A stretch of DNA of 64,000 bases from Magnetovibrio blakemorei (GTDB lineage Bacteria; Pseudomonadota; Alphaproteobacteria; Rhodospirillales; Magnetovibrionaceae): assembly GCF_001746755.1 (NCBI RefSeq), contig NZ_MCGG01000027.1, positions 1 to 64,000 on the forward strand. Direction: 5' to 3'. Both the position numbers and the translations under genes were made by a program. The notes under the pieces were generated by a model. It was not told the DNA's origin. It worked only from the letters and a program-made list of their open reading frames with translations, and made no database searches. Below, piece by piece: positions 1 to 64,000 of the stretch (the first letter of the stretch is position 1; each line of letters starts with the position of its first letter).

Positions 1-132
1 AAATAGATCGACAATTATCAAGTCAAAAAAGCTGAATTTTATGAATTAACACACTGTTAACATCTAGTCCATTTGATGTACGATGATGCGATTTTAGTAC
101 TATGCGATAATATACGATGGGGGAGGCTGACG

Positions 133-1470
133 ATGGACATACTTCAAGAAAACCATTCTGTTGAATTTGAAGATGACGCTATTGGTGCACTGACACAACT
201 TGAGAATGGTAAGTTTATCGAGGTTCCAGAAGGGGCCAGCCCTGCGGGTCGCATAGTCCGCCAAGTAGCGGATAAAATGATGCAGTTTTGTGAGCGCTCC
301 CTGGGGCGTATGGTCGATGTCTCTATCTCGCTCAATAATGCCGTCATTTCCGCCGCATCCATGACCCACGATGTACGGGAAGTTGATCATTTTAGTCACT
401 CAATTCATGCGGCATCCGCTGACATGATCGCCACGGTGGATGAAATTTCCACCAATTCTCAAGCCGCTTCTGCTGAATCTCAGATGGCATTAGAAGCCTC
501 ACATTCCGGAAAAATGGCTGCGGAACGTTCCGTCACGACCATGGAAACTATCGCCCGCGCGGTCGAAGACGCCGCCGCTAAGGTGGATACGCTTCAAGGC
601 GCCGCCTCGCAAATCAGCGACATGGTCGGTGAAATTGACGCTATTGCCAAACAGACGAACCTTCTGGCGTTGAATGCAACCATAGAAGCGGCACGTGCGG
701 GCGATGCGGGCAAAGGCTTTGCCGTGGTGGCCTCGGAAGTGAAAAACTTAGCCAACCAAACCTCGCGGGTGACGGATGAAATCACCAATCGCATCGACAA
801 CTTGCGCAAGGAAATGAACGTCATCGTTAAATCCATGGAAGAAGGTGCAAACGCCGTTGCTGCGGGTCGTGAAGTCATTCAAGAGACCTGCGATGAGATG
901 GATACCATTTCCACGCACATTGCCGATGTCACCAATCGTATGGGGGAAATCGCCAATGTTTTGGTGCGCCAAACGGATGCTTCTCAACAGGTGAGCAAAG
1001 GGATCACGGAGATTTCGGATATGGCGGAAAAAAACGTGGCGTCCATTGACAAAGTGGTTGATGCCATGGAAAACGCGGACAAACACATCACCGCCGACAT
1101 GGACGATTTGATGGCCATGCAAGTGCCCAACGGCACCATAATGCGGGCCAAGTCTGACCATGTGATCTGGAAGAAAAAACTGGCCGGTATGATGAAAGGC
1201 CGTTGTACCCTTAATCCGGATGAATTGGCGGATCATCACACGTGTCGTTTAGGCAAATGGTACGATGCCGTAACCGATCCAACCCTCAAAAACCACCCCG
1301 CCATGAAGGCCCTGAGTACTCCCCACGCCTTGGTGCATAAGCACGGTATCGAAGCGGCCCGAAAATTTCAAAATGAAGACTTGGATGGTGCGATTGCGGA
1401 AATCTATTTGGTGCAAGAGCCGTCCGCCGAAGTGCTGCGCCTCCTGGATGAATTGATCGCGTCCCATTAG
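133..1470 (+). CDS. cytoplasmic methyl-accepting chemotaxis protein with C-terminal CZB domain
   Basis: A receptor that would control the CheA kinase. No hydrophobic membrane segment is present, so it should be a soluble, cytoplasmic receptor. The signalling helical hairpin has its conserved tip ([17 protein letters not shown]) near residues 174-190. The C-terminal region from about residue 345 is a chemoreceptor zinc-binding (CZB) domain: an early His, the [10 protein letters not shown] motif and the PHALVHKH motif supply the usual Zn-binding His and Cys. The family links such domains to sensing of zinc or oxidants such as hypochlorite; the actual ligand here is unknown. The first 80 residues match no family I recognise. 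The ATG at 133 is preferred over the upstream ATG at 73 because a strong GGGGGAGG site lies six bases before it. No che genes are nearby. Confidence 0.9.
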
Positions 1471-1542
1471 GGTCAGGACCTATTAATTTGATGCATTTTT
1501 AACAAATCCGTTCCGGACGGGACGATTTTTACGCCTGATGTC

Positions 1543-2559
1543 CTAGCTTTTCGTCGGAAGTGATTGGGTGTCTTCAATTACCTGACGCACAATGGCTTCC
1601 AGCATGATTTCGCGGGGAAAGGCATTGCGGTTGAGAAACTGCCGGGTGACAAAGCGCGCCAGAAGTCCCAAATTGCGGTTAAAGGGCATGGCCGAGGCGA
1701 TGTGGTCACAGTTGAGCACGCCCAATACGGTGGCGTTCGGCATGATTTGGTCGCGGAGCAGCATTTGCCCGTCGTTAAGCGGCGAAATGGTGGTTAAGGC
1801 TCGATAGGACGGCAACATCCCCTTTGACACCCCCTCTTCCCCCACGGCCGCGCCTAAGCTGTAGACGCGCACGCCTTTGGGCATTTCAAAGTGACTTAAA
1901 AAATCCGTACGGGTTTTGGGGCTGAGGCTGTGCACCGCGTCGCCGTTAAAGCGCGCGCAGTTGAACAACGGCATATTGCGCTCAATCCATTTCAGCCATT
2001 TGGGCGACATCTGCTGCAAAGGAGAACCGCAAACACAGCCAACGATGGAGACGATAGCGTCGATGTGCGCTACAACGTCGGGATACAGCGCCAACATCTC
2101 CAACGTGTCAGCGGCCCCTTTGGACATGGGGACCAAGATGGTGAGTTCACCGGGCTTGGTGCCTTGGGCTTTGATATGCTCATACAGCCGCCCGGCATTG
2201 AACGCGCACCCGCCTCGTCCGGCCACCGGGGCGATGGAGGTGCGAGCCCCCAAATCTTCCATGTGCGCCAGTGCATCGGTTAAGCAATCGGCCAAAAAGG
2301 CCACGCATTCGGTCAAAAAGCCCGGAACGGCGATGACGTTGATACCGTCCAACGCCCTCGACACGTCAACCTTGGCTCCGCTGCCTAGTGGAGGAGGTCC
2401 AAGATCCGTAAAAATCGATTCCGTTGAACGGGCATCCGGCAAAGACGGGCCGTGATGGGCATTCAGCTCTGCGATGATTTCACGAAACCGCCCACGCCCG
2501 TCGCAAAGGCTTTGGCGGTCGATCGCTAAATTGAGGGGAAAATCATCAGGCAAGCTCAT
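1543..2559 (-). CDS. alpha/beta-hydrolase-like protein of unknown substrate
   Basis: A 338-residue protein without signal peptide. The middle part reads as an alpha/beta-hydrolase fold: an AVPGF strand-turn, a nucleophile-elbow-like PMSKGA segment around residue 155 and a late CDHIASAMP segment that could carry the catalytic His. The usual GxSxG is replaced by MSKGA, so the catalytic assignment is tentative. Families of this shape are called lipase-like or triacylglycerol-lipase-like, but I cannot name one firmly. The second Met (MSLPDD) is chosen as start because the first five residues of the longer frame look like leader. Convergent with the chemoreceptor gene. Confidence 0.7.
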   Translation of the reverse strand: MSLPDDFPLNLAIDRQSLCDGRGRFREIIAELNAHHGPSLPDARSTESIFTDLGPPPLGSGAKVDVSRALDGINVIAVPGFLTECVAFLADCLTDALAHMEDLGARTSIAPVAGRGGCAFNAGRLYEHIKAQGTKPGELTILVPMSKGAADTLEMLALYPDVVAHIDAIVSIVGCVCGSPLQQMSPKWLKWIERNMPLFNCARFNGDAVHSLSPKTRTDFLSHFEMPKGVRVYSLGAAVGEEGVSKGMLPSYRALTTISPLNDGQMLLRDQIMPNATVLGVLNCDHIASAMPFNRNLGLLARFVTRQFLNRNAFPREIMLEAIVRQVIEDTQSLPTKS

Positions 2560-2600
2560 GGTGCAACATAGCAAGTCTCTGTGATTGTTTCTTTACAAAA

Positions 2601-2633
2601 AAAAACGCCCCGCTTTGTCTAAGGGGCGTTTTT
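2601..2633 (-). terminator. Rho-independent terminator
   Basis: An 11-bp perfect stem (AAAAACGCCCC / GGGGCGTTTTT) with an 11-base loop and a T run on the minus strand. It lies just downstream of the small membrane-protein gene at 2654-2806 and separates it from the hydrolase gene. Confidence 0.85.
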
Positions 2634-2653
2634 GAACCAAGACTGTGCTGGCG

Positions 2654-2806
2654 TTAAAAAACCATGGATATGATCATGATGACGAATGCGCCTGCGGCAA
2701 TCAGTGCCGTGGCACCAACAGGTATCAACAGGACCAGTGGCCAGTGACTTCTCTTCGGGGCGCCGACCAGGTGTGCGGTATATTCATCAACGTGAGGTGA
2801 ACGCAT
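2654..2806 (-). CDS. small single-span membrane protein (50 aa)
   Basis: A 50-residue ORF beginning MRSPHVDEYTAHLVGAPK, followed by one strongly hydrophobic segment (about residues 23-50) that runs to the stop codon. The translation signal is excellent: AAGGAGG ends five bases before the ATG. A Rho-independent terminator follows 20 bases after the stop. I know no named family. The hydrophilic head and C-terminal anchor suggest an inner-membrane peptide with its N terminus in the cytoplasm. Monocistronic, in its own promoter-terminator unit. Confidence 0.7.
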   Translation of the reverse strand: MRSPHVDEYTAHLVGAPKRSHWPLVLLIPVGATALIAAGAFVIMIISMVF

Positions 2807-2962
2807 AAAGCCTCCTTTGCGCACCGGGTGCGCGGTCTTGTGTGATGAAAGTTAATTATACGCTATTTTGTGGAAAATTGTGCTAAAAACATTGTTTTTC
2901 AGATAAATACTTGGAATAACACAAGAATTTTGAGTGTCAAGGTGTGCCCCACACCGCAGCCC

Positions 2963-3562
2963 TTAAAGGCGAAAGCGGCTGTCGATCAGTTGGACCAGTT
3001 GCTCGGTGCACGCTTCAACGGACAATCGCCCGGTGTCGAGCACCAGTTCGGCTTGTTCGGGGCGTTCATAGGGCGCGTCGATGCCTGTGAAGTCTTTGAT
3101 TTCTCCGGCGCGGGCTTTTTTGTACAAGCCTTTGGGGTCGCGGGTTTCACAGACTTCCACGTCGGCCGACAAGAACACTTCGACAAAGTTTTTTCCGCCA
3201 ATCTTGCGGGCCAATTGGCGTTCTTCGTGATAGGGCGAGATGAAGGCCGCAATGGCGATGATGCCGGCCTCGGCAAACAAGCCCGCGACTTCACTGACGC
3301 GTCGGATGTTTTCGCGTCTGTCAGATTCTGAAAAACCGAGGTTTCCCGACAAACCGTGACGGATGTTGTCGCCGTCTAGGACATACGCCTGAAAGCCTTT
3401 GTCGAACAGATGCTTTTCCAAGGTAAATGCCAACGTCGACTTACCTGAACCAGACAGTCCGGTAAACCACACCACGCCCCCCCGGTGACCATTTTTGGAA
3501 TGGCGCTCAGTGGCCTTAATGCGGTGGTCTACGCGAGTGATGTTTTGTGATTTTTGGCTCAT
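2963..3562 (-). CDS. cysC: adenylylsulfate kinase (APS kinase)
   Basis: Phosphorylates adenosine 5'-phosphosulfate with ATP to give PAPS, the activated sulfate donor for assimilation or sulfation. At 199 residues it has the usual length of a stand-alone CysC. The P-loop GLSGSGKS is at residues 35-42, followed by the DGDNIRHGL and FSESDRRENIRR substrate motifs, the FISPY segment and the DPKGLYKKA loop. No fused CysN (GTPase) domain and no cysD/cysN is adjacent. It stands alone on the minus strand, convergent with nothing and divergent from the next plus-strand gene. Confidence 0.96.
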   Translation of the reverse strand: MSQKSQNITRVDHRIKATERHSKNGHRGGVVWFTGLSGSGKSTLAFTLEKHLFDKGFQAYVLDGDNIRHGLSGNLGFSESDRRENIRRVSEVAGLFAEAGIIAIAAFISPYHEERQLARKIGGKNFVEVFLSADVEVCETRDPKGLYKKARAGEIKDFTGIDAPYERPEQAELVLDTGRLSVEACTEQLVQLIDSRFRL

Positions 3563-3659
3563 GGGGGCGGAGCATATTGTGCTGTATGGGTTAGGTCAAT
3601 ATTACACTCTCGTAAACGATGATCTCGACGGCGCGAACAAGGCGTGAAAGAATGCGCCT

Positions 3660-4283
3660 ATGAAAATTGACGTGTTTTTTGATCCCATCTGTCCGTGGTG
3701 TTTCATCGGCAAGCGCCGACTTCAGCGTGCCTTGGGTTTGCGCGCCACCATCAGTGCAAGTCTGGTGTGGCGTCCGTTTATGCTGAATCCGGAAATGCCT
3801 CCGGCCGGTATGGACCGCAATGCCTACTTGATGCATAAATTCGGCACCGAACAGCGCGTGCGGCGGCTGTTGGGGGCGTTGGAAGAAGCCGGGCAGTCTG
3901 AAGAAATTTCGTTTCGCTTTGACCGCATCAACTTGACGCCTTCGACCGTCAACGCTCACCGGCTGGTTCATTACGCGGATGAATTCGGTTTGGCTGAAAG
4001 CGTGGTTGAACGGTTGTTTTGCGCCTATTTCCAAGAAGGCCGCAACATTGGCGAACTTGATGAACTGTCCGCACTGGGGCGTTCCATCGGCCTGGACGGC
4101 GGCGCACTGGATGAATACCTAGACAGCAGCACCGACATTTCCTGGGTGCGCGAACAAAACAGTCGCGCGCATCGCATCGGCGTCAATGGCGTGCCGTGTT
4201 TTCTGCTCGACGGCGAACTCGCCCTGCAAGGTGCCCAACCGCCCGAAATCATCGCCCGCTTGCTCGACGCCGCAGCAGCTTAG
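3660..4283 (+). CDS. DsbA-family oxidoreductase (FrnE-like)
   Basis: A 207-residue thioredoxin-fold protein of the DsbA/FrnE/2-hydroxychromene-2-carboxylate isomerase superfamily. The N-terminal strand leads straight into CPWC at residues 11-14, followed by a helical insertion and the late cis-Pro region NGVPCFLLDG, where the extra Cys is typical of FrnE proteins. No signal peptide is present, so it should work in the cytoplasm as a disulfide reductase or isomerase rather than as periplasmic DsbA. Its last four bases overlap the end of mfd on the other strand. Confidence 0.88.
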   Translation: MKIDVFFDPICPWCFIGKRRLQRALGLRATISASLVWRPFMLNPEMPPAGMDRNAYLMHKFGTEQRVRRLLGALEEAGQSEEISFRFDRINLTPSTVNAHRLVHYADEFGLAESVVERLFCAYFQEGRNIGELDELSALGRSIGLDGGALDEYLDSSTDISWVREQNSRAHRIGVNGVPCFLLDGELALQGAQPPEIIARLLDAAAA

Positions 4284-7200
4284 GCTTCAGCCTCAGCAAT
4301 ATCGGCCAGAGTGCGGACCAAAGTGATGACGCCTTTGAGCCTGTCAGATTCGGAATTCCAGGCGCGCTTGATGACCAGTTTGTGATCGGGGCGCAGGTTG
4401 ACCGTGCCGACTTGGTCGGTGATGTAGCGAATAAGGCCGCCCGGATTGGGGAAGGTGTTGTTGTGAAACGACAGCACCGCACCCTTGGGGCCGCTGTCGA
4501 TTTTGTCGATGTGCGCACGCTTGCACATACGCTTTACGGACACGATGTTGAGCAGGTTTTCCACTTCACCGGGCAGCTTGCCAAAACGGTCGATCAGCTC
4601 TGCGGCGAAGGCTTCTGATTCTGGGTCACTGGTCAACCGCGACACGCGGCGATACAGCTCCATGCGTAAATTTAGATCCAAAACGTAGCTTTCGGGGATC
4701 AGCACCGGAATGCCCAGGCTGACTTGCGGAGAGTATTCCTCAGCGGGCGCGCCCTCGCCGCTGATTTCACCACGCGCCTCGGCGACAGCTTCTTCCAGCA
4801 TGTGCTGGTAAAGCTCGACGCCCACTTCGCGAATGTGGCCCGATTGCTCTTCACCCAACAAGTTGCCCGCGCCGCGAATGTCCAAATCGTGGGACGCCAG
4901 TTGGAACCCAGCGCCCAAGGTGTCCAAGGTTTGCATGACGGTGAGACGCTTTTGCGCCGTCGGGGTAAGCTTTTTGCCCGGTGGCAACGTCAGATACGCA
5001 TAAGCGCGGGTCTTGGAGCGCCCCACCCGGCCGCGCAATTGGTACAACTGGGCCAAGCCGAACATGTCTGCGCGGTGGATCAAGATGGTGTTGACGCTGG
5101 GCAAATCAAGGCCCGATTCAATGATGTTGGTGGACAGCAACACGTCGTACTTGGCGTCGTAAAAATCAGAAATCACATCTTCCAAATCGCTGGCGGGCAT
5201 TTGCCCGTTGACCACGGCGACGGACACTTCGGGGACCAATTCTTTCAATTGTTTTTTCAAAAAGGCTTGGTCTTGGATGCGCGGACAGACGTAGAACGTT
5301 TGCCCGCCGCGAAAACGTTCACGGATGATGGCTTCGCGCACCACCACGGGATCAAACGGCGTGACGAAGGTACGCACCGCCAAACGGTCCACCGGCGGGG
5401 TCGCGATGAGGCTCATTTCCCGCACCCCCGTCAGCGCCAGTTGCAGCGTGCGCGGAATCGGCGTGGCGGTCAGTGTGAGTACATGCACATCGGCTTTTAA
5501 GGCTTTCAGCTGTTCTTTGTGTTTGACGCCAAAGTGCTGTTCTTCGTCGATGATCAGCAAGCCCAAATCGCGAAAGCCGATGTCTTTGGCCAGCAATGCA
5601 TGGGTGCCGATGACGATGTCCACGTCGCCCGATTTCATGGCGTCTTTGTTGGCTTTCATGTCTTTGGCGCTGACCAGTCTGGACAATTGCGCGATCCGGA
5701 CGGGAAAGCCCTTAAAACGCTCCTGGAAGTTTTTGAAGTGTTGGCGTGCCAGCAACGTGGTGGGCACCACCAAAGCCACCTGACGCCCCGACAGGGCCGC
5801 GACAAACGCGGCACGCAGTGCGACCTCGGTCTTGCCAAAGCCCACATCGCCACACACCAGGCGGTCGGTGGGACGGCCCTCGCCCAAATCCGCCACCACA
5901 CTCCTGATGGCTCGGGCCTGGTCTTCGGTTTCCGTGTAAGCAAAGCGCGACGCAAATTCATCCAACGCGCCGGGGTCCGGGATCATGCGCTCAGTCGTGC
6001 GCAATTCGCGCGCCGCCGCGATTTTGATGAGCTCCTCGGCCATGTCTTTGAGGCGTTCTTTCAGCCCCGCACGGCGCGCTTGCCATGCGGCACCGCCCAG
6101 CTTGTCCAACTGCGCGCCCGCGTCTTCCGATCCATAGCGGGTTATGACGTCAATGTTTTCGACCGGCAAAAACAGTTTGTCTTGACCGGCGTAAATCAGC
6201 TTTAAACAATCGTGTGCGGCTCCGCCCACATCCAAGGTCACAAGCCCGGCGTATTGCGCGATGCCGTGTTCGATGTGCACCACCATGTCGCCTTCGGATA
6301 AGGTGGTGACATCGGCGATGAAGTTTTCTGCTGAAATCTTGCGCTTGCCGGGGCGGCTTAGGCGTTCGCCCAAAATATCTTGTTCGGAAATAACGCAAAT
6401 GTCCGCCGTCACGAACCCGCGTTCCAAGCCCAACACGGCCACCCCGATGACGCCCTTGGCCAAGCCTTGTGCGGCGGTCCAGCTGTCGATCAACGCCAGC
6501 GGCTCCAAGCCATGCTCGCCCATCACCGTCATCAAACGGTCGCGGGTGCCTTCGCTAAACGCCCCGATAAATGCCCTTTTGCCTTCTTTTTCCAAGGCTT
6601 GGACATGGTCGCCCAAGGCATCGAAGACGTTGATGTCGGGATTGACGCGGGCGTCGGAAAAATCCCGCCCGGCTTTGGCCCCACCGTTGATGACGCCCTC
6701 CGTTTCGGGGGCGTCAAAGGGGTCCAAATCGGCGGCGGCAAAAGGCTTAAGGACTTGGGGGATGTCTTGCGCGCCCAAATACAGACGTTCCGGCGGGACA
6801 GGTTTGTAGGGCGGCGCGTCGGATGACTGCGCCCCTACCTTTGTCCCCTTGGGCCCACCCAGCATAGATTTTCGGGCTTGGTAGTATTCGTTGATCAGGT
6901 CCAGGCGGGCCTCCATGGCCTCGCTCGCTTGGTGATCCAACAAAACAATCGCGCCGGGCATATAGTCGAGTATGGTTTCCAATCGGCCATCGTAAAATAG
7001 CGGCAACCAGTGCTCCATGCCGATGTGACGGCGTCCTTCCGACACCGCTTCATACAACGGATCAGCCTTGGTTACGGCCCCAAACAGCGCCCGATATCCG
7101 GTGCGAAACCGGCTGATGGCGTCTTCGTTTAAGGGCACTTCGCTGACCGGGTGCAGGGCCAGTTCTTCGACGTCACCGATGGTGCGTTGGCTGGCGGGGT

Positions 7201-7786
7201 CAAAGCGACGCAGGCTTTCGACCTCATCGCCAAAAAAATCAAGCCGTACGGGCTCCAAAGCCCCTGTGGGGAAAATGTCCACCAAACCACCGCGCTTAGC
7301 GAATTCGCCCGGCTCCATCACCGTTTGGGCGTTGTGATAGCCGTGCTCAACCAAATAGGTGTCCAAAGCATCAGACGTTATGGTTTGACCTGGACGGATG
7401 ATCAGGGTTGAGCCTTTGAAGGCATCACGCGGCGGCACGCGCTGCAAAAAGGCGCTGACACTGGCCACAATGACTCGGCCTTGACCTTCGGATTTCGACA
7501 ACAACTGGGTCAGGGCATGAATGCGCTGGCTGACGATGGTGGCGTTGGGCGAAACCCGGTCATAGGGCAGACAGTCCCAAGACGGAAAATCAATACGTTC
7601 CACACCGGGAGCAAAAAACTGCAGCGCCTCATCCAAACGCGCCCCTGCCACGTCATCGCGGGCAATGAACAAAACGTCGCGCCCGCTTTTCGCCAATTCG
7701 CCCACCAAGCGGGCATCCATACCGCCGGGGGTGCCGGAAATGCGTATGCGTCCGGGCTGGGTGAAGTGATCAAGTACGTGTTTCAC
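4280..7786 (-). CDS. mfd: transcription-repair coupling factor Mfd
   Basis: ATP-dependent translocase that removes RNA polymerase stalled at DNA damage and recruits UvrA. The 1168-residue product has the full Mfd order: UvrB-like N-terminal modules, RNA-polymerase-interacting (CarD-like) domain with DMVVHIEHGIAQYAG, RecG-like helicase core with GDVGFGKTEVAL and DEEQHFG, and the C-terminal TRCF domain. The start is a GTG at 7786 whose bases overlap the TGA of sdhE (GTGA), so the two genes are translationally coupled. A longer in-frame reading that enters sdhE is not needed. Ends in a four-base overlap with the convergent FrnE-like gene. Confidence 0.97.
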   Translation of the reverse strand: MKHVLDHFTQPGRIRISGTPGGMDARLVGELAKSGRDVLFIARDDVAGARLDEALQFFAPGVERIDFPSWDCLPYDRVSPNATIVSQRIHALTQLLSKSEGQGRVIVASVSAFLQRVPPRDAFKGSTLIIRPGQTITSDALDTYLVEHGYHNAQTVMEPGEFAKRGGLVDIFPTGALEPVRLDFFGDEVESLRRFDPASQRTIGDVEELALHPVSEVPLNEDAISRFRTGYRALFGAVTKADPLYEAVSEGRRHIGMEHWLPLFYDGRLETILDYMPGAIVLLDHQASEAMEARLDLINEYYQARKSMLGGPKGTKVGAQSSDAPPYKPVPPERLYLGAQDIPQVLKPFAAADLDPFDAPETEGVINGGAKAGRDFSDARVNPDINVFDALGDHVQALEKEGKRAFIGAFSEGTRDRLMTVMGEHGLEPLALIDSWTAAQGLAKGVIGVAVLGLERGFVTADICVISEQDILGERLSRPGKRKISAENFIADVTTLSEGDMVVHIEHGIAQYAGLVTLDVGGAAHDCLKLIYAGQDKLFLPVENIDVITRYGSEDAGAQLDKLGGAAWQARRAGLKERLKDMAEELIKIAAARELRTTERMIPDPGALDEFASRFAYTETEDQARAIRSVVADLGEGRPTDRLVCGDVGFGKTEVALRAAFVAALSGRQVALVVPTTLLARQHFKNFQERFKGFPVRIAQLSRLVSAKDMKANKDAMKSGDVDIVIGTHALLAKDIGFRDLGLLIIDEEQHFGVKHKEQLKALKADVHVLTLTATPIPRTLQLALTGVREMSLIATPPVDRLAVRTFVTPFDPVVVREAIIRERFRGGQTFYVCPRIQDQAFLKKQLKELVPEVSVAVVNGQMPASDLEDVISDFYDAKYDVLLSTNIIESGLDLPSVNTILIHRADMFGLAQLYQLRGRVGRSKTRAYAYLTLPPGKKLTPTAQKRLTVMQTLDTLGAGFQLASHDLDIRGAGNLLGEEQSGHIREVGVELYQHMLEEAVAEARGEISGEGAPAEEYSPQVSLGIPVLIPESYVLDLNLRMELYRRVSRLTSDPESEAFAAELIDRFGKLPGEVENLLNIVSVKRMCKRAHIDKIDSGPKGAVLSFHNNTFPNPGGLIRYITDQVGTVNLRPDHKLVIKRAWNSESDRLKGVITLVRTLADIAEAEA

Positions 7787-8043
7787 GCGTCTTTGGCCTC
7801 TAACGCGAAGGTTTGCAGGCGTTTCATCAAGTCCGTGTCCCACTCGGGTGGCACCGGGGCCTTGCCCATCACCCATTTGAACAGGTCCAGGTCATTGTTT
7901 TTAAGCAAAACCTCCAACGCTTCGACCTGTTGATCGCTCAAATCCATCAAATGGGCCTGGGCGAAGTCGCCAAAAATCACATCGTTTTCTTTCATACCCA
8001 TATGGGTGCAATGAAATAGAAGGCGTTTGCGTTTGGCGTCCAT
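7783..8043 (-). CDS. sdhE: succinate dehydrogenase assembly factor SdhE
   Basis: An 86-residue protein of the SdhE/SDHAF2 family, which helps attach FAD covalently to the flavoprotein subunit of succinate dehydrogenase. The family signature is clear: KRLLFHCTHMGMKENDVIFG, where GMKEND corresponds to the conserved RGxxE region, followed by a DFAQ...MDLSDQQ helix and a C-terminal DLFKWVMGK motif. The Arg normally before Gly is Met here. First gene of a two-gene unit with mfd, divergent from recG, an order common in Alphaproteobacteria. Confidence 0.93.
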   Translation of the reverse strand: MDAKRKRLLFHCTHMGMKENDVIFGDFAQAHLMDLSDQQVEALEVLLKNNDLDLFKWVMGKAPVPPEWDTDLMKRLQTFALEAKDA

Positions 8044-8126
8044 CGATATGCTCGGCTAGTGTGGGAGGGCGAGTGAAGGTATAAATCTTTGTACGCCGTC
8101 TGTCAGCACACTCATTTGGGATAAAC

Positions 8127-10208
8127 ATGCGCCCTGAAGTCCTCTACCCCCTGTTCAAGCCTGTCGATACGCTCAAAGGCGTCGGTCCGCGTTTGAAGCC
8201 GGCGCTGGAGCGTCTTGTGGGCGGGCATGTGGTGGACTTGCTGTGGCACCTGCCCGCCGCCGCCGTTGATCGCCGCCATCAATGTAAAATCGCCGAGGCC
8301 GAACACGGCGCGCTGTGCACTCTGACGGTGCGCATTTCTCAGCATATCAAGCCATCCAGCCCGACGCGGCCTTATCGCATCCTTTGCGAAGACGAGACGG
8401 GTACGCTTGTGCTGACATTTTTTCGCGCCCATTCCGATTATTTGCTGAAAACCCTGCCCGAAGGCGAGCTGCGGGTGGTGTCGGGAACGGTTGAGCATTA
8501 TTCGGGCGAAATCCAAATGACCCACCCCGATCATGTGGTGAAGGTTGAAGACATCGATAGCGTTTTGAAGCTGGAGCCCATCTATCCCCTCACCCAAGGT
8601 CTGTCGCAAAAGGTTCTTGCCAAGGCCATTCATGGCGCGCTGGCCCAAACCTCGGAACTGGCCGAATGGCACGACCCGGCTTTGATGGCCAAGCATGGGT
8701 GGAGCGGCTGGCACGAAAGCCTGTTGAAGGCGCACAATCCCCAAGAGACGACGGATATCGATATGCTGGCCCCGGCCCGCCAGCGGTTGGCCTATGACGA
8801 ATTGCTGGCCAACCAATTGGCTCTGGCTCTGGTGCGTTTGGGTATGCGCAAGACCAAGGGCCACCCCACCAAAGGTGACGGCGCGTTGCGTCAAAAGGTC
8901 CTCGACGCCCTGCCCTTCACCCTGACCGGATCGCAGCTTAAGGCGCTGGGCGACGTTATTTCGGATATGGAATCGGACCACCGTATGCTGCGCTTGCTGC
9001 AAGGCGATGTGGGTTCGGGCAAGACCGTGGTGGCCTTGTTGGCGATGCTGGCGGCCATTGAAACGGGCGCGCAAGCGGTGATGATGGCCCCCACCGAAAT
9101 TTTGGCCCGCCAGCACTTAAAGACCATTGAGCCTTTGGCCGAAGCAGCGGGCGTCAAGGTCGCCTTACTGACCGGGCGCGACAAAGGCAAAACCCGCGAG
9201 GCGTTGCTGGAGAATTTGAAGTCCGGCACCATTCAAATCGCTGTCGGCACCCACGCGCTATTTCAAGACGACGTGGCGTTTCAAAACCTGCGCCTGGCGG
9301 TGATCGATGAACAGCATCGTTTTGGCGTGCATCAGCGCCTGGAACTGGCCGCCAAGGGCCAAGCCGTGGACGTGTTGGTGATGACCGCTACCCCCATTCC
9401 CCGCACCTTGATGCTGACCGCTTACGGCGACATGGACGTGTCGCGTTTGGTGGAAAAACCCGCCGGGCGGCTGCCGGTGAAAACCAGCGTCATGCCGTCG
9501 GGCAAGCTGGGGAGTGTTGCCGAAGGTATATCGCGCAAGCTGGATGAAGGGGCGCGGGTCTATTGGGTATGCCCGTTGGTGGAAGAAAGCGAAAAGCTTG
9601 ATTTGGCTGCTGCCGAAGACCGCTTTAAAGACTTAAAAAAGATGTTCGGCGACCGCGTGGGTCTGGTCCACGGGCGCATGAAAGGCAAAGACAAAGACGC
9701 CGTCATGGCGGCGTTTAAAGCGGGCACCATCGACATCTTGGTCGCCACCACGGTGATTGAAGTGGGTGTCGATGTCCCCGAAGCCACCGTCATGGTGATT
9801 GAACACGCGGAACGCTTTGGGCTGGCGCAACTGCATCAGTTGCGCGGTCGTATCGGACGCGGTCATGGTGCCTCTTCGTGTTTGCTGGTGTATCAAACGC
9901 CGTTGGGCGAAGTGGCGCAAAAACGCCTGAAAATCATGCGCGAAACCGAAGACGGTTTTGTCATCGCCGAAGAAGACTTAAAGCTGCGCGGCGCTGGTGA
10001 AGTGCTGGGCACACGGCAAAGCGGCTTGCCCCAATTTCGCATGGCGGATTTGGAAGCGCACAAGGCCTTGCTGACCACCGCCAGCGACGACGCCAAGGTG
10101 ATTCTAAACGGCGATGCGGATTTAAAAACCCCACGCGGCCAGGCTCTGCGCACGCTTTTGTACTTGTTTGAACGCGACGCTGCGATCAAATATTTGCGAT
10201 CTGGTTAA
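8127..10208 (+). CDS. recG: ATP-dependent DNA helicase RecG
   Basis: Branch-migration helicase that remodels stalled forks and Holliday junctions. 693 residues, standard length. An N-terminal wedge/OB domain (LKGVGPRLKPALERL near residue 16, OB fold about 60-150) precedes the helicase core: GDVGSGKT at 293-300, DEQH at 394-397, TATPIPRTL, and the C-terminal QLRGRIGRG motif with the RecG tail. Divergent from sdhE-mfd with about 80 bp between starts. Confidence 0.97.
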   Translation: MRPEVLYPLFKPVDTLKGVGPRLKPALERLVGGHVVDLLWHLPAAAVDRRHQCKIAEAEHGALCTLTVRISQHIKPSSPTRPYRILCEDETGTLVLTFFRAHSDYLLKTLPEGELRVVSGTVEHYSGEIQMTHPDHVVKVEDIDSVLKLEPIYPLTQGLSQKVLAKAIHGALAQTSELAEWHDPALMAKHGWSGWHESLLKAHNPQETTDIDMLAPARQRLAYDELLANQLALALVRLGMRKTKGHPTKGDGALRQKVLDALPFTLTGSQLKALGDVISDMESDHRMLRLLQGDVGSGKTVVALLAMLAAIETGAQAVMMAPTEILARQHLKTIEPLAEAAGVKVALLTGRDKGKTREALLENLKSGTIQIAVGTHALFQDDVAFQNLRLAVIDEQHRFGVHQRLELAAKGQAVDVLVMTATPIPRTLMLTAYGDMDVSRLVEKPAGRLPVKTSVMPSGKLGSVAEGISRKLDEGARVYWVCPLVEESEKLDLAAAEDRFKDLKKMFGDRVGLVHGRMKGKDKDAVMAAFKAGTIDILVATTVIEVGVDVPEATVMVIEHAERFGLAQLHQLRGRIGRGHGASSCLLVYQTPLGEVAQKRLKIMRETEDGFVIAEEDLKLRGAGEVLGTRQSGLPQFRMADLEAHKALLTTASDDAKVILNGDADLKTPRGQALRTLLYLFERDAAIKYLRSG

Positions 10209-10218
10209 AGGAATTTTG

Positions 10219-10911
10219 ATGAAATTTTTTTTCCTCACGCTCTCCCTTGTGTGTGCCTTGGCGTTGAACGCCTGGGCCAGCCCATTGGAGGACGGCCTGA
10301 GCGCTTATGAAGCCCAAGATTACGCGACTGCGCGAACGCAGTGGGAGCGCCTCCGGGACGACAAGAGCATAGCGGGCTTTTGGGCCAAGTATTATCTGGG
10401 CATTTTGTATGAACACGGCTTGGGCGTAGAGACGGATATGGCCAAAGCGTACAGCTATTATCGCCCCATCTATGGCCAAGTTTCGCGTGTTCTTTTGGAT
10501 GCGGAAGAGCAAAAAAAGGCCAATGAAGCCCTGCCCATTGACGGCATTTACAGGATGGCCATGATTGACCTGACGAATGCACTGGAAATGGAAAAATCCA
10601 CCGACAAAAAGGTCCGCGACAAAGCCACCCAGAAGCTTCAAGACCTGCGCATAGCGTTCGACGTTGCAGGCTTTTACCGCCACGGTGCCAGCTTTCACCA
10701 AAATGGTTTGCTAAGCCTCAATGGCGTGGGCAAGCGGTTTTACAAGGACCCGCCCCGGGCGTGGGCTTTTTTCACCTTGGCGGCTGAGTTGGGCAACCCC
10801 GGATCGCAAAAACAGGCCGATCTTTTGGCAGCAACGTTAAAGCCCCATAAGATGAAAGAAGGCCGAGAAATTTTAGACAGCTACCGTCCCTACATTCGCC
10901 AACCGTTTTAG
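10219..10911 (+). CDS. secreted Sel1/TPR-like repeat protein
   Basis: A 230-residue exported protein. The N terminus is a signal peptide (FFLTLSLVCALALNAWA, cleavage after AWA). The rest is alpha-helical with Sel1-like repeat features: AYEAQDYATARTQWERL, AKYYLGILYEHGLGVETD and AWAFFTLAAELGNPGS. Sel1 proteins act as protein-binding scaffolds; no partner is evident. The start is the ATG at 10219, preceded by AAAGGA; it lies eleven bases after the recG stop, so co-transcription with recG is likely. Confidence 0.8.
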   Translation: MKFFFLTLSLVCALALNAWASPLEDGLSAYEAQDYATARTQWERLRDDKSIAGFWAKYYLGILYEHGLGVETDMAKAYSYYRPIYGQVSRVLLDAEEQKKANEALPIDGIYRMAMIDLTNALEMEKSTDKKVRDKATQKLQDLRIAFDVAGFYRHGASFHQNGLLSLNGVGKRFYKDPPRAWAFFTLAAELGNPGSQKQADLLAATLKPHKMKEGREILDSYRPYIRQPF

Positions 10912-10920
10912 GCTCAGGCC

Positions 10921-11646
10921 CTATTCCTCTGTGGATGTGTTCTCGGTCGAACGCACGACGTTTTTGGGCCGTTCGTCCTGAGGGCGATCGTCGGGTGGTG
11001 TGACGATGCCGCCGGAAATCACCATTTTCAGGGCGTCTTCAACGCTCATGGACAAAGACACCATGTCTTCTCTGGGCACGAAGATCAAAAAACCCGACGT
11101 CGGGTTGGGGGTGGTCGGCACAAACAGATTGATGACTTCCTTTTCCGTCAAGCTTTGCACTTCACCCTGGGTTTTTCCGGTGATGAACGCGATCACCCAC
11201 ATGCCACGGCGCGGATATTCAACCAATACGGCTTCGCGAAAGGCATTCGATTGCTGCGCTAAGATGGTCTCCAAGATTTGCTTCAGTGCTTTGTAAACCC
11301 CACGCAACACCGGAACGTTGTCCATAATCCCTTCCCAGGAGCGCTGGAAAAACCGTCCCATAAAGCCCGCCGTGAACGCGCCGATGAGGATGAGACCAAT
11401 CACCAAAACCACGACCCCCAGCCCTGGCACGCCGAACGGCAGGTAGTTTTCAGGATTGTATTTCGCGGGAAACAGCGGTGTGACCTTGCTGTCTACATAG
11501 GTGACGAATGCCCATCCCAAATAAATGGTGATGGAAATCGGCGCGGTGATGAGAATGCCCGCAATGAAATAGCCTCTGAGCTTGCCCAGAACCCCACCCC
11601 GCGCGGGTTTTGAATTGGAACTTGAGGGACTGATTTCATCGGACAT
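10921..11646 (-). CDS. DUF502 family membrane protein
   Basis: A 241-residue inner-membrane protein of the DUF502 family. Two transmembrane helices (about residues 25-47, GYFIAGILITAPISITIYLG, and 72-95, around VVVLVIGLILIGAFTAGF) precede a soluble domain with the family motifs VPVLRGVYKALKQILETI, FREAVLVEYPRRGMW and PTTPNPTSGFLIFVP. The tail is acidic and disordered. Function is unknown in the family. The second Met (11646), with GAAGAG upstream, is taken as start. Convergent with the Sel1-like gene. Confidence 0.9.
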   Translation of the reverse strand: MSDEISPSSSNSKPARGGVLGKLRGYFIAGILITAPISITIYLGWAFVTYVDSKVTPLFPAKYNPENYLPFGVPGLGVVVLVIGLILIGAFTAGFMGRFFQRSWEGIMDNVPVLRGVYKALKQILETILAQQSNAFREAVLVEYPRRGMWVIAFITGKTQGEVQSLTEKEVINLFVPTTPNPTSGFLIFVPREDMVSLSMSVEDALKMVISGGIVTPPDDRPQDERPKNVVRSTENTSTEE

Positions 11647-11783
11647 TTGGATCACTCTTCAGGGCTGAAGCGAAAGGATGGGAAACGCGAGCGAACACTC
11701 TAGCAAGCGCGGACAATCGGCAAGCGATATTCGTCCGTAAGTCAATATGAGGAATAAAAACGACAAAAATATGGTTTTGCACC

Positions 11784-12161
11784 CTATTTTTGCAGTTCGT
11801 TATGCGCTTTTTTGCCCATGGATCGGATGGTGTCGGCCATGATGTTCATCAGACCGCGAATAAACGGGTCGGCTTTGCTAAGCTTGTTGAGAAACATTTG
11901 TTCGGTGATGATAATCACTGTGGTGGGTTCCGCAGCGCGCGCCGTCGCCATGCGCGGGCTGTCGTCGATCACCGCCATTTCGCCAAAGATCCCCCCGACG
12001 CCAACCGTGCCCAACAGCACCTGTTCTTCGTCATCCCCTTCGCGCACAATATCAACACTGCCCTTTTGCACGATATAAGCCGTGTGCCCCGTTGTGCCTT
12101 GTTTGAAGATGATGTCGCCTTGGGGAAACACCTTGCGTTCGATCAGCACGTCATGTCCCAT
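11784..12161 (-). CDS. stand-alone cyclic nucleotide-binding domain protein
   Basis: A 125-residue protein consisting only of a Crp-type beta-barrel: FPQGDIIFKQG, AYIVQKGSVDIV, and the phosphate-binding cassette GGIFGEMAVIDDSPRMATARA. No helix-turn-helix follows, so it is not a transcription factor itself. Such single-domain proteins are found as adaptors or sensors. The FGEMA...RMATA cassette has the Glu and an Arg-rich end compatible with cAMP or cGMP binding. A good AGGAG lies nine bases before the ATG. Confidence 0.85.
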   Translation of the reverse strand: MGHDVLIERKVFPQGDIIFKQGTTGHTAYIVQKGSVDIVREGDDEEQVLLGTVGVGGIFGEMAVIDDSPRMATARAAEPTTVIIITEQMFLNKLSKADPFIRGLMNIMADTIRSMGKKAHNELQK

Positions 12162-12206
12162 TCTTGAACACTCCTGGTTTCATTGTCTGAGGTAAACGTA
12201 ACCTTA

Positions 12207-12953
12207 TTAGGGAGATTTAGATAACTCTTTCGCAAAAAGAGTACGTGCGACCTCAAGGGCTTGGGCCTTGTTCAATCCTGGCTTCATTTGCGGGCTGTAC
12301 AGGGTTTTGAGATATAATTTGTCCCACCGTGACCAATTCAAAGAGCTGTCGATCGGTTTGAACAAGGTCGGCCAATACGCATCCACATCGTTGGGCAGCC
12401 CCATCACCTGGGTCAGTTCTTCCAGCAAACATGCGTTAACTTCTGCTGGTTCAAGTTTCGCATTCACAAGAACGATAGCCTTCACGATCCGGTCGTTGGG
12501 GACTTTCCAACTTAAAAAAAAGCACCGTGCCGTCGGATCGTTGATCATCGTCGTCAACGCTGAGGCATCGCGTGGCGGAAGCTGTTTGGCCACCGCCGAC
12601 ATTTCTTGGCGATAAAGAAACATCAAATCGATCTTCGCATTGGGCGAGCCCGGGGCAACTTTTTTGAATTGAACGCCGGTAATTTCAGTCAGTCCGCGAA
12701 TGTGGCGTGCGGCAATATCGATGAGTTGATCGGTTGAATGCCCTTGCACGGCAATCCCGATGGGACTTTCTTGCCATTTGGCGACCACGCCCGGCGCATC
12801 GCCGACCCCATATTCATCGCCAAAGACGACATTGCCGAAGTGGCGCACCAAATCATCAAGTTGCGGGCGCAGTTCTTCTGCTAAAAGCGGTGTGCTCATC
12901 AACAAGGACACACACACTCCCAGAACACAGCCTTGACGCCAAAAGATTTTCAC
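12207..12953 (-). CDS. DUF2927 domain secreted protein
   Basis: A 248-residue exported protein with a signal peptide (about residues 1-25, ending TPLLAEE). The mature part matches the DUF2927 family: QLDDLVRHFGNVVFGDEYG near the start, ACLLEELTQVMGLPNDVD in the middle and LKTLYSPQMKPGLNKAQA near the end, where the family resembles a degenerate metallopeptidase. No complete HExxH is seen (LLEELTQ instead), so enzymatic activity is doubtful. Starts at GTG with GGAG about eight bases upstream. Neighbour of the cyclic-nucleotide-binding protein in the same direction. Confidence 0.82.
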   Translation of the reverse strand: MKIFWRQGCVLGVCVSLLMSTPLLAEELRPQLDDLVRHFGNVVFGDEYGVGDAPGVVAKWQESPIGIAVQGHSTDQLIDIAARHIRGLTEITGVQFKKVAPGSPNAKIDLMFLYRQEMSAVAKQLPPRDASALTTMINDPTARCFFLSWKVPNDRIVKAIVLVNAKLEPAEVNACLLEELTQVMGLPNDVDAYWPTLFKPIDSSLNWSRWDKLYLKTLYSPQMKPGLNKAQALEVARTLFAKELSKSP

Positions 12954-13095
12954 CCGACATGCTCCAATGATTTAAGGGGATATCAACACTCTAACGCGAT
13001 TGTTATGGGATTATTTTGTATCGTGATCCAGTCTTGTATAAAATACCACTGAAACGATCTCAGCCCAAAGACACCTTGAGAAAAAAGTGAGCACC

Positions 13096-13626
13096 ATGTC
13101 CACATCAGCCTTGGTTTCCGTTATCGGTCCGGACCGCGTCGGTCTCATTTCCGCCATCACAGGACGGTTGTTCGATTTGGGCGCGGATCTTGGCGACACC
13201 ACCTTTGCCGTTTTGGGTGGAGGTGCGGAATTCACCGCCATTTGCGAATTTCCCAGCGGCATTGAACTCGATGATTTATACCGTGAACTCGAAGCCCTGC
13301 CCGAACTTGAGGGGGCCGAGATCAAAGTTTCCAAGTTTGATCTGTATGCAACCCATCCCGCATCGGAAACCATCACCCACACCATCTCCGTTTCAGGCGG
13401 GGACAGCCCCGGTTTGATGGCGCGGCTGTGCGAAGTGTTTGAGCAATTTAATGCCAATATCGTGCGCCTCAATTCCGAACGTTTGCCGGTCGATGGGCTG
13501 AACCAATATGTGATCAGCGCGTCCGTGGCCATTCCGCCGGACACTGAAAATTCCTGCCTGGCCACTGTCACCAACACCGCCGGGGAATTGGGCCTGACGT
13601 GTGCGTGGCACAAAGTTCATCCGTAG
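13096..13626 (+). CDS. tandem ACT-domain protein (GcvR-like)
   Basis: A 176-residue protein of two ACT domains. The first begins ALVSVIGPDRVGLISAITGRL, the second TISVSGGDSPGLMARLCEVF; both have the ACT ligand-loop Gly. This is the architecture of the glycine-cleavage repressor-like GcvR family, which senses amino acids. No gcv genes are near, so the target is unknown. A GTG three codons earlier (13087) is a possible alternative start; neither has a strong Shine-Dalgarno. Confidence 0.85.
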   Translation: MSTSALVSVIGPDRVGLISAITGRLFDLGADLGDTTFAVLGGGAEFTAICEFPSGIELDDLYRELEALPELEGAEIKVSKFDLYATHPASETITHTISVSGGDSPGLMARLCEVFEQFNANIVRLNSERLPVDGLNQYVISASVAIPPDTENSCLATVTNTAGELGLTCAWHKVHP

Positions 13627-13714
13627 AATTTTTTTACCGCTCATGGCATACTTTTGCGAATCCTGCCGACTTGGCTCAGGACCTGGCAAAATGCATCAAT
13701 AGATCACTGACATC

Positions 13715-14734
13715 ATGGCCCGTGTAAAAGACGATTATAGAGCCCTCACCGGACCCCAAAAGGCGGCGATTTTCATGCTGTCTTTGGACGATGCACAGTC
13801 GTCTGCTTTGTTTGAGTTGATGGACGACGAAGAAATTCGCGAACTGTCGCAGATCATGTCGAACCTGGGCTCGGTCAATTCCAAGGTTGTGGAACGCTTG
13901 TTCCTGGATTTTGCCGACCAATTGTCTTCGACCGGGTCGCTGGTGGGGTCGTACGATTCCACCGAACGGTTGCTGAGCAAGGCGCTGGGCGAAGAGCGCG
14001 TGGCGCAGATCATGGAAGAGCTGCGCGGCCCTGCCGGGCGCACCATGTGGGACAAGTTGGGCAACGTCAACGAAGCGGTTCTGGCCAACTATTTAAAGAA
14101 CGAATACCCGCAAACCGTGGCGGTGGTGCTGTCCAAAATTCGCCCCGATCACGCCGCCAACGTGTTGGGTACCTTGCCGGAAAACTTCGCCATGGAAGTG
14201 GTCATCCGCATGCTTTCGATGGAAGCGGTGTCGAAGGAAATTCTCGACCACGTGGAAAAGACCCTGCGCACCGAATTCATGACCAACCTGGCGCGCACCG
14301 CCCGTCAAGACAGCCATGAAATGATGGCCGGTATCTTCAACACCTTGGACAGAAACACCGAAACCCGGTTCATGGGGGCGTTGGAAGAACGCAACCGCGA
14401 AAGCGCCGAACGCATCAAACAGTTGATGTTCACCTTCGACGATCTGGAACGGGTCGACAGCTCCGGCATTCAGGTGTTGCTGCGCCAGACCGACAAGGGG
14501 CAACTGTCCATTGCGCTCAAAGGCGGCTCGGAAAGCGTCAAGGAACTGTTTTTCTCCAACATGTCGGAACGCGCCGCCAAGATCATGCGCGAAGACATGG
14601 ACGCCATGGGTGCTGTACGCTTGAAAGACGTCGACGAAGCCCAGGCCGCCATCGTCTCCATCGCCAAACAACTGGCCGACAGCGGCGAAATCGTCATCGC
14701 CGGACAAGGTGAAGAAGAGCAGCTGGTTTACTGA
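13715..14734 (+). CDS. fliG: flagellar motor switch protein FliG
   Basis: 339 residues, full length. FliG sits in the C ring and converts CheY-P binding and ion flow into rotation. N-terminal domain [13 protein letters not shown]; middle domain with the EHPQ-type motif here [15 protein letters not shown]-terminal torque domain [20 protein letters not shown] and [18 protein letters not shown], which keeps the charged residues that contact MotA. No other flagellar gene is in the window, so it is detached from a flagellar cluster. Ends two bases from the convergent GGDEF-EAL gene. Confidence 0.95.
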
Positions 14735-14736
14735 CC

Positions 14737-17670
14737 CTAAAGACCGTGACCGGGCAAGCCCAGAATAAAGGTCGTGAAATCGCTTGCCGACAACGGTCGA
14801 GAAAAGAAATATCCTTGAATTTCATCACACCGATAAGCCTTGAGAATATCAAGCTGCTCTTCGGTTTCGACACCCTCGGCGATGATTTTGCGATTGAGGG
14901 TATGGCCCATATTGATGATGGTGTGGATGATCTCGGCGTCGTCTTGGTCGACGCTGATATCATTGACGAACGAACGGTCGATTTTGATGGTGTCGATGGG
15001 AAACCGTTTGAGATAGCTCAGCGACGAGTATCCGGTGCCAAAGTCGTCCATGGAAATGTGCACACCAAAATCATGCAAGTCTTCCAGGGCCGCGACGATG
15101 ACCTGCGCGTCGCTCATTAACATGCTTTCGGTGATTTCAATTTCCAGCGCACTGGGTGGCAGGTTGGCGCTTTTTAGCGCCGATTTGACGATCCCCACGA
15201 ACGACGTTTCGCGCAACTGACGCGCCGACAGGTTGACCGCCACCTTGATGGGCGGCAAGCCTTCTTTGATCCATTGCGCATGTTGACGACACGCGGTGTG
15301 CAGGGCCCATTCGCCGACCTCGACCACCATGCCGGTTTCTTCCAAAATGGGGATGAACTTCACCGGGCTGACCGTTCCCATGGTCGGGCTTTCCCAGCGC
15401 ATCAGCGCCTCAGCACCGGTCACCCGGTTGGTTTTGAGATCCAGTTTGGGCTGATACAAAAGCAAAAACTCGTCATGTTCCAAGGCTTTGGAGAGCCCGT
15501 TTTTGACGATCAGGCGTTCTTTCACCTGCTCGTTCATGTCAGCGGTGAAGAATTGATAGTTGGCTTTGCCCTCTTCCTTGGCCCGGTACATCGCCGCATC
15601 GGCGTTTTTCAAAAGTTCAAGGGCATCCAACGCATCATCGGGGTAAATGGTGATGCCGATGGAGCCGGAAATAAAGGCTTCGTGGCCACCCAGCAAGAAC
15701 GCCCGGCCAAGAGTGTCCAAGACTCGTTGCGCCAACAACGGCGCATTTTTGGGGTCGTCCAAGTTGGGCATGATGATGGTGAATTCATCGCCGCCCAAAC
15801 GCGCGACCGTATCCCCGGTGCGCACGCATATACCCAAACGCTTGGCGGCTTCCTTCAACAGCAAATCACCGATGTTGTGACCCAGAGTATCGTTGACCAG
15901 CTTAAAACCGTCCAAATCGATGAACAACAAGCCCAGGTTGCTGGACGTGCGCTCCATATTGTTGATGGCCTGGGTGAGACGATCCAAGAACAGAGAACGA
16001 TTGGGCAGGCCCGTCAGGCTGTCATAATTGGCCTGGTAGAGGATGCGCTCTTCATCTTGCTTGCGCTTGGTGATGTCGGAAATGATCGCCGCGAATTGCA
16101 TGACTTCGCCGTTGGGATTGGTGATGGCAGTCACCGACAGGCGTTCGGCGTACTCCTCGCCATTTTTGCGCAGATTCCAAAATTCCCCTTCCCATCGTCC
16201 CTCAGCCTCAAGCCCCGCCCACATTTCATCAAACATCGCCCCGGTGTGGCTGAGTGCGGTGTGATTGATGGGGAACTTGCCGATGACTTCTTCGACGTCG
16301 AAACCCGAAATGGATGTGTAGGCTGGATTGACCGAACTGATTTTAAAGTCGGGATCAATGATCACCACGCCTTCGACCAAAGCTTCAATGACTTCTCCGG
16401 CCAAGCGCAACTTATCTTCAGCGCGGTGACGCTCAACGATTTCCTGGGTCAGTTCACGGGTGCGTTCCTCGACCCGCATTTCCAATTCGTCATGAGCGCG
16501 GCGAATTTGTTCTTGGGCTTGCTTATTCTCGGTGATGTCGCGCACCACCCCGGTGAAAAAGCGTTTTGTGCCATGGGTGAGCTCTGTGACGGCCAGTTCC
16601 AATGGAAAAATGTCGCCGTTTTTGCGCATACCTTGTTCTTCGCGTCCGGTGACGCCAATGATCTTTTTCTTTCCCGTGGCAGCGTAATTCGCCAAATATT
16701 GATCGTGCTGAGCCCCGTGGGGGGCCGGGATCAGCATGGAGATGTTGTGGCCCACCACTTCGCGGGCTTCATAGCCAAAAATGTGTTCCGCAGCCTTGTT
16801 AAAAGCGACCACTTCACCACGAATATTGATGGTGATGATGGCGTCGGCAACGGTGTTCAAAATTCCGCGCAGACGCTGTTCACGTTCTTGCAAAATTTCA
16901 GCCGTGCGGGTGCGTTCGGTGATATCGCGCGCTTCAAGCATATATTGGCCATCACCGATGGGCGAGAATTTGACATCGGCGTCGATAATATCAGCATTGG
17001 CTGCCAAAAACTTGAGCGGAAAAGGTTCTTTTTCATCGGCAAACACATCCAGTCCCATTTCGATCACGTTGTGATAGTCGGGGTGGACAATATGGAGGAA
17101 CGGACGACCGGAAAGGCCCACCGCGCTGGTGTAGCCTAAAATCCGCCAAGCGGCTTCGTTTGACAGCAAAATGTAACCGTCACGATCCAGCACGCAGATC
17201 ATCGCCTGCGAACTTTCAAACAGGTACTGATAGAGATTGCTGCCGATCAGGTCGCCTTGCTGCTTTTGGGCAACCGTGCGTACACGGCGTGCCCGAATGG
17301 CGATGCCGTCAGGGCCAATTTTTAATGAACTTATGGCGACGTCAAACGGCTCGCTGGAGTCAGAGGGCACCATTTGCACGACGATTTCCGTACCGGGTGA
17401 CGTTCTGGCCGACAACGCTTCGGCAGCTTTGGGAAGATGGTCGGGAAAAATGTATTCGGCAAAAAAGGACCCCAGCACCTGATCGGCCTGATCCATTCCC
17501 AGCATCGTGAGACCGTTTTCATTAATGTCGACAATGCGGCCGTCGCGAAGGAACACGGCCAAGTCATTTTGCAGACAGTCAAATAAACTGCGCGCCCACC
17601 CAGCAGGAGCATGCCTTTGACCAGCCTTCCCCTCATCCGACGAAGCTTGTTTTTTGGTTTTAACTGTCAT
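14737..17670 (-). CDS. four-PAS GGDEF-EAL cyclic di-GMP protein
   Basis: A 977-residue soluble cyclic-di-GMP regulator. Four PAS-like modules at about residues 30-130, 145-255, 262-385 and 420-540, a coiled coil near 385-420, then GGDEF (626-630) and EAL (754-756). The diguanylate cyclase site is intact, and an inhibitory I-site RTGD (617-620) sits five residues before it. The phosphodiesterase half also looks intact: EALMRWE, NLSARQL, EITESMLM, DDFGTGYSSL and EGVETEEQL. It could make or degrade cyclic di-GMP depending on its PAS inputs; no haem- or flavin-defining residue is obvious. Adjacent to fliG, a plausible link to motility. Confidence 0.95.
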   Translation of the reverse strand: MTVKTKKQASSDEGKAGQRHAPAGWARSLFDCLQNDLAVFLRDGRIVDINENGLTMLGMDQADQVLGSFFAEYIFPDHLPKAAEALSARTSPGTEIVVQMVPSDSSEPFDVAISSLKIGPDGIAIRARRVRTVAQKQQGDLIGSNLYQYLFESSQAMICVLDRDGYILLSNEAAWRILGYTSAVGLSGRPFLHIVHPDYHNVIEMGLDVFADEKEPFPLKFLAANADIIDADVKFSPIGDGQYMLEARDITERTRTAEILQEREQRLRGILNTVADAIITINIRGEVVAFNKAAEHIFGYEAREVVGHNISMLIPAPHGAQHDQYLANYAATGKKKIIGVTGREEQGMRKNGDIFPLELAVTELTHGTKRFFTGVVRDITENKQAQEQIRRAHDELEMRVEERTRELTQEIVERHRAEDKLRLAGEVIEALVEGVVIIDPDFKISSVNPAYTSISGFDVEEVIGKFPINHTALSHTGAMFDEMWAGLEAEGRWEGEFWNLRKNGEEYAERLSVTAITNPNGEVMQFAAIISDITKRKQDEERILYQANYDSLTGLPNRSLFLDRLTQAINNMERTSSNLGLLFIDLDGFKLVNDTLGHNIGDLLLKEAAKRLGICVRTGDTVARLGGDEFTIIMPNLDDPKNAPLLAQRVLDTLGRAFLLGGHEAFISGSIGITIYPDDALDALELLKNADAAMYRAKEEGKANYQFFTADMNEQVKERLIVKNGLSKALEHDEFLLLYQPKLDLKTNRVTGAEALMRWESPTMGTVSPVKFIPILEETGMVVEVGEWALHTACRQHAQWIKEGLPPIKVAVNLSARQLRETSFVGIVKSALKSANLPPSALEIEITESMLMSDAQVIVAALEDLHDFGVHISMDDFGTGYSSLSYLKRFPIDTIKIDRSFVNDISVDQDDAEIIHTIINMGHTLNRKIIAEGVETEEQLDILKAYRCDEIQGYFFSRPLSASDFTTFILGLPGHGL

Positions 17671-17933
17671 GCCCGTGGTTTGCTTTGTCGGTTTGGTTGA
17701 TCAAATTTGGTGTCATCTTAAACCTGTACCGCCTCCGCCTTAGCTCATCGTAAATCTTCAACAATTTCAGCATCATTCTTTCCCTGCATAAGCTCAATTG
17801 CAAGCAAAGATACGGGAGTGGTTCGACTTAAGAGCAGAGCATTAATTCTAGGCCGTCTAAGACAAGAGGACTAGGCATTCAGACGCGCTCAAAACGAGTC
17901 TATTTAGAGGGGGAATCAGCGGTTCCAGGGCGC

Positions 17934-18317
17934 TTATCCCTTCGGCGGAACAGCCTTGAGTTTTTTGATTAAGGACCCAACTTGTTCCCAAAAGAAGAAG
18001 TCACCCATGTAGCCGACAATGCGTCCCATTTCTTTACCGTCTTCAACGGCGACAAAAGTGGGGGTGTAGACGACGCCTTTGATAAAAGCTAAGTCAGCAG
18101 CTCTTTCGTCGTGAACATCTTCATGGCGCAGAGGTAAAATTTGCGATTCTTCCGTCTTGGGGTAGATTTCGCCAACCTCTTCGTCCCATCTTTCGCAAAC
18201 CAAACACGCACTTGAGCCGAAATAAATCAATTCTGCCGCACGGCTCTGTGCGGTAAAGGCAATCGTAGCCACGACAACCAGCGCTGACGTGATCAAGGCG
18301 AAGAGTGTTTTCGGCAT
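17934..18317 (-). CDS. periplasmic SoxS-like thioredoxin
   Basis: A 127-residue exported thioredoxin-like protein: signal peptide to about residue 28 (ending SRAAE), then ELIYFGSSACLVCERWDEEV with a CLVC motif, EIYPKTEE and the cis-Pro segment VYTPTFVAVEDG. CxxC followed by RWDxE and YPKT is the pattern of SoxS, the periplasmic protein that keeps SoxY reactive in sox clusters. Last gene of a leftward unit dsrE2 - DUF3365 cytochrome - RHH - tusA - soxS, divergent from the sox operon. A longer reading from an upstream TTG exists but would bury the signal peptide. Confidence 0.72.
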   Translation of the reverse strand: MPKTLFALITSALVVVATIAFTAQSRAAELIYFGSSACLVCERWDEEVGEIYPKTEESQILPLRHEDVHDERAADLAFIKGVVYTPTFVAVEDGKEMGRIVGYMGDFFFWEQVGSLIKKLKAVPPKG

Positions 18318-18471
18318 CGGCTTGCATCTCAACACGATAAAGGAAAACTGATCCCAAAGCACGCCGGCAACTTGGCACATGGGCGACTTAGCGCCAACGG
18401 CCTTGGGATCTTTCGTTTTCAAAACACAGCGATATCAGAACATCGCGGAAGCATTTTGATCAAAAAAGAGC

Positions 18472-18696
18472 TTAGCCTTTTTCGATTTCGTAGGTGAACA
18501 CACCGCCGTTGTCGTTGCTGCTCAGCAACTTGTTGCCGGTGGATTTGCAAAACGCTTCCATATCTTTCACGGAACCCGGATCGGTCGACAAAACCTCAAG
18601 GGTTTCGCCGGTGGCGAGGTCTTTCATCGCTTTTTTGGTTTTCAGGATCGGCAGAGGGCAGTTCATGCCTTTGGTATCAAGAGTTTGGGTAGCCAT
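18472..18696 (-). CDS. tusA: TusA-family sulfur carrier
   Basis: A 74-residue TusA/SirA fold protein with the defining CPLP motif at residues 13-16 (LDTKGMNCPLPILKTKKAM); Cys13 carries persulfide sulfur. The GSVKDMEAFCKSTGN segment is also typical. In sulfur oxidisers TusA shuttles sulfane sulfur in the cytoplasm between DsrE-type proteins, rhodaneses and the Dsr or Hdr-like systems. Placed in a unit with dsrE2 and a soxS-like gene, so a dissimilatory role is more likely than tRNA thiolation. Confidence 0.93.
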   Translation of the reverse strand: MATQTLDTKGMNCPLPILKTKKAMKDLATGETLEVLSTDPGSVKDMEAFCKSTGNKLLSSNDNGGVFTYEIEKG

Positions 18697-18792
18697 TCTT
18701 AATCTCTCTCTTGTCTGAGGGTTTTTGGTTAAATACGAAAATCCTAAGTGGATAAAACAATGGGCTTTGTCAGATTGAAGTCCTCGTGCCCC

Positions 18793-19149
18793 TTAAAGGC
18801 CAATATTGATAAACTTGAGGCATACGACCCGCAAGCACGAAGCAAGATTTTTTTGGTTTGCAAATTGGCAGTGGTCGTAAATCTTGGTGACGACCATGGC
18901 GACGGACAAATCTTCCGAAGCTGCCAATTCTTCAAGAACATTCCAAAAAGCACGCTCCAAACGGATTGTGGTTGAATGTCCATGAATTCGCAAAGAGCGG
19001 CGTTCCGGCAAAAACTCCGTATCTTGGTTGCCCGTACTACACAAACCGAACAACTGATTTAACGGCGTTCCTTCATCTTGTTCATGTTCACGTTCATTCC
19101 CAAGGTTTGCAATCACGTCAAACGCTCCATTTCGCCATTTACAAAGCAC
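18793..19149 (-). CDS. ribbon-helix-helix domain protein
   Basis: A 118-residue protein whose C-terminal part (from about residue 50) matches the ribbon-helix-helix family found next to metabolic genes in Alphaproteobacteria: RRSLRIHGHSTTIRLERAFW, then LEELAASEDLSVAMVVTKIY and LASCLRVVCLKFI. The ribbon and both helices needed for a DNA-binding dimer are visible. The first 50 residues are low-confidence and the start may be internal. The GTG at 19149 follows directly on the stop of the cytochrome gene, with AAAGGACC upstream, indicating coupled translation. Candidate local regulator of the dsrE2-tusA unit. Confidence 0.62.
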   Translation of the reverse strand: MLCKWRNGAFDVIANLGNEREHEQDEGTPLNQLFGLCSTGNQDTEFLPERRSLRIHGHSTTIRLERAFWNVLEELAASEDLSVAMVVTKIYDHCQFANQKNLASCLRVVCLKFINIGL

Positions 19150-19737
19150 TCAGAGGTCCTTTTTGAGTGTAAATGCGCCTCGAATGTCGCCGATGGAAAA
19201 GCCTCGTGCTTGGTCTGTGGGGTACAGCCCATCCAGCTTTGCTGCGACGTCGGGGTTCAATTTGTCACCATGACAGCTTAAACAAACCTCAGCGGTGCCG
19301 ATGGCTTTCATGAAGCGGTATTGCTTTACGCCGTTCACCTCAACCACTTCACCAAAAGCAATGTCATCAGGGCTTTCACCTGCGGCTTTGCGCGCCTCAA
19401 ACTGGTTGAGAACATCGCGCTCCCACGCATCCGCTTCATTGCTGGGGTTGCGGAGTTTTAAGCTGGTGCGCGCAACATCCCAACCGGTGCTGGCCATTGC
19501 CGCAGCCGCGATCGCTGGTGCCTTTTCGTTACACACGCCAATGGCATGGATCGGTCCGCCATTTTTCATGCCGTCTTGTAACGCCATTTTCAACGGTCCG
19601 CCGAACGCTTTAACAACACCGACAGCTTCAGTTTTCAGCGCGGCTGTATCCATAGCGGTTACCGGGAAGGTGAATGCCAGCGCAAAAACGGCGCCGAAAG
19701 CCGCTTTAACAGCCCTGCTTTGGAATTTGGATTTCAT
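19150..19737 (-). CDS. DUF3365 (Tll0287-like) monohaem c-type cytochrome
   Basis: A 195-residue exported protein: signal peptide ending near FPVTAMD, then a DUF3365/Tll0287-like domain with NGGPIHAIGVCNEKAPAIA, WDVARTSLKLRNPSN and one haem-binding CLSCH (in TAEVCLSCHG), ending RGFSIGDIRGAFTLKK. This fold is a PAS/GAF-like haem c domain, often a redox sensor or electron carrier. Here it is free and periplasmic, with no kinase part. Followed without gap by the ribbon-helix-helix gene. The internal ATG at 19737 gives a proper signal peptide and is chosen. Confidence 0.85.
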   Translation of the reverse strand: MKSKFQSRAVKAAFGAVFALAFTFPVTAMDTAALKTEAVGVVKAFGGPLKMALQDGMKNGGPIHAIGVCNEKAPAIAAAAMASTGWDVARTSLKLRNPSNEADAWERDVLNQFEARKAAGESPDDIAFGEVVEVNGVKQYRFMKAIGTAEVCLSCHGDKLNPDVAAKLDGLYPTDQARGFSIGDIRGAFTLKKDL

Positions 19738-19885
19738 TGCTATCCCCATTGCTTGATCACGATATCTACACAATCTACACAAAATGTAGGCCTCAACACG
19801 GCCCCTTTATGCGTGTGCAGTGCGCCGCCCAGATGTGTACACAGCGCTGTTACGCCAGTCACCATCCGGGCGTCCTGCAGTGAAC

Positions 19886-20383
19886 TTAGATATACAAATT
19901 GATGTCAGATTCCAGGGCTTCGGCCATGTAGGTCGCCGCGCCGCCCAGTTCCATTTCCGGGATCATCATATCGGGGGTCCACTCGAACAGATCCAGCGTC
20001 ATGTTACAGCCGACGATTTTCACGTCGCTTTCAACGCAGATGTCACGCAGTTCGGGAATAGAAGCAATACCCTTTTTCTTGATCATGTTGCGCATCATGG
20101 AAGACGCCATGGCGTCAACACCGGGAATAGCCGAAATGATGTTCGGCATGGTCATGTGCATGCCCATCATCGGCATTTCCATCGCCGGGTTGCCCAGGGT
20201 GGAAATCTGCAGGTGGCTCAAGTCTTTCTTCAAAAGTTGAAGACCGTAAAACGTAAAGAACAACGTCACGTCAATGTCCAGGCTCGCAGCCGTGGAAGCC
20301 AGAATGAACGGAGGATAAGCCCAATCGAGCGTGCCCTTCGTTACAATGATGCTCATCTTTTTGTTATTGCTGCCGTCACTCAT
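19886..20383 (-). CDS. DsrE2-like sulfur-trafficking protein (DsrE/DsrF/DrsH family)
   Basis: A 165-residue protein of the DsrE2 type. It begins KKMSIIVTKGTLDWAYPPFI, contains a Met-rich amphipathic insert around residues 68-85 (MEMPMMGMHMTMPN) and the conserved VGCNMTLDLF, whose Cys would bind persulfide. In sulfur oxidisers DsrE2 occurs with TusA and rhodanese and is thought to move sulfane sulfur into the cytoplasmic oxidation machinery. First gene of the leftward unit that includes tusA; it diverges from soxT. Confidence 0.88.
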   Translation of the reverse strand: MSDGSNNKKMSIIVTKGTLDWAYPPFILASTAASLDIDVTLFFTFYGLQLLKKDLSHLQISTLGNPAMEMPMMGMHMTMPNIISAIPGVDAMASSMMRNMIKKKGIASIPELRDICVESDVKIVGCNMTLDLFEWTPDMMIPEMELGGAATYMAEALESDINLYI

Positions 20384-20900
20384 GTTCGTCTCCCAATTGC
20401 GCCGTCCCGACCTACCCTGCTTCGCAGTCCCTGTAAGGTCGTCCTTGGCGTGTTGTGTTTGCTGTGTGGTGCACAGCCTTGGCTTCGCCTATCGATATTG
20501 ACCTGCGCTTGTTGGCCGCGCTTTGATTTTAGATTTTGCTTATATACGCACAATCTAAACGTCAACGGAAAGGGCTTGGTAGTATTCGGTGCCCACTTTG
20601 CGTTTTTTCATCGCGCCGGATTTTCCCCCAGTATTTTACGTAAAAAACTGAGCAGGTCCCGCGCGACATTTGCATTTAATACGCACCCAAAAGACAGACA
20701 TCTTCGGCGCGATAAACACTTAAGTCATGACTAATATACACGCCTCCAGCTTTTAGACAAACCTAATATACAAGCGCCGCGAAATGCTCTATATCCGTCG
20801 CACAAAAAAAATGCGAAATGTGGGATCAACTTCAGCGCATAAAGGCGGATTTAACCGCCATAAAACGCGATAATGGCTTTAAAATACCGGGAGAGTTAAG
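20384..20900. promoter_or_regulatory. divergent dsrE2 / soxT intergenic region with tandem 10-bp repeats
   Basis: 517 bases with no convincing gene. It must hold the promoters of both dsrE2 (leftward) and soxT (rightward). A perfect direct repeat CTAATATACA occurs at 20731-20740 and 20763-20772, a 32-bp period that is three DNA turns, so both would lie on the same face. A related TATATACGCACAATC lies at about 20535. A small hairpin GGCGG/CCGCC is at about 20843-20858. Confidence 0.45.
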
Positions 20901-22022
20901 ATGGAAGAGATGAGTGTGGCCACGCTGGTCGCAACGGCGGGATTCGCTGCAGGCATAGTGTTTGGAGCAACGGCGAACAAAACCAATTTTTGCACCATGG
21001 GCGGCGTTTCCGACATGGTTTTGATGGGCGACACCTCACGGTTTCGGGCCTGGATGTTGGCGATTGCCGTTGCGATTTTGGGCACCCAAGCCTTGCATAT
21101 GATGGAGCTGATTGACCTGACCCTTACACCGGCTGATGGCGGTGCCATTTATTTGACCTCTTCCTTGGGGTGGCCCGGCGCCATTATCGGGGGCTTGTTG
21201 TTTGGTTTCGGCATGACCCGTGCGGGGGGCTGCGGCAACAAAACGCTGGTCCGACTCGGTGCTGGGAACCTAAAGTCCCTGGTGGTGTTTTTGGTCATGG
21301 GCGTGGTCGCTTACATGACCTTGCGCGGTCTGTTTGGTCTCGTGCGTTTGGAATTGGAAACGTTCAACACTGATTTAAGTGTATTTGGTTTGGAAAGTCA
21401 GTCGATGGTTGAAATCGCGGCTGCGCTCGTCGGGATGGAAACGGAAAGTTTGCGTTTGGGGGTGACGGCGGTGTTTGCATTCGCCATTTTGGCTTATTGC
21501 TTCAAAAGCGAAGAATTTCGCGGTTCTTCGTCAGACATCATCGGCGGCGTGATTATTGGTCTGTTGATTCCTGTGGGTTGGTACATCACGGGTGTGTTGG
21601 GCGCGGATGACTTCGCCCCTACCCCCTTATTTTCGTTCACCTTTGTCGCGCCGTCAGCCGAATCAATCCAGTATTTAATGACCTTTACCGGGGCCTCGAT
21701 CAACTTTGGGATTGCCACCGTCGGCGGTGTTATCGCGGGATCATTCTTGATGGCTGTTGCCACCAAATCGTTCCATATCGAAGCGTTCAGCGGCGCCGAT
21801 GACATGAAAAGTCACCTTGTTGGGGCCATTATGATGGGAATCGGCGGTGTTCTGGCCCTGGGCTGCACCATTGGTCAAGGCTTGACCGGCATGTCGACGT
21901 TGGCGCTGGGCTCGCTGATTGCTCTTATATCGATTATTCTCGGCGCTGTTTGGGGCTTGAAAGCCCTGGAAGAGGATTCCGTATTGGGTGGTCTGAAAGC
22001 CATGCTAACGCGCAGCTCTTAA
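20901..22022 (+). CDS. soxT: YeeE/YedE-family thiosulfate transporter (SoxT-like)
   Basis: A 373-residue polytopic membrane protein (about ten helices) of the YeeE/YedE (TsuA) family, which takes up thiosulfate or related sulfur species. The three family Cys motifs are present: NFCTMGG at residues 30-34, AGGCGNKTLVRLG in the middle and LGCTIGQGLTG near the end; in TsuA these Cys line the thiosulfate path. SoxT is the name used for such genes in sox clusters. It precedes soxX but is separated by a strong terminator, so it is its own transcription unit. Starts at ATG with GGGAGAG upstream. Confidence 0.88.
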   Translation: MEEMSVATLVATAGFAAGIVFGATANKTNFCTMGGVSDMVLMGDTSRFRAWMLAIAVAILGTQALHMMELIDLTLTPADGGAIYLTSSLGWPGAIIGGLLFGFGMTRAGGCGNKTLVRLGAGNLKSLVVFLVMGVVAYMTLRGLFGLVRLELETFNTDLSVFGLESQSMVEIAAALVGMETESLRLGVTAVFAFAILAYCFKSEEFRGSSSDIIGGVIIGLLIPVGWYITGVLGADDFAPTPLFSFTFVAPSAESIQYLMTFTGASINFGIATVGGVIAGSFLMAVATKSFHIEAFSGADDMKSHLVGAIMMGIGGVLALGCTIGQGLTGMSTLALGSLIALISIILGAVWGLKALEEDSVLGGLKAMLTRSS

Positions 22023-22074
22023 ATCACAATTGTGCATAATTTCGCGGCTAAGTGTCGCGCATATAACACTATTG

Positions 22075-22110
22075 AAAATGAGGTGGATGTAATATCCACC
22101 TCATTTTTTT
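22075..22110 (+). terminator. Rho-independent terminator after soxT
   Basis: A 14-bp perfect stem (22075-22088 with 22094-22107), 5-base loop GTAAT, then a T tract. Separates soxT from the soxXYZA operon. Confidence 0.93.
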
Positions 22111-22433
22111 ATACTCATTATAAATTTCCCTGACAGAAAGCTTGCCACGTCGAGAAAAGATATCTAATGTAACTGGATGCTAATACACAGCATGTTTGTG
22201 GGTTAATATAACTTAATCCACAAGTTTTCGATACAAATGTGCGATTAAAACATTTCTACGCTGTACGATAGAGACATTGCACGTTTGGGAGGTTTTAAAC
22301 AATTGGCTCCTCATACATTTCGTATTTGGGCTTGTTTTATCCGAGACGTAGCTATTGGCACTTATGGATTCCCCCTGTGTTCGAGGGAGCGAGTGGGAAT
22401 TCTGTCTTAATCGGCTCGTTTATGGGAGGGATA
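22111..22433 (+). promoter_or_regulatory. soxX promoter region with inverted repeat
   Basis: Non-coding stretch upstream of soxX. It contains an interrupted inverted repeat at 22196-22223: TTGTGG-x-TTAA arms around a 6-base TATAAC centre, with one mismatch per arm. It is a good operator candidate for the ArsR-type repressor encoded at 29663 or for another sulfur regulator. No small gene is apparent; the open frame from 22326 into soxX lacks coding character before the signal peptide. Confidence 0.5.
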
Positions 22434-22886
22434 ATGAAACACACTAAATTCATGACGGCTGCAATCGGTCTTGCATTTGTTGGCGCTTTTGCTGTCAATG
22501 CGCAGGCTGCGGATATGCCGAAGTTTACGATCGTAAACGACACAATTCCTGCGTCGCTCACCGGAAAACCGGGTGATGCCGCCAACGGCAGAAAGGTCGC
22601 CATTGATCGCAAAAAAGGCAACTGTTTGGCGTGCCATGTGATGCCGATTCCGGAACAGCAGTTTCACGGCCATGTCGGCCCTGATTTGCACGGCGTAGCA
22701 AAACGTTATGACGAAGCCACGCTTCGCATGCGTGTCGTTGATCCGAAAGTGCTCAACGAAGACACGATGATGCCGAGTTTTTTCACCACCGGCCAACATC
22801 GCGTCACGAAAAAATTTGAAGGTAAAACAATCCTCGGTGCACAAGAAGTTGAAGACGTGATTGCATACCTGAAAACACTGATGTAG
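22434..22886 (+). CDS. soxX: SoxX, monohaem cytochrome subunit of SoxAX
   Basis: SoxX with SoxA couples thiosulfate to the Cys of SoxY by forming a sulfur-sulfur bond and receives the electrons. 150 residues: signal peptide ending NAQAAD, one haem site CLACH at residues 64-68, and the SoxX features FHGHVGPDLHGVAKRYDE and the DTMMPSFF segment with the distal Met. The start at 22434 (MKHTKF) has GGGAGGG seven bases before it and gives a proper signal peptide. First gene of soxXYZA. Confidence 0.96.
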   Translation: MKHTKFMTAAIGLAFVGAFAVNAQAADMPKFTIVNDTIPASLTGKPGDAANGRKVAIDRKKGNCLACHVMPIPEQQFHGHVGPDLHGVAKRYDEATLRMRVVDPKVLNEDTMMPSFFTTGQHRVTKKFEGKTILGAQEVEDVIAYLKTLM

Positions 22887-22931
22887 TCCCGGTGAGAGAC
22901 TGTTACTCAATTTAAGGAATATGAGGAAATT

Positions 22932-23402
22932 ATGAGCAATACCAACTCGCAATTGGTCCGTATGGACCGTCGCACAGCGCTTAAAGCCGCTGGCGCAGGT
23001 TTCGTCGCTTTGGGTTTCGCTTCGACAGCCCATGCTTCACCTGAAGCCGCCGCTGAGGCACTTGCTAAACTGTCCGGTGGCGCCGCCGCTGCGACATCAG
23101 ACAAAATCACCATTTCTTTGCCTGAAATTGCAGAAAATGGCGCAACTGTTCCCGTGGGCATCACCGTTGATAGCCCCATGACGGCGGCAAGCTATGTCAA
23201 GCAGATCCACGTGTTTGCTGAAGGCAATCCCAGCCCCGAAACCATTACGTTCAATTTGACCCCGACCGGCACGGCCGATGTGAATACCCGTATTCGCCTC
23301 AGCAAAACGCAAAATGTGTTGGTTGCAGCGGTCATGAACGACGGTTCGGTTTTGACCAACAAAAAGGAAGTAAAAGTCACCATCGGCGGCTGCGGCGGCT
23401 AA
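22932..23402 (+). CDS. soxY: SoxY, sulfur-carrying subunit of SoxYZ
   Basis: SoxY carries the sulfur intermediate on a C-terminal swinging arm. 156 residues, ending in the invariant GGCGG with the carrier Cys at 154. A twin-arginine signal (RMDRRTALK near residue 10, cleavage after AHA) explains export in complex with SoxZ, which has no signal of its own. The SoxY core IAENGATVPVGITVDSPM and KQIHVFAEGNPSP is present. GAGGA precedes the ATG. Confidence 0.97.
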   Translation: MSNTNSQLVRMDRRTALKAAGAGFVALGFASTAHASPEAAAEALAKLSGGAAAATSDKITISLPEIAENGATVPVGITVDSPMTAASYVKQIHVFAEGNPSPETITFNLTPTGTADVNTRIRLSKTQNVLVAAVMNDGSVLTNKKEVKVTIGGCGG

Positions 23403-23455
23403 TCGCCCCGTCCCCTTCCCTTTGGTCACGAAGATATATTAGGAGTGCTATAAAC

Positions 23456-23779
23456 ATGGCTAACAAACCTCGCGTTAAGCTGCCGAAATCGGCAAAAGCT
23501 GGCGAAATCGTCCAGATTAAAACTCTGGCATCTCACGACATGGAAACCGGAAATCGCAAAGACAAAAAGGGCAATAAGATCCCCCGTCTGATCCTCAACA
23601 AGTTCTCCTGCTCCTTTAAAGGCGAAGAACTTTTTGGTGCGACCATGCATCCGTCCGTGTCCGCAAACCCATACATCGCTTTTTCCATTACGGCGAAAGA
23701 AAGCGGTACGTATGATTTCACGTGGACCGACGATAATGGCGAAGTCACAAAAGTGTCGCAAGACATGAGTGTGTCTTAA
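23456..23779 (+). CDS. soxZ: SoxZ, partner subunit of SoxYZ
   Basis: 107 residues, full length. SoxZ binds SoxY and is co-exported with it by Tat. Features: PRVKLPKSAKAGEIVQIKTL, HDMETGNRKD, the RLILNKFSCSFKGEE strand and the YIAFSITAKESGTYDFTWTD end. It has no signal peptide, as in other systems. AGGAG sits nine bases upstream of the ATG. Confidence 0.97.
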   Translation: MANKPRVKLPKSAKAGEIVQIKTLASHDMETGNRKDKKGNKIPRLILNKFSCSFKGEELFGATMHPSVSANPYIAFSITAKESGTYDFTWTDDNGEVTKVSQDMSVS

Positions 23780-23805
23780 ATCAAGACTAAGGGAGGGCTT
23801 ACGTC

Positions 23806-24642
23806 ATGAATTTCAAGACAATTATCACTACGATCGCCGTGCTCGGTACCGGCATCACACTTGCGGCTTGCCAAATGGATGCCTATCAGGCACCGAACCC
23901 GAACGGTAGCGAACTCTGGTCTGGCTACAAAACGGCAACAGCAGAAACACGCGCCATGCAGGACGATGATTTTGCGAACCCCGGCATGCCGATGGTGGAT
24001 TCCGCCGCTGCGCTTTATAACAAAAAAGACGGTGAAGCCAACATGTCGTGCGCAGATTGCCACGGTGCTGTGGACGACCCCAAAGGTGGCTCTAAGGGGC
24101 TTCCGATGAAGGGCGTTTCGGCGCGTTATCCCGTTTATGACGCGGACACCAAAAAGCCGATCAACGTTGAACTGCGCATTAACAAATGCCGTACCAAGTA
24201 CCAAAAAGCAAAAGAGTACAAATACGAATCAGACGCCATGCTGGGCATGACCGGTTTGATTGCCTTGCAGTCGCGCGGCATTCCGATGATGAGCACGGCA
24301 GACAATCCGTCTGACGAGCTGAATGCAGCATGGAAAGCGGGTGAAGCGTTCTACTATGAGCGTCGTGGTCAGCTGAACATGTCGTGCAAACATTGCCACG
24401 AAGACCATCAGGGTGAATTGATCCGTGCGGAAGTCCTGTCTCAGGGCCAGTCTAACGGTTTCCCGACTTACCGCTTGAAGTGGAGCAAACTCGGGTCCCT
24501 GCATCGTCGTTTCCGTGGTTGTAACGGTAACATCCGTGCGGAGCCGTATGGTTACGGGTCAGACGAATATCTGAACCTGGAAACCTACTTGGCTTGGCGC
24601 GGTCGCGGCCTGCCTATGGAAGGGCCGTCCGTTCGTAAGTAA
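23806..24642 (+). CDS. soxA: SoxA, dihaem cytochrome subunit of SoxAX
   Basis: Catalytic SoxAX subunit, L-cysteine S-thiosulfotransferase. 278 residues with two haem motifs, CADCH (82-86) and CKHCH (194-198), and the two Cys expected as axial ligands: Cys128 (INKCRT) and Cys239 in RRFRGCNGNIRAEP, the site that bears the persulfide. Thus a dihaem SoxA. The N-terminal signal ends TLAAC at residues 19-22, which fits a lipobox with Cys22; most SoxA proteins have an ordinary signal peptide. A GGGAGGG site precedes the ATG. A terminator follows. Confidence 0.96.
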   Translation: MNFKTIITTIAVLGTGITLAACQMDAYQAPNPNGSELWSGYKTATAETRAMQDDDFANPGMPMVDSAAALYNKKDGEANMSCADCHGAVDDPKGGSKGLPMKGVSARYPVYDADTKKPINVELRINKCRTKYQKAKEYKYESDAMLGMTGLIALQSRGIPMMSTADNPSDELNAAWKAGEAFYYERRGQLNMSCKHCHEDHQGELIRAEVLSQGQSNGFPTYRLKWSKLGSLHRRFRGCNGNIRAEPYGYGSDEYLNLETYLAWRGRGLPMEGPSVRK

Positions 24643-24654
24643 CGGTTGACGAAC

Positions 24655-24688
24655 AGGGGCGGCATCCAACTGGATTGCCGCCCCTTTT
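24655..24688 (+). terminator. Rho-independent terminator between soxA and soxB
   Basis: Stem AGGGGCGGCA (24655-24664) with TGCCGCCCCT (24676-24685), 11-base loop, short T run. It would end or attenuate transcripts from soxXYZA before soxB. Confidence 0.85.
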
Positions 24689-24760
24689 CCGTTCAAATAT
24701 CCAGACGTATTTAAAAATTCCCCTAAAATATAAGACCAAGAATAACGGAGACTTCACATC

Positions 24761-26449
24761 ATGCTCACCCGTCGTGATTTTTTGCAGGTGACCGCCGCGA
24801 CTGCGGCGTTGCTGGGAACAGGCGTCAACATTGCGCGCGCCGCCAGCAATCAAGCTATTACACAAGACGATTTATTGAAATTTAACAGCGTTGGCCAAGT
24901 CACGTTACTCAATTTTACCGATATCCACGCCCAACTGATGCCGCTCTATTTCCGTGAGCCGTCGGTAAATCTGGGCGTTGGCGAAGTTTACGGTTTGCCG
25001 CCGCATTTGACCGGAAAAGAATTCCTCAAAAAATTTGATCTGATGGCTGGCACCGCCGATGCCTATGCGTTTTCAAGCGTTGACTTCAGCCACTTAGCGG
25101 GCGAATACGGCCGCATTGGTGGCTTGGCGCACATGGCGACGTTGATCAAGGCCATTCGCGCCCAACGCGAACCCAACACCTTGCTGATCGATTGCGGCGA
25201 CACCTGGCAGGGCTCTTACACCTCACTGGCGACCCGTGGCGAAGACATGGTGGACGCCATGAACGCCTTGGGCGTTGACGTGATGGTGCCGCACTGGGAA
25301 TTCACCTACGGCGCGGAACGGGTGCAGGAACTGATTTCCAAACTCAACTTCCCGTTCTTGGCCGGCAATGTCATCGACAACCAATGGCAGGAAAAGGTCT
25401 TCGATTCGACCGCTCACTTTGAGCGTGGCGGCGTCAAAGTTGCCGTCATCGGCCAGGCCTTCCCTTACACTCCGGTGGCCAATCCCCGCTATATGATCCC
25501 TGACTGGTCGTTTGGTATTCGTGACGAAATGGTTCAGGCCAGCGTCGACAAAGCCCGTGCCGAAGGTGCCGAACTGGTGGTTCTGGCGTCGCACAACGGC
25601 TTTGACGTGGACCGCAAGTTGGCGTCACGTGTGAATGGCATCGACGTGATCTTGACCGGCCACACCCACGACGCCATTCCGGGAATCATTGAAGTGGGCA
25701 ACACGTTGTTGGTCGCCACCGGATCACACGGCAAATTCCTGGGTCGTTTGGACCTGGATGTGCAAAACGGCAAGGTCAAGAACTACAACTACAAACTGAT
25801 GCCGATTTTCTCCGACGTGATCAAGCCGGACGCGGAAATTCAGGCGGTGGTCGACGCCATTCGCGCCCCCCATCAAAAGATCATTGGCGAAAAGCTGGGG
25901 ACCACCGAAAGCCTGTTGTATCGCCGTGGCAACTTCAACGGCACCTTTGACGATTTGATCTGCAACGCCATCATTGAAGAGCGCGAAACGCAGATTTCCT
26001 TGTCACCGGGCTTCCGCTGGGGGGCTTCTCTGATTCCGGGTCAAGACATCACCATGGATGATATCTACACCCAGACCGCGATCACCTATCCCAATGTGTA
26101 TCGTAGTGAAATGACCGGCGAGACCATCAAGTTGATTTTGGAAGACGTGGCGGACAACCTGTTCAACCCCGATCCCTACTATCAGCAAGGTGGCGACATG
26201 GTGCGCGTCGGCGGCATGGGCTATCGCATCGATATCCAAAAATCGATCGGTTCACGCATTTCCGAGATGACCTTGCTGTCGACCGGGGAAGCCATCGATG
26301 CCAGCAAAAAATACACGGTTGGCGGCTGGGCTTCGGTCAACGAGGGCACCGAAGGCCCGCCCATTTATGACTTGTTGGCGGACCACATCCGCAAAAAGAA
26401 AGTCATCGACGTTCAACCCAACACCAATATTAAGGTTGTGGGGGCTTAA
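24761..26449 (+). CDS. soxB: SoxB, S-sulfosulfanyl-L-cysteine sulfohydrolase
   Basis: Hydrolyses the terminal sulfone group from SoxY-bound intermediates to release sulfate. 562 residues, typical. A Tat signal (TRRDFLQV near the start, cleavage after ARA) and the di-manganese calcineurin-like phosphoesterase core: DIHAQL (Asp54, His56), CGDTWQGS (Asp147), PHWEFTYG, LASHNGFDVD and GHTHDAIPG, then the 5'-nucleotidase C-terminal domain. It is read from a separate start with GGAG, 118 bases after soxA and behind a terminator. Confidence 0.97.
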   Translation: MLTRRDFLQVTAATAALLGTGVNIARAASNQAITQDDLLKFNSVGQVTLLNFTDIHAQLMPLYFREPSVNLGVGEVYGLPPHLTGKEFLKKFDLMAGTADAYAFSSVDFSHLAGEYGRIGGLAHMATLIKAIRAQREPNTLLIDCGDTWQGSYTSLATRGEDMVDAMNALGVDVMVPHWEFTYGAERVQELISKLNFPFLAGNVIDNQWQEKVFDSTAHFERGGVKVAVIGQAFPYTPVANPRYMIPDWSFGIRDEMVQASVDKARAEGAELVVLASHNGFDVDRKLASRVNGIDVILTGHTHDAIPGIIEVGNTLLVATGSHGKFLGRLDLDVQNGKVKNYNYKLMPIFSDVIKPDAEIQAVVDAIRAPHQKIIGEKLGTTESLLYRRGNFNGTFDDLICNAIIEERETQISLSPGFRWGASLIPGQDITMDDIYTQTAITYPNVYRSEMTGETIKLILEDVADNLFNPDPYYQQGGDMVRVGGMGYRIDIQKSIGSRISEMTLLSTGEAIDASKKYTVGGWASVNEGTEGPPIYDLLADHIRKKKVIDVQPNTNIKVVGA

Positions 26450-26494
26450 GGCCCCCTCACCTTTTGCCATTTTGGCATTTAGAGGGGAATTTTT

Positions 26495-27229
26495 ATGGAT
26501 ATCACCTACTGGGGATCATTCGGCGCTGGCGTACTGAGCTTTGCCTCGCCTTGCGTCTTGCCCCTTATCCCGGCGTATTTGTGCTTTTTGGGCGGCGCCT
26601 CGCTTGATGAATTGACAGCAGAGGGCGGCGTTGACAAAAAAGTGCAACGCCAAGTGTTCGTTTCCGCCCTGGCATTCGTGTTGGGCTTTGCCTCAGTGTT
26701 TATCATGCTGGGCGCCACGGCCACCCAAGTCAGCGCCATGATTGCCGACAACATCGGTATTCTGTCCAAAATTGCGGGCGTGATCATTGTGATTTTCGGC
26801 TTGCATTACATGGGCCTGTTCAAGATCGGCTTCTTGAACTTTGAAAAGCGCTTTCATTTGGAAAACAAGCCCGCCGGATTGGTGGGGTCCTACGTCATCG
26901 GCCTCGCTTTTGCGTTCGGTTGGACGCCTTGCGTCGGCCCGATTTTGGCAACCATTTTGATGGTGGCGGCCAGTGGCGACGACGTCATGTACGGCACTTC
27001 TTTGCTGGCGGTTTATGCCTTGGGCATCGGTCTGCCGTTCTTGCTGGCAGCGTTTGCGGTGAAACCGTTTATGCTGTTTTTGGGCAAGTTTCGCCGCCAC
27101 ATGCGCACCGTTGAAATCATGATCGGCACGTTGTTGGTGGTGACGGGCATTGCGATCTTCACCGGTTCGTTATCCGAAGCGTCCAACTGGCTGCTCGAGA
27201 CCTTCCCCAGCTTTGGTGAAGTTGGCTAA
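26495..27229 (+). CDS. soxV: CcdA-type thiol electron transporter (SoxV)
   Basis: A 244-residue membrane protein with six helices in the CcdA/DsbD-beta family. It moves reducing equivalents from cytoplasmic thioredoxin to the periplasm. Signature Cys: SPCVLPL (Cys20) and WTPCVGPI in the fourth helix. In sox clusters this is SoxV, which feeds SoxW and keeps SoxYZ thiols reduced; it can also serve cytochrome c maturation. The gene follows soxB by 45 bases with a GGGGA ribosome site, and a terminator follows it. Confidence 0.9.
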   Translation: MDITYWGSFGAGVLSFASPCVLPLIPAYLCFLGGASLDELTAEGGVDKKVQRQVFVSALAFVLGFASVFIMLGATATQVSAMIADNIGILSKIAGVIIVIFGLHYMGLFKIGFLNFEKRFHLENKPAGLVGSYVIGLAFAFGWTPCVGPILATILMVAASGDDVMYGTSLLAVYALGIGLPFLLAAFAVKPFMLFLGKFRRHMRTVEIMIGTLLVVTGIAIFTGSLSEASNWLLETFPSFGEVG

Positions 27230-27244
27230 GGTCTTTTGATCTCA

Positions 27245-27286
27245 CAAAAAAGCGGCGTTTCCGATTTTGGAAACGCCGTTTTTTTG
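27245..27286. terminator. bidirectional Rho-independent terminator
   Basis: Stem CGGCGTTTCC / GGAAACGCCG flanked by A-run on the left and T-run on the right. It serves soxV on the plus strand and the hydrolase gene ending at 27303 on the minus strand. Confidence 0.9.
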
Positions 27287-27302
27287 TGTCTAAATTGATG
27301 CG

Positions 27303-28130
27303 TTACATCAAGTGCGTCTTAAAAAACGCCAAGGTGCGTTCCCACGCCAAGTTAGCATCGGCTTCGTCATAGCGCGCCCCCGTTGGGTTGGCGAAGGCAT
27401 GGTTGGCTTCGTACCAGTTAACCTGCAAATCGGTCTTGCCCGCCTTGGCCATGGCCGCTTCAAAGCCGTTGACCATTTCGGCGTTGATGTTGGTGTCCAA
27501 GGTGCCGAAATGCCCCAAAACCGGGCTGTTGAGGGAGGCCAGTTGTTCCGGCGATTTGTTGCAGCGTCCGTAATAGATGACGGTGGCGTCTACGGGCGTG
27601 GCGATGGAGGCATTGAGCGACCAACCGCCGCCAAAGCACCATCCAATCGTACCGACCTTTCCGGTGCTCTTGTCTGAGTGTTTGAGATAGTCGATCAACG
27701 CCACCAGGTCTTCGGTGCCGCCTTGTTCGGTGACGCCGTTCATCAAGGCTTTTGCACCTGGCCCATCGCTCGCCGTTTTGCCGCCGTACATATCTACGGC
27801 CAAGGCGATATAGCCAAGTTTGGCAAGTTCGGCAGCGACCGATTTGATTTGGTCGTTCAACCCCCACCATTCATGGATTAACAGCACCGTCGGTGCGGGG
27901 GTGACGGCAGGCATGGCGATCACGCCCATGGCCGTCCTGCCGCTGGGAGTTTTGATGGAAATGGGGGTCGTCATATTGTTGCCCGAAGCGCGCGCCAAAT
28001 CCGGATAGGCCAGCACGGTTGCCAACGGCAAAACGGCTAAGCCTTTGATAAAGTTACGACGAACTTCATCACTCACTTCGGGTAACGGTTTGTCTGATGG
28101 CACTGTGCCACAGCCGAGTTCATCACACAT
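27303..28130 (-). CDS. exported dienelactone-hydrolase-family protein
   Basis: 275 residues, alpha/beta hydrolase of the dienelactone hydrolase family. The catalytic triad is visible: nucleophile Cys in GTIGWCFGGGWS, Asp in GHFGTLDTN and His in EANHAFANP. Before the domain is a Tat-like N terminus (RRNFIKGLAVLPLATVLA). The very N terminus MCDELGCGTVPSDKP is Cys-containing and unusual for a Tat protein, but the RR motif about 24 residues in is common in this family. Last gene of a leftward unit DsrE - soxW - hydrolase. Substrate unknown. Confidence 0.88.
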   Translation of the reverse strand: MCDELGCGTVPSDKPLPEVSDEVRRNFIKGLAVLPLATVLAYPDLARASGNNMTTPISIKTPSGRTAMGVIAMPAVTPAPTVLLIHEWWGLNDQIKSVAAELAKLGYIALAVDMYGGKTASDGPGAKALMNGVTEQGGTEDLVALIDYLKHSDKSTGKVGTIGWCFGGGWSLNASIATPVDATVIYYGRCNKSPEQLASLNSPVLGHFGTLDTNINAEMVNGFEAAMAKAGKTDLQVNWYEANHAFANPTGARYDEADANLAWERTLAFFKTHLM

Positions 28131-28175
28131 GGAAGTTTCCCCTTAAATTGAACGGTTATGTATTGAGCGGACTGT

Positions 28176-28865
28176 TTACAGGTCCGGCGGTAAATTCTCG
28201 GGCAGTTCGTCAGCATACAAATCATATTCCACGCCAAGAGCATCGAGCTTGTTGCCCACGCCACTCAGCCAGCGCTGAAAGCTGGGCTCAGCTTCATAGC
28301 CTTTGGTGGCGGCATAACGGAGCAGAAAGTAAAAGTGAAACGGCTTGAAATAACCAGGAATGCGCACGACTTCCCCTTCGCCGCCCGCCTGTCCGTTCAT
28401 CTCTTTCAGCGTGGAAGGGAAAAATTGTAGCGTCGGTGTGAACATCACCCGCCATTTGTTGGCGAGGTCTTTTTCCTTCAGCACTTCGCCGTCGAAATCG
28501 GTGACTTCACGGTCCCCCCACAAGTTCAGCTGCACCACCATAAAATCGTTCTTGATGGTGTCGACCACGCGCGGGAGGCGCAAGTTAACATCGTGAAGGC
28601 GTTTGCAGTACGGACAGCCGCGCTGCTCCCAGATGATCATCAAGCGTTTGCCCTGGGCATGTGCTTCGCTCAGGTCTTCGCTTAAGTTGAGAAAACCGTG
28701 GTGCAACCACGGCTGCATATGCAGACCGTCCTCACCGATATCACCAGCGGGCAAAAGGTTTTCTTTCGCGATGGCTGCGGGGGCACCGAGGCTAGATACA
28801 GCCCCAATGACAAGTGTAAGTATTACAATAAGAAAGTATCGTAACGGTTTGTTGTAAAAATACAT
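28176..28865 (-). CDS. soxW: SoxW-like periplasmic thioredoxin
   Basis: 229 residues: N-terminal membrane or signal segment (YFLIVILTLVIGAVSS), then a thioredoxin-like domain with WEQRGCPYCKRLHD (CPYC), a long insertion and the cis-Pro MFTPTLQFFP. This is the SoxW pattern, a periplasmic thioredoxin reduced by SoxV that keeps Sox proteins active. The start at MYFYNKP (28865) is chosen because GGAG lies nine bases before it; upstream ATGs lack a site. Placed between a DsrE-like gene and a hydrolase gene. Confidence 0.85.
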   Translation of the reverse strand: MYFYNKPLRYFLIVILTLVIGAVSSLGAPAAIAKENLLPAGDIGEDGLHMQPWLHHGFLNLSEDLSEAHAQGKRLMIIWEQRGCPYCKRLHDVNLRLPRVVDTIKNDFMVVQLNLWGDREVTDFDGEVLKEKDLANKWRVMFTPTLQFFPSTLKEMNGQAGGEGEVVRIPGYFKPFHFYFLLRYAATKGYEAEPSFQRWLSGVGNKLDALGVEYDLYADELPENLPPDL

Positions 28866-28932
28866 TATTTGCATCTCCGCAGAGTTTGGCGTCCCCCAGT
28901 ATGTCGGCATTGGGAAGCGTTATTTCAAGCTT

Positions 28933-29379
28933 TTAGGGTTTGATATCGACCCAGCCGGACAATCGGCGTTCGATGATTTCGACCAAGCCGGTTTGGGTCC
29001 AGCCGACCCCGTTGATAATGTCTTCACGGGTTTTGTGGATGGAGTCCAAGGTGTTGCCGCAGGCAATAAATTCAATGTCATACAGCAACATGCTTTCAAT
29101 CCGGGCGCGCACGGGCGAGTCTGCCAGTACGGACCAAATTCCGGGGCCATAAGCTACGATAGCCAATTTAACGTGGTCCGCTCCATAAGCCTTGTGAATG
29201 TTCATGACATTGTTGAGCACCGCATTGACACGCGTTTCGTCTTTTTCATTCAGGGAAACAACGATCAGGCGCGGGTTGTCAAAATCGGGTGCGGGTTCCG
29301 CCATCATTGCATGTGCGGGCGTTGAAAGCGCCAAGTGCCCCAACAGGGCAAAACACAAAATCCCTAAAAGCTTTTTCAT
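28933..29379 (-). CDS. periplasmic DsrE-family protein
   Basis: 148 residues with signal peptide (LLGILCFALLGHLALSTPAHA). The mature part is a DsrE/DsrF-like alpha/beta fold: RLIVVSLNEKDETRVNAVLN, then VKLAIVAYGPGIWSVLADSP and YDIEFIACGNTLDSI, where the ACGNTL Cys is the likely persulfide site. Periplasmic DsrE homologues are common near sox genes and are assumed to bind reduced sulfur. First gene of its leftward unit, divergent from the ArsR repressor; strong GGGGGGAGG site. Confidence 0.86.
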   Translation of the reverse strand: MKKLLGILCFALLGHLALSTPAHAMMAEPAPDFDNPRLIVVSLNEKDETRVNAVLNNVMNIHKAYGADHVKLAIVAYGPGIWSVLADSPVRARIESMLLYDIEFIACGNTLDSIHKTREDIINGVGWTQTGLVEIIERRLSGWVDIKP

Positions 29380-29662
29380 CTGCGTTTCCTCCCCCCCTGT
29401 GGATTTGCCTCAGTTTACCGTGTAACGCCTTTTATCTAAATAGGTTTCAATTCAAAGTTGGAGAAATTTTGGGACGACAAAGGAGGGTTTCCCTGCATGC
29501 GTCTCTTCGTTGATGTCGGGCGCACGTTCCGAGATCGCCCTAAACGCGTCAAGTTAAGATCCACATGATTTCTTAGTTGAAATAACGCTAAAGGAACCTT
29601 GACTTTTTCTCAATATAAGCCGTATCTAATTAAGAATTATCTACAGCAAGGATACTCGGAAC

Positions 29663-29980
29663 GTGGAACTAAAACTTGAAGACATGGAAGGCAACGCACA
29701 AGCTGCGAGTGAGTTGCTGAAAGCGATGAGCAATCAAACGCGTCTGATGATCCTCTGCCAGCTTCTGCACGGTGAAAAAACGGCAGGTGAGTTGGATTCG
29801 GCTACCAAATTGAGCCAATCCGCATTATCGCAGCATTTAGCGGTGCTGCGCGATCACGGTTTGGTTCAGACCCGACGGGAATCGCAGAATATTTTTTATT
29901 CCATTGATGGCGATAAGCCGCGCGCGATCATCGAGGTCTTGTATCGCCTGTTCAACACCGGACAATCCAGTTGCGCGTGA
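29663..29980 (+). CDS. ArsR-family repressor of the SqrR/BigR/SoxR type
   Basis: 105-residue winged-helix repressor: ALSNQTR-like segment here AMSNQTRLMILCQLL, recognition helix LSQSALSQHLAVLRDHGLV and wing TRRESQNIFYSI. Cys32 and Cys104 correspond to the two Cys of SqrR/BigR-type sensors that form a tetrasulfide bridge with sulfane sulfur and release DNA. So it is probably the persulfide-responsive repressor of the surrounding sox genes. Starts at GTG with AAGGA upstream. A TTGACT-N17-GTATCT promoter-like pair precedes it at about 29598-29626. Confidence 0.9.
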   Translation: MELKLEDMEGNAQAASELLKAMSNQTRLMILCQLLHGEKTAGELDSATKLSQSALSQHLAVLRDHGLVQTRRESQNIFYSIDGDKPRAIIEVLYRLFNTGQSSCA

Positions 29981-30197
29981 TAAAAAGAGCCTCCACCTTC
30001 TGTGTTTTTTGATGTATTATCAGATGGTTCGTTGCCCCTTTGGGGTTCGACCGTCAGTCTTGGGACTGATCTAAGTCGCGAAACCACGCCGTTTTCCCCC
30101 GGTGGATTTCACTCTTTGCAGTTGGCAAGATGAAGCCCGCTGAAGACGCTCTTTTCCGGCTTCATGCGAAACTTTTTTGGCGTGCTGAGGCGTAAAG

Positions 30198-31112
30198 ATG
30201 CAAATTTACCTGCCCATTGCCGAGGTCTCGGTTAACATTTTCCTTATTCTTGGTATGGGTGGCGGGATCGGTTTTTTATCCGGTCTGTTTGGCGTCGGTG
30301 GTGGTTTTCTGATGACGCCGCTGCTGATTTTCATTGGCATCCCGCCCGCCGTTGCGGTCGGCACGGAAGCCAACCAGATTGTCGCCTCCTCCATTTCCGG
30401 CGTGTTGGCGCATTTCAAACGTGGAAACGTCGATGTGAAAATGGGGATTATGCTGCTGATCGGCGGTGTGATCGGGTCGACATTTGGGGTGTGGCTGTTC
30501 ACGTTCCTAAAGACCCTTGGCCAAATTGATCTGGTCATTAAATTGTCATACGTGATTTTCTTAGGGATCATTGGTTCGTTGATGTTTATTGAAAGTCTCA
30601 ATGCCATGCGCCGCGCCAAAAAAGCGGCACCGCCCAAACACAAGGGCCACAATTTTTTGCATGCGCTGCCGTTTAAAGTCCGCTTTCGCCGCTCTAAGCT
30701 TTACATTTCCGCCATATTGCCCATCGGTGTTGGCGTCGTCGTCGGCATCTTGTCCGCCATCATGGGTGTCGGTGGTGGCTTTGTTATGGTTCCGGCAATG
30801 ATCTATTTGCTGGGCATGCCCACCGCCGTGGTGGTGGGGACGTCGCTGTTTCAGATCATTTTTGTGACCGCCAACGTCACCGTGCTGCAAGCGGTCAACA
30901 ACTACGCCGTTGACGTTGTGTTGGCCCTGCTGTTGCTCATCGGGGGCGTGATTGGGGCGCAATTTGGGGCACGGGCTGGGGCCAAGCTGAAAGGCGAGCA
31001 ATTGCGCGGGCTGCTGGCCTTGATGGTTTTGGGTGTGTGCGTCAAAATCGCTTTGGACCTGACGTTAACGCCCGTTGATCTCTATGCCCTCGGCACCACG
31101 GGAGGCCATTAA
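30198..31112 (+). CDS. TauE/SafE-family sulfite/sulfur exporter
   Basis: 304 residues, about eight membrane helices arranged as two repeats, each with the family motif: GFLSGLFGVGGGFLMTPLL near residue 25 and GILSAIMGVGGGFVMVPAM near residue 185. TauE/SafE proteins export sulfite, sulfoacetate or other organosulfonates; next to sox genes the expected cargo is sulfite or a related toxic intermediate. GAGG lies about eight bases before the ATG. Forms a tight unit with the next two genes. Confidence 0.9.
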   Translation: MQIYLPIAEVSVNIFLILGMGGGIGFLSGLFGVGGGFLMTPLLIFIGIPPAVAVGTEANQIVASSISGVLAHFKRGNVDVKMGIMLLIGGVIGSTFGVWLFTFLKTLGQIDLVIKLSYVIFLGIIGSLMFIESLNAMRRAKKAAPPKHKGHNFLHALPFKVRFRRSKLYISAILPIGVGVVVGILSAIMGVGGGFVMVPAMIYLLGMPTAVVVGTSLFQIIFVTANVTVLQAVNNYAVDVVLALLLLIGGVIGAQFGARAGAKLKGEQLRGLLALMVLGVCVKIALDLTLTPVDLYALGTTGGH

Positions 31113-31113
31113 A

Positions 31114-31881
31114 ATGACCCGCGCAATGATGCTAACGTTTAAGCGTTTGATGGTTTTAAGCGCCCTTCTCCTCTCCTCCGGATTTGCCAGTGCGTCTCAG
31201 TTAGACGTCGATTTATCCAAGCCTGATGTGCGTTTGGATGTGTCTTTCGAAGGCTCTGAGCTGCTGTTGTTTGGCGCCAAGCAAACCGATGGTGATATCA
31301 TTGTTGTGGTTCGCGGCCCGGAAAAAGACACGTCAATGCGCCTGAAAGAGCGCATTATGGGCGTTTGGGTCAACACCGATGAAGTGATTTTTGAAAAGGC
31401 GCCGACGTATTATGCCTTGGCTGCGACCAAGCCCGTTGAGTTTATCTTGCCCAAGGCCGTTCTTGAGCACGAAAAAATCGGCACCGAGCACTTAGGCCTC
31501 AAAGCCATTGCGGCTCCCGATGGCGCAGATGAAGCCACCATTCAGAATTTCCGGGCTGGCCTGATCCGCAACATGGTGCGTCGGGCTTTGTATTCGAGCA
31601 AAAACAGTCCCGTCGATTTGGTCGGCAAACAGCTGTTTCGCACCAATTTATGGTTCCCCGCCAACGTGCATGTCGGCCATTACGCGGTCGACACCTACTT
31701 GGTTCAGGATGGAAAAATCCAAATTCACAACACGACCAATCTACAAGTGCACAAGGTCGGTCTTGAAGCGGAAATCTTTAGCTTCGCCCATGATCATGCC
31801 TTAATTTACGGGCTCCTTGCTATCTTGATTGCAGTGGTGGCAGGATGGTCCGCGAACGCCGTGTTCAAGAAAAGGGGGTAG
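31114..31881 (+). CDS. TIGR02186-type transmembrane protein
   Basis: 255 residues: signal peptide (LMVLSALLLSSGFASA), a beta-rich periplasmic domain (SFEGSELLLFGAKQTDGDI, IMGVWVNTDEVIFEKAP) and a C-terminal membrane helix (LIYGLLAILIAVVAGWSANAVF). This matches the alphaproteobacterial TIGR02186 family, nearly always found beside a TauE/SafE gene and thought to act with it. The ATG at 31114 lies one base after the exporter's stop, with GGGAGG upstream: translational coupling. Role unknown. Confidence 0.88.
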   Translation: MTRAMMLTFKRLMVLSALLLSSGFASASQLDVDLSKPDVRLDVSFEGSELLLFGAKQTDGDIIVVVRGPEKDTSMRLKERIMGVWVNTDEVIFEKAPTYYALAATKPVEFILPKAVLEHEKIGTEHLGLKAIAAPDGADEATIQNFRAGLIRNMVRRALYSSKNSPVDLVGKQLFRTNLWFPANVHVGHYAVDTYLVQDGKIQIHNTTNLQVHKVGLEAEIFSFAHDHALIYGLLAILIAVVAGWSANAVFKKRG

Positions 31882-31885
31882 GACC

Positions 31886-32377
31886 ATGAACGACGCCCAA
31901 ACCGCGAACAGTGATAAAGAATTTGTCTTCCTGTGCGTGGTCGACAAAAGTCCTGAGCTGAGCCGTGCGCTGCGTTTTTCCTGTCAACGCGCCAAACGCG
32001 TCGGCGGGCGGGTGGCTTTGGTGCATGTGATCCAACCTGCCGAATTTCAGCATTGGATGGCCATTGGCGACCTGATGGAGGAAGAGGCCCGCGAAGAAGC
32101 GGAAGCCCTGCTGGCGGAGAATTCTGATCGGGTCGTGCAAGCCACCGGAAAAACACCCATCGTCCATTTGCTCCATGGCGACACCTCAGAAGAGCTGCTG
32201 AAACTGATCGATGAAGACAAAACCATTTGCTTGCTGGTCTTGGGCGCAGCAACGGGCAAAGACGGCCCCGGTCCGCTGGTCAGCTATTTTGTCGATAAAT
32301 CAGCTGGTCGCCTGCACATTCCCGTCACCGTAGTGCCCGGCAACATGACGGATGAAGAAATCGACAACATCACTTAA
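31886..32377 (+). CDS. universal stress protein
   Basis: 163 residues, UspA fold: VFLCVVDKSPELSRALRFS at the N terminus, RVALVHVIQP strand, and the ATP-binding-like end LVLGAATGKDGPGPLVSYFVDK with IPVTVVPGNM. The GxxGxxxxxSxx nucleotide motif is imperfect (ATGKDGPGPLVS). Starts five bases after the TIGR02186 gene; third gene of the exporter unit. A terminator follows. Confidence 0.88.
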   Translation: MNDAQTANSDKEFVFLCVVDKSPELSRALRFSCQRAKRVGGRVALVHVIQPAEFQHWMAIGDLMEEEAREEAEALLAENSDRVVQATGKTPIVHLLHGDTSEELLKLIDEDKTICLLVLGAATGKDGPGPLVSYFVDKSAGRLHIPVTVVPGNMTDEEIDNIT

Positions 32378-32396
32378 GTGAAAGCTTTTGCGTACA

Positions 32397-32430
32397 AAAA
32401 ACGGCCGACGCATGCAGCGTCGGCCGTTTT
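32397..32430. terminator. bidirectional Rho-independent terminator
   Basis: Perfect 14-bp stem (32398-32411 with 32417-32430), loop ATGCA, A run on the left and T run on the right. Shared by the universal stress gene and the convergent cbiM. Confidence 0.92.
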
Positions 32431-32452
32431 GTCATTTTAAATGACGCCGTGC

Positions 32453-33151
32453 TTAGACACCCGCGCCCTGGAACAGACGTTGGTTGAGAACGCCGCTGTC
32501 TTTGAAGCGGTGCAAGCCTTTGACCGATGCCAATACGGCTAAGTCCACCAACGGTTCGACCGCGATGACCGTCATATAGGCCGCGCCGAAGGCGGCGACG
32601 TTGGCGACGTTTTCTGCGCCAAAACCTTGACCGTAAAACGCCCAGAACGCCACCCAGCTGACAATGCCGCCTTGGAAAGCCGTCGAGAGCTTTAAGGCTT
32701 GTCCATAGGTGACATCCTTATAGGCGACGTTTGCCGGGATGACCCGCTTCGCCAAAACGCTCATGGCGAACAACGGCACCAGCAAGGTGGTCAAGTTCAT
32801 GCCCAACTGGGGCAAATCGAACGGCGCGAAAAACAGCCCTTGGACCAACAATCCCAAGGTGAGACCGATTGCCGCAGCCGGTGCGCCAAACATCAAAAAG
32901 AGGGTCGAGCCGAGAATTAAGTGAACTTCCGACACGCCAACCGGTTGGTGCGGTAAGATTTGGAAAAAGCTGAACACCAATGCGGTGGCAATGGCACTGC
33001 GCATGCCCAGGGAGACAATCCCTTTGGACACGGCACCGCTGTTTTTGATGGAATCCACAGCCAGTTTCGCGGCAAATCCAAGGGATCCGGCTGCGGTGGC
33101 AAAGCTGAGGGTGATTTTTGCGCCTTCGACGACGCCTGGTTCGATATGCAT
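32453..33151 (-). CDS. cbiM: CbiM-type cobalt transporter component
   Basis: 232 residues, about six or seven membrane helices, beginning MHIEPGVVEGAKITLS, the CbiM/NikM N terminus whose His at position 2 binds the metal. Substrate-specific part of an energy-coupling-factor cobalt uptake system. cbiN, cbiQ and cbiO are not adjacent, so it is solitary in the window. The start at 33151 has AAAGGA upstream; a longer reading would run into the riboswitch and is rejected. A cobalamin riboswitch lies directly upstream, consistent with cobalt for B12. Confidence 0.9.
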   Translation of the reverse strand: MHIEPGVVEGAKITLSFATAAGSLGFAAKLAVDSIKNSGAVSKGIVSLGMRSAIATALVFSFFQILPHQPVGVSEVHLILGSTLFLMFGAPAAAIGLTLGLLVQGLFFAPFDLPQLGMNLTTLLVPLFAMSVLAKRVIPANVAYKDVTYGQALKLSTAFQGGIVSWVAFWAFYGQGFGAENVANVAAFGAAYMTVIAVEPLVDLAVLASVKGLHRFKDSGVLNQRLFQGAGV

Positions 33152-33184
33152 GGGTAAATTATCCTTTCGTACCCGCCGTACACG

Positions 33185-33400
33185 GCCCCAATTCATCGGG
33201 GCCACAACACACACAGGCAGGTCTCCTGGCTCACGGATCAGAGTTTTCTTGCGCCTTCCCAAGACTGAAGCCTCAGTGGCATGTGCAAGTCAACTACCGT
33301 TAACAGTTGCGGGGGCAGCCATGGTTCAGGACCCGTCAAGGTCATCCCTACCATGTTCCCTTTTCATCCAGCAGGCTTTGCCCGCTTAGAACCTATGCAT
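33185..33400 (-). promoter_or_regulatory. cobalamin riboswitch upstream of cbiM
   Basis: Minus-strand leader with the conserved cobalamin elements in order: TGCCCCCGCAACTG core, GCCACTG, and the B12 box AGCCAGGAGACCTGCC (33232-33217). A hairpin GGCCCC/GGGGCC at 33185-33204, between the aptamer and cbiM, is the likely expression platform. Coenzyme B12 binding should shut off cbiM. Boundaries of the aptamer are approximate. Confidence 0.93.
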
Positions 33401-33564
33401 ATCTATGTTTGGCAGAGCCCTCAGCATATGGCAAGGCATTTCAACGTTCACACCAGTGTGGTTTTACAGATGCGGGCGCGAATAGTCTTTGATTATCAGT
33501 GTGGAATGCGTCAGAGTCTCTCAAGGATGTCATTTTGACATCCCTATCTTGGCGTCATAAAATC
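33401..33564. promoter_or_regulatory. divergent promoter region, cbiM leader / GNAT gene
   Basis: Non-coding stretch between the 5' end of the cobalamin riboswitch and the start of the GNAT-peptidase gene. It should contain both promoters. No clear operator was seen. An in-frame GTG at 33499 would extend the GNAT protein by 22 residues that lack similarity to the family. Confidence 0.4.
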
Positions 33565-34656
33565 ATGCTGCGCGATGGTGTTCTTGCCGATGTTTCGGCC
33601 CTTGTGGATCTTGAAAGTCGCTGTTTTGCGACGGATCGTCTTTCAGCGCGCAGTTTCCGCCATTTCCTGGCCAAAGGCCGCGCACCGCTGATTGTCGATG
33701 ACGTCGATGGCGTTTTGCAGGGCTATGCCCTGGTGTTGCTGCACCCGAATACCTCTTTGGCGCGGCTGTATTCCCTGGCCGTCGATCCCCGTTTGCGCGC
33801 CAAAGGCATTGGTCGCGCCTTGTTGGCGGCGGCTGAAGCGCGGGCGCTGGAACAAGGGGCCACGCGCATGCGTCTCGAAGTTCACCAAAACAACGCCGCC
33901 GCCCAGGCGCTTTATGCCGATGTCGGCTACCACGCCTTCGCCATTGAATCGGACTATTACGAAGACCACGCCGCCGCCGTGCGCATGGAAAAGCATTTGG
34001 CCCCCCACCTGTCCAGAGACTTGGATCGGGTTCCCTATTTTGCCCAAAGTTTGGAATTCACCTGTGGCCCGGCCTGCCTGATCATGGCCATGCGCGCGCA
34101 AGATAAATCGATTGAGGCCAGTCGCCAGTTGGAACTGCAATTGTGGCGGGAGGCAACCACCATTTTCATGACCTCAGGCCATGGTGGGTGCGGTCCCTTA
34201 GGCCTTGCGCTGGCGGCGCACAAGCGTGGTTTTAAAGTTGATGTTTCCGCCAGCGACGAAACCGAAATGTTCATCGATTCTGTGCGCAGTGAGGACAAAA
34301 AAAACGTCATCCGCTTGGTTGAAGAAGGTTTTCAAAGCGAACTCGCCGCCGCCGGCATGAAAGTGGCGGAGACGCCGCTGACGGCGCACGACCTGTGCGA
34401 TCTTTTGGATCAAGGGGCGATCCCCATCGTGCTCATCAGCGCCTATCGTCTCAGCGGTGACAAAGCGCCCCATTGGGTGGTTGCCACCGCCCATGATGAG
34501 CGCTTCATCTACGTCAACGACCCGTTTGTGGACATTCCCGAGAACCGCACCGAAACGGACTGCATCGGCATTCCCATCACGCTGCCAGAATTTGAACGCA
34601 TGCTGCGATTTGGTCGGCGCAAGCATTTTTCAGCCATCGTTATTCACCCCCATTGA
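33565..34656 (+). CDS. GNAT acetyltransferase fused to C39-like peptidase domain
   Basis: 363 residues in two domains. Residues 1-150: a GNAT N-acetyltransferase with LARLYSLAVDPRLRAKGIG (acetyl-CoA loop RAKGIGR) and HQNNAAAQALYADVGY. Residues about 165-360: a papain-like C39 peptidase domain with Cys in SLEFTCGPACLIMAM, His in PHWVVATAH and the following YVNDPF. This fusion is known next to RimK-type ligases with an RLAN domain, as here, and is predicted to act in peptide-like amide chemistry. The next gene starts about 18 bases later, so the two form an operon. Confidence 0.88.
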   Translation: MLRDGVLADVSALVDLESRCFATDRLSARSFRHFLAKGRAPLIVDDVDGVLQGYALVLLHPNTSLARLYSLAVDPRLRAKGIGRALLAAAEARALEQGATRMRLEVHQNNAAAQALYADVGYHAFAIESDYYEDHAAAVRMEKHLAPHLSRDLDRVPYFAQSLEFTCGPACLIMAMRAQDKSIEASRQLELQLWREATTIFMTSGHGGCGPLGLALAAHKRGFKVDVSASDETEMFIDSVRSEDKKNVIRLVEEGFQSELAAAGMKVAETPLTAHDLCDLLDQGAIPIVLISAYRLSGDKAPHWVVATAHDERFIYVNDPFVDIPENRTETDCIGIPITLPEFERMLRFGRRKHFSAIVIHPH

Positions 34657-34673
34657 GAGGAGCTTATTCGCTC

Positions 34674-36152
34674 GTGTCTCGTTACATCATCATCGTTGAC
34701 AGACCAAGTGATTGGACGTGGTCGCAAGAAGGTCTCAACATCACCAGCGCTGAGGCGTTTCTCACCCAAGACCACAAAATCCGTCGTCAACCGACGCGCA
34801 TCATCAACTTTTGCCGCCATTACGACTACTTGAGCGCCGGGTATTATTGCTCTTTGTTGGCCGAGGCACGGGGCCAGTTGCCCATGCCGACGGTGGCCGA
34901 TGTTTTGAGCTTGGCACGCAAGAACCTCTATTCGTTCGCCATTCCCGAACTGGAATCCATGCTCAACAAAATCATCAAACGCCTGACCGATCCGCCCGAA
35001 GATGCGTTCAGCCTGACGGTGTTTTTTGGACGCTCAAACGATCCCCGCTTTAAGCGCTTGGCGGCGGAATGTTTTGACGTGTTTCGCTTTCCCATTTTGC
35101 GTCTTGAGATAACCCCAGGGAAACGTTGGAAAATTTCGTCAATCCATCCGATGGGCCTGCATCAGGTTCCCGACGATATGGGACACATCTTGTTTGACGC
35201 CGTCAGAGCCTACACCCGCACCCGCAAGATACCGGGCGGTTCGCGTCAATCGGCGCTTTACAACTTGGCCATTCTTTACGATCCGGACGAGGCGCTGCCG
35301 CCATCAGATGCGCAAGCCTTGGATAAGTTCATCCGCGTCGGCCAGTCGTTGCGCATCGACGTCGAATTGATCACCAAAAAAGATTATCGGCGGATTCCTG
35401 AATTTGACGCCCTGTTTATCCGCACCAACACGTCGATTGATCATTACACATATCAGTTTTCCCGCAAGGCTGAACAAGAAGGGCTGGCGGTGATTGATGA
35501 TCCGACTTCGATTTTGCGCTGCACCAATAAAGTTTATCTGCATGAATTGCTGCGCCGCCATGACGTGCCAACGCCGAAAACCCAGACCATCAATCGGCAC
35601 AATTTCACCCCCGAAATCATCCCCGAATTGGTCCGTGAACTGGGCTATCCGATCATCTTGAAAATTCCCGACGGCTCTTTTTCCCGCGGTATGCACAAGG
35701 CTGAAAACGCTGAAGAAATCATGCGTTTTGGGGAAGAATTGCTGCAAAGCTCGCGGCTGATTTTGGCCCAGGAATATATTTACACAGCTTACGATTGGCG
35801 TGTCGGCGTGTTGCGCGGCGAGCCTCTGTATGTCTGTCAGTATATGATGTCGCGCAATCACTGGCAGATCGTTAACCACAGCACCGACGGCACCTTCCGC
35901 CAAGGTACTTTTAAGACCTTTGCCATTGATCAAGCGCCGCCCGGCGTGGTCGAAACCGCCACCCGCGCTGCCGCCCTGATCGGTAATGGATTGTATGGTG
36001 TGGATCTCAAACAAACCGATAAAGGTCTATTTGTGATCGAAGTCAACGACAACCCGTCACTTGATCGTTTCGTCGAAGACAAAGTCATCAAGGACGAACT
36101 TTACATCAAGATTCTCAACGAGTTCATCCACCGCATCAACCACAAGACCTAA
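34674..36152 (+). CDS. RimK-family ATP-grasp ligase with N-terminal RLAN domain
   Basis: 492 residues. The N-terminal half (RYIIIVDRPSDWTW onward, to about 195) is the RLAN domain found ahead of some RimK-like enzymes. The C-terminal ATP-grasp part has LRCTNKVYLHELL, PIILKIPDGSFSRGM (Lys and Gly-rich loop), LAQEYIYTAYDWRVGVL and the Mg-binding FVIEVNDNPSLD. ATP-grasp RimK proteins join an amino acid, usually glutamate, to a protein or peptide carboxyl. GTG at 34674 is the likely start (AGAGGAG upstream). Partner of the GNAT/C39 protein; substrate unknown. Confidence 0.88.
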   Translation: MSRYIIIVDRPSDWTWSQEGLNITSAEAFLTQDHKIRRQPTRIINFCRHYDYLSAGYYCSLLAEARGQLPMPTVADVLSLARKNLYSFAIPELESMLNKIIKRLTDPPEDAFSLTVFFGRSNDPRFKRLAAECFDVFRFPILRLEITPGKRWKISSIHPMGLHQVPDDMGHILFDAVRAYTRTRKIPGGSRQSALYNLAILYDPDEALPPSDAQALDKFIRVGQSLRIDVELITKKDYRRIPEFDALFIRTNTSIDHYTYQFSRKAEQEGLAVIDDPTSILRCTNKVYLHELLRRHDVPTPKTQTINRHNFTPEIIPELVRELGYPIILKIPDGSFSRGMHKAENAEEIMRFGEELLQSSRLILAQEYIYTAYDWRVGVLRGEPLYVCQYMMSRNHWQIVNHSTDGTFRQGTFKTFAIDQAPPGVVETATRAAALIGNGLYGVDLKQTDKGLFVIEVNDNPSLDRFVEDKVIKDELYIKILNEFIHRINHKT

Positions 36153-36159
36153 GCCACAA

Positions 36160-36194
36160 AAAGCCCGCCCGGTTAACCAACCAAGGCGGGCTTT
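36160..36194 (-). terminator. Rho-independent terminator
   Basis: Stem AAAGCCCGCC (36160-36169) with GGCGGGCTTT (36185-36194). The better T run is on the minus strand, so it mainly ends rpe; it also lies just after the RimK-like gene. Confidence 0.82.
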
Positions 36195-36216
36195 CGTGTT
36201 TCTGGAATCGCGCGAT

Positions 36217-36876
36217 TTAAGCGCTGTAGGCGTCTCGGATGGCTTTGATGGTGGCAACGTAATCATCGCCCTTAAACACTGCCGAGCCAGCGACCAAGCA
36301 GGTTGCGCCCGCGTCCACAACCGATTTGGCGGTGGCTGCATTGACGCCGCCGTCGACTTGGATGTCGATGGGACGGCCCGCGATCATTTCTTTGACCTGG
36401 GTGATTTTGTTCAGTGCGGCGGGAATGAAGCTTTGACCGCCGAAGCCCGGGTTGACGCTCATGATCAAGACCATATCGAGCTGATCAATGACGTTTTCCA
36501 GCACGCTCACCGGGGTGTGCGGGTTCAGGCTGACGCCGGCTTTTTTGCCCAAGCCTTTGATCACCTGGATGGAACGGTCCAAGTGCTTGTCGGCTTCTGC
36601 GTGAACGACGATTTGGTCGGCACCGGCTTTGGCGTAATCTTCCAAGAACGGTTGCGCCGGGTCGATCATCAAATGCACGTCGAAGAATTTTTTGGTCCAC
36701 GGACGAATGCACGCGATTACGGGCGGGCCGAAGGTCAGGTTCGGCACAAAGTGACCGTCCATGACGTCGATGTGAATCCAATCCGCACCCGCTTCGTCAA
36801 CGGCTTTGACTTCTTCGCCGAGGCGCGCGAAATCAGCAGACAGAATGCTGGGAGCAATTTTGACGTAATCAGTCAT
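36217..36876 (-). CDS. rpe: ribulose-phosphate 3-epimerase
   Basis: 219-residue TIM barrel that interconverts ribulose 5-phosphate and xylulose 5-phosphate, needed in the Calvin regeneration phase. Motifs: [36 protein letters not shown] (metal-binding His and Asp), [11 protein letters not shown]-like [15 protein letters not shown], and VDGGVN with GSAVF. Start at ATG 36876; the longer open frame runs into the structured non-coding stretch upstream. It lies downstream of cbbO in the same direction. Confidence 0.96.
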
Positions 36877-36931
36877 GGCGGTTCTCCGTATGGGGCCAAA
36901 TTTAAGGAGCGATAAGCTCTGTTGTGAAAGA

Positions 36932-37112
36932 GAAGGCCCCCGCCAGAGACGGGGGCCTTCCGGGTGGTTCTGGGATAGGTGCGAGCGGACCTCCCCAGGT
37001 TTACTCGTCGCCCAGAACCTCCGCGATCCGGAGCTCATTCAACGTCTTCAACGTCTGTATTGGCAGCTTATGTAAGCCCCCTACCCAATCGGTTTTCACC
37101 GACGAATGAACA
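36932..37112 (-). ncRNA. candidate structured small RNA or long leader (about 180 nt)
   Basis: Minus-strand RNA-like unit with no ORF. From its 5' end: an outer TCATTC/GAATGA pairing that encloses a GGT-GAAA-ACC tetraloop hairpin and an ATTGG...GCTTACATAAGC...CCAAT stem; then CTCCG/CGGAG; then a rod GGTTCTGGG/CCCAGAACC (37011-37019 with 36966-36974) containing ACGAG/CTCGC and ACCT/AGGT; last a GC-rich 11-bp hairpin at 36932-36960 with a modest U-rich tail. A good promoter lies just upstream. It could be a free sRNA or the attenuated leader of rpe. No known family recognised. Confidence 0.5.
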
Positions 37113-37118
37113 TATTTT

Positions 37119-37147
37119 CTTGTATGGCAGTTTCCTAATAAAGTCAA
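37119..37147 (-). promoter_or_regulatory. sigma-70-type promoter for the candidate RNA
   Basis: On the minus strand TTGACT (37147-37142), a 17-base spacer and TACAAG (37124-37119), which is four of six matches at -10. The predicted start is near 37112, the 5' edge of the folded segment. Confidence 0.55.
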
Positions 37148-37237
37148 CGCAACAAAGCCTTAAACGGCAGAATTTAAGTACTTTTTCGCAATTCCCAACC
37201 CTATTGGGTAGTCACCTGCTGCCCATTTAAATGGTCT

Positions 37238-39520
37238 TTACTTGGTTAAGGACATAAACAGTTGCGGTAATCTTTCCGGCAGCCGTTCAACATTGTCGAT
37301 AACGGTGTATTGATTCCCAAAAATGTCGCCAATGTAGTCGTCGGCCTTTTTGTCAAGATTGATGCAGTACGTATAAATCCCCAGTTGGTCGAGTTCTTGA
37401 ACCGCTTTGCGGGCGTCTTCGATCAAGTGGCGTTCGTCCGATACATCAATGTCGAACGGTTCGCCGTCGGTCAGCACCAGCATGAGTTTTTTATCCGATT
37501 TGCGTTGCGACAAGGTCTGCGCCGCGTGGCGCATGGCCGCGCCCATGCGGGTGGAATAGCCCGCTTCTATGGCGGCCAAGCGGCCTTTGACTTCATCGTT
37601 CCAGGACTGTGAATAGCCTTTGATGTGCTGATAGCGCACTTCGTGACGGGAATTGGATGAGAACCCGGCAATCGCCAACTCGTCACCCAAACAGTCCACC
37701 GCCCAGCCCATCAAAGACACCGCTTCCTGACTGAGTTCCAAAATGGTTTGCGAGCAGCCTTCAGGAATCTCGTTCACCGATTGGGACAAATCCAACAGCA
37801 ACATGACGGAGATATCGCGGCCGTCATGACGGTGGCTCATGTTGATGCGGGGGTCCGGTTGGGCCCCGGACTTGAGATCGATGAGCGAGCGAATGGCCAC
37901 GTCCAAATCCAGCTCAGAGCCTTCTTCTTGGTAGCGTACCCGCACGTAATGCTGTGGCTTCAGCAGATCCAAGATCTGTTTCAAACGCTTGGCCAGCATG
38001 GCGTGCTTGGCCAGCAAGCCGTCGATCACCCCGGCATCGCCCATGGGGTGCAGGCTTTCGTACAGGCTCACCCAATCGGGACGGTAGGTTTTGGACAGGT
38101 AGTCCCATTCCGGATAATGACGCGGCGGCAAGCCTTGTTCGTCTTCGCTGTCTTGGTCTTTGGCGTTGCGCTCTTGCTGGTCAAACATTTCTTCTTCGTC
38201 GCCCAGCTCGTGGTATTTCCACATGTGGCGATTGTCGTCTCTGTAATTGACTTCGGTGTCGGTGAAATAGACTTGAGCCGACTGGTCTTGCTGGCGGCGC
38301 GTGCGGGCGATAAACGAAATCGCCAAATTGGCAATCTCTTGGGTCGAGCTTTCGCCCTTTTTCATTTCGTCCAAAAAGCGCTCTGCGTATTCAATCACGT
38401 CTTTGTTTTCATAGCCGTGGTCCGGGTCCAACACGGCATAGGAAAACATCGCCAAACGATGGCGGATGCATGACTGAATTTCCGGGTTGCAATCGCCTTC
38501 GATGGGTCTGGGATGTAGAGCCAAAAACAAATTCACCAGACCCGGATATTCGCGCATGGCCAGATGCTCAACCCGGCAATCTTCAAACATTTCCGCCGCG
38601 ACCCGTTGAAAGGGGCTGAAATTGTCGGCGAAAATGGCCTGGGTCCAACGCCGGTGTGCGGCCATGTGGGCCAGCAAAACGCGGTAACGATCCGTGCCCT
38701 TGACCCGCAACCCGGTGCCGGGGCGGACAAAGTCATCGTACACATCGGGCACCCGCAACCCCAGCTCGTCAAAGTACGGCATGGGTTTGCGCAGTTCGTC
38801 ATAGCCCAGCGAATACGGCACAAAATGCGCGTCGTGCTCGCTCCACAGGCCTTTCATATACAGCCCCATTTTGCGTTCGTTGTCGGCGAACAAGGTGCCG
38901 TGACGTTCGCGCTGCAAGATCGCTTTGGAATCTGCGGACTGTAACGAAAAATAGTCTTTTTGCCGTTCCGGATGGCTGAGGTAATGGGTGGCTCCGTAGG
39001 TGATCCAGTTTTTCAGGCCTTCCAGTGACAACTGGCTCAACAGATACGGCATATGCGCCAGCATTTCGGGCAGACCGGGGCTGGGAATGGTGGTGTGAAA
39101 ACCGTGGATGGAACCGGTGGTCTTTTCCATGAAGGCAAACAGGGTGTCGATGTATTGGCTGAACAAGTCATGGGAGCGCAAGCGCCGGGCGGCTTCGCCC
39201 AAAGTCTGCAAAAACGGCAAGATGGCTTTGCCGTTGGGGGTGCGCGACATCTTCCACACCGATTGGGAGACCTGTTCGATCACACCCTCGCCCAGACGCT
39301 CGGCAATTTCGGGCATTTCGGCCAGGTAAACCTGCACCGGCTCAAAGCCGCGACCAATCATGCAAATCAGCGACGCGCCGTCCAACAAGGTGCGCACACC
39401 TTGCGGGCTGAGGCGCTGGACAGCGTCTTCCATACACCCCGCGAACGCGGTGTCGAGCTGCTCAAACCCACACGTGAGTTGGCTGCGCAGTTCGTCCAGT
39501 TCGGCTTGGTTGAGGGTCAT
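37238..39520 (-). CDS. cbbO: CbbO, von Willebrand A-domain RuBisCO activase subunit
   Basis: 760 residues. CbbO works with the AAA+ protein CbbQ to remove inhibitory sugar phosphates from RuBisCO; it provides the adaptor with the VWA domain. The long helical N-terminal part is followed by the VWA domain in the last 200 residues, with the metal site MLLLDLSQSVNE, a Thr in SRHEVRYQHIKG-downstream TRMG, and LVLTDGEPFDID. It belongs to the NorD/CbbO family, and position behind cbbM-cbbQ fixes it as CbbO. Separated from cbbQ by a 210-bp repeat-bearing gap. Confidence 0.94.
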   Translation of the reverse strand: MTLNQAELDELRSQLTCGFEQLDTAFAGCMEDAVQRLSPQGVRTLLDGASLICMIGRGFEPVQVYLAEMPEIAERLGEGVIEQVSQSVWKMSRTPNGKAILPFLQTLGEAARRLRSHDLFSQYIDTLFAFMEKTTGSIHGFHTTIPSPGLPEMLAHMPYLLSQLSLEGLKNWITYGATHYLSHPERQKDYFSLQSADSKAILQRERHGTLFADNERKMGLYMKGLWSEHDAHFVPYSLGYDELRKPMPYFDELGLRVPDVYDDFVRPGTGLRVKGTDRYRVLLAHMAAHRRWTQAIFADNFSPFQRVAAEMFEDCRVEHLAMREYPGLVNLFLALHPRPIEGDCNPEIQSCIRHRLAMFSYAVLDPDHGYENKDVIEYAERFLDEMKKGESSTQEIANLAISFIARTRRQQDQSAQVYFTDTEVNYRDDNRHMWKYHELGDEEEMFDQQERNAKDQDSEDEQGLPPRHYPEWDYLSKTYRPDWVSLYESLHPMGDAGVIDGLLAKHAMLAKRLKQILDLLKPQHYVRVRYQEEGSELDLDVAIRSLIDLKSGAQPDPRINMSHRHDGRDISVMLLLDLSQSVNEIPEGCSQTILELSQEAVSLMGWAVDCLGDELAIAGFSSNSRHEVRYQHIKGYSQSWNDEVKGRLAAIEAGYSTRMGAAMRHAAQTLSQRKSDKKLMLVLTDGEPFDIDVSDERHLIEDARKAVQELDQLGIYTYCINLDKKADDYIGDIFGNQYTVIDNVERLPERLPQLFMSLTK

Positions 39521-39579
39521 CGCAAATAGCCTTTTTGCAAGGTGAATTGCTGGTAAAAAAATACATAAGCTTCATTTTG

Positions 39580-39718
39580 AACCACAAAGAGCACAGAGGT
39601 CACAGAGATGATCTTCAAAACCGCCCTCACCTCTATCAAAAAGCCATTTTAAAGATCTTCGATGAGATGAATTTTTGCTGTCTTAGGGTCCTCTGTGTGC
39701 TCTGTGTACTCTGTGGTT
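39580..39718. repeat. inverted repeat element in the cbbQ-cbbO gap
   Basis: Two 28-base arms in inverted orientation, 39580-39607 (beginning AACCACAAAGAGCACAGAG) and 39691-39718 (ending GTACTCTGTGGTT), about 80% complementary, flanking 83 bases. The ACCACAGAG-CACAGAG repeat motif is of the kind found dispersed in many bacterial genomes (REP or MITE-like). In the RNA it would fold as a long hairpin between cbbQ and cbbO. Confidence 0.75.
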
Positions 39719-39730
39719 AAAAAACAATTC

Positions 39731-40546
39731 CTAGCCGAAAACGGCATCAATTGTGTGCTTCAACGTTGCGGCAATGTCCGCATCGTCGGTGATGGGCGCC
39801 ACCAAAGCCATGCGGCATGCGGCGTTGGGGTTGATGCCTTGCTTGATCAAGCGTGCGGCGTAGACCAACAAGCGCGTTGAGATGCCTTCATCCAGGCCGT
39901 GGCCCTTCAGATTGCGCGCGGTGGCGCCGATTTTCACCAGCTTGGCGGCGGTGTCTTCATCGGTTCCCGTTTCTTTGGCAATGATGGCGGCCTCGACAGC
40001 GCCTTCGGCATAATCGAAATTCAGCCCGGAAAAGCGCTGTTTGGTTGACTGTTTTAAGTCCTTCATCAGGCTTTGATAACCGGGGTTGTAGGAAATCACC
40101 AATTGGAAATCGGCGTGGGCGTTGACCAATTCACCCTTTTTATCCAGCGGAAGCGTGCGGCGGTGATCGGTCAGCGGGTGAATGACGACGGTGGTGTCTT
40201 GGCGCGCTTCAACCACTTCGTCCAGATAACAAATCGCGCCGATACGCGCCGCCACGGTCAGCGGGCCATCCAGCCAGCGGGTGCCGTTGGCATCCAACAA
40301 ATAGCGCCCCACCAAATCGGACGCGGTCATGTCTTCGTTACACGCCACAGTAATCAGCGGTTTTTTGAGCTTCCATGCCATGTATTCGATAAAGCGTGAT
40401 TTACCGCACCCGGTGGGGCCCTTGACCATCACCGGAAGACGTTCGGCATAAGCGGCCTCATACAGTGCCACTTCGTTTCCGGTGGGCTGATAATACGGCT
40501 CTTGAGTGATCTGGTACTGTAAAACGTCTATTTCATGGCTGGGCAT
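39731..40546 (-). CDS. cbbQ: CbbQ, MoxR-type AAA+ RuBisCO activase
   Basis: 271 residues. ATPase half of the CbbQO RuBisCO activase. Walker A GPTGCGKS at 43-50, Walker B AICYLDEVVEAR, then the DHRRTLPLDKKGE pore-loop region, sensor motif FQLVISYNPGYQSL and arginine-finger region KQSTKQRFSGLNF. Immediately downstream of cbbM behind a terminator. Related NorQ proteins have the same fold; the neighbours decide for CbbQ. Confidence 0.95.
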   Translation of the reverse strand: MPSHEIDVLQYQITQEPYYQPTGNEVALYEAAYAERLPVMVKGPTGCGKSRFIEYMAWKLKKPLITVACNEDMTASDLVGRYLLDANGTRWLDGPLTVAARIGAICYLDEVVEARQDTTVVIHPLTDHRRTLPLDKKGELVNAHADFQLVISYNPGYQSLMKDLKQSTKQRFSGLNFDYAEGAVEAAIIAKETGTDEDTAAKLVKIGATARNLKGHGLDEGISTRLLVYAARLIKQGINPNAACRMALVAPITDDADIAATLKHTIDAVFG

Positions 40547-40579
40547 AACTTAGAATCCTTACAAACATGTAGGGCGGAG

Positions 40580-40622
40580 GAAAAAAGACCGGGAGCAGTT
40601 TGCACCACGCCCGGTCCTTTTT
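40580..40622 (-). terminator. terminator/attenuator between cbbM and cbbQ
   Basis: Stem GACCGGG (40587-40593) with CCCGGTC (40610-40616) and T6 on the minus strand. It would cut most cbbM transcripts before cbbQO, giving more RuBisCO than activase. Confidence 0.85.
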
Positions 40623-40658
40623 GCAAAGAATGCGTTCTCGAAAGAACTTTGGGCAAGC

Positions 40659-42038
40659 TTATTTGTGCACGCCCAATTTTTCGCGCCAACCGGGGAAGAT
40701 CGTATCGGCATCGCCGGGGAAGCTTTCGAACGCGCGCGCAAATTCTTTGTGCTCTTTCGCGAATTCGATGGGATCAGCGCCCTGCTGCCAGCATTCGTAA
40801 GCCTGACGCAGCGAGATCGCACCCGCAGCCGGGCTGTCGATGTGACCGTAGGAACCGCCACCGGACGTGTTGATCAAGTTGGCGTGGCCCAGGTTTTCGA
40901 AGAAGCCCGGCAAACGCAGTGCGTTCATGCCGCCCGAAATGATCGGGGTGGTCGGCTTCATGCCATACCATTCCTGGTGATAGAAAGGACCGTCGGCGCT
41001 GTCGCGTTCGATCATGTAAGCGATGTTTTTATCGGTCGCATCGCCTTCCATCTTGCCGTAGCCCATGGTGCCCACATGGATACCGGAAGCACCCTGCAAG
41101 CGGCTCATTTTGGCCAACACAAAGGCGGTGTAACCGCGTTTTGCGGACGGCGACGTCACAGCGCCGTGACCGGCACGGTGATAGTGCAGGTACTGGTTGG
41201 CAAAGTGACGACGAGCGGTGGTGACCATACCGGGGCCACCCACATAACCGTCAACCAAGAACGCAACCTTGTCGGCGTCCGGGCCGAAGGTGTTCAAGAT
41301 GAATTCGCCACGGGCCATCATTTCATAGTGATCGTCAGCGGTGATGTTGGCGGAGAACAATTTGGCTTCGCCGGTTTCATCCATAGCGCGCTTCATGGAG
41401 TCATAGACCAAAGGAATGGTTTCGCGCATCGGCGAGAACACCTGGTTGCCCTGGGGTTCGTCGTTTTTGATGAAGTCGCCGCCCAGCCAGAACTGGTAAG
41501 CCGCTTCGGCAAAGGGTTTCGGACGCAGGCCCAGCTTCGGTTTGATGATGGTACCGGCGATGTAACCGCCGTTGACCACGGGACGGCCCAAAATGCGCCA
41601 CAAATCGGAAATGTCTTTGGACGGACCGTCGAACAAACGCAGGTATTTCTGCGGCACGTAGAAATCGAGCATCTTGGCGTAGGCGATGTCGCCCATGCCT
41701 TGGTTGTTGCCGATGGCCAACGTCAAGAACGACACGATCATCGCGCGGCCGTCGGTGATGTTGCGGTCGAACAGATCAACCGGATAGGCGATCTTCATGA
41801 TTTCTTTGGCTTCGTCGATTTCGTAAACGAGCGCGTCAACACCTTTGGTGAAGTCATCCGTGGTGGACACTTCAACGTTGGTGCCGGTGGACGATTCAGC
41901 AGAGAAGTGAGCGGCGGCTTCAAGGTAACCGTAGCCGGTCTTCGGTTTCATCAAGTAAGCAACAAGAACGTGGTTGCCGCCTTTGATCAGGTCGTCTTCT
42001 TTAAGGCTCAAGTCTGCGTAACGATTGGACTGGTCCAT
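40659..42038 (-). CDS. cbbM: form II ribulose-1,5-bisphosphate carboxylase/oxygenase
   Basis: 459-residue form II RuBisCO large subunit, the CO2-fixing enzyme. Active-site residues align by number with the Rhodospirillum rubrum enzyme: Lys166 in [10 protein letters not shown], carbamylated Lys191, Asp193 and Glu194 in [11 protein letters not shown], then YHRAGHG and the [13 protein letters not shown] and [10 protein letters not shown] phosphate loops. No small subunit gene is present, as expected for form II. Such enzymes suit low O2, high CO2. Divergent from cbbR with a 270-bp control region. Confidence 0.98.
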
Positions 42039-42311
42039 AATAGGCCCCTCTCTTCATGTCTCTCGATTGCGTGAAGGTCCCGCTTGGTTATCGCTTGGGA
42101 CCAGCACCTTCCCTTAGGTTTCTGTTTCTGTTTGGAGGGCGTTGTGTTCAACACCGTGTAGAACCACCCTTCAAGTGGCGCAGACTATACGGGGCACATG
42201 TGCATAAAAGAATTCATTTATATTGATGATCAGCATAATATTTGCTTATAGTAATGCGCGAACACCATGATCTGCTTGGCTTTTTTAAAAAATTAAATGA
42301 AATACAACGAC
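42039..42311. promoter_or_regulatory. cbbM / cbbR control region
   Basis: Divergent promoter region. It includes a perfect palindrome GCACATGTGC (42194-42203) and an AT-rich imperfect dyad ATATT-N12-AATAT at 42220-42241, just before another TTGCTTATAGTAA. LysR regulators bind T-N11-A dyads of this sort, so these are candidate CbbR sites placed between the two genes. Confidence 0.5.
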
Positions 42312-43373
42312 ATGCACGTAACTTTACGACAATTAGAAGCTTTCACCGCCGTCGCAAATCACCTCAGCTTCACCCGTGCAGCGGAACAGTTAAACCTTTC
42401 GCAGCCTGCTGTGTCCATGCAAATCAAGCAATTGGAATCGCAACTGGGCCAAGCCTTGTTCGAACAAATGGGGAAAAAAATCCACCTCACTGAATCAGGT
42501 CACGAAGTGCGTAAATTTGCGCGCTCGATTCTTCAGCAGGTTGATGACATGGAAACGGCGCTGACCAGCCTCAGCGGCTTGGAACGCGGCACCTTGAGCA
42601 TTTCGGTCGCCACCACGGCGCACTATTTTGCCCCGAAGCTTCTGAAGATCTTTTGTGAGCGCTACCCCGGCGTCAACGTCAAACTGGATGTCACCAATCG
42701 AGAACAGTTGGTCAGCCAGTTGGAAAACAACATCGTCGATATGGTGATCATGGGCCGTCCGCCGGAAAACGTGGACGTGGAATCGGGGGCGTTCATGGAA
42801 AACCCCCTGGTTCTGATTGCCCCCGCCGACCATCCATTCACGCGGGAAAAATCGATCCAACTGAAACGTCTGGCCAACGAAGTGTTTTTGGTCCGCGAAG
42901 TGGGTTCGGGAACCCGCAAAGCCATGGAACTGTTTTTCACCCAACACAATATTCCCATGATTATGGGCATGGAGGTCAGCTCAGACGAAGCCATCAAGCG
43001 CAGCGTGCAAGCGGGCTTGGGACTGGGCATCATGAGCCGCGACGCGATTCAGAATGAACTTCAACTAAATCTTCTAAGCGCGCCAGATGTTTTGCATTTT
43101 CCGATTATGCGACATTGGTACGTGATGCACCGTAAAGGCAAACGACTGTCGCCCATCGCGCAAGCCTTTAAGGACTTTTTGCTCCAGGAAGCGGCCGGTA
43201 TTCTCAACAAAGAACCAACGCTGCGTGATGCCGCTCAGTTACAGACGCCCCAGATGCCCCCGCTGAAGGCCCCAACGCCTTCCGCTGCAAACAACAAATA
43301 CGCTCCAGCGCGCCCCAAGTATGTTTTGACGGGCCCTGACGGCAAGCCCATCCCCCCGGCCCCGCGCAAATAA
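42312..43373 (+). CDS. cbbR: LysR-type Calvin-cycle regulator CbbR
   Basis: 353 residues. N-terminal winged helix HVTLRQLEAFTAVANHLSFT with recognition helix LSQPAVSMQIKQLESQ, then a periplasmic-binding-like effector domain (GTLSISVATTAHYFAPKLL onward). Divergent from cbbM, the standard CbbR position; it activates cbb genes in response to metabolites such as RuBP or NADPH. Unusual is the C-terminal Pro/Ala-rich tail of about 45 residues (PQMPPLKAPTPSAANN to the end) beyond the usual LysR length. The second Met gives the standard family start; 42297 is possible. Confidence 0.93.
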   Translation: MHVTLRQLEAFTAVANHLSFTRAAEQLNLSQPAVSMQIKQLESQLGQALFEQMGKKIHLTESGHEVRKFARSILQQVDDMETALTSLSGLERGTLSISVATTAHYFAPKLLKIFCERYPGVNVKLDVTNREQLVSQLENNIVDMVIMGRPPENVDVESGAFMENPLVLIAPADHPFTREKSIQLKRLANEVFLVREVGSGTRKAMELFFTQHNIPMIMGMEVSSDEAIKRSVQAGLGLGIMSRDAIQNELQLNLLSAPDVLHFPIMRHWYVMHRKGKRLSPIAQAFKDFLLQEAAGILNKEPTLRDAAQLQTPQMPPLKAPTPSAANNKYAPARPKYVLTGPDGKPIPPAPRK

Positions 43374-43441
43374 GCGTCCACTTTGGCTCAATGCCTTAAT
43401 GTTAATCCAGCACACATCCTACAGAGATTGTCTTGAGCGTG

Positions 43442-43494
43442 TATTTACGCAATTATGGTTGCGCAAGTACAATTGCTTGGTGCATGCGTAAATA
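43442..43494. repeat. 10-bp inverted repeat downstream of cbbR
   Basis: Perfect arms TATTTACGCA (43442-43451) and TGCGTAAATA (43485-43494), 33 bases apart, with an inner GCAATT/AATTGC pair. It lies in front of the hydrolase gene at 43525, so it may be an operator or a terminator remnant. No T run. Confidence 0.55.
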
Positions 43495-43524
43495 TCAAGA
43501 CATAACCGTAGGACTAAAAAAAGA

Positions 43525-44112
43525 GTGGAAAATGACACGCCCGTTTTAATGGTTCCGGGGCTGGGTGGGTCCGACTCGGGACACTGGCAAACCCATTGGC
43601 ATGACCGTCATGCAAGCTGTGAGTTTGTTCAATCCGTCAATTGGAACCTGCCCGAACGGGAAAGCTGGTTGGCGGGCTTGGACTTGGCCATTCACGCCTG
43701 TGCAACCCCGCCTTTGCTGGTGGCCCACAGTCTCGGCTGTGCTTTGGTGGCGCACTGGGTGGCTCAAGCCCATAAAAGAAACGGCGGCGTGTCCAATCTA
43801 CCTGTCCGCGGTGCGTTGCTTGTGGCCCCTGCAGATGTGGATTCTGAGGCCCATACCCCGGCCGAGACACACGTTTTTGCGCCTATGCCGCTGTCCGTTT
43901 TCCCTTTTCCCTCGACCGTCGTCGCCAGCACCAATGACCCATACGTCGATCCCGTAAGGGCCAAACTGTTCGCCACGGCGTGGGGCGCCGAATACACCAA
44001 TGTTGGTCCACGCGGTCACATCAACGCGGACTCGCATTTAGGAGACTGGCAAGAAGGCTGGGACCTGCTTACAGATCTATACCGTGAGGATGAGCAGCTG
44101 TCGCGGGCTTGA
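43525..44112 (+). CDS. RBBP9/YdeN-family serine hydrolase
   Basis: 195 residues, small alpha/beta hydrolase. Start of fold VLMVPGLGGSDSGHWQTHW, nucleophile elbow LLVAHSLGCALVAHW with GxSxG-like AHSLGC, Asp in VVASTNDPYVDP and His in NVGPRGHINADSHLGDW. The GHIN and WP-like motifs are RBBP9 family features. Substrate unknown. GTG start after an A-rich stretch. Its last 44 bases overlap the convergent EamA transporter gene. Confidence 0.87.
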   Translation: MENDTPVLMVPGLGGSDSGHWQTHWHDRHASCEFVQSVNWNLPERESWLAGLDLAIHACATPPLLVAHSLGCALVAHWVAQAHKRNGGVSNLPVRGALLVAPADVDSEAHTPAETHVFAPMPLSVFPFPSTVVASTNDPYVDPVRAKLFATAWGAEYTNVGPRGHINADSHLGDWQEGWDLLTDLYREDEQLSRA

Positions 44113-44992
44113 TCCGGGTTTCTCGGTGCAACAGATACAGGCCGCTGGCGACAATCACCCCTGCCCCAACCACCGTGGACAAACCCGGAACGTGCCCCCA
44201 CAGCACAAATCCGATCAACCCGGCCCACACCATCGCCGAATACTCAAAAGGCGCCACCAAACCGATTGGCGCGATGGAAAAGGCACGGGTCAGACTCAAA
44301 TGTCCAGCCACGGCAAAGGCTCCCGCCAAAGCCACCCAGCCAACGTCGATCGCCGACATGGGTTTAAAGTCGGCCCAGATAAGGGTACTGGCGACCACGC
44401 CAACCCATACGTTAAAATACAGAACCTGCTTAAACGCCCCTTCGCCCACATCGTCACCCTTGCGGCCCATCCACCGGGTGATCAGCATGAACACGGCGTA
44501 GGCGAAGCTGGCGAGCAAGGCATACACGGCTCCGCTTTGAAAAAAGTCACCCCCGGGGTTGGCCGCGATCATGACGCCGACAAAACCAACGATAACAGCG
44601 GCCCAACGGTGCGGCCCCACATACTCTTTCAACAGCGGCACGGACAAGGCCGTCATCACAAAGGTTGTGCCGAAAAAGATCACTGTGGCATCCGCCAAAG
44701 CCATCGTTTGCAACGCCTTGAAAAATGCGAGCGGAGCAAAAAATCCCACCAAGACCCGCACAAAATGCAATCCGGGCCGTTTTGTACGCAACGCCTCGCT
44801 GGGCAGCGACCGCCAGGCCCAAATCAACATAACGGGGGCCACAAACCAACTGCGCACGGCCAGAATCTGCAAAACGCTAAAATCGCGTTCCAGCAGAATT
44901 TTGATCACCCCATCCATCACCGACAACAACAAAGCGCCCAGCAAAATCAACGCAATGCCCTGCATATTATGGCGGTGGGTATCAATCATCAT
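44069..44992 (-). CDS. EamA/DMT-family permease
   Basis: 307 residues, ten predicted helices in two EamA repeats: GIALILLGALLLSVMDGVIK, VRVLVGFFAPLAFFKALQ, then VWVGVVASTLIWADF and LVAPFEYSAMVWAGLIGFVLWG. Members of the drug/metabolite transporter superfamily export amino acids or other small metabolites; the cargo cannot be told from sequence. Convergent overlap with the hydrolase gene. Confidence 0.9.
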   Translation of the reverse strand: MMIDTHRHNMQGIALILLGALLLSVMDGVIKILLERDFSVLQILAVRSWFVAPVMLIWAWRSLPSEALRTKRPGLHFVRVLVGFFAPLAFFKALQTMALADATVIFFGTTFVMTALSVPLLKEYVGPHRWAAVIVGFVGVMIAANPGGDFFQSGAVYALLASFAYAVFMLITRWMGRKGDDVGEGAFKQVLYFNVWVGVVASTLIWADFKPMSAIDVGWVALAGAFAVAGHLSLTRAFSIAPIGLVAPFEYSAMVWAGLIGFVLWGHVPGLSTVVGAGVIVASGLYLLHRETRIKPATAAHPHGIDL

Positions 44993-45096
44993 GGTTGGTC
45001 CGTCCCGGCAGAAAGCACAACTTGTGATAGCGCACCCTGAATAATTCCGATATGATTTTGCACTATAAATTATCCAAGCGGAATGAGGAGTTGTTT

Positions 45097-46660
45097 ATGC
45101 ACAAAGGGTTGGTCGGCGGCGTGGTCGTCTTAGCATTGGTTGGGGCGGGTGTCGGTGGTTTTTTTTGTGATCGACAACAAGGTCCGTACGGCCGTGCACA
45201 ATAATTTTGATGACCTTGCCAAATCATCGCCCTCAGTCAAGTCCGCAAGCTTTGAAGGGCATGAGGTGGATTTTTTTGCTGATGAGATCAAACTTCATAA
45301 GGTTCAAGTTGACCTTTATCTCAGCAAACTGCCTGAGTTTAACAATACAAAAACAGATGGTATTGACCTCAAAGGTATAGGCACCCAAACGGTTCAGACG
45401 ATGACCATCTCTGGGCTTCGGGAGATCGTTTTTGGCGGCAATAAGATCAGTCGTATCGATGCAGATGGCATCGAATTCGGCGCTGAGATGGTCCAAACCA
45501 TCACCTCGCCTGCGGATGCTCAGCAGCCCAGCCCCTTGTCGACCTCGATGGTGATGAGCGGCGCCCTACCCCATGCAGAGATTTACGGATTTGATTACAG
45601 CCGATTGGGTCAGGCGACTAAGGCAATGCTGTTGCCGTATAAGGTTGACCGCTACGAAGCCAAAGACATCCAGATCATCTTGGCCATCAAACAAACCTCT
45701 CAAGGACTCATAGACAACCTCACGGGCGAGCCCAAGAAGGTTGCGCCCCTACATGCAGACCTCAGCATTTCCCGCATCATCGGCACCGATGTCTCAAATG
45801 ATTATATCGGCTCAGTGCGCTATGAAAACACGATTGCCAACCTTTCAGATCCTGAAAACTTAAAAGAACCTGTGATGCTTAAAATGGCTGAAATGTCCAT
45901 GACCGACACCAAAATGGTTGACCTGATGCCGTTGCAGAGCACTCTGGAAATCAAGGGGTTTGAATTTGATACCTCCAAAATGGACAGCCCCAAAGGCAAG
46001 GCGATGATGGCCGTGTTGGGCATCGATCAAATCAACGTTCATATAAAAACAAGCTATGATTTTGATCCAGACCAACACACCCTAAGCGTCAGCGCGCTCC
46101 GTTTTGGCTTGAAGCAAGCGGGCAGCATCGACCTAAACTTTGCCCTTTCGGGGCTGCCTGAGCTTGATGAACTGCGCAGCTTGGATGATCTACAAATGGC
46201 CTTAAAGCAAGCCCCTGCTCTGTCCTCATCGCCGGAACAGGCCCCGGAACAGTCACCCGAAATGGTTCAAGCGCAGGCAGAGTTGAAGGCCATGTTTAAG
46301 GACCTGTCCATTGCCCAACTTGCCCTGCAATACCAAGACGAAGGCATCTTGAAGAAGTTTTTGGGTGCTCAGGCCATGCAATTGAACGCGGAACCCGCCC
46401 AGGTGGCCGAAGCTTACGCCCAGCAAGCGGCGAAAATCATCACCGCCACCCATGGTGCAGAAGCCGCCGAGAAAGCACAAAGGGTCCTGATTGCGTTCCT
46501 TACCAACCCCGACGCTTTGCGCGTTGAGCTGAAATCCACCCCGCCCGTTAACCTTCAAGACTTGTCCGAACAAATCAAAGTCAGCGGCCCGATGGCCTTA
46601 CAGGCTTTTGAGCTCAACGTTCTCGGTGGTGCCGAGGCGCTCTCAAACTCGGGGCGATGA
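45097..46660 (+). CDS. unknown membrane-anchored protein, frameshifted at a T8 tract
   Basis: A protein of about 520 residues that I do not recognise. The ATG at 45097 has AGGAG eight bases upstream and starts MHKGLVGGVVVLALVGAGVG, a membrane anchor, but that frame stops after 29 codons. The long frame continues as VIDNKVRTAVHNNFDDL from the next frame. The two join perfectly if the T8 run at 45159-45166 were T7. Downstream the protein is beta-rich to about residue 370, then Ala/Gln-rich helices (QAQAELKAMFKDL, AEAYAQQAAKII). It may be a sequencing error, a slippage site or a recent mutation. A terminator follows. Confidence 0.65.
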
Positions 46661-46680
46661 TTTTCACCTGAGGGATAAAT

Positions 46681-46712
46681 AAAAAGGGCGGCCCGTTTGG
46701 ACCGCCCTTTTT
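46681..46712. terminator. bidirectional Rho-independent terminator
   Basis: Stem AAAAAGGGCGG (46681-46691) with CCGCCCTTTTT (46702-46712), 10-base loop. Ends the glpX-prk-tkt-fba operon on the minus strand and the unknown anchored gene on the plus strand. Confidence 0.92.
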
Positions 46713-46736
46713 GTTTGGATAGCTGACGTTTTGGTC

Positions 46737-47801
46737 TTAGTTGACCTTCGCATCCAGCTCACCTTTTGCATATTTCCCGAACATGACTTCAAGAGACAGC
46801 ACTTTGATTTTGCTGGCTTGACCCGCTGAACCGAAGGCTTCGTAGCGGTTCTTGCAAACGTCACGCATGCCTTTGGTGGCTTCCGCCAAGAATTTACGCG
46901 GATCGAAGTTGGACGGGTTGTCGTGCAGGTGACGACGGATCGCCCCCGTGGACGCCATACGCAAATCGGTGTCGATGTTGACTTTGCGCACACCGGACTT
47001 GATGCCTTCGACGATTTCTTCGACAGGAACACCATAGGTTTGGCCCATGTCGCCACCGAAATCGTTGATGATTTTCAGCCAGTCTTGCGGAACCGAGCTG
47101 GAACCGTGCATCACCAGGTGAACCGACGGAATGCGTTTGTGGATTTCTTTCACGCGGTCAATGCGCAAAATGGCTCCGGTCGGCTTTTTGGTGAACTTGT
47201 AAGCACCGTGAGACGTGCCGATGGCGATGGCCAGCGCGTCCACGTTGGTTTTTTTGACGAAGTCAGCGGCTTCGTCCGGATCTGTGAGCATCTGGTCCAT
47301 TTCCAGCTTGCCTTCAGCGCCTTGGCCGTCTTCTTCACCCGCTTCGCCGGTTTCCAAAGAACCCAAGCAGCCCAACTCGCCTTCGACGGAAACGCCACAA
47401 GCGTGCGCCATGTCGACCACCTGACGGGTGGTGGCAACGTTGTATTCGTAAGACGACGGGGTTTTGCCGTCGCTCATCAACGAGCCGTCCATCATCACCG
47501 AGCTAAAGCCCGATTGGATGGAGCGTTGACACACGTCCGGGGAAGCGCCGTGATCTTGGTGCATGCAAATCGGAATGTGCGGATAGGCTTCAACGGCAGC
47601 CGAGATCAGGTGGCGCAAAAACGTTTCGCCAGCATAACCGCGGGCCCCTGCGGAACCTTGCAAAATCACCGGGCTGTCAACCGCATCGGCGGCTTCCATG
47701 ATGGCTTTGACCTGTTCCATGTTGTTCACGTTAAACGCAGGCAAGCCGTAGCTGTTTTCTGCTGCGTGGTCGAGAAGTTGGCGCAATGATACGAGGGCCA
47801 T
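46737..47801 (-). CDS. fba: class II fructose-bisphosphate aldolase, Calvin type
   Basis: 354-residue zinc aldolase that makes fructose 1,6-bisphosphate and sedoheptulose 1,7-bisphosphate in the Calvin cycle (also called cbbA). Motifs: [14 protein letters not shown], metal ligand and catalytic Asp in [31 protein letters not shown] (insertion typical of the Calvin subtype), [13 protein letters not shown] and [10 protein letters not shown]. Last gene of the operon after glpX, prk and tkt; GGGAG ribosome site. Confidence 0.96.
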
Positions 47802-47843
47802 GAGTCTCTAACTCCCTTTTTTGTTGTTTCGTTACCGAATGGC

Positions 47844-49823
47844 TTACAGGCGCGCTTTGGCTTGTGCAACCACATTCTCTGCGGTGATGCCAAAGTGCTT
47901 ATACAATTCAGGCGCAGGCGCAGAAGCACCGAACCCGGTCATACCGACAAAGCCGCCGTCTGAACCGATGTATTGATCCCAACCAAAGCGCATAGCGGCT
48001 TCGACGCCGACTTTAACGGTGCCTTCGCCCAACACACTGGCACGATAGGCTGCGTCTTGCTGATCGAACAGTTCCCAACATGGCATGGACACAACCGCGG
48101 TCGGTACACCTTCGCTTTGCAGCGTTGCCCGTGCCGCCATGGCGATTTCGACTTCGGAACCCGTCGCCATCAAGGTGACTTTGCGGGCGCCGCCTTCAGC
48201 TTCGGCCAGAACATACGCACCCTTGGCGGAGAGGTTTTCATCCGTGTGGGTGGTGCGCAACGGGGTCAAGGCTTGACGGGTCAAGATCATGCCCGTCGGA
48301 GTCTTTTCTGCTTTCAAAGCCGTTGCCCAGCATTCCGCCGTTTCCACAATGTCGCACGGACGCATGGTGTAGAAGTTCGGCATGGAGCGCAACATCGCCA
48401 GGGTTTCGACCGGCTGGTGGGTCGGGCCGTCTTCGCCCAGACCGATGGAATCGTGGGTCAGAACGTAAACCACGCGTTTGCCCATCAAAGCCGACAAGCG
48501 GATACCGCCCATCATGTAGTTGGCGAACACCGCAAAGGTGCCGGAGTACGGAATGAAGCCGCCGTGCAGCGCCAAACCGTTCATGACCGCCGACATGGCG
48601 TGCTCACGCACACCGTAGTGCAGGTAACGACCGGAGAAGTCGGTGTTCAAGATTGACGCGGTGGAAGGCGTCTTGGTGTTGACCGAGCCGGTCAAATCGG
48701 CGGAACCGCCAATCATTTCCGGGATAGAAGCGGTGAGCACTTCCAAAACCTTGCCAGAAGCCTGACGGGTCGCCAACTTCGGCGGTTCTTCAGCCATTTT
48801 TTTCTTAAACGCGTTGAGGGTGTCTTCCCAGCCTGCGGGCAGCGTGCCGGCATCGGTGCGGACAAATTCAGCCTTGGTCGCGGCGTCGAGCTTGTTCAAA
48901 CGGCCTTCCCAAGCGTCACGGTCGGCAGAGTTCCGCGCCATGGCGGAACGCCAGGCTTCCAACACGTTCTGGGGGATTTCAAACGCCGGAGAATGCCAGC
49001 CCAGGCCTTCACGCATGCCTTTGATTTCGTCTGCGCCCAACGGTGCACCGTGGGTGTCGTGGGTGCCCGCTTTGGTGGGCGCGCCATAGCCGATGGTGGT
49101 TTTGCATGCGATCAGCGACGGCTTGTCGGATTTGCGTGCAGCATTCAGGGCCGCTTCAATCGCAACCGGGTCATGGCCGTCAACTTTTTGCGTGTGCCAC
49201 TGCGACGCTTCAAAGCGTGCACACTGATCATCAGAAAGCGTCAAGTTGGTGTTGCCATCGATGCAAATTTCGTTGTCGTCCCACATTAAGATGAGTTTGC
49301 CCAGCTTCATGTGACCCGCCATGGAAATGGCTTCCTGGGAAATACCTTCCATCAAGCAGCCGTCGCCAGCGATGACGTAGGTGTAGTGATCGACGATGTC
49401 TTTGCCGTAACGGGCGGCCTGCATTTTTTCCGCCAACGCCATACCGACGGCGGTGGTGATGCCCTGACCGAGCGGCCCGGTGGTGGTTTCGACACCGTCC
49501 ACATGGCCGTATTCCGGGTGACCGGCGGTCTTGGCGCCCATTTGGCGGAAGTTGCGCAGGTCATCCATGGTGACGTCTTCAACACCCGACAAATACAGCA
49601 ATGCATACATCAGCATGGAGCCGTGGCCAGCCGACAAAACGAAGCGATCGCGGTCTGCCCATTTGGTTTTGCGCGGATCGAATTTCATGAACTTGGTGTA
49701 CAGAACCGTGGCGACGTCGGCCATGCCCATGGGCATGCCAGGGTGGCCAGAGTTTGCGGCTTGCACGGCGTCAACAGCTAAAAAGCGGATAGCGTTGGCC
49801 ATTTCGTTATGCGTTGCGGTCAT
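47844..49823 (-). CDS. tkt: transketolase
   Basis: 659 residues, thiamine-diphosphate enzyme that moves two-carbon units between sugar phosphates (cbbT in this operon). N-terminal TPP-binding part with NSGHPGMPMG, GPLGQG and the GDGCLMEGISQEA...DDNEICIDG motif; middle part with VYVLTHDSIGLGEDGPTHQP; C-terminal domain with VSMPCWELFD. Preceded by GGGAGGAG. Between prk and fba with gaps of about 35-45 bases. Confidence 0.97.
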   Translation of the reverse strand: MTATHNEMANAIRFLAVDAVQAANSGHPGMPMGMADVATVLYTKFMKFDPRKTKWADRDRFVLSAGHGSMLMYALLYLSGVEDVTMDDLRNFRQMGAKTAGHPEYGHVDGVETTTGPLGQGITTAVGMALAEKMQAARYGKDIVDHYTYVIAGDGCLMEGISQEAISMAGHMKLGKLILMWDDNEICIDGNTNLTLSDDQCARFEASQWHTQKVDGHDPVAIEAALNAARKSDKPSLIACKTTIGYGAPTKAGTHDTHGAPLGADEIKGMREGLGWHSPAFEIPQNVLEAWRSAMARNSADRDAWEGRLNKLDAATKAEFVRTDAGTLPAGWEDTLNAFKKKMAEEPPKLATRQASGKVLEVLTASIPEMIGGSADLTGSVNTKTPSTASILNTDFSGRYLHYGVREHAMSAVMNGLALHGGFIPYSGTFAVFANYMMGGIRLSALMGKRVVYVLTHDSIGLGEDGPTHQPVETLAMLRSMPNFYTMRPCDIVETAECWATALKAEKTPTGMILTRQALTPLRTTHTDENLSAKGAYVLAEAEGGARKVTLMATGSEVEIAMAARATLQSEGVPTAVVSMPCWELFDQQDAAYRASVLGEGTVKVGVEAAMRFGWDQYIGSDGGFVGMTGFGASAPAPELYKHFGITAENVVAQAKARL

Positions 49824-49858
49824 TGGATTTAACTCCTCCCGAGTGGTTTTTTAAAGCT

Positions 49859-50794
49859 TTAGATTGCGTGGTGGCCAAGGGCAGCCTTGACCATGTGATA
49901 GGTGATTAACAATTCAGACAGCGCCAGCGGATGGCTGTGTGCGGTGTGATTTTCAGCATCTAGGTATTCTCCGACGTTTTCGCGCAGGTGCTGCGCTTCG
50001 GGGATCAGGTTCCACAACAGATCCTCAACCGCTTTGGCGCGTTTGTCGGAAATGTCGCCATGAATGTCGAGCACATCGACCGGTTTGCCGTCGATGTCGC
50101 GCGCCAGCTCCAAGCGAAAGCCTTTTTTCGCCGCGTCCAAAACCGGCGTCAGATCCGGGTGCGGCAAGGTTGGGCGCAGGGTGTGGCGAACGTTCAAGTG
50201 CGCCCCGGTTTCGCTTTGGTCGGTTTCCGGCGGATAGAACGTCACCACCATGTCGGCGAAGGTGCGTTGCGGCTGGATGTAGTTGTGGCTATCCGTAGCC
50301 CGCTTGGCGATGATTTCCGAGACCCGGTCTTCGGAATAACCGCGCACTTTGGTGTCACGTTGCAGTTTCCATTTGATGCGCAGGTCTTCGTCGGGCTCTA
50401 AAAACAGTTTCACGTCGTAACAATCGCGCATATCGCGGGTGGCGTAGCCCATCAGGCCTTCCAGGATGATATATTCGCGAGGCTCAACGTATTGGCACTG
50501 GCTGAAGGTGCCGCTGTCATGGTTGTAGATGGGCTTCAAAATCGGTTGGCCATCGCGCAACAGCTGGATGTGCTGTTCCAAGATGTCGATGTGATTGGCG
50601 GCAGGATCAAGCGCCGTGATGCCTCGTTTGGCCCGCTCAGCGCGGTCAAACTTGTGATAATCGTCAGTGCAAATGCTGACCACGCGCTCTGAACCCAAAA
50701 TGCCCGCAATGCCTTCGGCAATGGTGCTTTTGCCCGATGCGCTGTCGCCAACGATGCCGAGTATGATCGGTCGCGTGATGCGTTTAAACGTCAT
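49859..50794 (-). CDS. prk: phosphoribulokinase, plant/cyanobacterial-like class
   Basis: 311 residues. Phosphorylates ribulose 5-phosphate to RuBP. P-loop GDSASGKST (16-24), ICTDDYHKFDR, TALDPAANHIDILEQ and KPIYNHDSGTF follow the pattern of plant and cyanobacterial (class II) enzymes, not the proteobacterial class I. The P-loop Cys used in the thioredoxin/CP12 switch is replaced by Ala (GDSAS), so redox control of that type is unlikely. Third position in glpX-prk-tkt-fba. The window also encodes a class I enzyme at 59888. Confidence 0.92.
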   Translation of the reverse strand: MTFKRITRPIILGIVGDSASGKSTIAEGIAGILGSERVVSICTDDYHKFDRAERAKRGITALDPAANHIDILEQHIQLLRDGQPILKPIYNHDSGTFSQCQYVEPREYIILEGLMGYATRDMRDCYDVKLFLEPDEDLRIKWKLQRDTKVRGYSEDRVSEIIAKRATDSHNYIQPQRTFADMVVTFYPPETDQSETGAHLNVRHTLRPTLPHPDLTPVLDAAKKGFRLELARDIDGKPVDVLDIHGDISDKRAKAVEDLLWNLIPEAQHLRENVGEYLDAENHTAHSHPLALSELLITYHMVKAALGHHAI

Positions 50795-50837
50795 GGTCTC
50801 AAAACTTCCTCTGGCGGGTCATCATCTGGCACATCCG

Positions 50838-51860
50838 TTAAGCCTGCTCGCCCAACTGGTGCCAGGTGCTCAGCACTTGGCGGCGGCCATTTGGATGGAG
50901 GGCGCTGGGTCCCGAAATCAGCAATGATTGGGTGCGTTCCATCGGCCCTTCTCGTTCGACACCTTCAAACAACAATCCGGTGGTGATGCCCGTGGCGGTG
51001 AAATGAACATTGTCCGACTTCACCAAATCGTTCAGCGCCATCCATGTTTTGGTGTCCATCTCGGCTTTGGAAACGGCGGCTTTTTCGGTGGTCAGTTGGG
51101 GGTCAATGCGCATGGTGAATTCACCACCCAAGGCGCGAATGGCGACCGCCGAAAGCATCCCTTCGCGCGCCCCACCGGTGCCCATCAAGGCATCAATGCC
51201 GGAGCCCGAGCCAAAATCAGGCATAGCCGCCATCAAGGCCCCCGCAACATCCCCCGCCGGATACAAGGCGACCCGCGCCCCGGCGTTGTGGATTTGGTTG
51301 ACCAATTCCCGGTGACGGGGTTTTTCCAAAACAAACACGGTGAGTTCGGAGACCGGCTTGTCGAGAACCGACGACAACTGTCCCAGCTTAACCTGGGTGG
51401 GTGCGCTGGGATCAATTTTGCCGCGCGCCTTGGCTGATGCGGCGAATTTTTCCATATAAAATGCGGGACCGGGATTGAACAACGCCCCTTCGGGGGCCAA
51501 GGCCATAACCGCCATGGCGTTGGTCATGCCACGCGCCAAATAAGATGTGCCTTCAATCGGATCAACAACGACGTCAAAGCGGGTATCGCCTTCCCGTCCG
51601 CCAACCAATTCCAAACCCGTAGGTAAGCCAACGGCATTGGGGGGAACGTCCCCGACGGGGTTGTCTTCACCAATCACGACACGGCCCGAAATGGCGAGCT
51701 TGCCCAGTTCCAAACGCATGGCCTCAATGGCGGTGTGCGACGATTGTCCACGACTGCCGCGCCCGACCAGTCCCGCAGCGGCACGCGCAGCCGCTTCCGT
51801 TACACGGCACAGCGCATATACGAACAACTGATCATCGCAGCCAGAAACGCCTTGAGACAT
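50838..51860 (-). CDS. glpX: class II fructose-1,6-bisphosphatase (GlpX type)
   Basis: 340 residues. Removes the 1-phosphate from fructose 1,6-bisphosphate and probably sedoheptulose 1,7-bisphosphate. Motifs: FVYALCRVTEAAARAAAGLV, GRGSRGQSSH, VIGEDNPVGDVPPN, the metal-binding VVDPIEGTSYLARG and GTGGAREGMLSA. Start at MSQGVSG (51860) with AGGAT upstream; the open frame continues upstream only into the leader. First gene of the Calvin operon, behind the long structured leader. Confidence 0.95.
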   Translation of the reverse strand: MSQGVSGCDDQLFVYALCRVTEAAARAAAGLVGRGSRGQSSHTAIEAMRLELGKLAISGRVVIGEDNPVGDVPPNAVGLPTGLELVGGREGDTRFDVVVDPIEGTSYLARGMTNAMAVMALAPEGALFNPGPAFYMEKFAASAKARGKIDPSAPTQVKLGQLSSVLDKPVSELTVFVLEKPRHRELVNQIHNAGARVALYPAGDVAGALMAAMPDFGSGSGIDALMGTGGAREGMLSAVAIRALGGEFTMRIDPQLTTEKAAVSKAEMDTKTWMALNDLVKSDNVHFTATGITTGLLFEGVEREGPMERTQSLLISGPSALHPNGRRQVLSTWHQLGEQA

Positions 51861-52247
51861 AAAAAATCCTGAGCATGAGGTGAGAACTGAAAAAAAATAT
51901 CGCGCACCAAACCGACAGATCCGAACCTCATCCATATGAAGCTCAGCCGTTTTGTCCGGTCTGCCAAAGGCATCTTCAGACACCCCGGAGAAAGAGATCT
52001 CTGAGAGACCTTTGGCATTTCAGAGAGCAGCGCCTCCCCGCGCGCTCATCCAAAAAGGAGACCGGTAACACACAACCCCACCCTATGAGGCGGGGTGCGT
52101 CGCCATCAAACGCCTAATGGCGACAAATTCAAACACCCGGGTGGGGAGCCGCTCCATTTCTTTCGGGTGGGTCAAGACCCACACTAATGGTGGGGGTTGA
52201 ATAGAAAGAGGTGAATATCACTGCTAACACAATGAATTGATTGAGCT
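51861..52247 (-). promoter_or_regulatory. structured 5' leader of the glpX-prk-tkt-fba operon
   Basis: 387 non-coding bases rich in hairpins on the minus strand: a perfect 8-bp stem GTCGCCAT/ATGGCGAC (52099-52124, 10-base loop), ACCCC/GGGGT (52075-52096), and a perfect 9-bp pairing TGCCAAAGG/CCTTTGGCA (51962-51970 with 52009-52017) around a purine-pyrimidine loop. Nearby GTGGGTC/GACCCAC (about 52166-52182) can pair in two ways with a neighbouring GGTGGG. This suggests a regulatory RNA rather than a plain spacer. No known riboswitch core was recognised. Confidence 0.5.
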
Positions 52248-52886
52248 TTAAACATTCCCACTGGCGTTCAGATAACACGCGACGGCTTGTGCGCGGTTCT
52301 TCACATCCAGCTTTCCGTAAAGATTTTTCAGGTGAAACTTCACCGTATTCAGGGAAATGGACAAATCCCCCGCAATTTGTTGGTTGGTGCGCCCCCGTGC
52401 CAATGACGCCAGCAGTTCTTGTTCACGCGCCGTAAGGCCTGAAAACGGGTCTGAACTGGAGCGAGACAAATCCATAAACGGAAACACCATACGCCCTTCG
52501 GAGACCGCCAAAACCGTTTCCGCCAGCACTGTAGATGCATCGCATTTTGAACAAAATCCGGCCCCGCCAAAGCGCATCACCTGACGCGGAATATCCGGCG
52601 CAGCGTTGCCTGTAAACACGATAATACGTGGGGCGTTCTCATTTTTTTGCAAAGCTTGCAGAACGCCCTGACCATTGAGGTAGGGCATATTCCAGCCGAT
52701 GATGCCAACGTCGAAACTCAACCGGTCAACGGCTTCCATAAAGCGTTCGCCGTCCGCCGCCGTGGCGACCAGATTGAAGCGATCATCCAAATCGAACAAC
52801 TGCACCAAGCCCGCCAAAATCAAGGGCGACTTATCGGCGATAACGATGTCGATGGGTTCGCGTTCTTCGGTGGGTGTTGTTTTCAC
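52248..52886 (-). CDS. LuxR-type response regulator with degenerate receiver
   Basis: 212 residues: receiver domain then a LuxR/NarL helix-turn-helix (GLTAREQELLASLARGRTNQ, SISLNTVKFHLKNLYGKL). The receiver lacks the phosphate-accepting Asp: the expected D in the third strand is Gly (DVGIIGWNMP, Gly64), though the switch Thr (VFTGN) and Lys (CSKCD) are kept. Probably controlled without phosphorylation. The GTG start at 52886 has GAGGAG seven bases upstream. It lies just upstream of the Calvin operon leader in the same direction, a possible regulator of it. No cognate kinase gene adjacent. Confidence 0.85.
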   Translation of the reverse strand: MKTTPTEEREPIDIVIADKSPLILAGLVQLFDLDDRFNLVATAADGERFMEAVDRLSFDVGIIGWNMPYLNGQGVLQALQKNENAPRIIVFTGNAAPDIPRQVMRFGGAGFCSKCDASTVLAETVLAVSEGRMVFPFMDLSRSSSDPFSGLTAREQELLASLARGRTNQQIAGDLSISLNTVKFHLKNLYGKLDVKNRAQAVACYLNASGNV

Positions 52887-53250
52887 GGAAAGCTCCTCAC
52901 TTTCACAGAAGCAAACCGTTTGGCCCTGCCTCGTCACCAATTTGAGCAAAAATCACGCCCAAATGGGTAGGTTGGCGTTATGTCTACCAGCATTAAACCA
53001 AATAAGTAAAGGACTTACCTACCCGCATTGCAGCATTTCCACACAAGATATTGTTTATAAATCATATTTTTTATCAAAAAGAAGGTCCTGCAGACCACCC
53101 ACTGGGAGGGTTTCAGATCGAATCAAGTGTCTTCGCAGTCGAAACAGCCTCCCCACCCCACCTTTTTGTGGGGTTTTGTGCAGATCAACGGAAAAGTTGG
53201 GTAGGATTGTACAGTTTTACGCTGACACAATAAGGGAATGTAGGGAGGGA
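52887..53250. promoter_or_regulatory. promoter region upstream of the atypical response regulator
   Basis: Non-coding. Contains an inverted repeat GGGTAGGT (52965-52972) / ACCTACCC (53017-53024), 60 bp overall, which could be an operator near the regulator's promoter, and a 6-bp hairpin CCCCAC/GTGGGG with TTTT (53156-53177) that reads as a small plus-strand terminator. No gene is visible. Confidence 0.4.
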
Positions 53251-53299
53251 TAAAAAAACCTCGCCCTGTGTCCAACTGGGACAATCGGGGCGAGGCTTT
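53251..53299 (-). terminator. Rho-independent terminator after the tetrahaem cytochrome gene
   Basis: Stem CCTCGCCC (53259-53266) with GGGCGAGG (53288-53295), an inner TGTCC/GGACA-type pairing and T7 on the minus strand. Confidence 0.88.
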
Positions 53300-53319
53300 G
53301 AAGTGAAGCGGAAATCCGC

Positions 53320-54744
53320 TTATTTGTGGGTCGGCAAGGTTTGAAGTTTTGCCAAAATATCCTTGATAATGGATGGCGACATACTCGCCTGCCAGGCGGG
53401 CATGTTCTCTCCCGGGTGACCATGCAATGTTTTGTGCAGGGCTTTCCAGGGACTTTCGATGGCGACACGACCAAGCGGCGGTATGGTCCGGATTGCATAC
53501 CCCTGATCCCCGTGACACGTCGCGCACAAGGTCAAGTAATATTGCGTGCTGTTGCCCGCCACACCGCGGGCTTCCAGGGACCGAGCATCAATATACTCGT
53601 TCATATCAACTTGTCCGTTGCTGACAAAGTTGGCCAGGTCGTACAGGTCCGCATATTCGAGTTTATGTTCTAAGTCATGGGTTTCATCTTGCAAAACCTT
53701 GATGATTGCGGACGGATGGGCACCGACCATGGTGCGGATTCCGCGGATCCCGTTGGCGCCTTTGTAATCCCAACCGTGACATTCCACGCAACGCCACGTG
53801 TTTGACCCGGTCTCAACCTTTTTGTCTTTGGGATAAGCGGGTTGCGGATCTTTTGGATATTTGGTTTTCAGCTCAGCCGCCCAGTCATCATACAGCTTGC
53901 CGCCCCGGGCAATGGAAAACAGCGGATCGCGCGGTGGCAGCCCCTGAATGAACGCCAAGGTCGATAGGGTCGTGCGTACGTCAAACGCACGCAGCGCCGG
54001 CATAGCGTCCCCAGGATGACCATTGAGCATCTTATGCAAAGCTTGCCATGGATCCATCCTGGCGGCATCGCCCAACGGCGGAATGGTTTTCATCAAGCGC
54101 CCGTCAGATCCATGACAATTGACGCAAATGGTGGAAAAGTGCGCCGACGATGTGACAGGTTCGATCAACGCGCGGCCCGAAGCACGGTCAATAACACGGT
54201 CCATGGGCACCAAGCCCTTGACGATGAAGTTAGAGATATCTTCAAGGGCCTGATCGTCCAAGAAGTCTCTGTAGCCATGTTTTTCATCGGTCAAAATAGC
54301 GCTGACTTGAGCGGCTGTTGAACCGATCATGCCCGCCACACCTTTGATTCCGGTATAGTTCTCACCCGTGCTGAACGCACCTTTATCGCCCAGATAATCC
54401 CAACCATGACAGGTCACACAGCGCCAGGTTTGCCATGGTGTTTTCGCGTATTGACCGTCTGCAGGGTACAGCGGATGCAACGTGGTCGGCTTTTTTCGGG
54501 CCAATTCACGGATCCAATTGTCGTACATGCGTCCGCCAGCCGCGACCGAGGCCACCAACTCTTGCGCCTCTTGAGGTATGGCCTCCGATGTTTCTTGGGG
54601 TGGCGTTGAGGGCGCAGGCGTATCGGCGGCATTTAACGACGCACTTGAGAACAAGCCGATGGCGAGGGCCGTAACAACCGGCACAACGCTCCCCAGCGCG
54701 TTCAAAGGGAAAGAAATATTCATCTTCGTGAAGGCCATTTGCAT
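53320..54744 (-). CDS. internally duplicated periplasmic tetrahaem cytochrome c
   Basis: 474 residues: signal peptide ending SLNAADT, then two copies of a dihaem unit. Copy 1 holds CVTCH (109-113) and CVNCH (207-211), copy 2 CVECH (319-323) and CATCH (407-411). The copies share GGxxYDxW, TWRCVxCHGWDYxG, the IPPLG motif and the ALHKxLxGHPGxxMPA segment. No enzyme domain is seen, so it should carry or store electrons in the periplasm. Start at 54744 with GAGG seven bases upstream. Together with the NapC-like gene behind it, it may link quinol or sulfide oxidation to other acceptors. Confidence 0.85.
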   Translation of the reverse strand: MQMAFTKMNISFPLNALGSVVPVVTALAIGLFSSASLNAADTPAPSTPPQETSEAIPQEAQELVASVAAGGRMYDNWIRELARKKPTTLHPLYPADGQYAKTPWQTWRCVTCHGWDYLGDKGAFSTGENYTGIKGVAGMIGSTAAQVSAILTDEKHGYRDFLDDQALEDISNFIVKGLVPMDRVIDRASGRALIEPVTSSAHFSTICVNCHGSDGRLMKTIPPLGDAARMDPWQALHKMLNGHPGDAMPALRAFDVRTTLSTLAFIQGLPPRDPLFSIARGGKLYDDWAAELKTKYPKDPQPAYPKDKKVETGSNTWRCVECHGWDYKGANGIRGIRTMVGAHPSAIIKVLQDETHDLEHKLEYADLYDLANFVSNGQVDMNEYIDARSLEARGVAGNSTQYYLTLCATCHGDQGYAIRTIPPLGRVAIESPWKALHKTLHGHPGENMPAWQASMSPSIIKDILAKLQTLPTHK

Positions 54745-54907
54745 TGTGTTGCCTCTTCTCGAACTCATTCACTACATACCAAAACCGGCATATTTAAGCT
54801 GGGACATCTAAACCAATTCTACAGCGCTTATGGTGCCTGCGCACTTACAAGACACGCCTAAGGCGCGAAGGGCACTGAGCCATGAAGCACCCTACCCCAA
54901 GCTGTCC

Positions 54908-55462
54908 TTAAAAATCAGCGCCCTTGGGCAGTTCATGCACCACGCCTTTATGGCACTGAATGCAATGACCGCCTTCATTTTGCGCTTCTTTATGCTTGCG
55001 CTGTGCACGACGGCCCTGTTCGTCGATGAGCATATTGTTAAAGTCGTGACAGTTTCGGCATTCGCGTGATTCGCGGTTTTCCATTTTCGCCCAAACCCGT
55101 TTGGCCATGTCCAAACGATGCTCTTCAAACTGTTCTTTGGTGTCGATGGTGCCCAAAATTTCGTGCATCACGTCCTTGTAGGCCAAAATCTTCGCAATCA
55201 GCTTGGCCGGATATTCTTTCGGGACGTGACAATCGGGGCAGCCCGCTTGAATGCCAACCGTATTTTTGAAATGGAAGCTCTTTTTGTATTCTTCATACGG
55301 ATGGGTCATCGAATGACACGACACACAGAAATTCATGGTGTTGGTCATGGCGACGCCATTAAAGAAAACAAACAAGAATATGGACGTTCCAAGGACGCCA
55401 ACAAACACACCGGCCCACAGCATAATCGGCCTTTTCAGCCAATTGATTATAGTCGATATCAT
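54908..55462 (-). CDS. NapC/NirT-family membrane-anchored tetrahaem cytochrome
   Basis: 184 residues: one N-terminal membrane helix (WAGVFVGVLGTSIFLFVFF) then four haem sites CVSCH (46-50), CPDCH (75-79), CRNCH (135-139) and CIQCH (167-171). This is the NapC/NirT/CymA design: a quinol dehydrogenase passing electrons between the quinone pool and periplasmic partners. The cluster has no nap or nir genes. Its neighbours are the duplicated tetrahaem protein downstream and fccAB upstream, so the partner is probably one of those cytochromes. Confidence 0.92.
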   Translation of the reverse strand: MISTIINWLKRPIMLWAGVFVGVLGTSIFLFVFFNGVAMTNTMNFCVSCHSMTHPYEEYKKSFHFKNTVGIQAGCPDCHVPKEYPAKLIAKILAYKDVMHEILGTIDTKEQFEEHRLDMAKRVWAKMENRESRECRNCHDFNNMLIDEQGRRAQRKHKEAQNEGGHCIQCHKGVVHELPKGADF

Positions 55463-55613
55463 TTTCCCGAGCTCCCTAGATCACGATCTTATCAATCAGG
55501 TGAAAGCGCCGTCCCCCAACGGCTACACCCTCTTGATCTTGCAGCCAGCGCCCTCTGCAGGCGTCCTGCTAAACGCCGATTATTCGGCTTTGTTCGTTCT
55601 TAATTCTGATGAA

Positions 55614-55643
55614 CAAAAGCCCCCGTTCCCAAATGGGAACGAG
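55614..55643 (-). terminator. Rho-independent terminator after fccB
   Basis: Perfect CGTTCCC/GGGAACG stem (55624-55641) with AAAT loop, extended by CC/GG pairs, and TTTTG on the minus strand. Separates fccAB from the NapC-like gene. Confidence 0.75.
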
Positions 55644-55678
55644 GACTGTTGTGTCATGTCTTTAAAGACAACCCGGCA

Positions 55679-56998
55679 TTAGCCCCAGGTGTCTTTACAG
55701 ATGTTGTTGTACCAACTGTGGGCAAACTCGACTTCACGACGGAGCATTTCAGCGCTCGCGTCCATCGGCGTCAGCCCGCCTGCACCCGCAACACCGCCAA
55801 TGACGTCTTTTTCGGCGTCGAAGCGATAAACCGCGGCAACCGAGAACGCATAGTCCTTACCGGCGATCGAGTAACAGGTGTTGACATAAGACGGCGTACC
55901 AACCGGCTTGCCAGCAAGCATGTTGATGATGGCAGCTGCCGTCACCTTACCTTGCGAGTTGGCGGAGTAACCAGATTTCGGCATGGACGTCGCCACGGAA
56001 GCGTCGCCCAGCACGTGGATACCCTTGTGCACTTTGGATTCGAACGTCGTTTTATCGACATCGCACCAGCCTTTGTCGTTGGTGAGACCGGCGATCGAAG
56101 CGATCGTGCCCGCAACTTGCGGCGCAATGTAGTTGATGACGTCGAACTTTTCTTTGCCACCCGACAGGGTTTCAATGGTCATGTCCGCAGCACTGACGGC
56201 ATCGATACCGCCCGTCGATGCACCGGAACGCCATTCGATGATGGAGTTGTCGGTGCCAAAGCCATAGAGGTTCTTCCATGCCTGGGTAAACAACCCCTGC
56301 TTGGAGAACTTGTCCTTGCGGTCAATGATCACGACCTTGGACTTCGGCTTGTTGTGCATAAAGTATTGAGCAATCAAGCTCGCCCGTTCGTACGGTCCAG
56401 GAGGACAGCGGAATGGGTTGGGCGGTGCAATGATGGCAACTTTACCGCCATCAGGCATGGCTTCCAACTGTGAGCGCAGCAAAGCTGTCTGCGGACCGGC
56501 TTGCCAAGCATGAGGCAACTTGTCAAAAACGGCTTCGCCTTCTTTGACAAACGGATCAACGACAAAGCTGATGCCCGGTGCAACCACACAATGGTCGTAG
56601 CCATATGTGGTCCCGCCAGCGGTCGTTACGGTTTTCTTCGCCGCATCAATGGCCGTGACGTGGTCTTTGATGACTTTAACGCCCATTTTCATCAGACCAT
56701 CGAATGTGACTTCGATTTGGCCCATGGTGCGCTCGCCGCCGAGCACTTCGTTCGACATAAAGCACGTGTGGTAGCTGGCTTTGGGTTCGATCACCGTGAC
56801 ATCGATGTCGGGATTGCCCATCTTCAAGTAACGCGCCGTTGTGGCACCACCGACACCGCCACCGACGATGACAACCTTACCGCCCGCAGCTGCGTTGGCA
56901 AGGCTCGGAGCCGCAAGAGTGGCTGCGCCAGCAATGGCGACGCCGCTTGTTGTCTTCAAGAAATGACGACGGTTCATAGTGTTCATGATCTTACTCAT
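55679..56998 (-). CDS. fccB: flavocytochrome c sulfide dehydrogenase, flavoprotein subunit
   Basis: 439 residues. Oxidises sulfide and passes electrons to FccA. A Tat signal NRRHFLK at residues 9-15 ends near ANAAAG; Rossmann site VVIVGGGVGGATTARYL (46-51 GGGVGG); Cys79 in SYHTCFMSN is the likely covalent FAD ligand (8-alpha-S-cysteinyl in the family). Other redox motifs: PPNPFRCPPGPYERA and HVLGDASVATSMPKSGYSA. Differs from sulfide:quinone reductase by the Tat signal and by its partner fccA. Strong GGGGGGAA site before the ATG. Confidence 0.95.
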   Translation of the reverse strand: MSKIMNTMNRRHFLKTTSGVAIAGAATLAAPSLANAAAGGKVVIVGGGVGGATTARYLKMGNPDIDVTVIEPKASYHTCFMSNEVLGGERTMGQIEVTFDGLMKMGVKVIKDHVTAIDAAKKTVTTAGGTTYGYDHCVVAPGISFVVDPFVKEGEAVFDKLPHAWQAGPQTALLRSQLEAMPDGGKVAIIAPPNPFRCPPGPYERASLIAQYFMHNKPKSKVVIIDRKDKFSKQGLFTQAWKNLYGFGTDNSIIEWRSGASTGGIDAVSAADMTIETLSGGKEKFDVINYIAPQVAGTIASIAGLTNDKGWCDVDKTTFESKVHKGIHVLGDASVATSMPKSGYSANSQGKVTAAAIINMLAGKPVGTPSYVNTCYSIAGKDYAFSVAAVYRFDAEKDVIGGVAGAGGLTPMDASAEMLRREVEFAHSWYNNICKDTWG

Positions 56999-57013
56999 TC
57001 TCAGTTCCCCCCC

Positions 57014-57634
57014 TTACTTACGGCTGGCGTAAAATTGAAGTACTGCTTCAACGCCGCCCTTTTCTTTGAGTTCGCCGAGGACACGTAACTTTTTGCGTTT
57101 TTCCTTGTCGGACATGTTCGGATTGGCTTCGATATTGCGGCTACCCGAATCAAAATCCATCAAGTTGTTGCGCAGATACGGCAACATTTGACCGGCCAGA
57201 ACGGGATAATCTTCTGCCGTATAGCCATCTTTTTCATGGCAACCTTCGCACATGTCTTTGATCAAAGCCTGACCTTTTGCCACTTCGGCAGGGTCAGTTT
57301 TTTGCATCGCCACACGTTCAAATTTCTGTTTAGAGAAAAAATCAGCCATTTTGGCGATTTCTGCATCGGAGTAGCCTTTGGCAATCCGCTGCATGACCGT
57401 TGATTTGCGAATAGTGCCATCACGATAGTTCGTCATAGACTCGATCAGATAATTCTTATTCATTCCTGCAATCGTTGGGGTTGCTGGACCTTGGCTAACG
57501 CCATTGGGGCCGTGGCAACCGTTACAGGTGTTGGCCAGCATGCTGGCTTCTGCATCGCTTGCTTGTGCTGTGGAAAAGCCCATCAGGCTGATCACGGCAC
57601 CAGTTGCGAAAGCATAAGTCATAAATTTACGCAC
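57014..57634 (-). CDS. fccA: flavocytochrome c sulfide dehydrogenase, dihaem cytochrome subunit
   Basis: 206 residues: signal peptide to QASDAE, two haem sites CNGCH (37-41) and CEGCH (129-133) with class I cytochrome helices between. Takes electrons from FccB and passes them to periplasmic carriers. The GTG at 57634 is preferred because GGGAGGA lies six bases before it, giving MRKFMTYAF as a proper signal peptide; an upstream extension to 57742 lacks one. First gene of fccAB, 15 bp from fccB. Confidence 0.93.
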   Translation of the reverse strand: MRKFMTYAFATGAVISLMGFSTAQASDAEASMLANTCNGCHGPNGVSQGPATPTIAGMNKNYLIESMTNYRDGTIRKSTVMQRIAKGYSDAEIAKMADFFSKQKFERVAMQKTDPAEVAKGQALIKDMCEGCHEKDGYTAEDYPVLAGQMLPYLRNNLMDFDSGSRNIEANPNMSDKEKRKKLRVLGELKEKGGVEAVLQFYASRK

Positions 57635-57765
57635 TGAGCATCCTCCCACTCGTTGTTGACGTGAATATTTCTTAGCACATGAAATGCAGGGGACAAAGCC
57701 AAAAAAACTCAAGTGTATCAATGACTTTAACAAAAAATACACACGACATTTTCATCAGCATTTAC

Positions 57766-57804
57766 TCATGTAAGTGTTGTTCTTTACGAACAACACTTAC
57801 ATGA
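57766..57804. promoter_or_regulatory. 16-bp perfect inverted repeat upstream of fccA
   Basis: Arms TCATGTAAGTGTTGTT (57766-57781) and AACAACACTTACATGA (57789-57804) with a 7-base spacer CTTTACG. Located about 130 bp before the fccA start, with no T tract. It fits a dimer-binding operator or a strong RNA hairpin. The rest of the 57635-58024 gap has no gene. Confidence 0.72.
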
Positions 57805-58024
57805 CGTATTTCTTATGTTGCGACACACCAATGTCACAAACACAATCACTTAGTCTATTTGTACAGGGGCGTTATCGCTCATATATTGCATTGCAATAGA
57901 GACATCTACGCGTCAAAAAACTTGCAATCAGCATCCGTTTCCTTGAAGATTTGACCAAATTCGACACTGAGACATGGGGAAAGCCAGAAACCTCCAACTA
58001 AATTTAAATTGAAAGTTTGTTATT

Positions 58025-58213
58025 ATGCGTCTCCTTCTTGCTATTCTCGTTCCGTGGTTACAATTTTTCACCATTGGTCGTCCCATTGCCGGCATCATTT
58101 GTCTGATATTGCAACTGACCTTGGTGGGCTGGATTCCCGCCGCGATTTGGTCCGTCTACGCTTTGAGCCAGTACAAAACGGACAGCAAAATCAAAAAGGC
58201 GCTGGGGCAATAA
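58025..58213 (+). CDS. YqaE/Pmp3-family small membrane protein
   Basis: 62 residues with two hydrophobic helices (LLLAILVPWLQFFTIG, AGIICLILQLTLVGWIPAAIW) and a charged tail. Matches the YqaE/Pmp3 family, small plasma-membrane proteins linked to ion homeostasis and membrane potential under stress. A second small membrane protein follows 45 bases downstream in the same direction. Confidence 0.88.
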   Translation: MRLLLAILVPWLQFFTIGRPIAGIICLILQLTLVGWIPAAIWSVYALSQYKTDSKIKKALGQ

Positions 58214-58258
58214 TCCCTCACCTGCCTGTCTCTCAACGCCCTTGACTTGGATTGAACC

Positions 58259-58507
58259 ATGGCTGCTGCCCCGCGCATTCCCGTATTGAAACTGCTCATC
58301 TGGTGTTTGATCATCGGGCTCTTGTTGGCGTGGTTCAACGCCTCGCCCGAGGGCGTCTATGCGTGGGCCGGTGAAACTGGTAAAGCGGCCTTTAATTGGC
58401 TGTGGAACTTTGGCCAACGAATCGGCCCTTATATACTGATGGGGGCCATGCTGGTGCTGCCCATTTGGGCCGTTATGTTTTTATGGAATTGGTTCAAGAC
58501 CCGCTGA
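58259..58507 (+). CDS. small two-helix membrane protein of unknown family
   Basis: 82 residues with two membrane helices (about 10-26, VLKLLIWCLIIGLLLAW, and 57-78, IGPYILMGAMLVLPIWAVM). A Trp-rich aromatic belt (YAWAG, FNWLWNF, FLWNWF) is notable. Starts 45 bases after the YqaE-like gene, so they are likely co-transcribed. I do not recognise the family with certainty. Confidence 0.75.
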   Translation: MAAAPRIPVLKLLIWCLIIGLLLAWFNASPEGVYAWAGETGKAAFNWLWNFGQRIGPYILMGAMLVLPIWAVMFLWNWFKTR

Positions 58508-58539
58508 TAAGCATCTGTATTAATGCATGTTTGGCTTCA

Positions 58540-59445
58540 TTAAGACGCCATAATTCTGGGTGGTTTACGCCATTGGGTAAATTGATCGCGAATGTGTTGC
58601 GCCAGTTCGGAGGCGATTTCGTTGGCACCGCTGGCAGATGTATACAGGTTGATGTAAAAAACTGGTAAGTCCGGCAACCCCTGCTCTGCGCCCAACACCT
58701 CGACATAACTCGGCACGGTCGAATCCAAAATGGCCGTGACGCCGAGATCCGCACTCAACATGGCAAATGATGCGTCCATGTTGCGGGTGACGTTGATGCG
58801 CCATTCCCGCCCGACCCGTTCCAAGGCCCGCAGCATCGGCATGCGGAACATGCAGTTTTCATTGACAATCACCAGCGGCAAGGGCGTTTGCAGATGGCTA
58901 TCGCCGCCACGACCGCCCACCCAAATCAGCTCATTGTGGATCAGCCGTTCAGCCCCTTTTGGGGTGTGGTTCTCGGTGGTCAAAGTGAGGTCAATCCGTC
59001 CCTTGGACAAGGCGTTCTTCAAATCTTCGCTGGTGCCGACTTCCAATTCCACACTGACCTTGGGGTATGCACTGGCAAAGCTTTTCAAGATCGGCCCGAC
59101 AAACGGGAAAACGATGTCGTAGGGCACCCCAAAGCGCACCGTCCCGGAAAATTCCGGTGCCGTCATTAACGTAAAAACTTCATCATTCAAGGCAATCAGC
59201 TTTTGCGCCGGAACGATCAGTTTTTCCCCTTCAATGGTGGTATCAAGCCGTTGCCCCGCGCGATCAAACAAGGATTTTTGCAAAAGCTCTTCTAACCGTT
59301 TGATCCGTTGGCTGACGGCACCCTGGGTCACATTGAGACGATTGGCCGCGACGGTCATCGAGCCACTTTCCGCGACCGCGATGAAGGCACGCAAAAGCGC
59401 CGTGTCGATATCGCGTATGGGAATCTTTGCGTCATTAGCACTCAT
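58540..59445 (-). CDS. LysR-family transcriptional regulator
   Basis: 301 residues: winged helix TALLRAFIAVAESGSMTVAA with LNVTQGAVSQRIKRLEELL and an effector domain (TVRFGVPYDIVFPFVGPIL). Divergent from the DUF1127 gene, so it may control that gene. It has no specific link to the sulfur or carbon genes. Start at MSANDAK (59445). Confidence 0.9.
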   Translation of the reverse strand: MSANDAKIPIRDIDTALLRAFIAVAESGSMTVAANRLNVTQGAVSQRIKRLEELLQKSLFDRAGQRLDTTIEGEKLIVPAQKLIALNDEVFTLMTAPEFSGTVRFGVPYDIVFPFVGPILKSFASAYPKVSVELEVGTSEDLKNALSKGRIDLTLTTENHTPKGAERLIHNELIWVGGRGGDSHLQTPLPLVIVNENCMFRMPMLRALERVGREWRINVTRNMDASFAMLSADLGVTAILDSTVPSYVEVLGAEQGLPDLPVFYINLYTSASGANEIASELAQHIRDQFTQWRKPPRIMAS

Positions 59446-59537
59446 AATAGCAGTGATTATGAACATTGGTTTTACTAATAGCAAGCCCTTCGGCATTATA
59501 CCCCTATCAAAACAGTTAACATGAGGAGACCGGGATC

Positions 59538-59789
59538 ATGAATTACAACACTATCACCTGCTGCGACGACATGTGCGACGTATCGGCCAAAACCATGACC
59601 CAGCAACTCTTCGGCACCCGTGTGGCCGCGTTGGTGGACTGGGTCAAACGAGCCTATGACGTGTACCGCCAGCGTCGGCACCTTGCCCACTTGAGCGCCC
59701 GTGAGCTGTCCGATTTGGGCATCACCCGTGCCCAAGCACAATTTGAGAGCGCTCGGCCCTTCTGGGACCTGCCGAACGACGCGGCCTAA
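59538..59789 (+). CDS. DUF1127 small protein
   Basis: 83 residues. The C-terminal part is the DUF1127 motif: WVKRAYDVYRQRRHLAHLSARELSDLGITRAQA, with R and L spacing typical of the family. The N terminus is Cys-rich (TCCDDMCDV). DUF1127 proteins are common in Alphaproteobacteria and take part in RNA turnover and phosphate or carbon responses in some species. Strong GAGGAG upstream. Divergent from lysR. Confidence 0.9.
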   Translation: MNYNTITCCDDMCDVSAKTMTQQLFGTRVAALVDWVKRAYDVYRQRRHLAHLSARELSDLGITRAQAQFESARPFWDLPNDAA

Positions 59790-59834
59790 CACGTTCCCCC
59801 CATCCCCAGCCTTCATTCCTCCAAATGAAAGCGC

Positions 59835-59870
59835 AAAAAAGCCGCCGGAATTCACTCCGGCGGCTTTTTT
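59835..59870. terminator. bidirectional Rho-independent terminator
   Basis: Perfect 15-bp stem (59835-59849 with 59856-59870) with a 6-base loop, A run and T run. Serves the DUF1127 gene and the convergent phosphoribulokinase gene. Confidence 0.95.
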
Positions 59871-59887
59871 AATGAGGCGTTGAGAGA

Positions 59888-60769
59888 CTAACCGCGTGCG
59901 CTCATCATTTGGCGCAAGATCGGGGTCAAAATCAGCTCCATGGCGAAGCCCATCTTGCCACCCGGCACGACGATGGTGTTGCGACGAGACATGAACGAGT
60001 GCGGGATCATCTGCAGCAAGTAAGGGAAGTCAATGTCCTTGGGCAGATTTTCCGGCTTGCGGAAACGAATCACCACGACGCTTTCATCAGGCGTCGGAAT
60101 GTCGCGCGCAATGATCGGGTCGGAGGTGTCAACCACCGGCACGCGCTGGAAGTTGATGTCCGAATGCTGGAACTGCGGCACGATGTAGTGAACGTAGTCA
60201 TGCATGCGGCGCATGATGGTGTCCATCACCGCTTCTTGCGAATAACCGCGTTGCGAGGTGTCGCGATGGATTTTTTGAATCCATTCCAGGTTGATCACCG
60301 GCACAACGCCGATTTTCAAATCTACATAACGGGGCATATCAACGTCAGCCGTTTTCACGCTGCCGTGCAGGCCTTCGTAGAACATCAAATCGGTGCCCGA
60401 GGGGATATCTTCCCAAGGCGTAAATTGACCGGGGTTTAAGCCTTCGTAAGCTGCGGCTTCTTCATCAGAGTGCAGGTACAAACGACGCTGACCGCCACCG
60501 GTCTCGCCATAGGTTTTAAACAGATCAGCCAATTTGGCGAATTCGTTCGCTTCGGGGCCGAAGTGGCTGAAAGTCATGTCGCCAGCGGCTTCGGTCTCAG
60601 CGACTTTGGCCTTCATGGCGGCGCGGTCATACCGGTGGAAGCTGTCCCCTTCAATCACGGCGGGGGTCAGGCCTTCACGGCGAAACATGTGTTCAAATGC
60701 ATCTTTGACCGTGCTGGTCCCCGCACCGGAAGATCCGGTCACGGCGATAATCGGGTGTTTTTTGGACAC
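59888..60769 (-). CDS. prkA: phosphoribulokinase, proteobacterial class I
   Basis: 293 residues. Class I phosphoribulokinase of Proteobacteria: IIAVTGSSGAGTSTVKDAFEHM with P-loop GSSGAGTST, VIEGDSFHRYDR, SHFGPEANEF and DLMFYEGLHGSV, ending PGGKMGFAMELILTPI. GTG at 60769 is the chosen start because GGGAAGGA lies about eight bases before it and the product then starts like other family members (SKKHPIIAV); ATG 60802 adds 11 residues and has no clear site. It is a second phosphoribulokinase, away from the cbb cluster. Confidence 0.95.
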   Translation of the reverse strand: MSKKHPIIAVTGSSGAGTSTVKDAFEHMFRREGLTPAVIEGDSFHRYDRAAMKAKVAETEAAGDMTFSHFGPEANEFAKLADLFKTYGETGGGQRRLYLHSDEEAAAYEGLNPGQFTPWEDIPSGTDLMFYEGLHGSVKTADVDMPRYVDLKIGVVPVINLEWIQKIHRDTSQRGYSQEAVMDTIMRRMHDYVHYIVPQFQHSDINFQRVPVVDTSDPIIARDIPTPDESVVVIRFRKPENLPKDIDFPYLLQMIPHSFMSRRNTIVVPGGKMGFAMELILTPILRQMMSARG

Positions 60770-61096
60770 GGGTGCAATCCTTCCCTGTTGGATTTCATTC
60801 ATAATCGCCGCTCTAAATGAGCGATCTCTAATATGCGCAGTATGGCTGAATCGGAAAGGACCCGATAGCCATGAAATCACGATTCTTGTCCGGATCGAAC
60901 GCTCAATCCCAAAAAAAGCCTCAAACGTGAGGCGCTTTGGGCAGAAAATCAACGTTCAACTCGGCCACGGGGAGGTCACTGAGGTAACGACAATGTGCCG
61001 TTCACGGGGCAATCTAGTACGCATTCTTTAAACGCGCGTCAACCCTTGTCGGTTCAAACGAAGCGGCTTGGCGGTACGTTTACCCTATGGGGGGAA
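60770..61096. promoter_or_regulatory. gap between prkA start and tRNA-His
   Basis: 327 bases without a gene. It holds the upstream region of the class I phosphoribulokinase, and the tRNA ends at 61097. No clear promoter motif, operator or small gene was seen. Confidence 0.3.
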
Positions 61097-61174
61097 TGGG
61101 GTGGCTGATGGGTCTCGAACCCACGACCTCCGCGACCACAACGCGGCGCTCTGACCAACTGAGCTACAGCCACC
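61097..61174 (-). tRNA. tRNA-His (anticodon GTG)
   Basis: Minus strand. Reads GGTGGCTGTAGCTCAG onward with anticodon GTG in GTTGTGGTC, T-arm GGTTCGAGACC and 3' end CAGCCAC-C-CCA. The gene encodes the extra 5' G (G-1, position 61174) paired with C73, as well as the 3' CCA (61099-61097). 78 bases. The cloverleaf is complete. Confidence 0.96.
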
Positions 61175-61218
61175 ATAGTGTTAAGCATTCCGAGGTGAAC
61201 CCCGAAAGCCGCCCTTAT

Positions 61219-63417
61219 CTAGACGGAAGACTTAGTCGCGTCAAGCACCCCGTTTAATGATCTGATGCGGTTTTTTCCAAACCGCACCGTAACCTGTGTT
61301 CCGACGCCGAGTTCGCTGACAATTTTCATCTCGCCATCATGGGCTTTGACCAGTTCGTTGGTGAGCGGCAAGCCCAGTCCGGTGCCTTCCGTCAGGCCCG
61401 CGATATGGCTGTTGGTGCGACCGAACGGTTCCATGGCCGATGCCAGCCCATCGGCATCCATGCCCAAGCCGGTATCCTTAACGATCAGTTCAATGGCATC
61501 GCTTTCATATTTCACAAGCAAGGAAACGGTGCCGCCGTTGGGCGTAAACTTGACCGCATTCGACAACAAATTCAGCAAAATTTGCATCAGGCGCCGTTTG
61601 TCGGCGTATAGCAGATCCATCCCATCCGGCGCATCCACAAATATGGTGATCTCCCCCGTCTCTGCGCGCGGTAGAATTTGCGAGACAGCCGCATCGGCAA
61701 CCTCGGCCAAATCGACGGCTTCTTCATGCAAATCCATCTTGCCCGCTTCGATGGCTGAGAGGTCCAAAATATCGTTGATCAATTCCAGCAGATGGCCGCC
61801 GGATGCATGGATATTGGTGATGTATTCCGCATACTTATCATGGCCGAGGGGGCCGAGAATTTCATGGCAAATGCTGTCGGAAAAGCCAATGATGGCATTC
61901 AGCGGGGTGCGTAATTCATGGCTCATATTGGCCAAGAAGTCCGACTTGGCCTGGTTGGCGCTGTCGGCCAACTCTTTGGCTTTGACATAGTCGCGGGTAC
62001 GCTCACTCACCTGTTCTTCCAAATGGCGTTGCTGCTCGGAGAGCACTTGCTCGACTTTTTTGCGTTGCGCAATCTCGTATTCCAATTGCTGGTTCTTGAC
62101 CTCCAACTCGGCGCTGCGGTCGAGTGCGAGGCTTTCGGTATCTCTTTGCGAGCGCACCATTGTATTGGCTGATCTGGCAACGGCTTCAAGCTCTGCATAA
62201 GCCATCTGATCGGCATCAATGTTTATATTTTTTTCTGCGGCATGATCAAAAAAGGTCTGAAAAGCTGCAAAATTTGCCCCCAAAGAATCCGACAAGCGCC
62301 GCGCCAGAACAAAATAAATCGCAATCAACACCACCAGCACCAGCAGCGATCGCAAAATATTGCCCATTAATCGCTTGCTCAGGGCACTGCGGCGTTCACT
62401 GACTTGCCGTTCAATATCGTCCAGCATGACCCCCGCACCGATGTACCACTCAAACTGATCGATGCTTTCAACATAGCTGACTTTGGGACGCGGCGGACCG
62501 CCTTCAAACCCAGGAATGAAATAGTTTAAAAATCCACCACCATTTTTCGCCGCACGAATCAATTCGACGACGATTTTCACGCCATTGACGTCCGTGACCC
62601 CTATCATCTGCTTGCCTTTTTGGGGCGCCGTCAAAGAAATGCCATCCCATTGACCGCCAAACAGGTAGTTACCGACCCCGGCGGTCGACGTTTCAATCCG
62701 CGACAACAAACTGGCCTTGGTGGCTTTTAAGGCATCGTCCAGATATTCCCCGGTGCCGATGACCCAGCCCAGCGGGGCGTAAAGTTTGACGGCCGTCAGT
62801 TTGCGATGTTCGTCTCCGGGCTGATCCGGACGGCTCCAAGTGTGTTCGAAAAAATAAGGCCCCTGGCGTTCAAGTTCTTGACCATTAAGCGCCAACGCCA
62901 GGGTTTGGCGCACCATTGCCCTTTTTTTTGGCGGGCTGTCCAACAGCAAGTTCGTGCCTTCGTTTTCCGGTCGGTCCGTGGCCAACTGGGAAACACCCTC
63001 TAGGTCGATAATGAAAAAGTAACCTCGGCCATCATTATAGCGGATCTCTCGCAAGGCCTCCCGGACGGCTGTTTTGACCACATCCGGTTCAGACAACGGT
63101 GACAGATTCTTGTAGATTGAATCGACAATGGCGATGGCATTTGTCAATTCTTCCGTCAGCTTTTGCTTGGTACGAAGCTGATAGAGTTTACCCTCGGCCC
63201 GCACATTCGCCGCCGTGTCCGACACCACAGCCTTCAGAAAGGCCTTGTTTTCTTGAATTGAAGTATCGCGGTATTGATTCAGTTCCCGCGTCAGTTCGCG
63301 ATAATCTTGATAAGTCCAAATGGTGCCCATGATCACCAGGGCCAGTATGGCCCACAAAGCCATACGCGTCGGCACAGCTGTCGCCAGTCTCGGTTTTTTG
63401 ACCAGATGTTCGCCCAA
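61219..63417 (-). CDS. Cache-domain sensor histidine kinase
   Basis: 732 residues. Membrane helix at 20-38 ([17 protein letters not shown]), a large periplasmic double Cache sensor ([12 protein letters not shown] near 130 and FEWYIGAGV near 325), a second helix at 355-372, a coiled coil, then HisKA with phosphorylated His500 in [16 protein letters not shown] and the HATPase with [22 protein letters not shown] and [14 protein letters not shown]. Cache domains sense small organic acids or amino acids. No response regulator adjoins. Directly upstream of tRNA-His, divergent from glnB. Confidence 0.93.

Positions 63418-64000
<583 letters not shown>

Follow-up and report, generated by a model that had tools for sequence, protein, structure and literature searches.

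What is the RNA that appears to fold between the RuBisCO operon and rpe in Magnetovibrio blakemorei MV-1, and which gene does it serve? The window analyzed here (64,000 nucleotides [nt], positions 1 to 64,000 of contig NZ_MCGG01000027.1) comes from a genome of 3,638,804 bases in 91 contigs (PMC5122692). Along the minus strand, the order is RuBisCO large-subunit gene, cbbQ, cbbO-type gene, element, and rpe, with the following features.

40659-42038, minus strand: RuBisCO large-subunit gene, named by reading of its translation
39731-40546, minus strand: cbbQ, adjoining the cbbO-type gene (PF08406)
37238-39520, minus strand: cbbO-type gene with a VWA domain (PF00092; no NCBIfam match)
37147-37119, minus strand: promoter-like TTGACT-N17-TACAAG (TTGACT at 37147-37142, 17 nt, TACAAG at 37124-37119), from a consensus reading only
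37112-37030, minus strand: variable 5' leader with a three-way junction, conserved in neither sequence nor fold
37024-36960, minus strand: conserved core hairpin (P1, P2, and P3 with a GGGG loop), from covariance model R1 and covariation
37019-37011 with 36974-36966, minus strand: P1 stem, GGTTCTGGG/CCCAGAACC, with compensatory changes
37007-36982, minus strand: near-invariant heart, CGAGUAAACCUGGGGAGGUCCGCUCG, identical in 12 of 14 genomes
37007-37003/36986-36982, minus strand: P2
37000-36997/36992-36989, minus strand: P3, with its loop at 36996-36993
36961-36931, minus strand: GC-rich hairpin resembling an intrinsic terminator, followed by a pyrimidine-rich CTTTC tail
36217-36876, minus strand: rpe, ribulose-phosphate 3-epimerase, the downstream gene (TIGR01163, 302.7 bits against a cut-off of 212.6; PF00834)

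The Calvin cycle and the pentose phosphate pathway both require the product of rpe. The gene at 37238-39520 we take, from its position, to be cbbO. The initial annotation had placed the element between rpe and cbbO; that location is confirmed, the gene that it precedes being rpe, with the element lying downstream of cbbO (both on the minus strand). Beyond rpe lies a convergent gene with similarity, below the cut-off, to RimK-type ATP-grasp proteins.

The predicted folding energy of the whole 216-nt stretch is -88.9 kcal/mol (z = -4.32), and none of 200 dinucleotide shuffles folds as well. The nested hairpins described initially are present in the sequence, but the upper ones fall outside the conserved unit and have no shared fold in relatives. 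The observation of a structured RNA unit was real: compensatory changes are found, and 14 of 18 genomes of the family carry the module. Its conserved part is narrower, a 65-nt hairpin joined directly to a terminator-like one.

The core hairpin is constrained and covaries

In the core, outer stem P1 encloses the letters CGAGU-AA-ACCU-GGGG-AGGU-CC-GCUCG. P1 contains the 9-bp rod noted at the outset. Of the checks that had been proposed for the unit, a covariance model was built from relatives, and compensatory changes favor the fold of P1. Model R1 and the count were based on 11 of the 14 copies, leaving out G003, G004, and G005, whose cores repeat others; R1 matches the MV-1 core at 88.2 bits, the MV-1 copy itself being in the model. 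Across the 11 distinct copies, 86.3% of core cells pair, compared with 81.7% in shuffles. Changes on both sides occur at 8 pairs; shuffles average 2.9, and none of the 500 has as many. These double changes are all in P1, of whose cells 77.7% pair. Four of five covariation measures lie above all 500 shuffles; the remaining one, further pair types, is weak (37 of 500 as high). P2 and P3 hardly vary, so that the pairing predicted there is without covariation support. Unguided RNAalifold returned the same stems minus four P1 pairs. P1 and P2 contain 18 G-U cells (10 from one P2 pair), against 4 A-C cells over the 20 pairs given by RNAalifold, counts that point to the module strand as sense. The 66-nt stretch with the conserved hairpin reaches a z of only -2.38 (5 of 200 shuffles are as good), and the core hairpin is thus supported by conservation and not by stability.

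Twelve of the 14 genomes share all 26 nt of the heart; G010 has two substitutions and G007 a 1-nt deletion. Over an ungapped 31 nt, 10 of the 11 relatives scored match MV-1 at 94 to 100%, and G007 matches at 0.71; G010, which like G013 was outside the scoring, differs at 5 of these 31 positions by a count from the printed letters. For rpe, among 12 of the 14 genomes (G010 and G013 were left out, their rpe being cut at contig ends), the mean identity at fourfold sites is 0.41 (range, 0.24 to 0.66; 66 pairs), and the longest invariant run within the gene is 5 bases. Core and heart therefore appear to be under strong constraint although rpe fourfold sites are near saturation. The core anchor of the 14 loci is the string CCTGGGGAGGTCC, which is invariant there by selection of the loci; the search with R1, made without that string, gave the same 14. 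The invariant letters of the heart are predicted to be mostly paired and do not form an open seed.

A terminator-like hairpin at a fixed distance from the core

The terminal GC-rich hairpin that had been described is present, and a GC-rich hairpin with a U-rich tail, as in intrinsic terminators, occurs in all 14 genomes and is a predicted terminator in each. Tails contain 5 to 9 U in the next 12 nt, with 5 U in 12 in four of the 14 genomes, and some of these U-poor tails look weak. The seven pairs of the central stem are standard in every genome, with compensatory changes at 4 of the 7 positions. The consensus scan gave two terminator-like sites (mean of 0.8 expected), one of which is a short register inside this hairpin.

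In MV-1 no linker separates the terminator from P1. The RCCYY motif of the terminator lies 30 nt from the core in 12 genomes and 28 nt in 2, a rigid spacing compared with the floating distances to the promoter and the ATG, so that the two hairpins look like one unit. The stem of the terminator is 40 to 116 nt from the rpe start codon across the 14 genomes, the shortest distance being that in G003, where only 40 nt separate the central stem from the ATG. The 5' arm of the terminator reads RCCYYYG in all 14 genomes and is unusually complementary to GGGGAGGUC of the core.

Promoter-like sites and a variable 5' leader

The promoter-like TTGACT-N17-TACAAG of the initial annotation is present on the minus strand, and an RNA initiated from it would start near 37112 in MV-1. 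It is not listed by our consensus scan, in which the second hexamer must end in T; the one promoter-like site that the scan did list lies at 36928-36899 (mean of 0.4 expected). In 10 of the 14 genomes, TTGACT or TTGACA with a scoring second hexamer at 16 to 18 nt precedes the core anchor by 79 to 150 nt, a count that carries no shuffle control. The remaining four, which belong to genus g5, have TGTTTAT and TATATT in common, by reading. Two g5 genomes (L011 and L014) have an extra TTGACA 52 to 54 nt before the anchor, too near for the whole of P1, and both have the letters TATAAT behind the terminator. A promoter-like site downstream of the core is present in five genomes, including MV-1 (score, 9 of 12), and the other nine have no site there scoring 8 of 12. 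In some genomes, rpe may have its own promoter behind the terminator.

The leader between promoter and core is variable. In MV-1 the upper junction is stable for its composition (z = -3.64), the corresponding part of six relatives gives z values of -1.28 to -2.40 with folds unlike one another, and the 5' part is only 19 to 41 nt long in 7 of the 14 genomes (measured from the chosen second hexamer). A conserved upper junction was rejected, there being no shared fold in relatives and so short a 5' part in half of the genomes. Similarly, the GGT-GAAA-ACC loop, described initially as GNRA type, is present in MV-1, but its GAAA is not conserved in the alignment of relatives.

Alignment A3 of the six g1 genomes has 13 invariant columns among 107, 10 of which fall in CCRAYNGGGTAGG. 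This motif is kept in all six (L006 has A at Y) and may be a DNA site. The same six genomes have CTACCC-N4-GGGTTGG upstream (37195-37211) and CCRAYNGGGTAGG downstream (37080-37092) of the promoter-like site, the two being roughly mutual inverts that may be operators for a single regulator. The idea that the palindrome-like CCWACCSGGTWGG marks a wider regulon was rejected: five of six genomes have it in one place each, and only the G004 match is at this locus. A control pattern for this search had two matches per strand in MV-1.

The module was found in one family only, directly before rpe

A DNA search of 41 genomes, MV-1 included, found the module in 14, and the search with R1 recovered the same 14 among 18 genomes of the family, with one strong match in each; three further R1 matches, at E values of 2.5 to 6.8, were in G002, G004, and G013. 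Of the family genomes lacking the module, G012, G016, and G017 also lack an rpe match, and their assemblies are incomplete and thus uninformative. Within the family, G006 alone has a match to rpe but lacks the module, its cbbO-rpe gap being about 55 nt. In a sample of the order, 17 of 248 genomes matched, comprising 14 family members and three weak matches at E values of 0.026 to 0.57; these three were rejected because their alignments showed stems that do not pair or lacked letters of the loops or helices. Samples of the class (385 genomes) and the phylum (398 genomes) gave one match each, in both cases MV-1. The order, class, and phylum samples overlap, and their stricter filters lose weak matches. 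A pattern scan of genome contigs hit 10 contigs (Magnetovibrio sp. and Rhodospirillaceae, Rhodospirillales, and Thalassospiraceae metagenome-assembled genomes), each equal in length to a locus already found; there were no matches in viral contigs and none in plasmids at an E value of 0.01. As far as searched, then, the module is restricted to one family, with no credible copy outside it.

In all 14 carriers, the module stands directly before rpe, with a cbbO-like gene on its other side (tblastn; in G010 and G013 the contig ends within rpe). The gene beyond rpe differs between MV-1 and G001, G003, and G004, by reading. At an E value of ≤1e-20, 19 of the 22 genomes searched have one rpe each and the rest have no rpe match; with a single rpe per genome, that gene must be transcribed.

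Two loci depart from the common arrangement. In G013 (L068 1-5404), what lies upstream looks like a form I RuBisCO operon, so named by reading, whose cbbO is distant (34% identity) and is followed by two small genes, and the module is still before rpe. G006 (L063 2873-8191) has a RuBisCO-type gene, cbbQ, cbbO, and rpe packed closely together with no module among them, adjoined by a divergent LysR-like gene (RuBisCO and LysR by reading). In 10 family genomes in which the gene is complete, Rpe shares 88 to 95% identity with that of MV-1, the value being 79% in G009 and 81% in G006; rpe fourfold sites agree with MV-1 at only 0.28 to 0.55 despite this high protein identity, and cbbO identity is 71 to 88% in most of the same loci.

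The module matches no Rfam family

The initial annotation could assign the element to no known family, and Rfam 15 likewise gave no match at the gathering score on it. The best sub-threshold matches at E values of up to 10 were 6C at 27 bits (cut-off, 47), rnk_pseudo at 20.3 (55), and Phe_leader at 20.2 (55), which chiefly fit the terminator hairpin. At E values of up to 1, the single overlap among 13 relatives was Hrs1 (25.2 of 56.4 bits) on the opposite strand in one relative. Elsewhere in the window, the Rfam search found a cobalamin riboswitch at 33199-33411 on the minus strand (115.5 bits).

Like 6S RNA, the element would be a stable transcript of roughly 180 nt with a promoter before it. 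This identity, already doubted at the outset, was rejected: RF00013 has no match at the module at E values of up to 10, the ends of the 216-nt stretch are unpaired in the predicted fold, and a separate 6S match lies elsewhere in all six family genomes searched, MV-1 among them (five of the six matches are above the cut-off). CsrB-type or CsrA-binding RNAs feature GGA triplets, which the module also has, one of them at a hairpin loop. A CsrA target or sponge was rejected as well, since CsrA was found in 1 of 18 family genomes (G011) and 13 of the 14 carriers have no detectable CsrA, several assemblies being incomplete.

In its conserved loop nucleotides within a covarying stem, beside a terminator and a metabolic gene, the module is like orphan riboswitch candidates and structured leaders, but unlike those candidates, it was found in one family only and shows no strand exchange with the core strand as partner. 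A looser, working analogy is with the processive antitermination RNAs HK022 put and EAR, which are also cis RNAs upstream of a terminator and could act on polymerase without refolding. Literature searches returned nothing on this element. The main texts of PMC2864571, PMC6429828, PMC8632094, and PMC11109978 make no mention of an epimerase, an rpe motif, Calvin, pentose, Rhodospirill-, or Magneto-, and an unnamed listing in their supplements is possible. Judged by these comparisons, the module is a genuine, narrowly distributed orphan RNA family without an Rfam match.

A leader of rpe, a small RNA, or neither

The alignments establish a near-invariant heart in a covarying stem, at a fixed distance from a terminator-like hairpin, 40 to 116 nt before rpe and with promoter-like sequence upstream, in 14 carriers. 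It is probable that such a module regulates rpe or serves as a small RNA. That all this is chance structure in a GC-rich intergenic region is hardly credible: the modest z of the 66-nt hairpin stretch speaks for it, but the recurrence in 14 genomes with fixed spacing and near-identity at high divergence, together with compensatory changes exceeding all 500 shuffles on four of five measures, speaks against it for the core, and only the upper junction may be of this kind. It is quite unlikely that the element merely closes the RuBisCO operon in the usual way, as a stabilizing hairpin and terminator behind cbbO that have nothing to do with rpe. A cbbO-like gene does lie upstream in every carrier, and a terminator between the operon and rpe would separate the two; however, a plain terminator needs neither a near-invariant 26-nt heart amid near-saturated silent sites nor a promoter-like site behind cbbO, G013 has two small genes between its cbbO-like gene and the module, and in G006 the same series of genes lacks a module.

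A classical metabolite riboswitch, with the heart as aptamer and a ligand choosing between terminator and antiterminator by strand exchange, also seems unlikely. In its favor, the covarying stem has internal loops that do not vary and stands ahead of a terminator and a metabolic gene, and the 5' arm of the terminator pairs with GGGGAGGUC at a mean of -13.4 kcal/mol (12 arms), the comparison mean being only -8.7 (86 GC-rich arms among 120 terminator-like hairpins from the window and other loci, module copies left in). This excess is modest against composition-preserving shuffles of the same arms (the mean rank is 0.18, and two of the 14 arms rank near 0.05 or lower). Moreover, with the GGAGGUC strand of the core as partner, the strand-exchange fold is 22 to 42 kcal/mol worse than the normal fold, pairing of the core with the terminator 5' arm is 9 to 24 kcal/mol worse even before the 3' arm exists, and P2 and P3, the aptamer of this scheme, vary too little for covariation to support their pairing. 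Strand exchange with the core strand as partner was rejected, there being no competing fold of comparable energy, and the pairing bias of the terminator arm toward the core remains odd.

The main rival of a leader is a stand-alone, trans-acting small RNA of about 100 to 180 nt with its own promoter and terminator, the heart of which would bind protein or RNAs, with rpe incidental or fed by readthrough. We give this reading tentative credence. All 14 genomes have a promoter-like site (four of them by reading), a structured RNA, and a terminator-like hairpin, both hairpins are stable with no antiterminator visible, and the distance to rpe floats. Against a free RNA, each carrier has a single strong match, next to rpe each time, and no module was found away from that gene; the paired state predicted for most of the invariant letters does not suit a seed, and G003 leaves no room for a separate rpe promoter.

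Of the two possibilities raised initially, a new small RNA or a leader, we favor the leader for its fixed place before rpe and the little room for another promoter. Because only 40 nt separate terminator stem and ATG in G003, too little for a separate promoter, rpe in that genome very likely depends on readthrough, and it is on this dependence that a leader is preferred over a free small RNA. Both may hold, since an attenuated leader also releases a small RNA. That the module is a structured leader, giving rpe its own promoter and attenuating at the terminator, is a proposition on which we are evenly divided; more generally, this genuine orphan module probably regulates rpe. The constant position before rpe, G013 with its different upstream operon included, supports the leader, as do the short cbbO-rpe gap of the module-free G006, the nine genomes without a scoring site downstream of the core, the rigid spacing of the two hairpins, and the strong constraint. 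Against it stand the lack of a workable antiterminator with the core as partner, the downstream promoter-like sites in 5 of 14 genomes, the TATAAT letters in L014 and L011, the U-poor tails of several members, and the fact that synteny within one family can persist without function.

Under the leader model, RNA polymerase would start at TTGACT/TACAAG, transcribe the module, and by default stop at the hairpin, freeing an RNA of about 180 nt in MV-1 and of about 100 to 130 nt in those genera whose 5' part is short. Recognition of the invariant P2/P3 heart by a ligand or protein would then alter readthrough into rpe, presumably by an effect on polymerase or on the hairpin abutting P1 and not by strand exchange, and the module would uncouple rpe from the RuBisCO operon ahead. 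A bolder and rather doubtful version is that the module represents a new class of gene-control RNA, in which a rigid two-hairpin unit responds to an intermediate of the Calvin or pentose phosphate pathway, or to a bound protein, sets rpe readthrough without strand exchange, and arose in one family upon the uncoupling of rpe from the RuBisCO operon.

Implications

The module is a well-delimited orphan RNA under unusually strong sequence constraint, and its carriers, one of them a cultured strain, have Calvin-cycle genes. The family also offers a natural comparison between G006, with rpe directly behind cbbMQO and no module, and the 14 genomes in which the module stands between them. If the module does control rpe, an RNA would regulate the point at which carbon fixation and the pentose phosphate pathway diverge.
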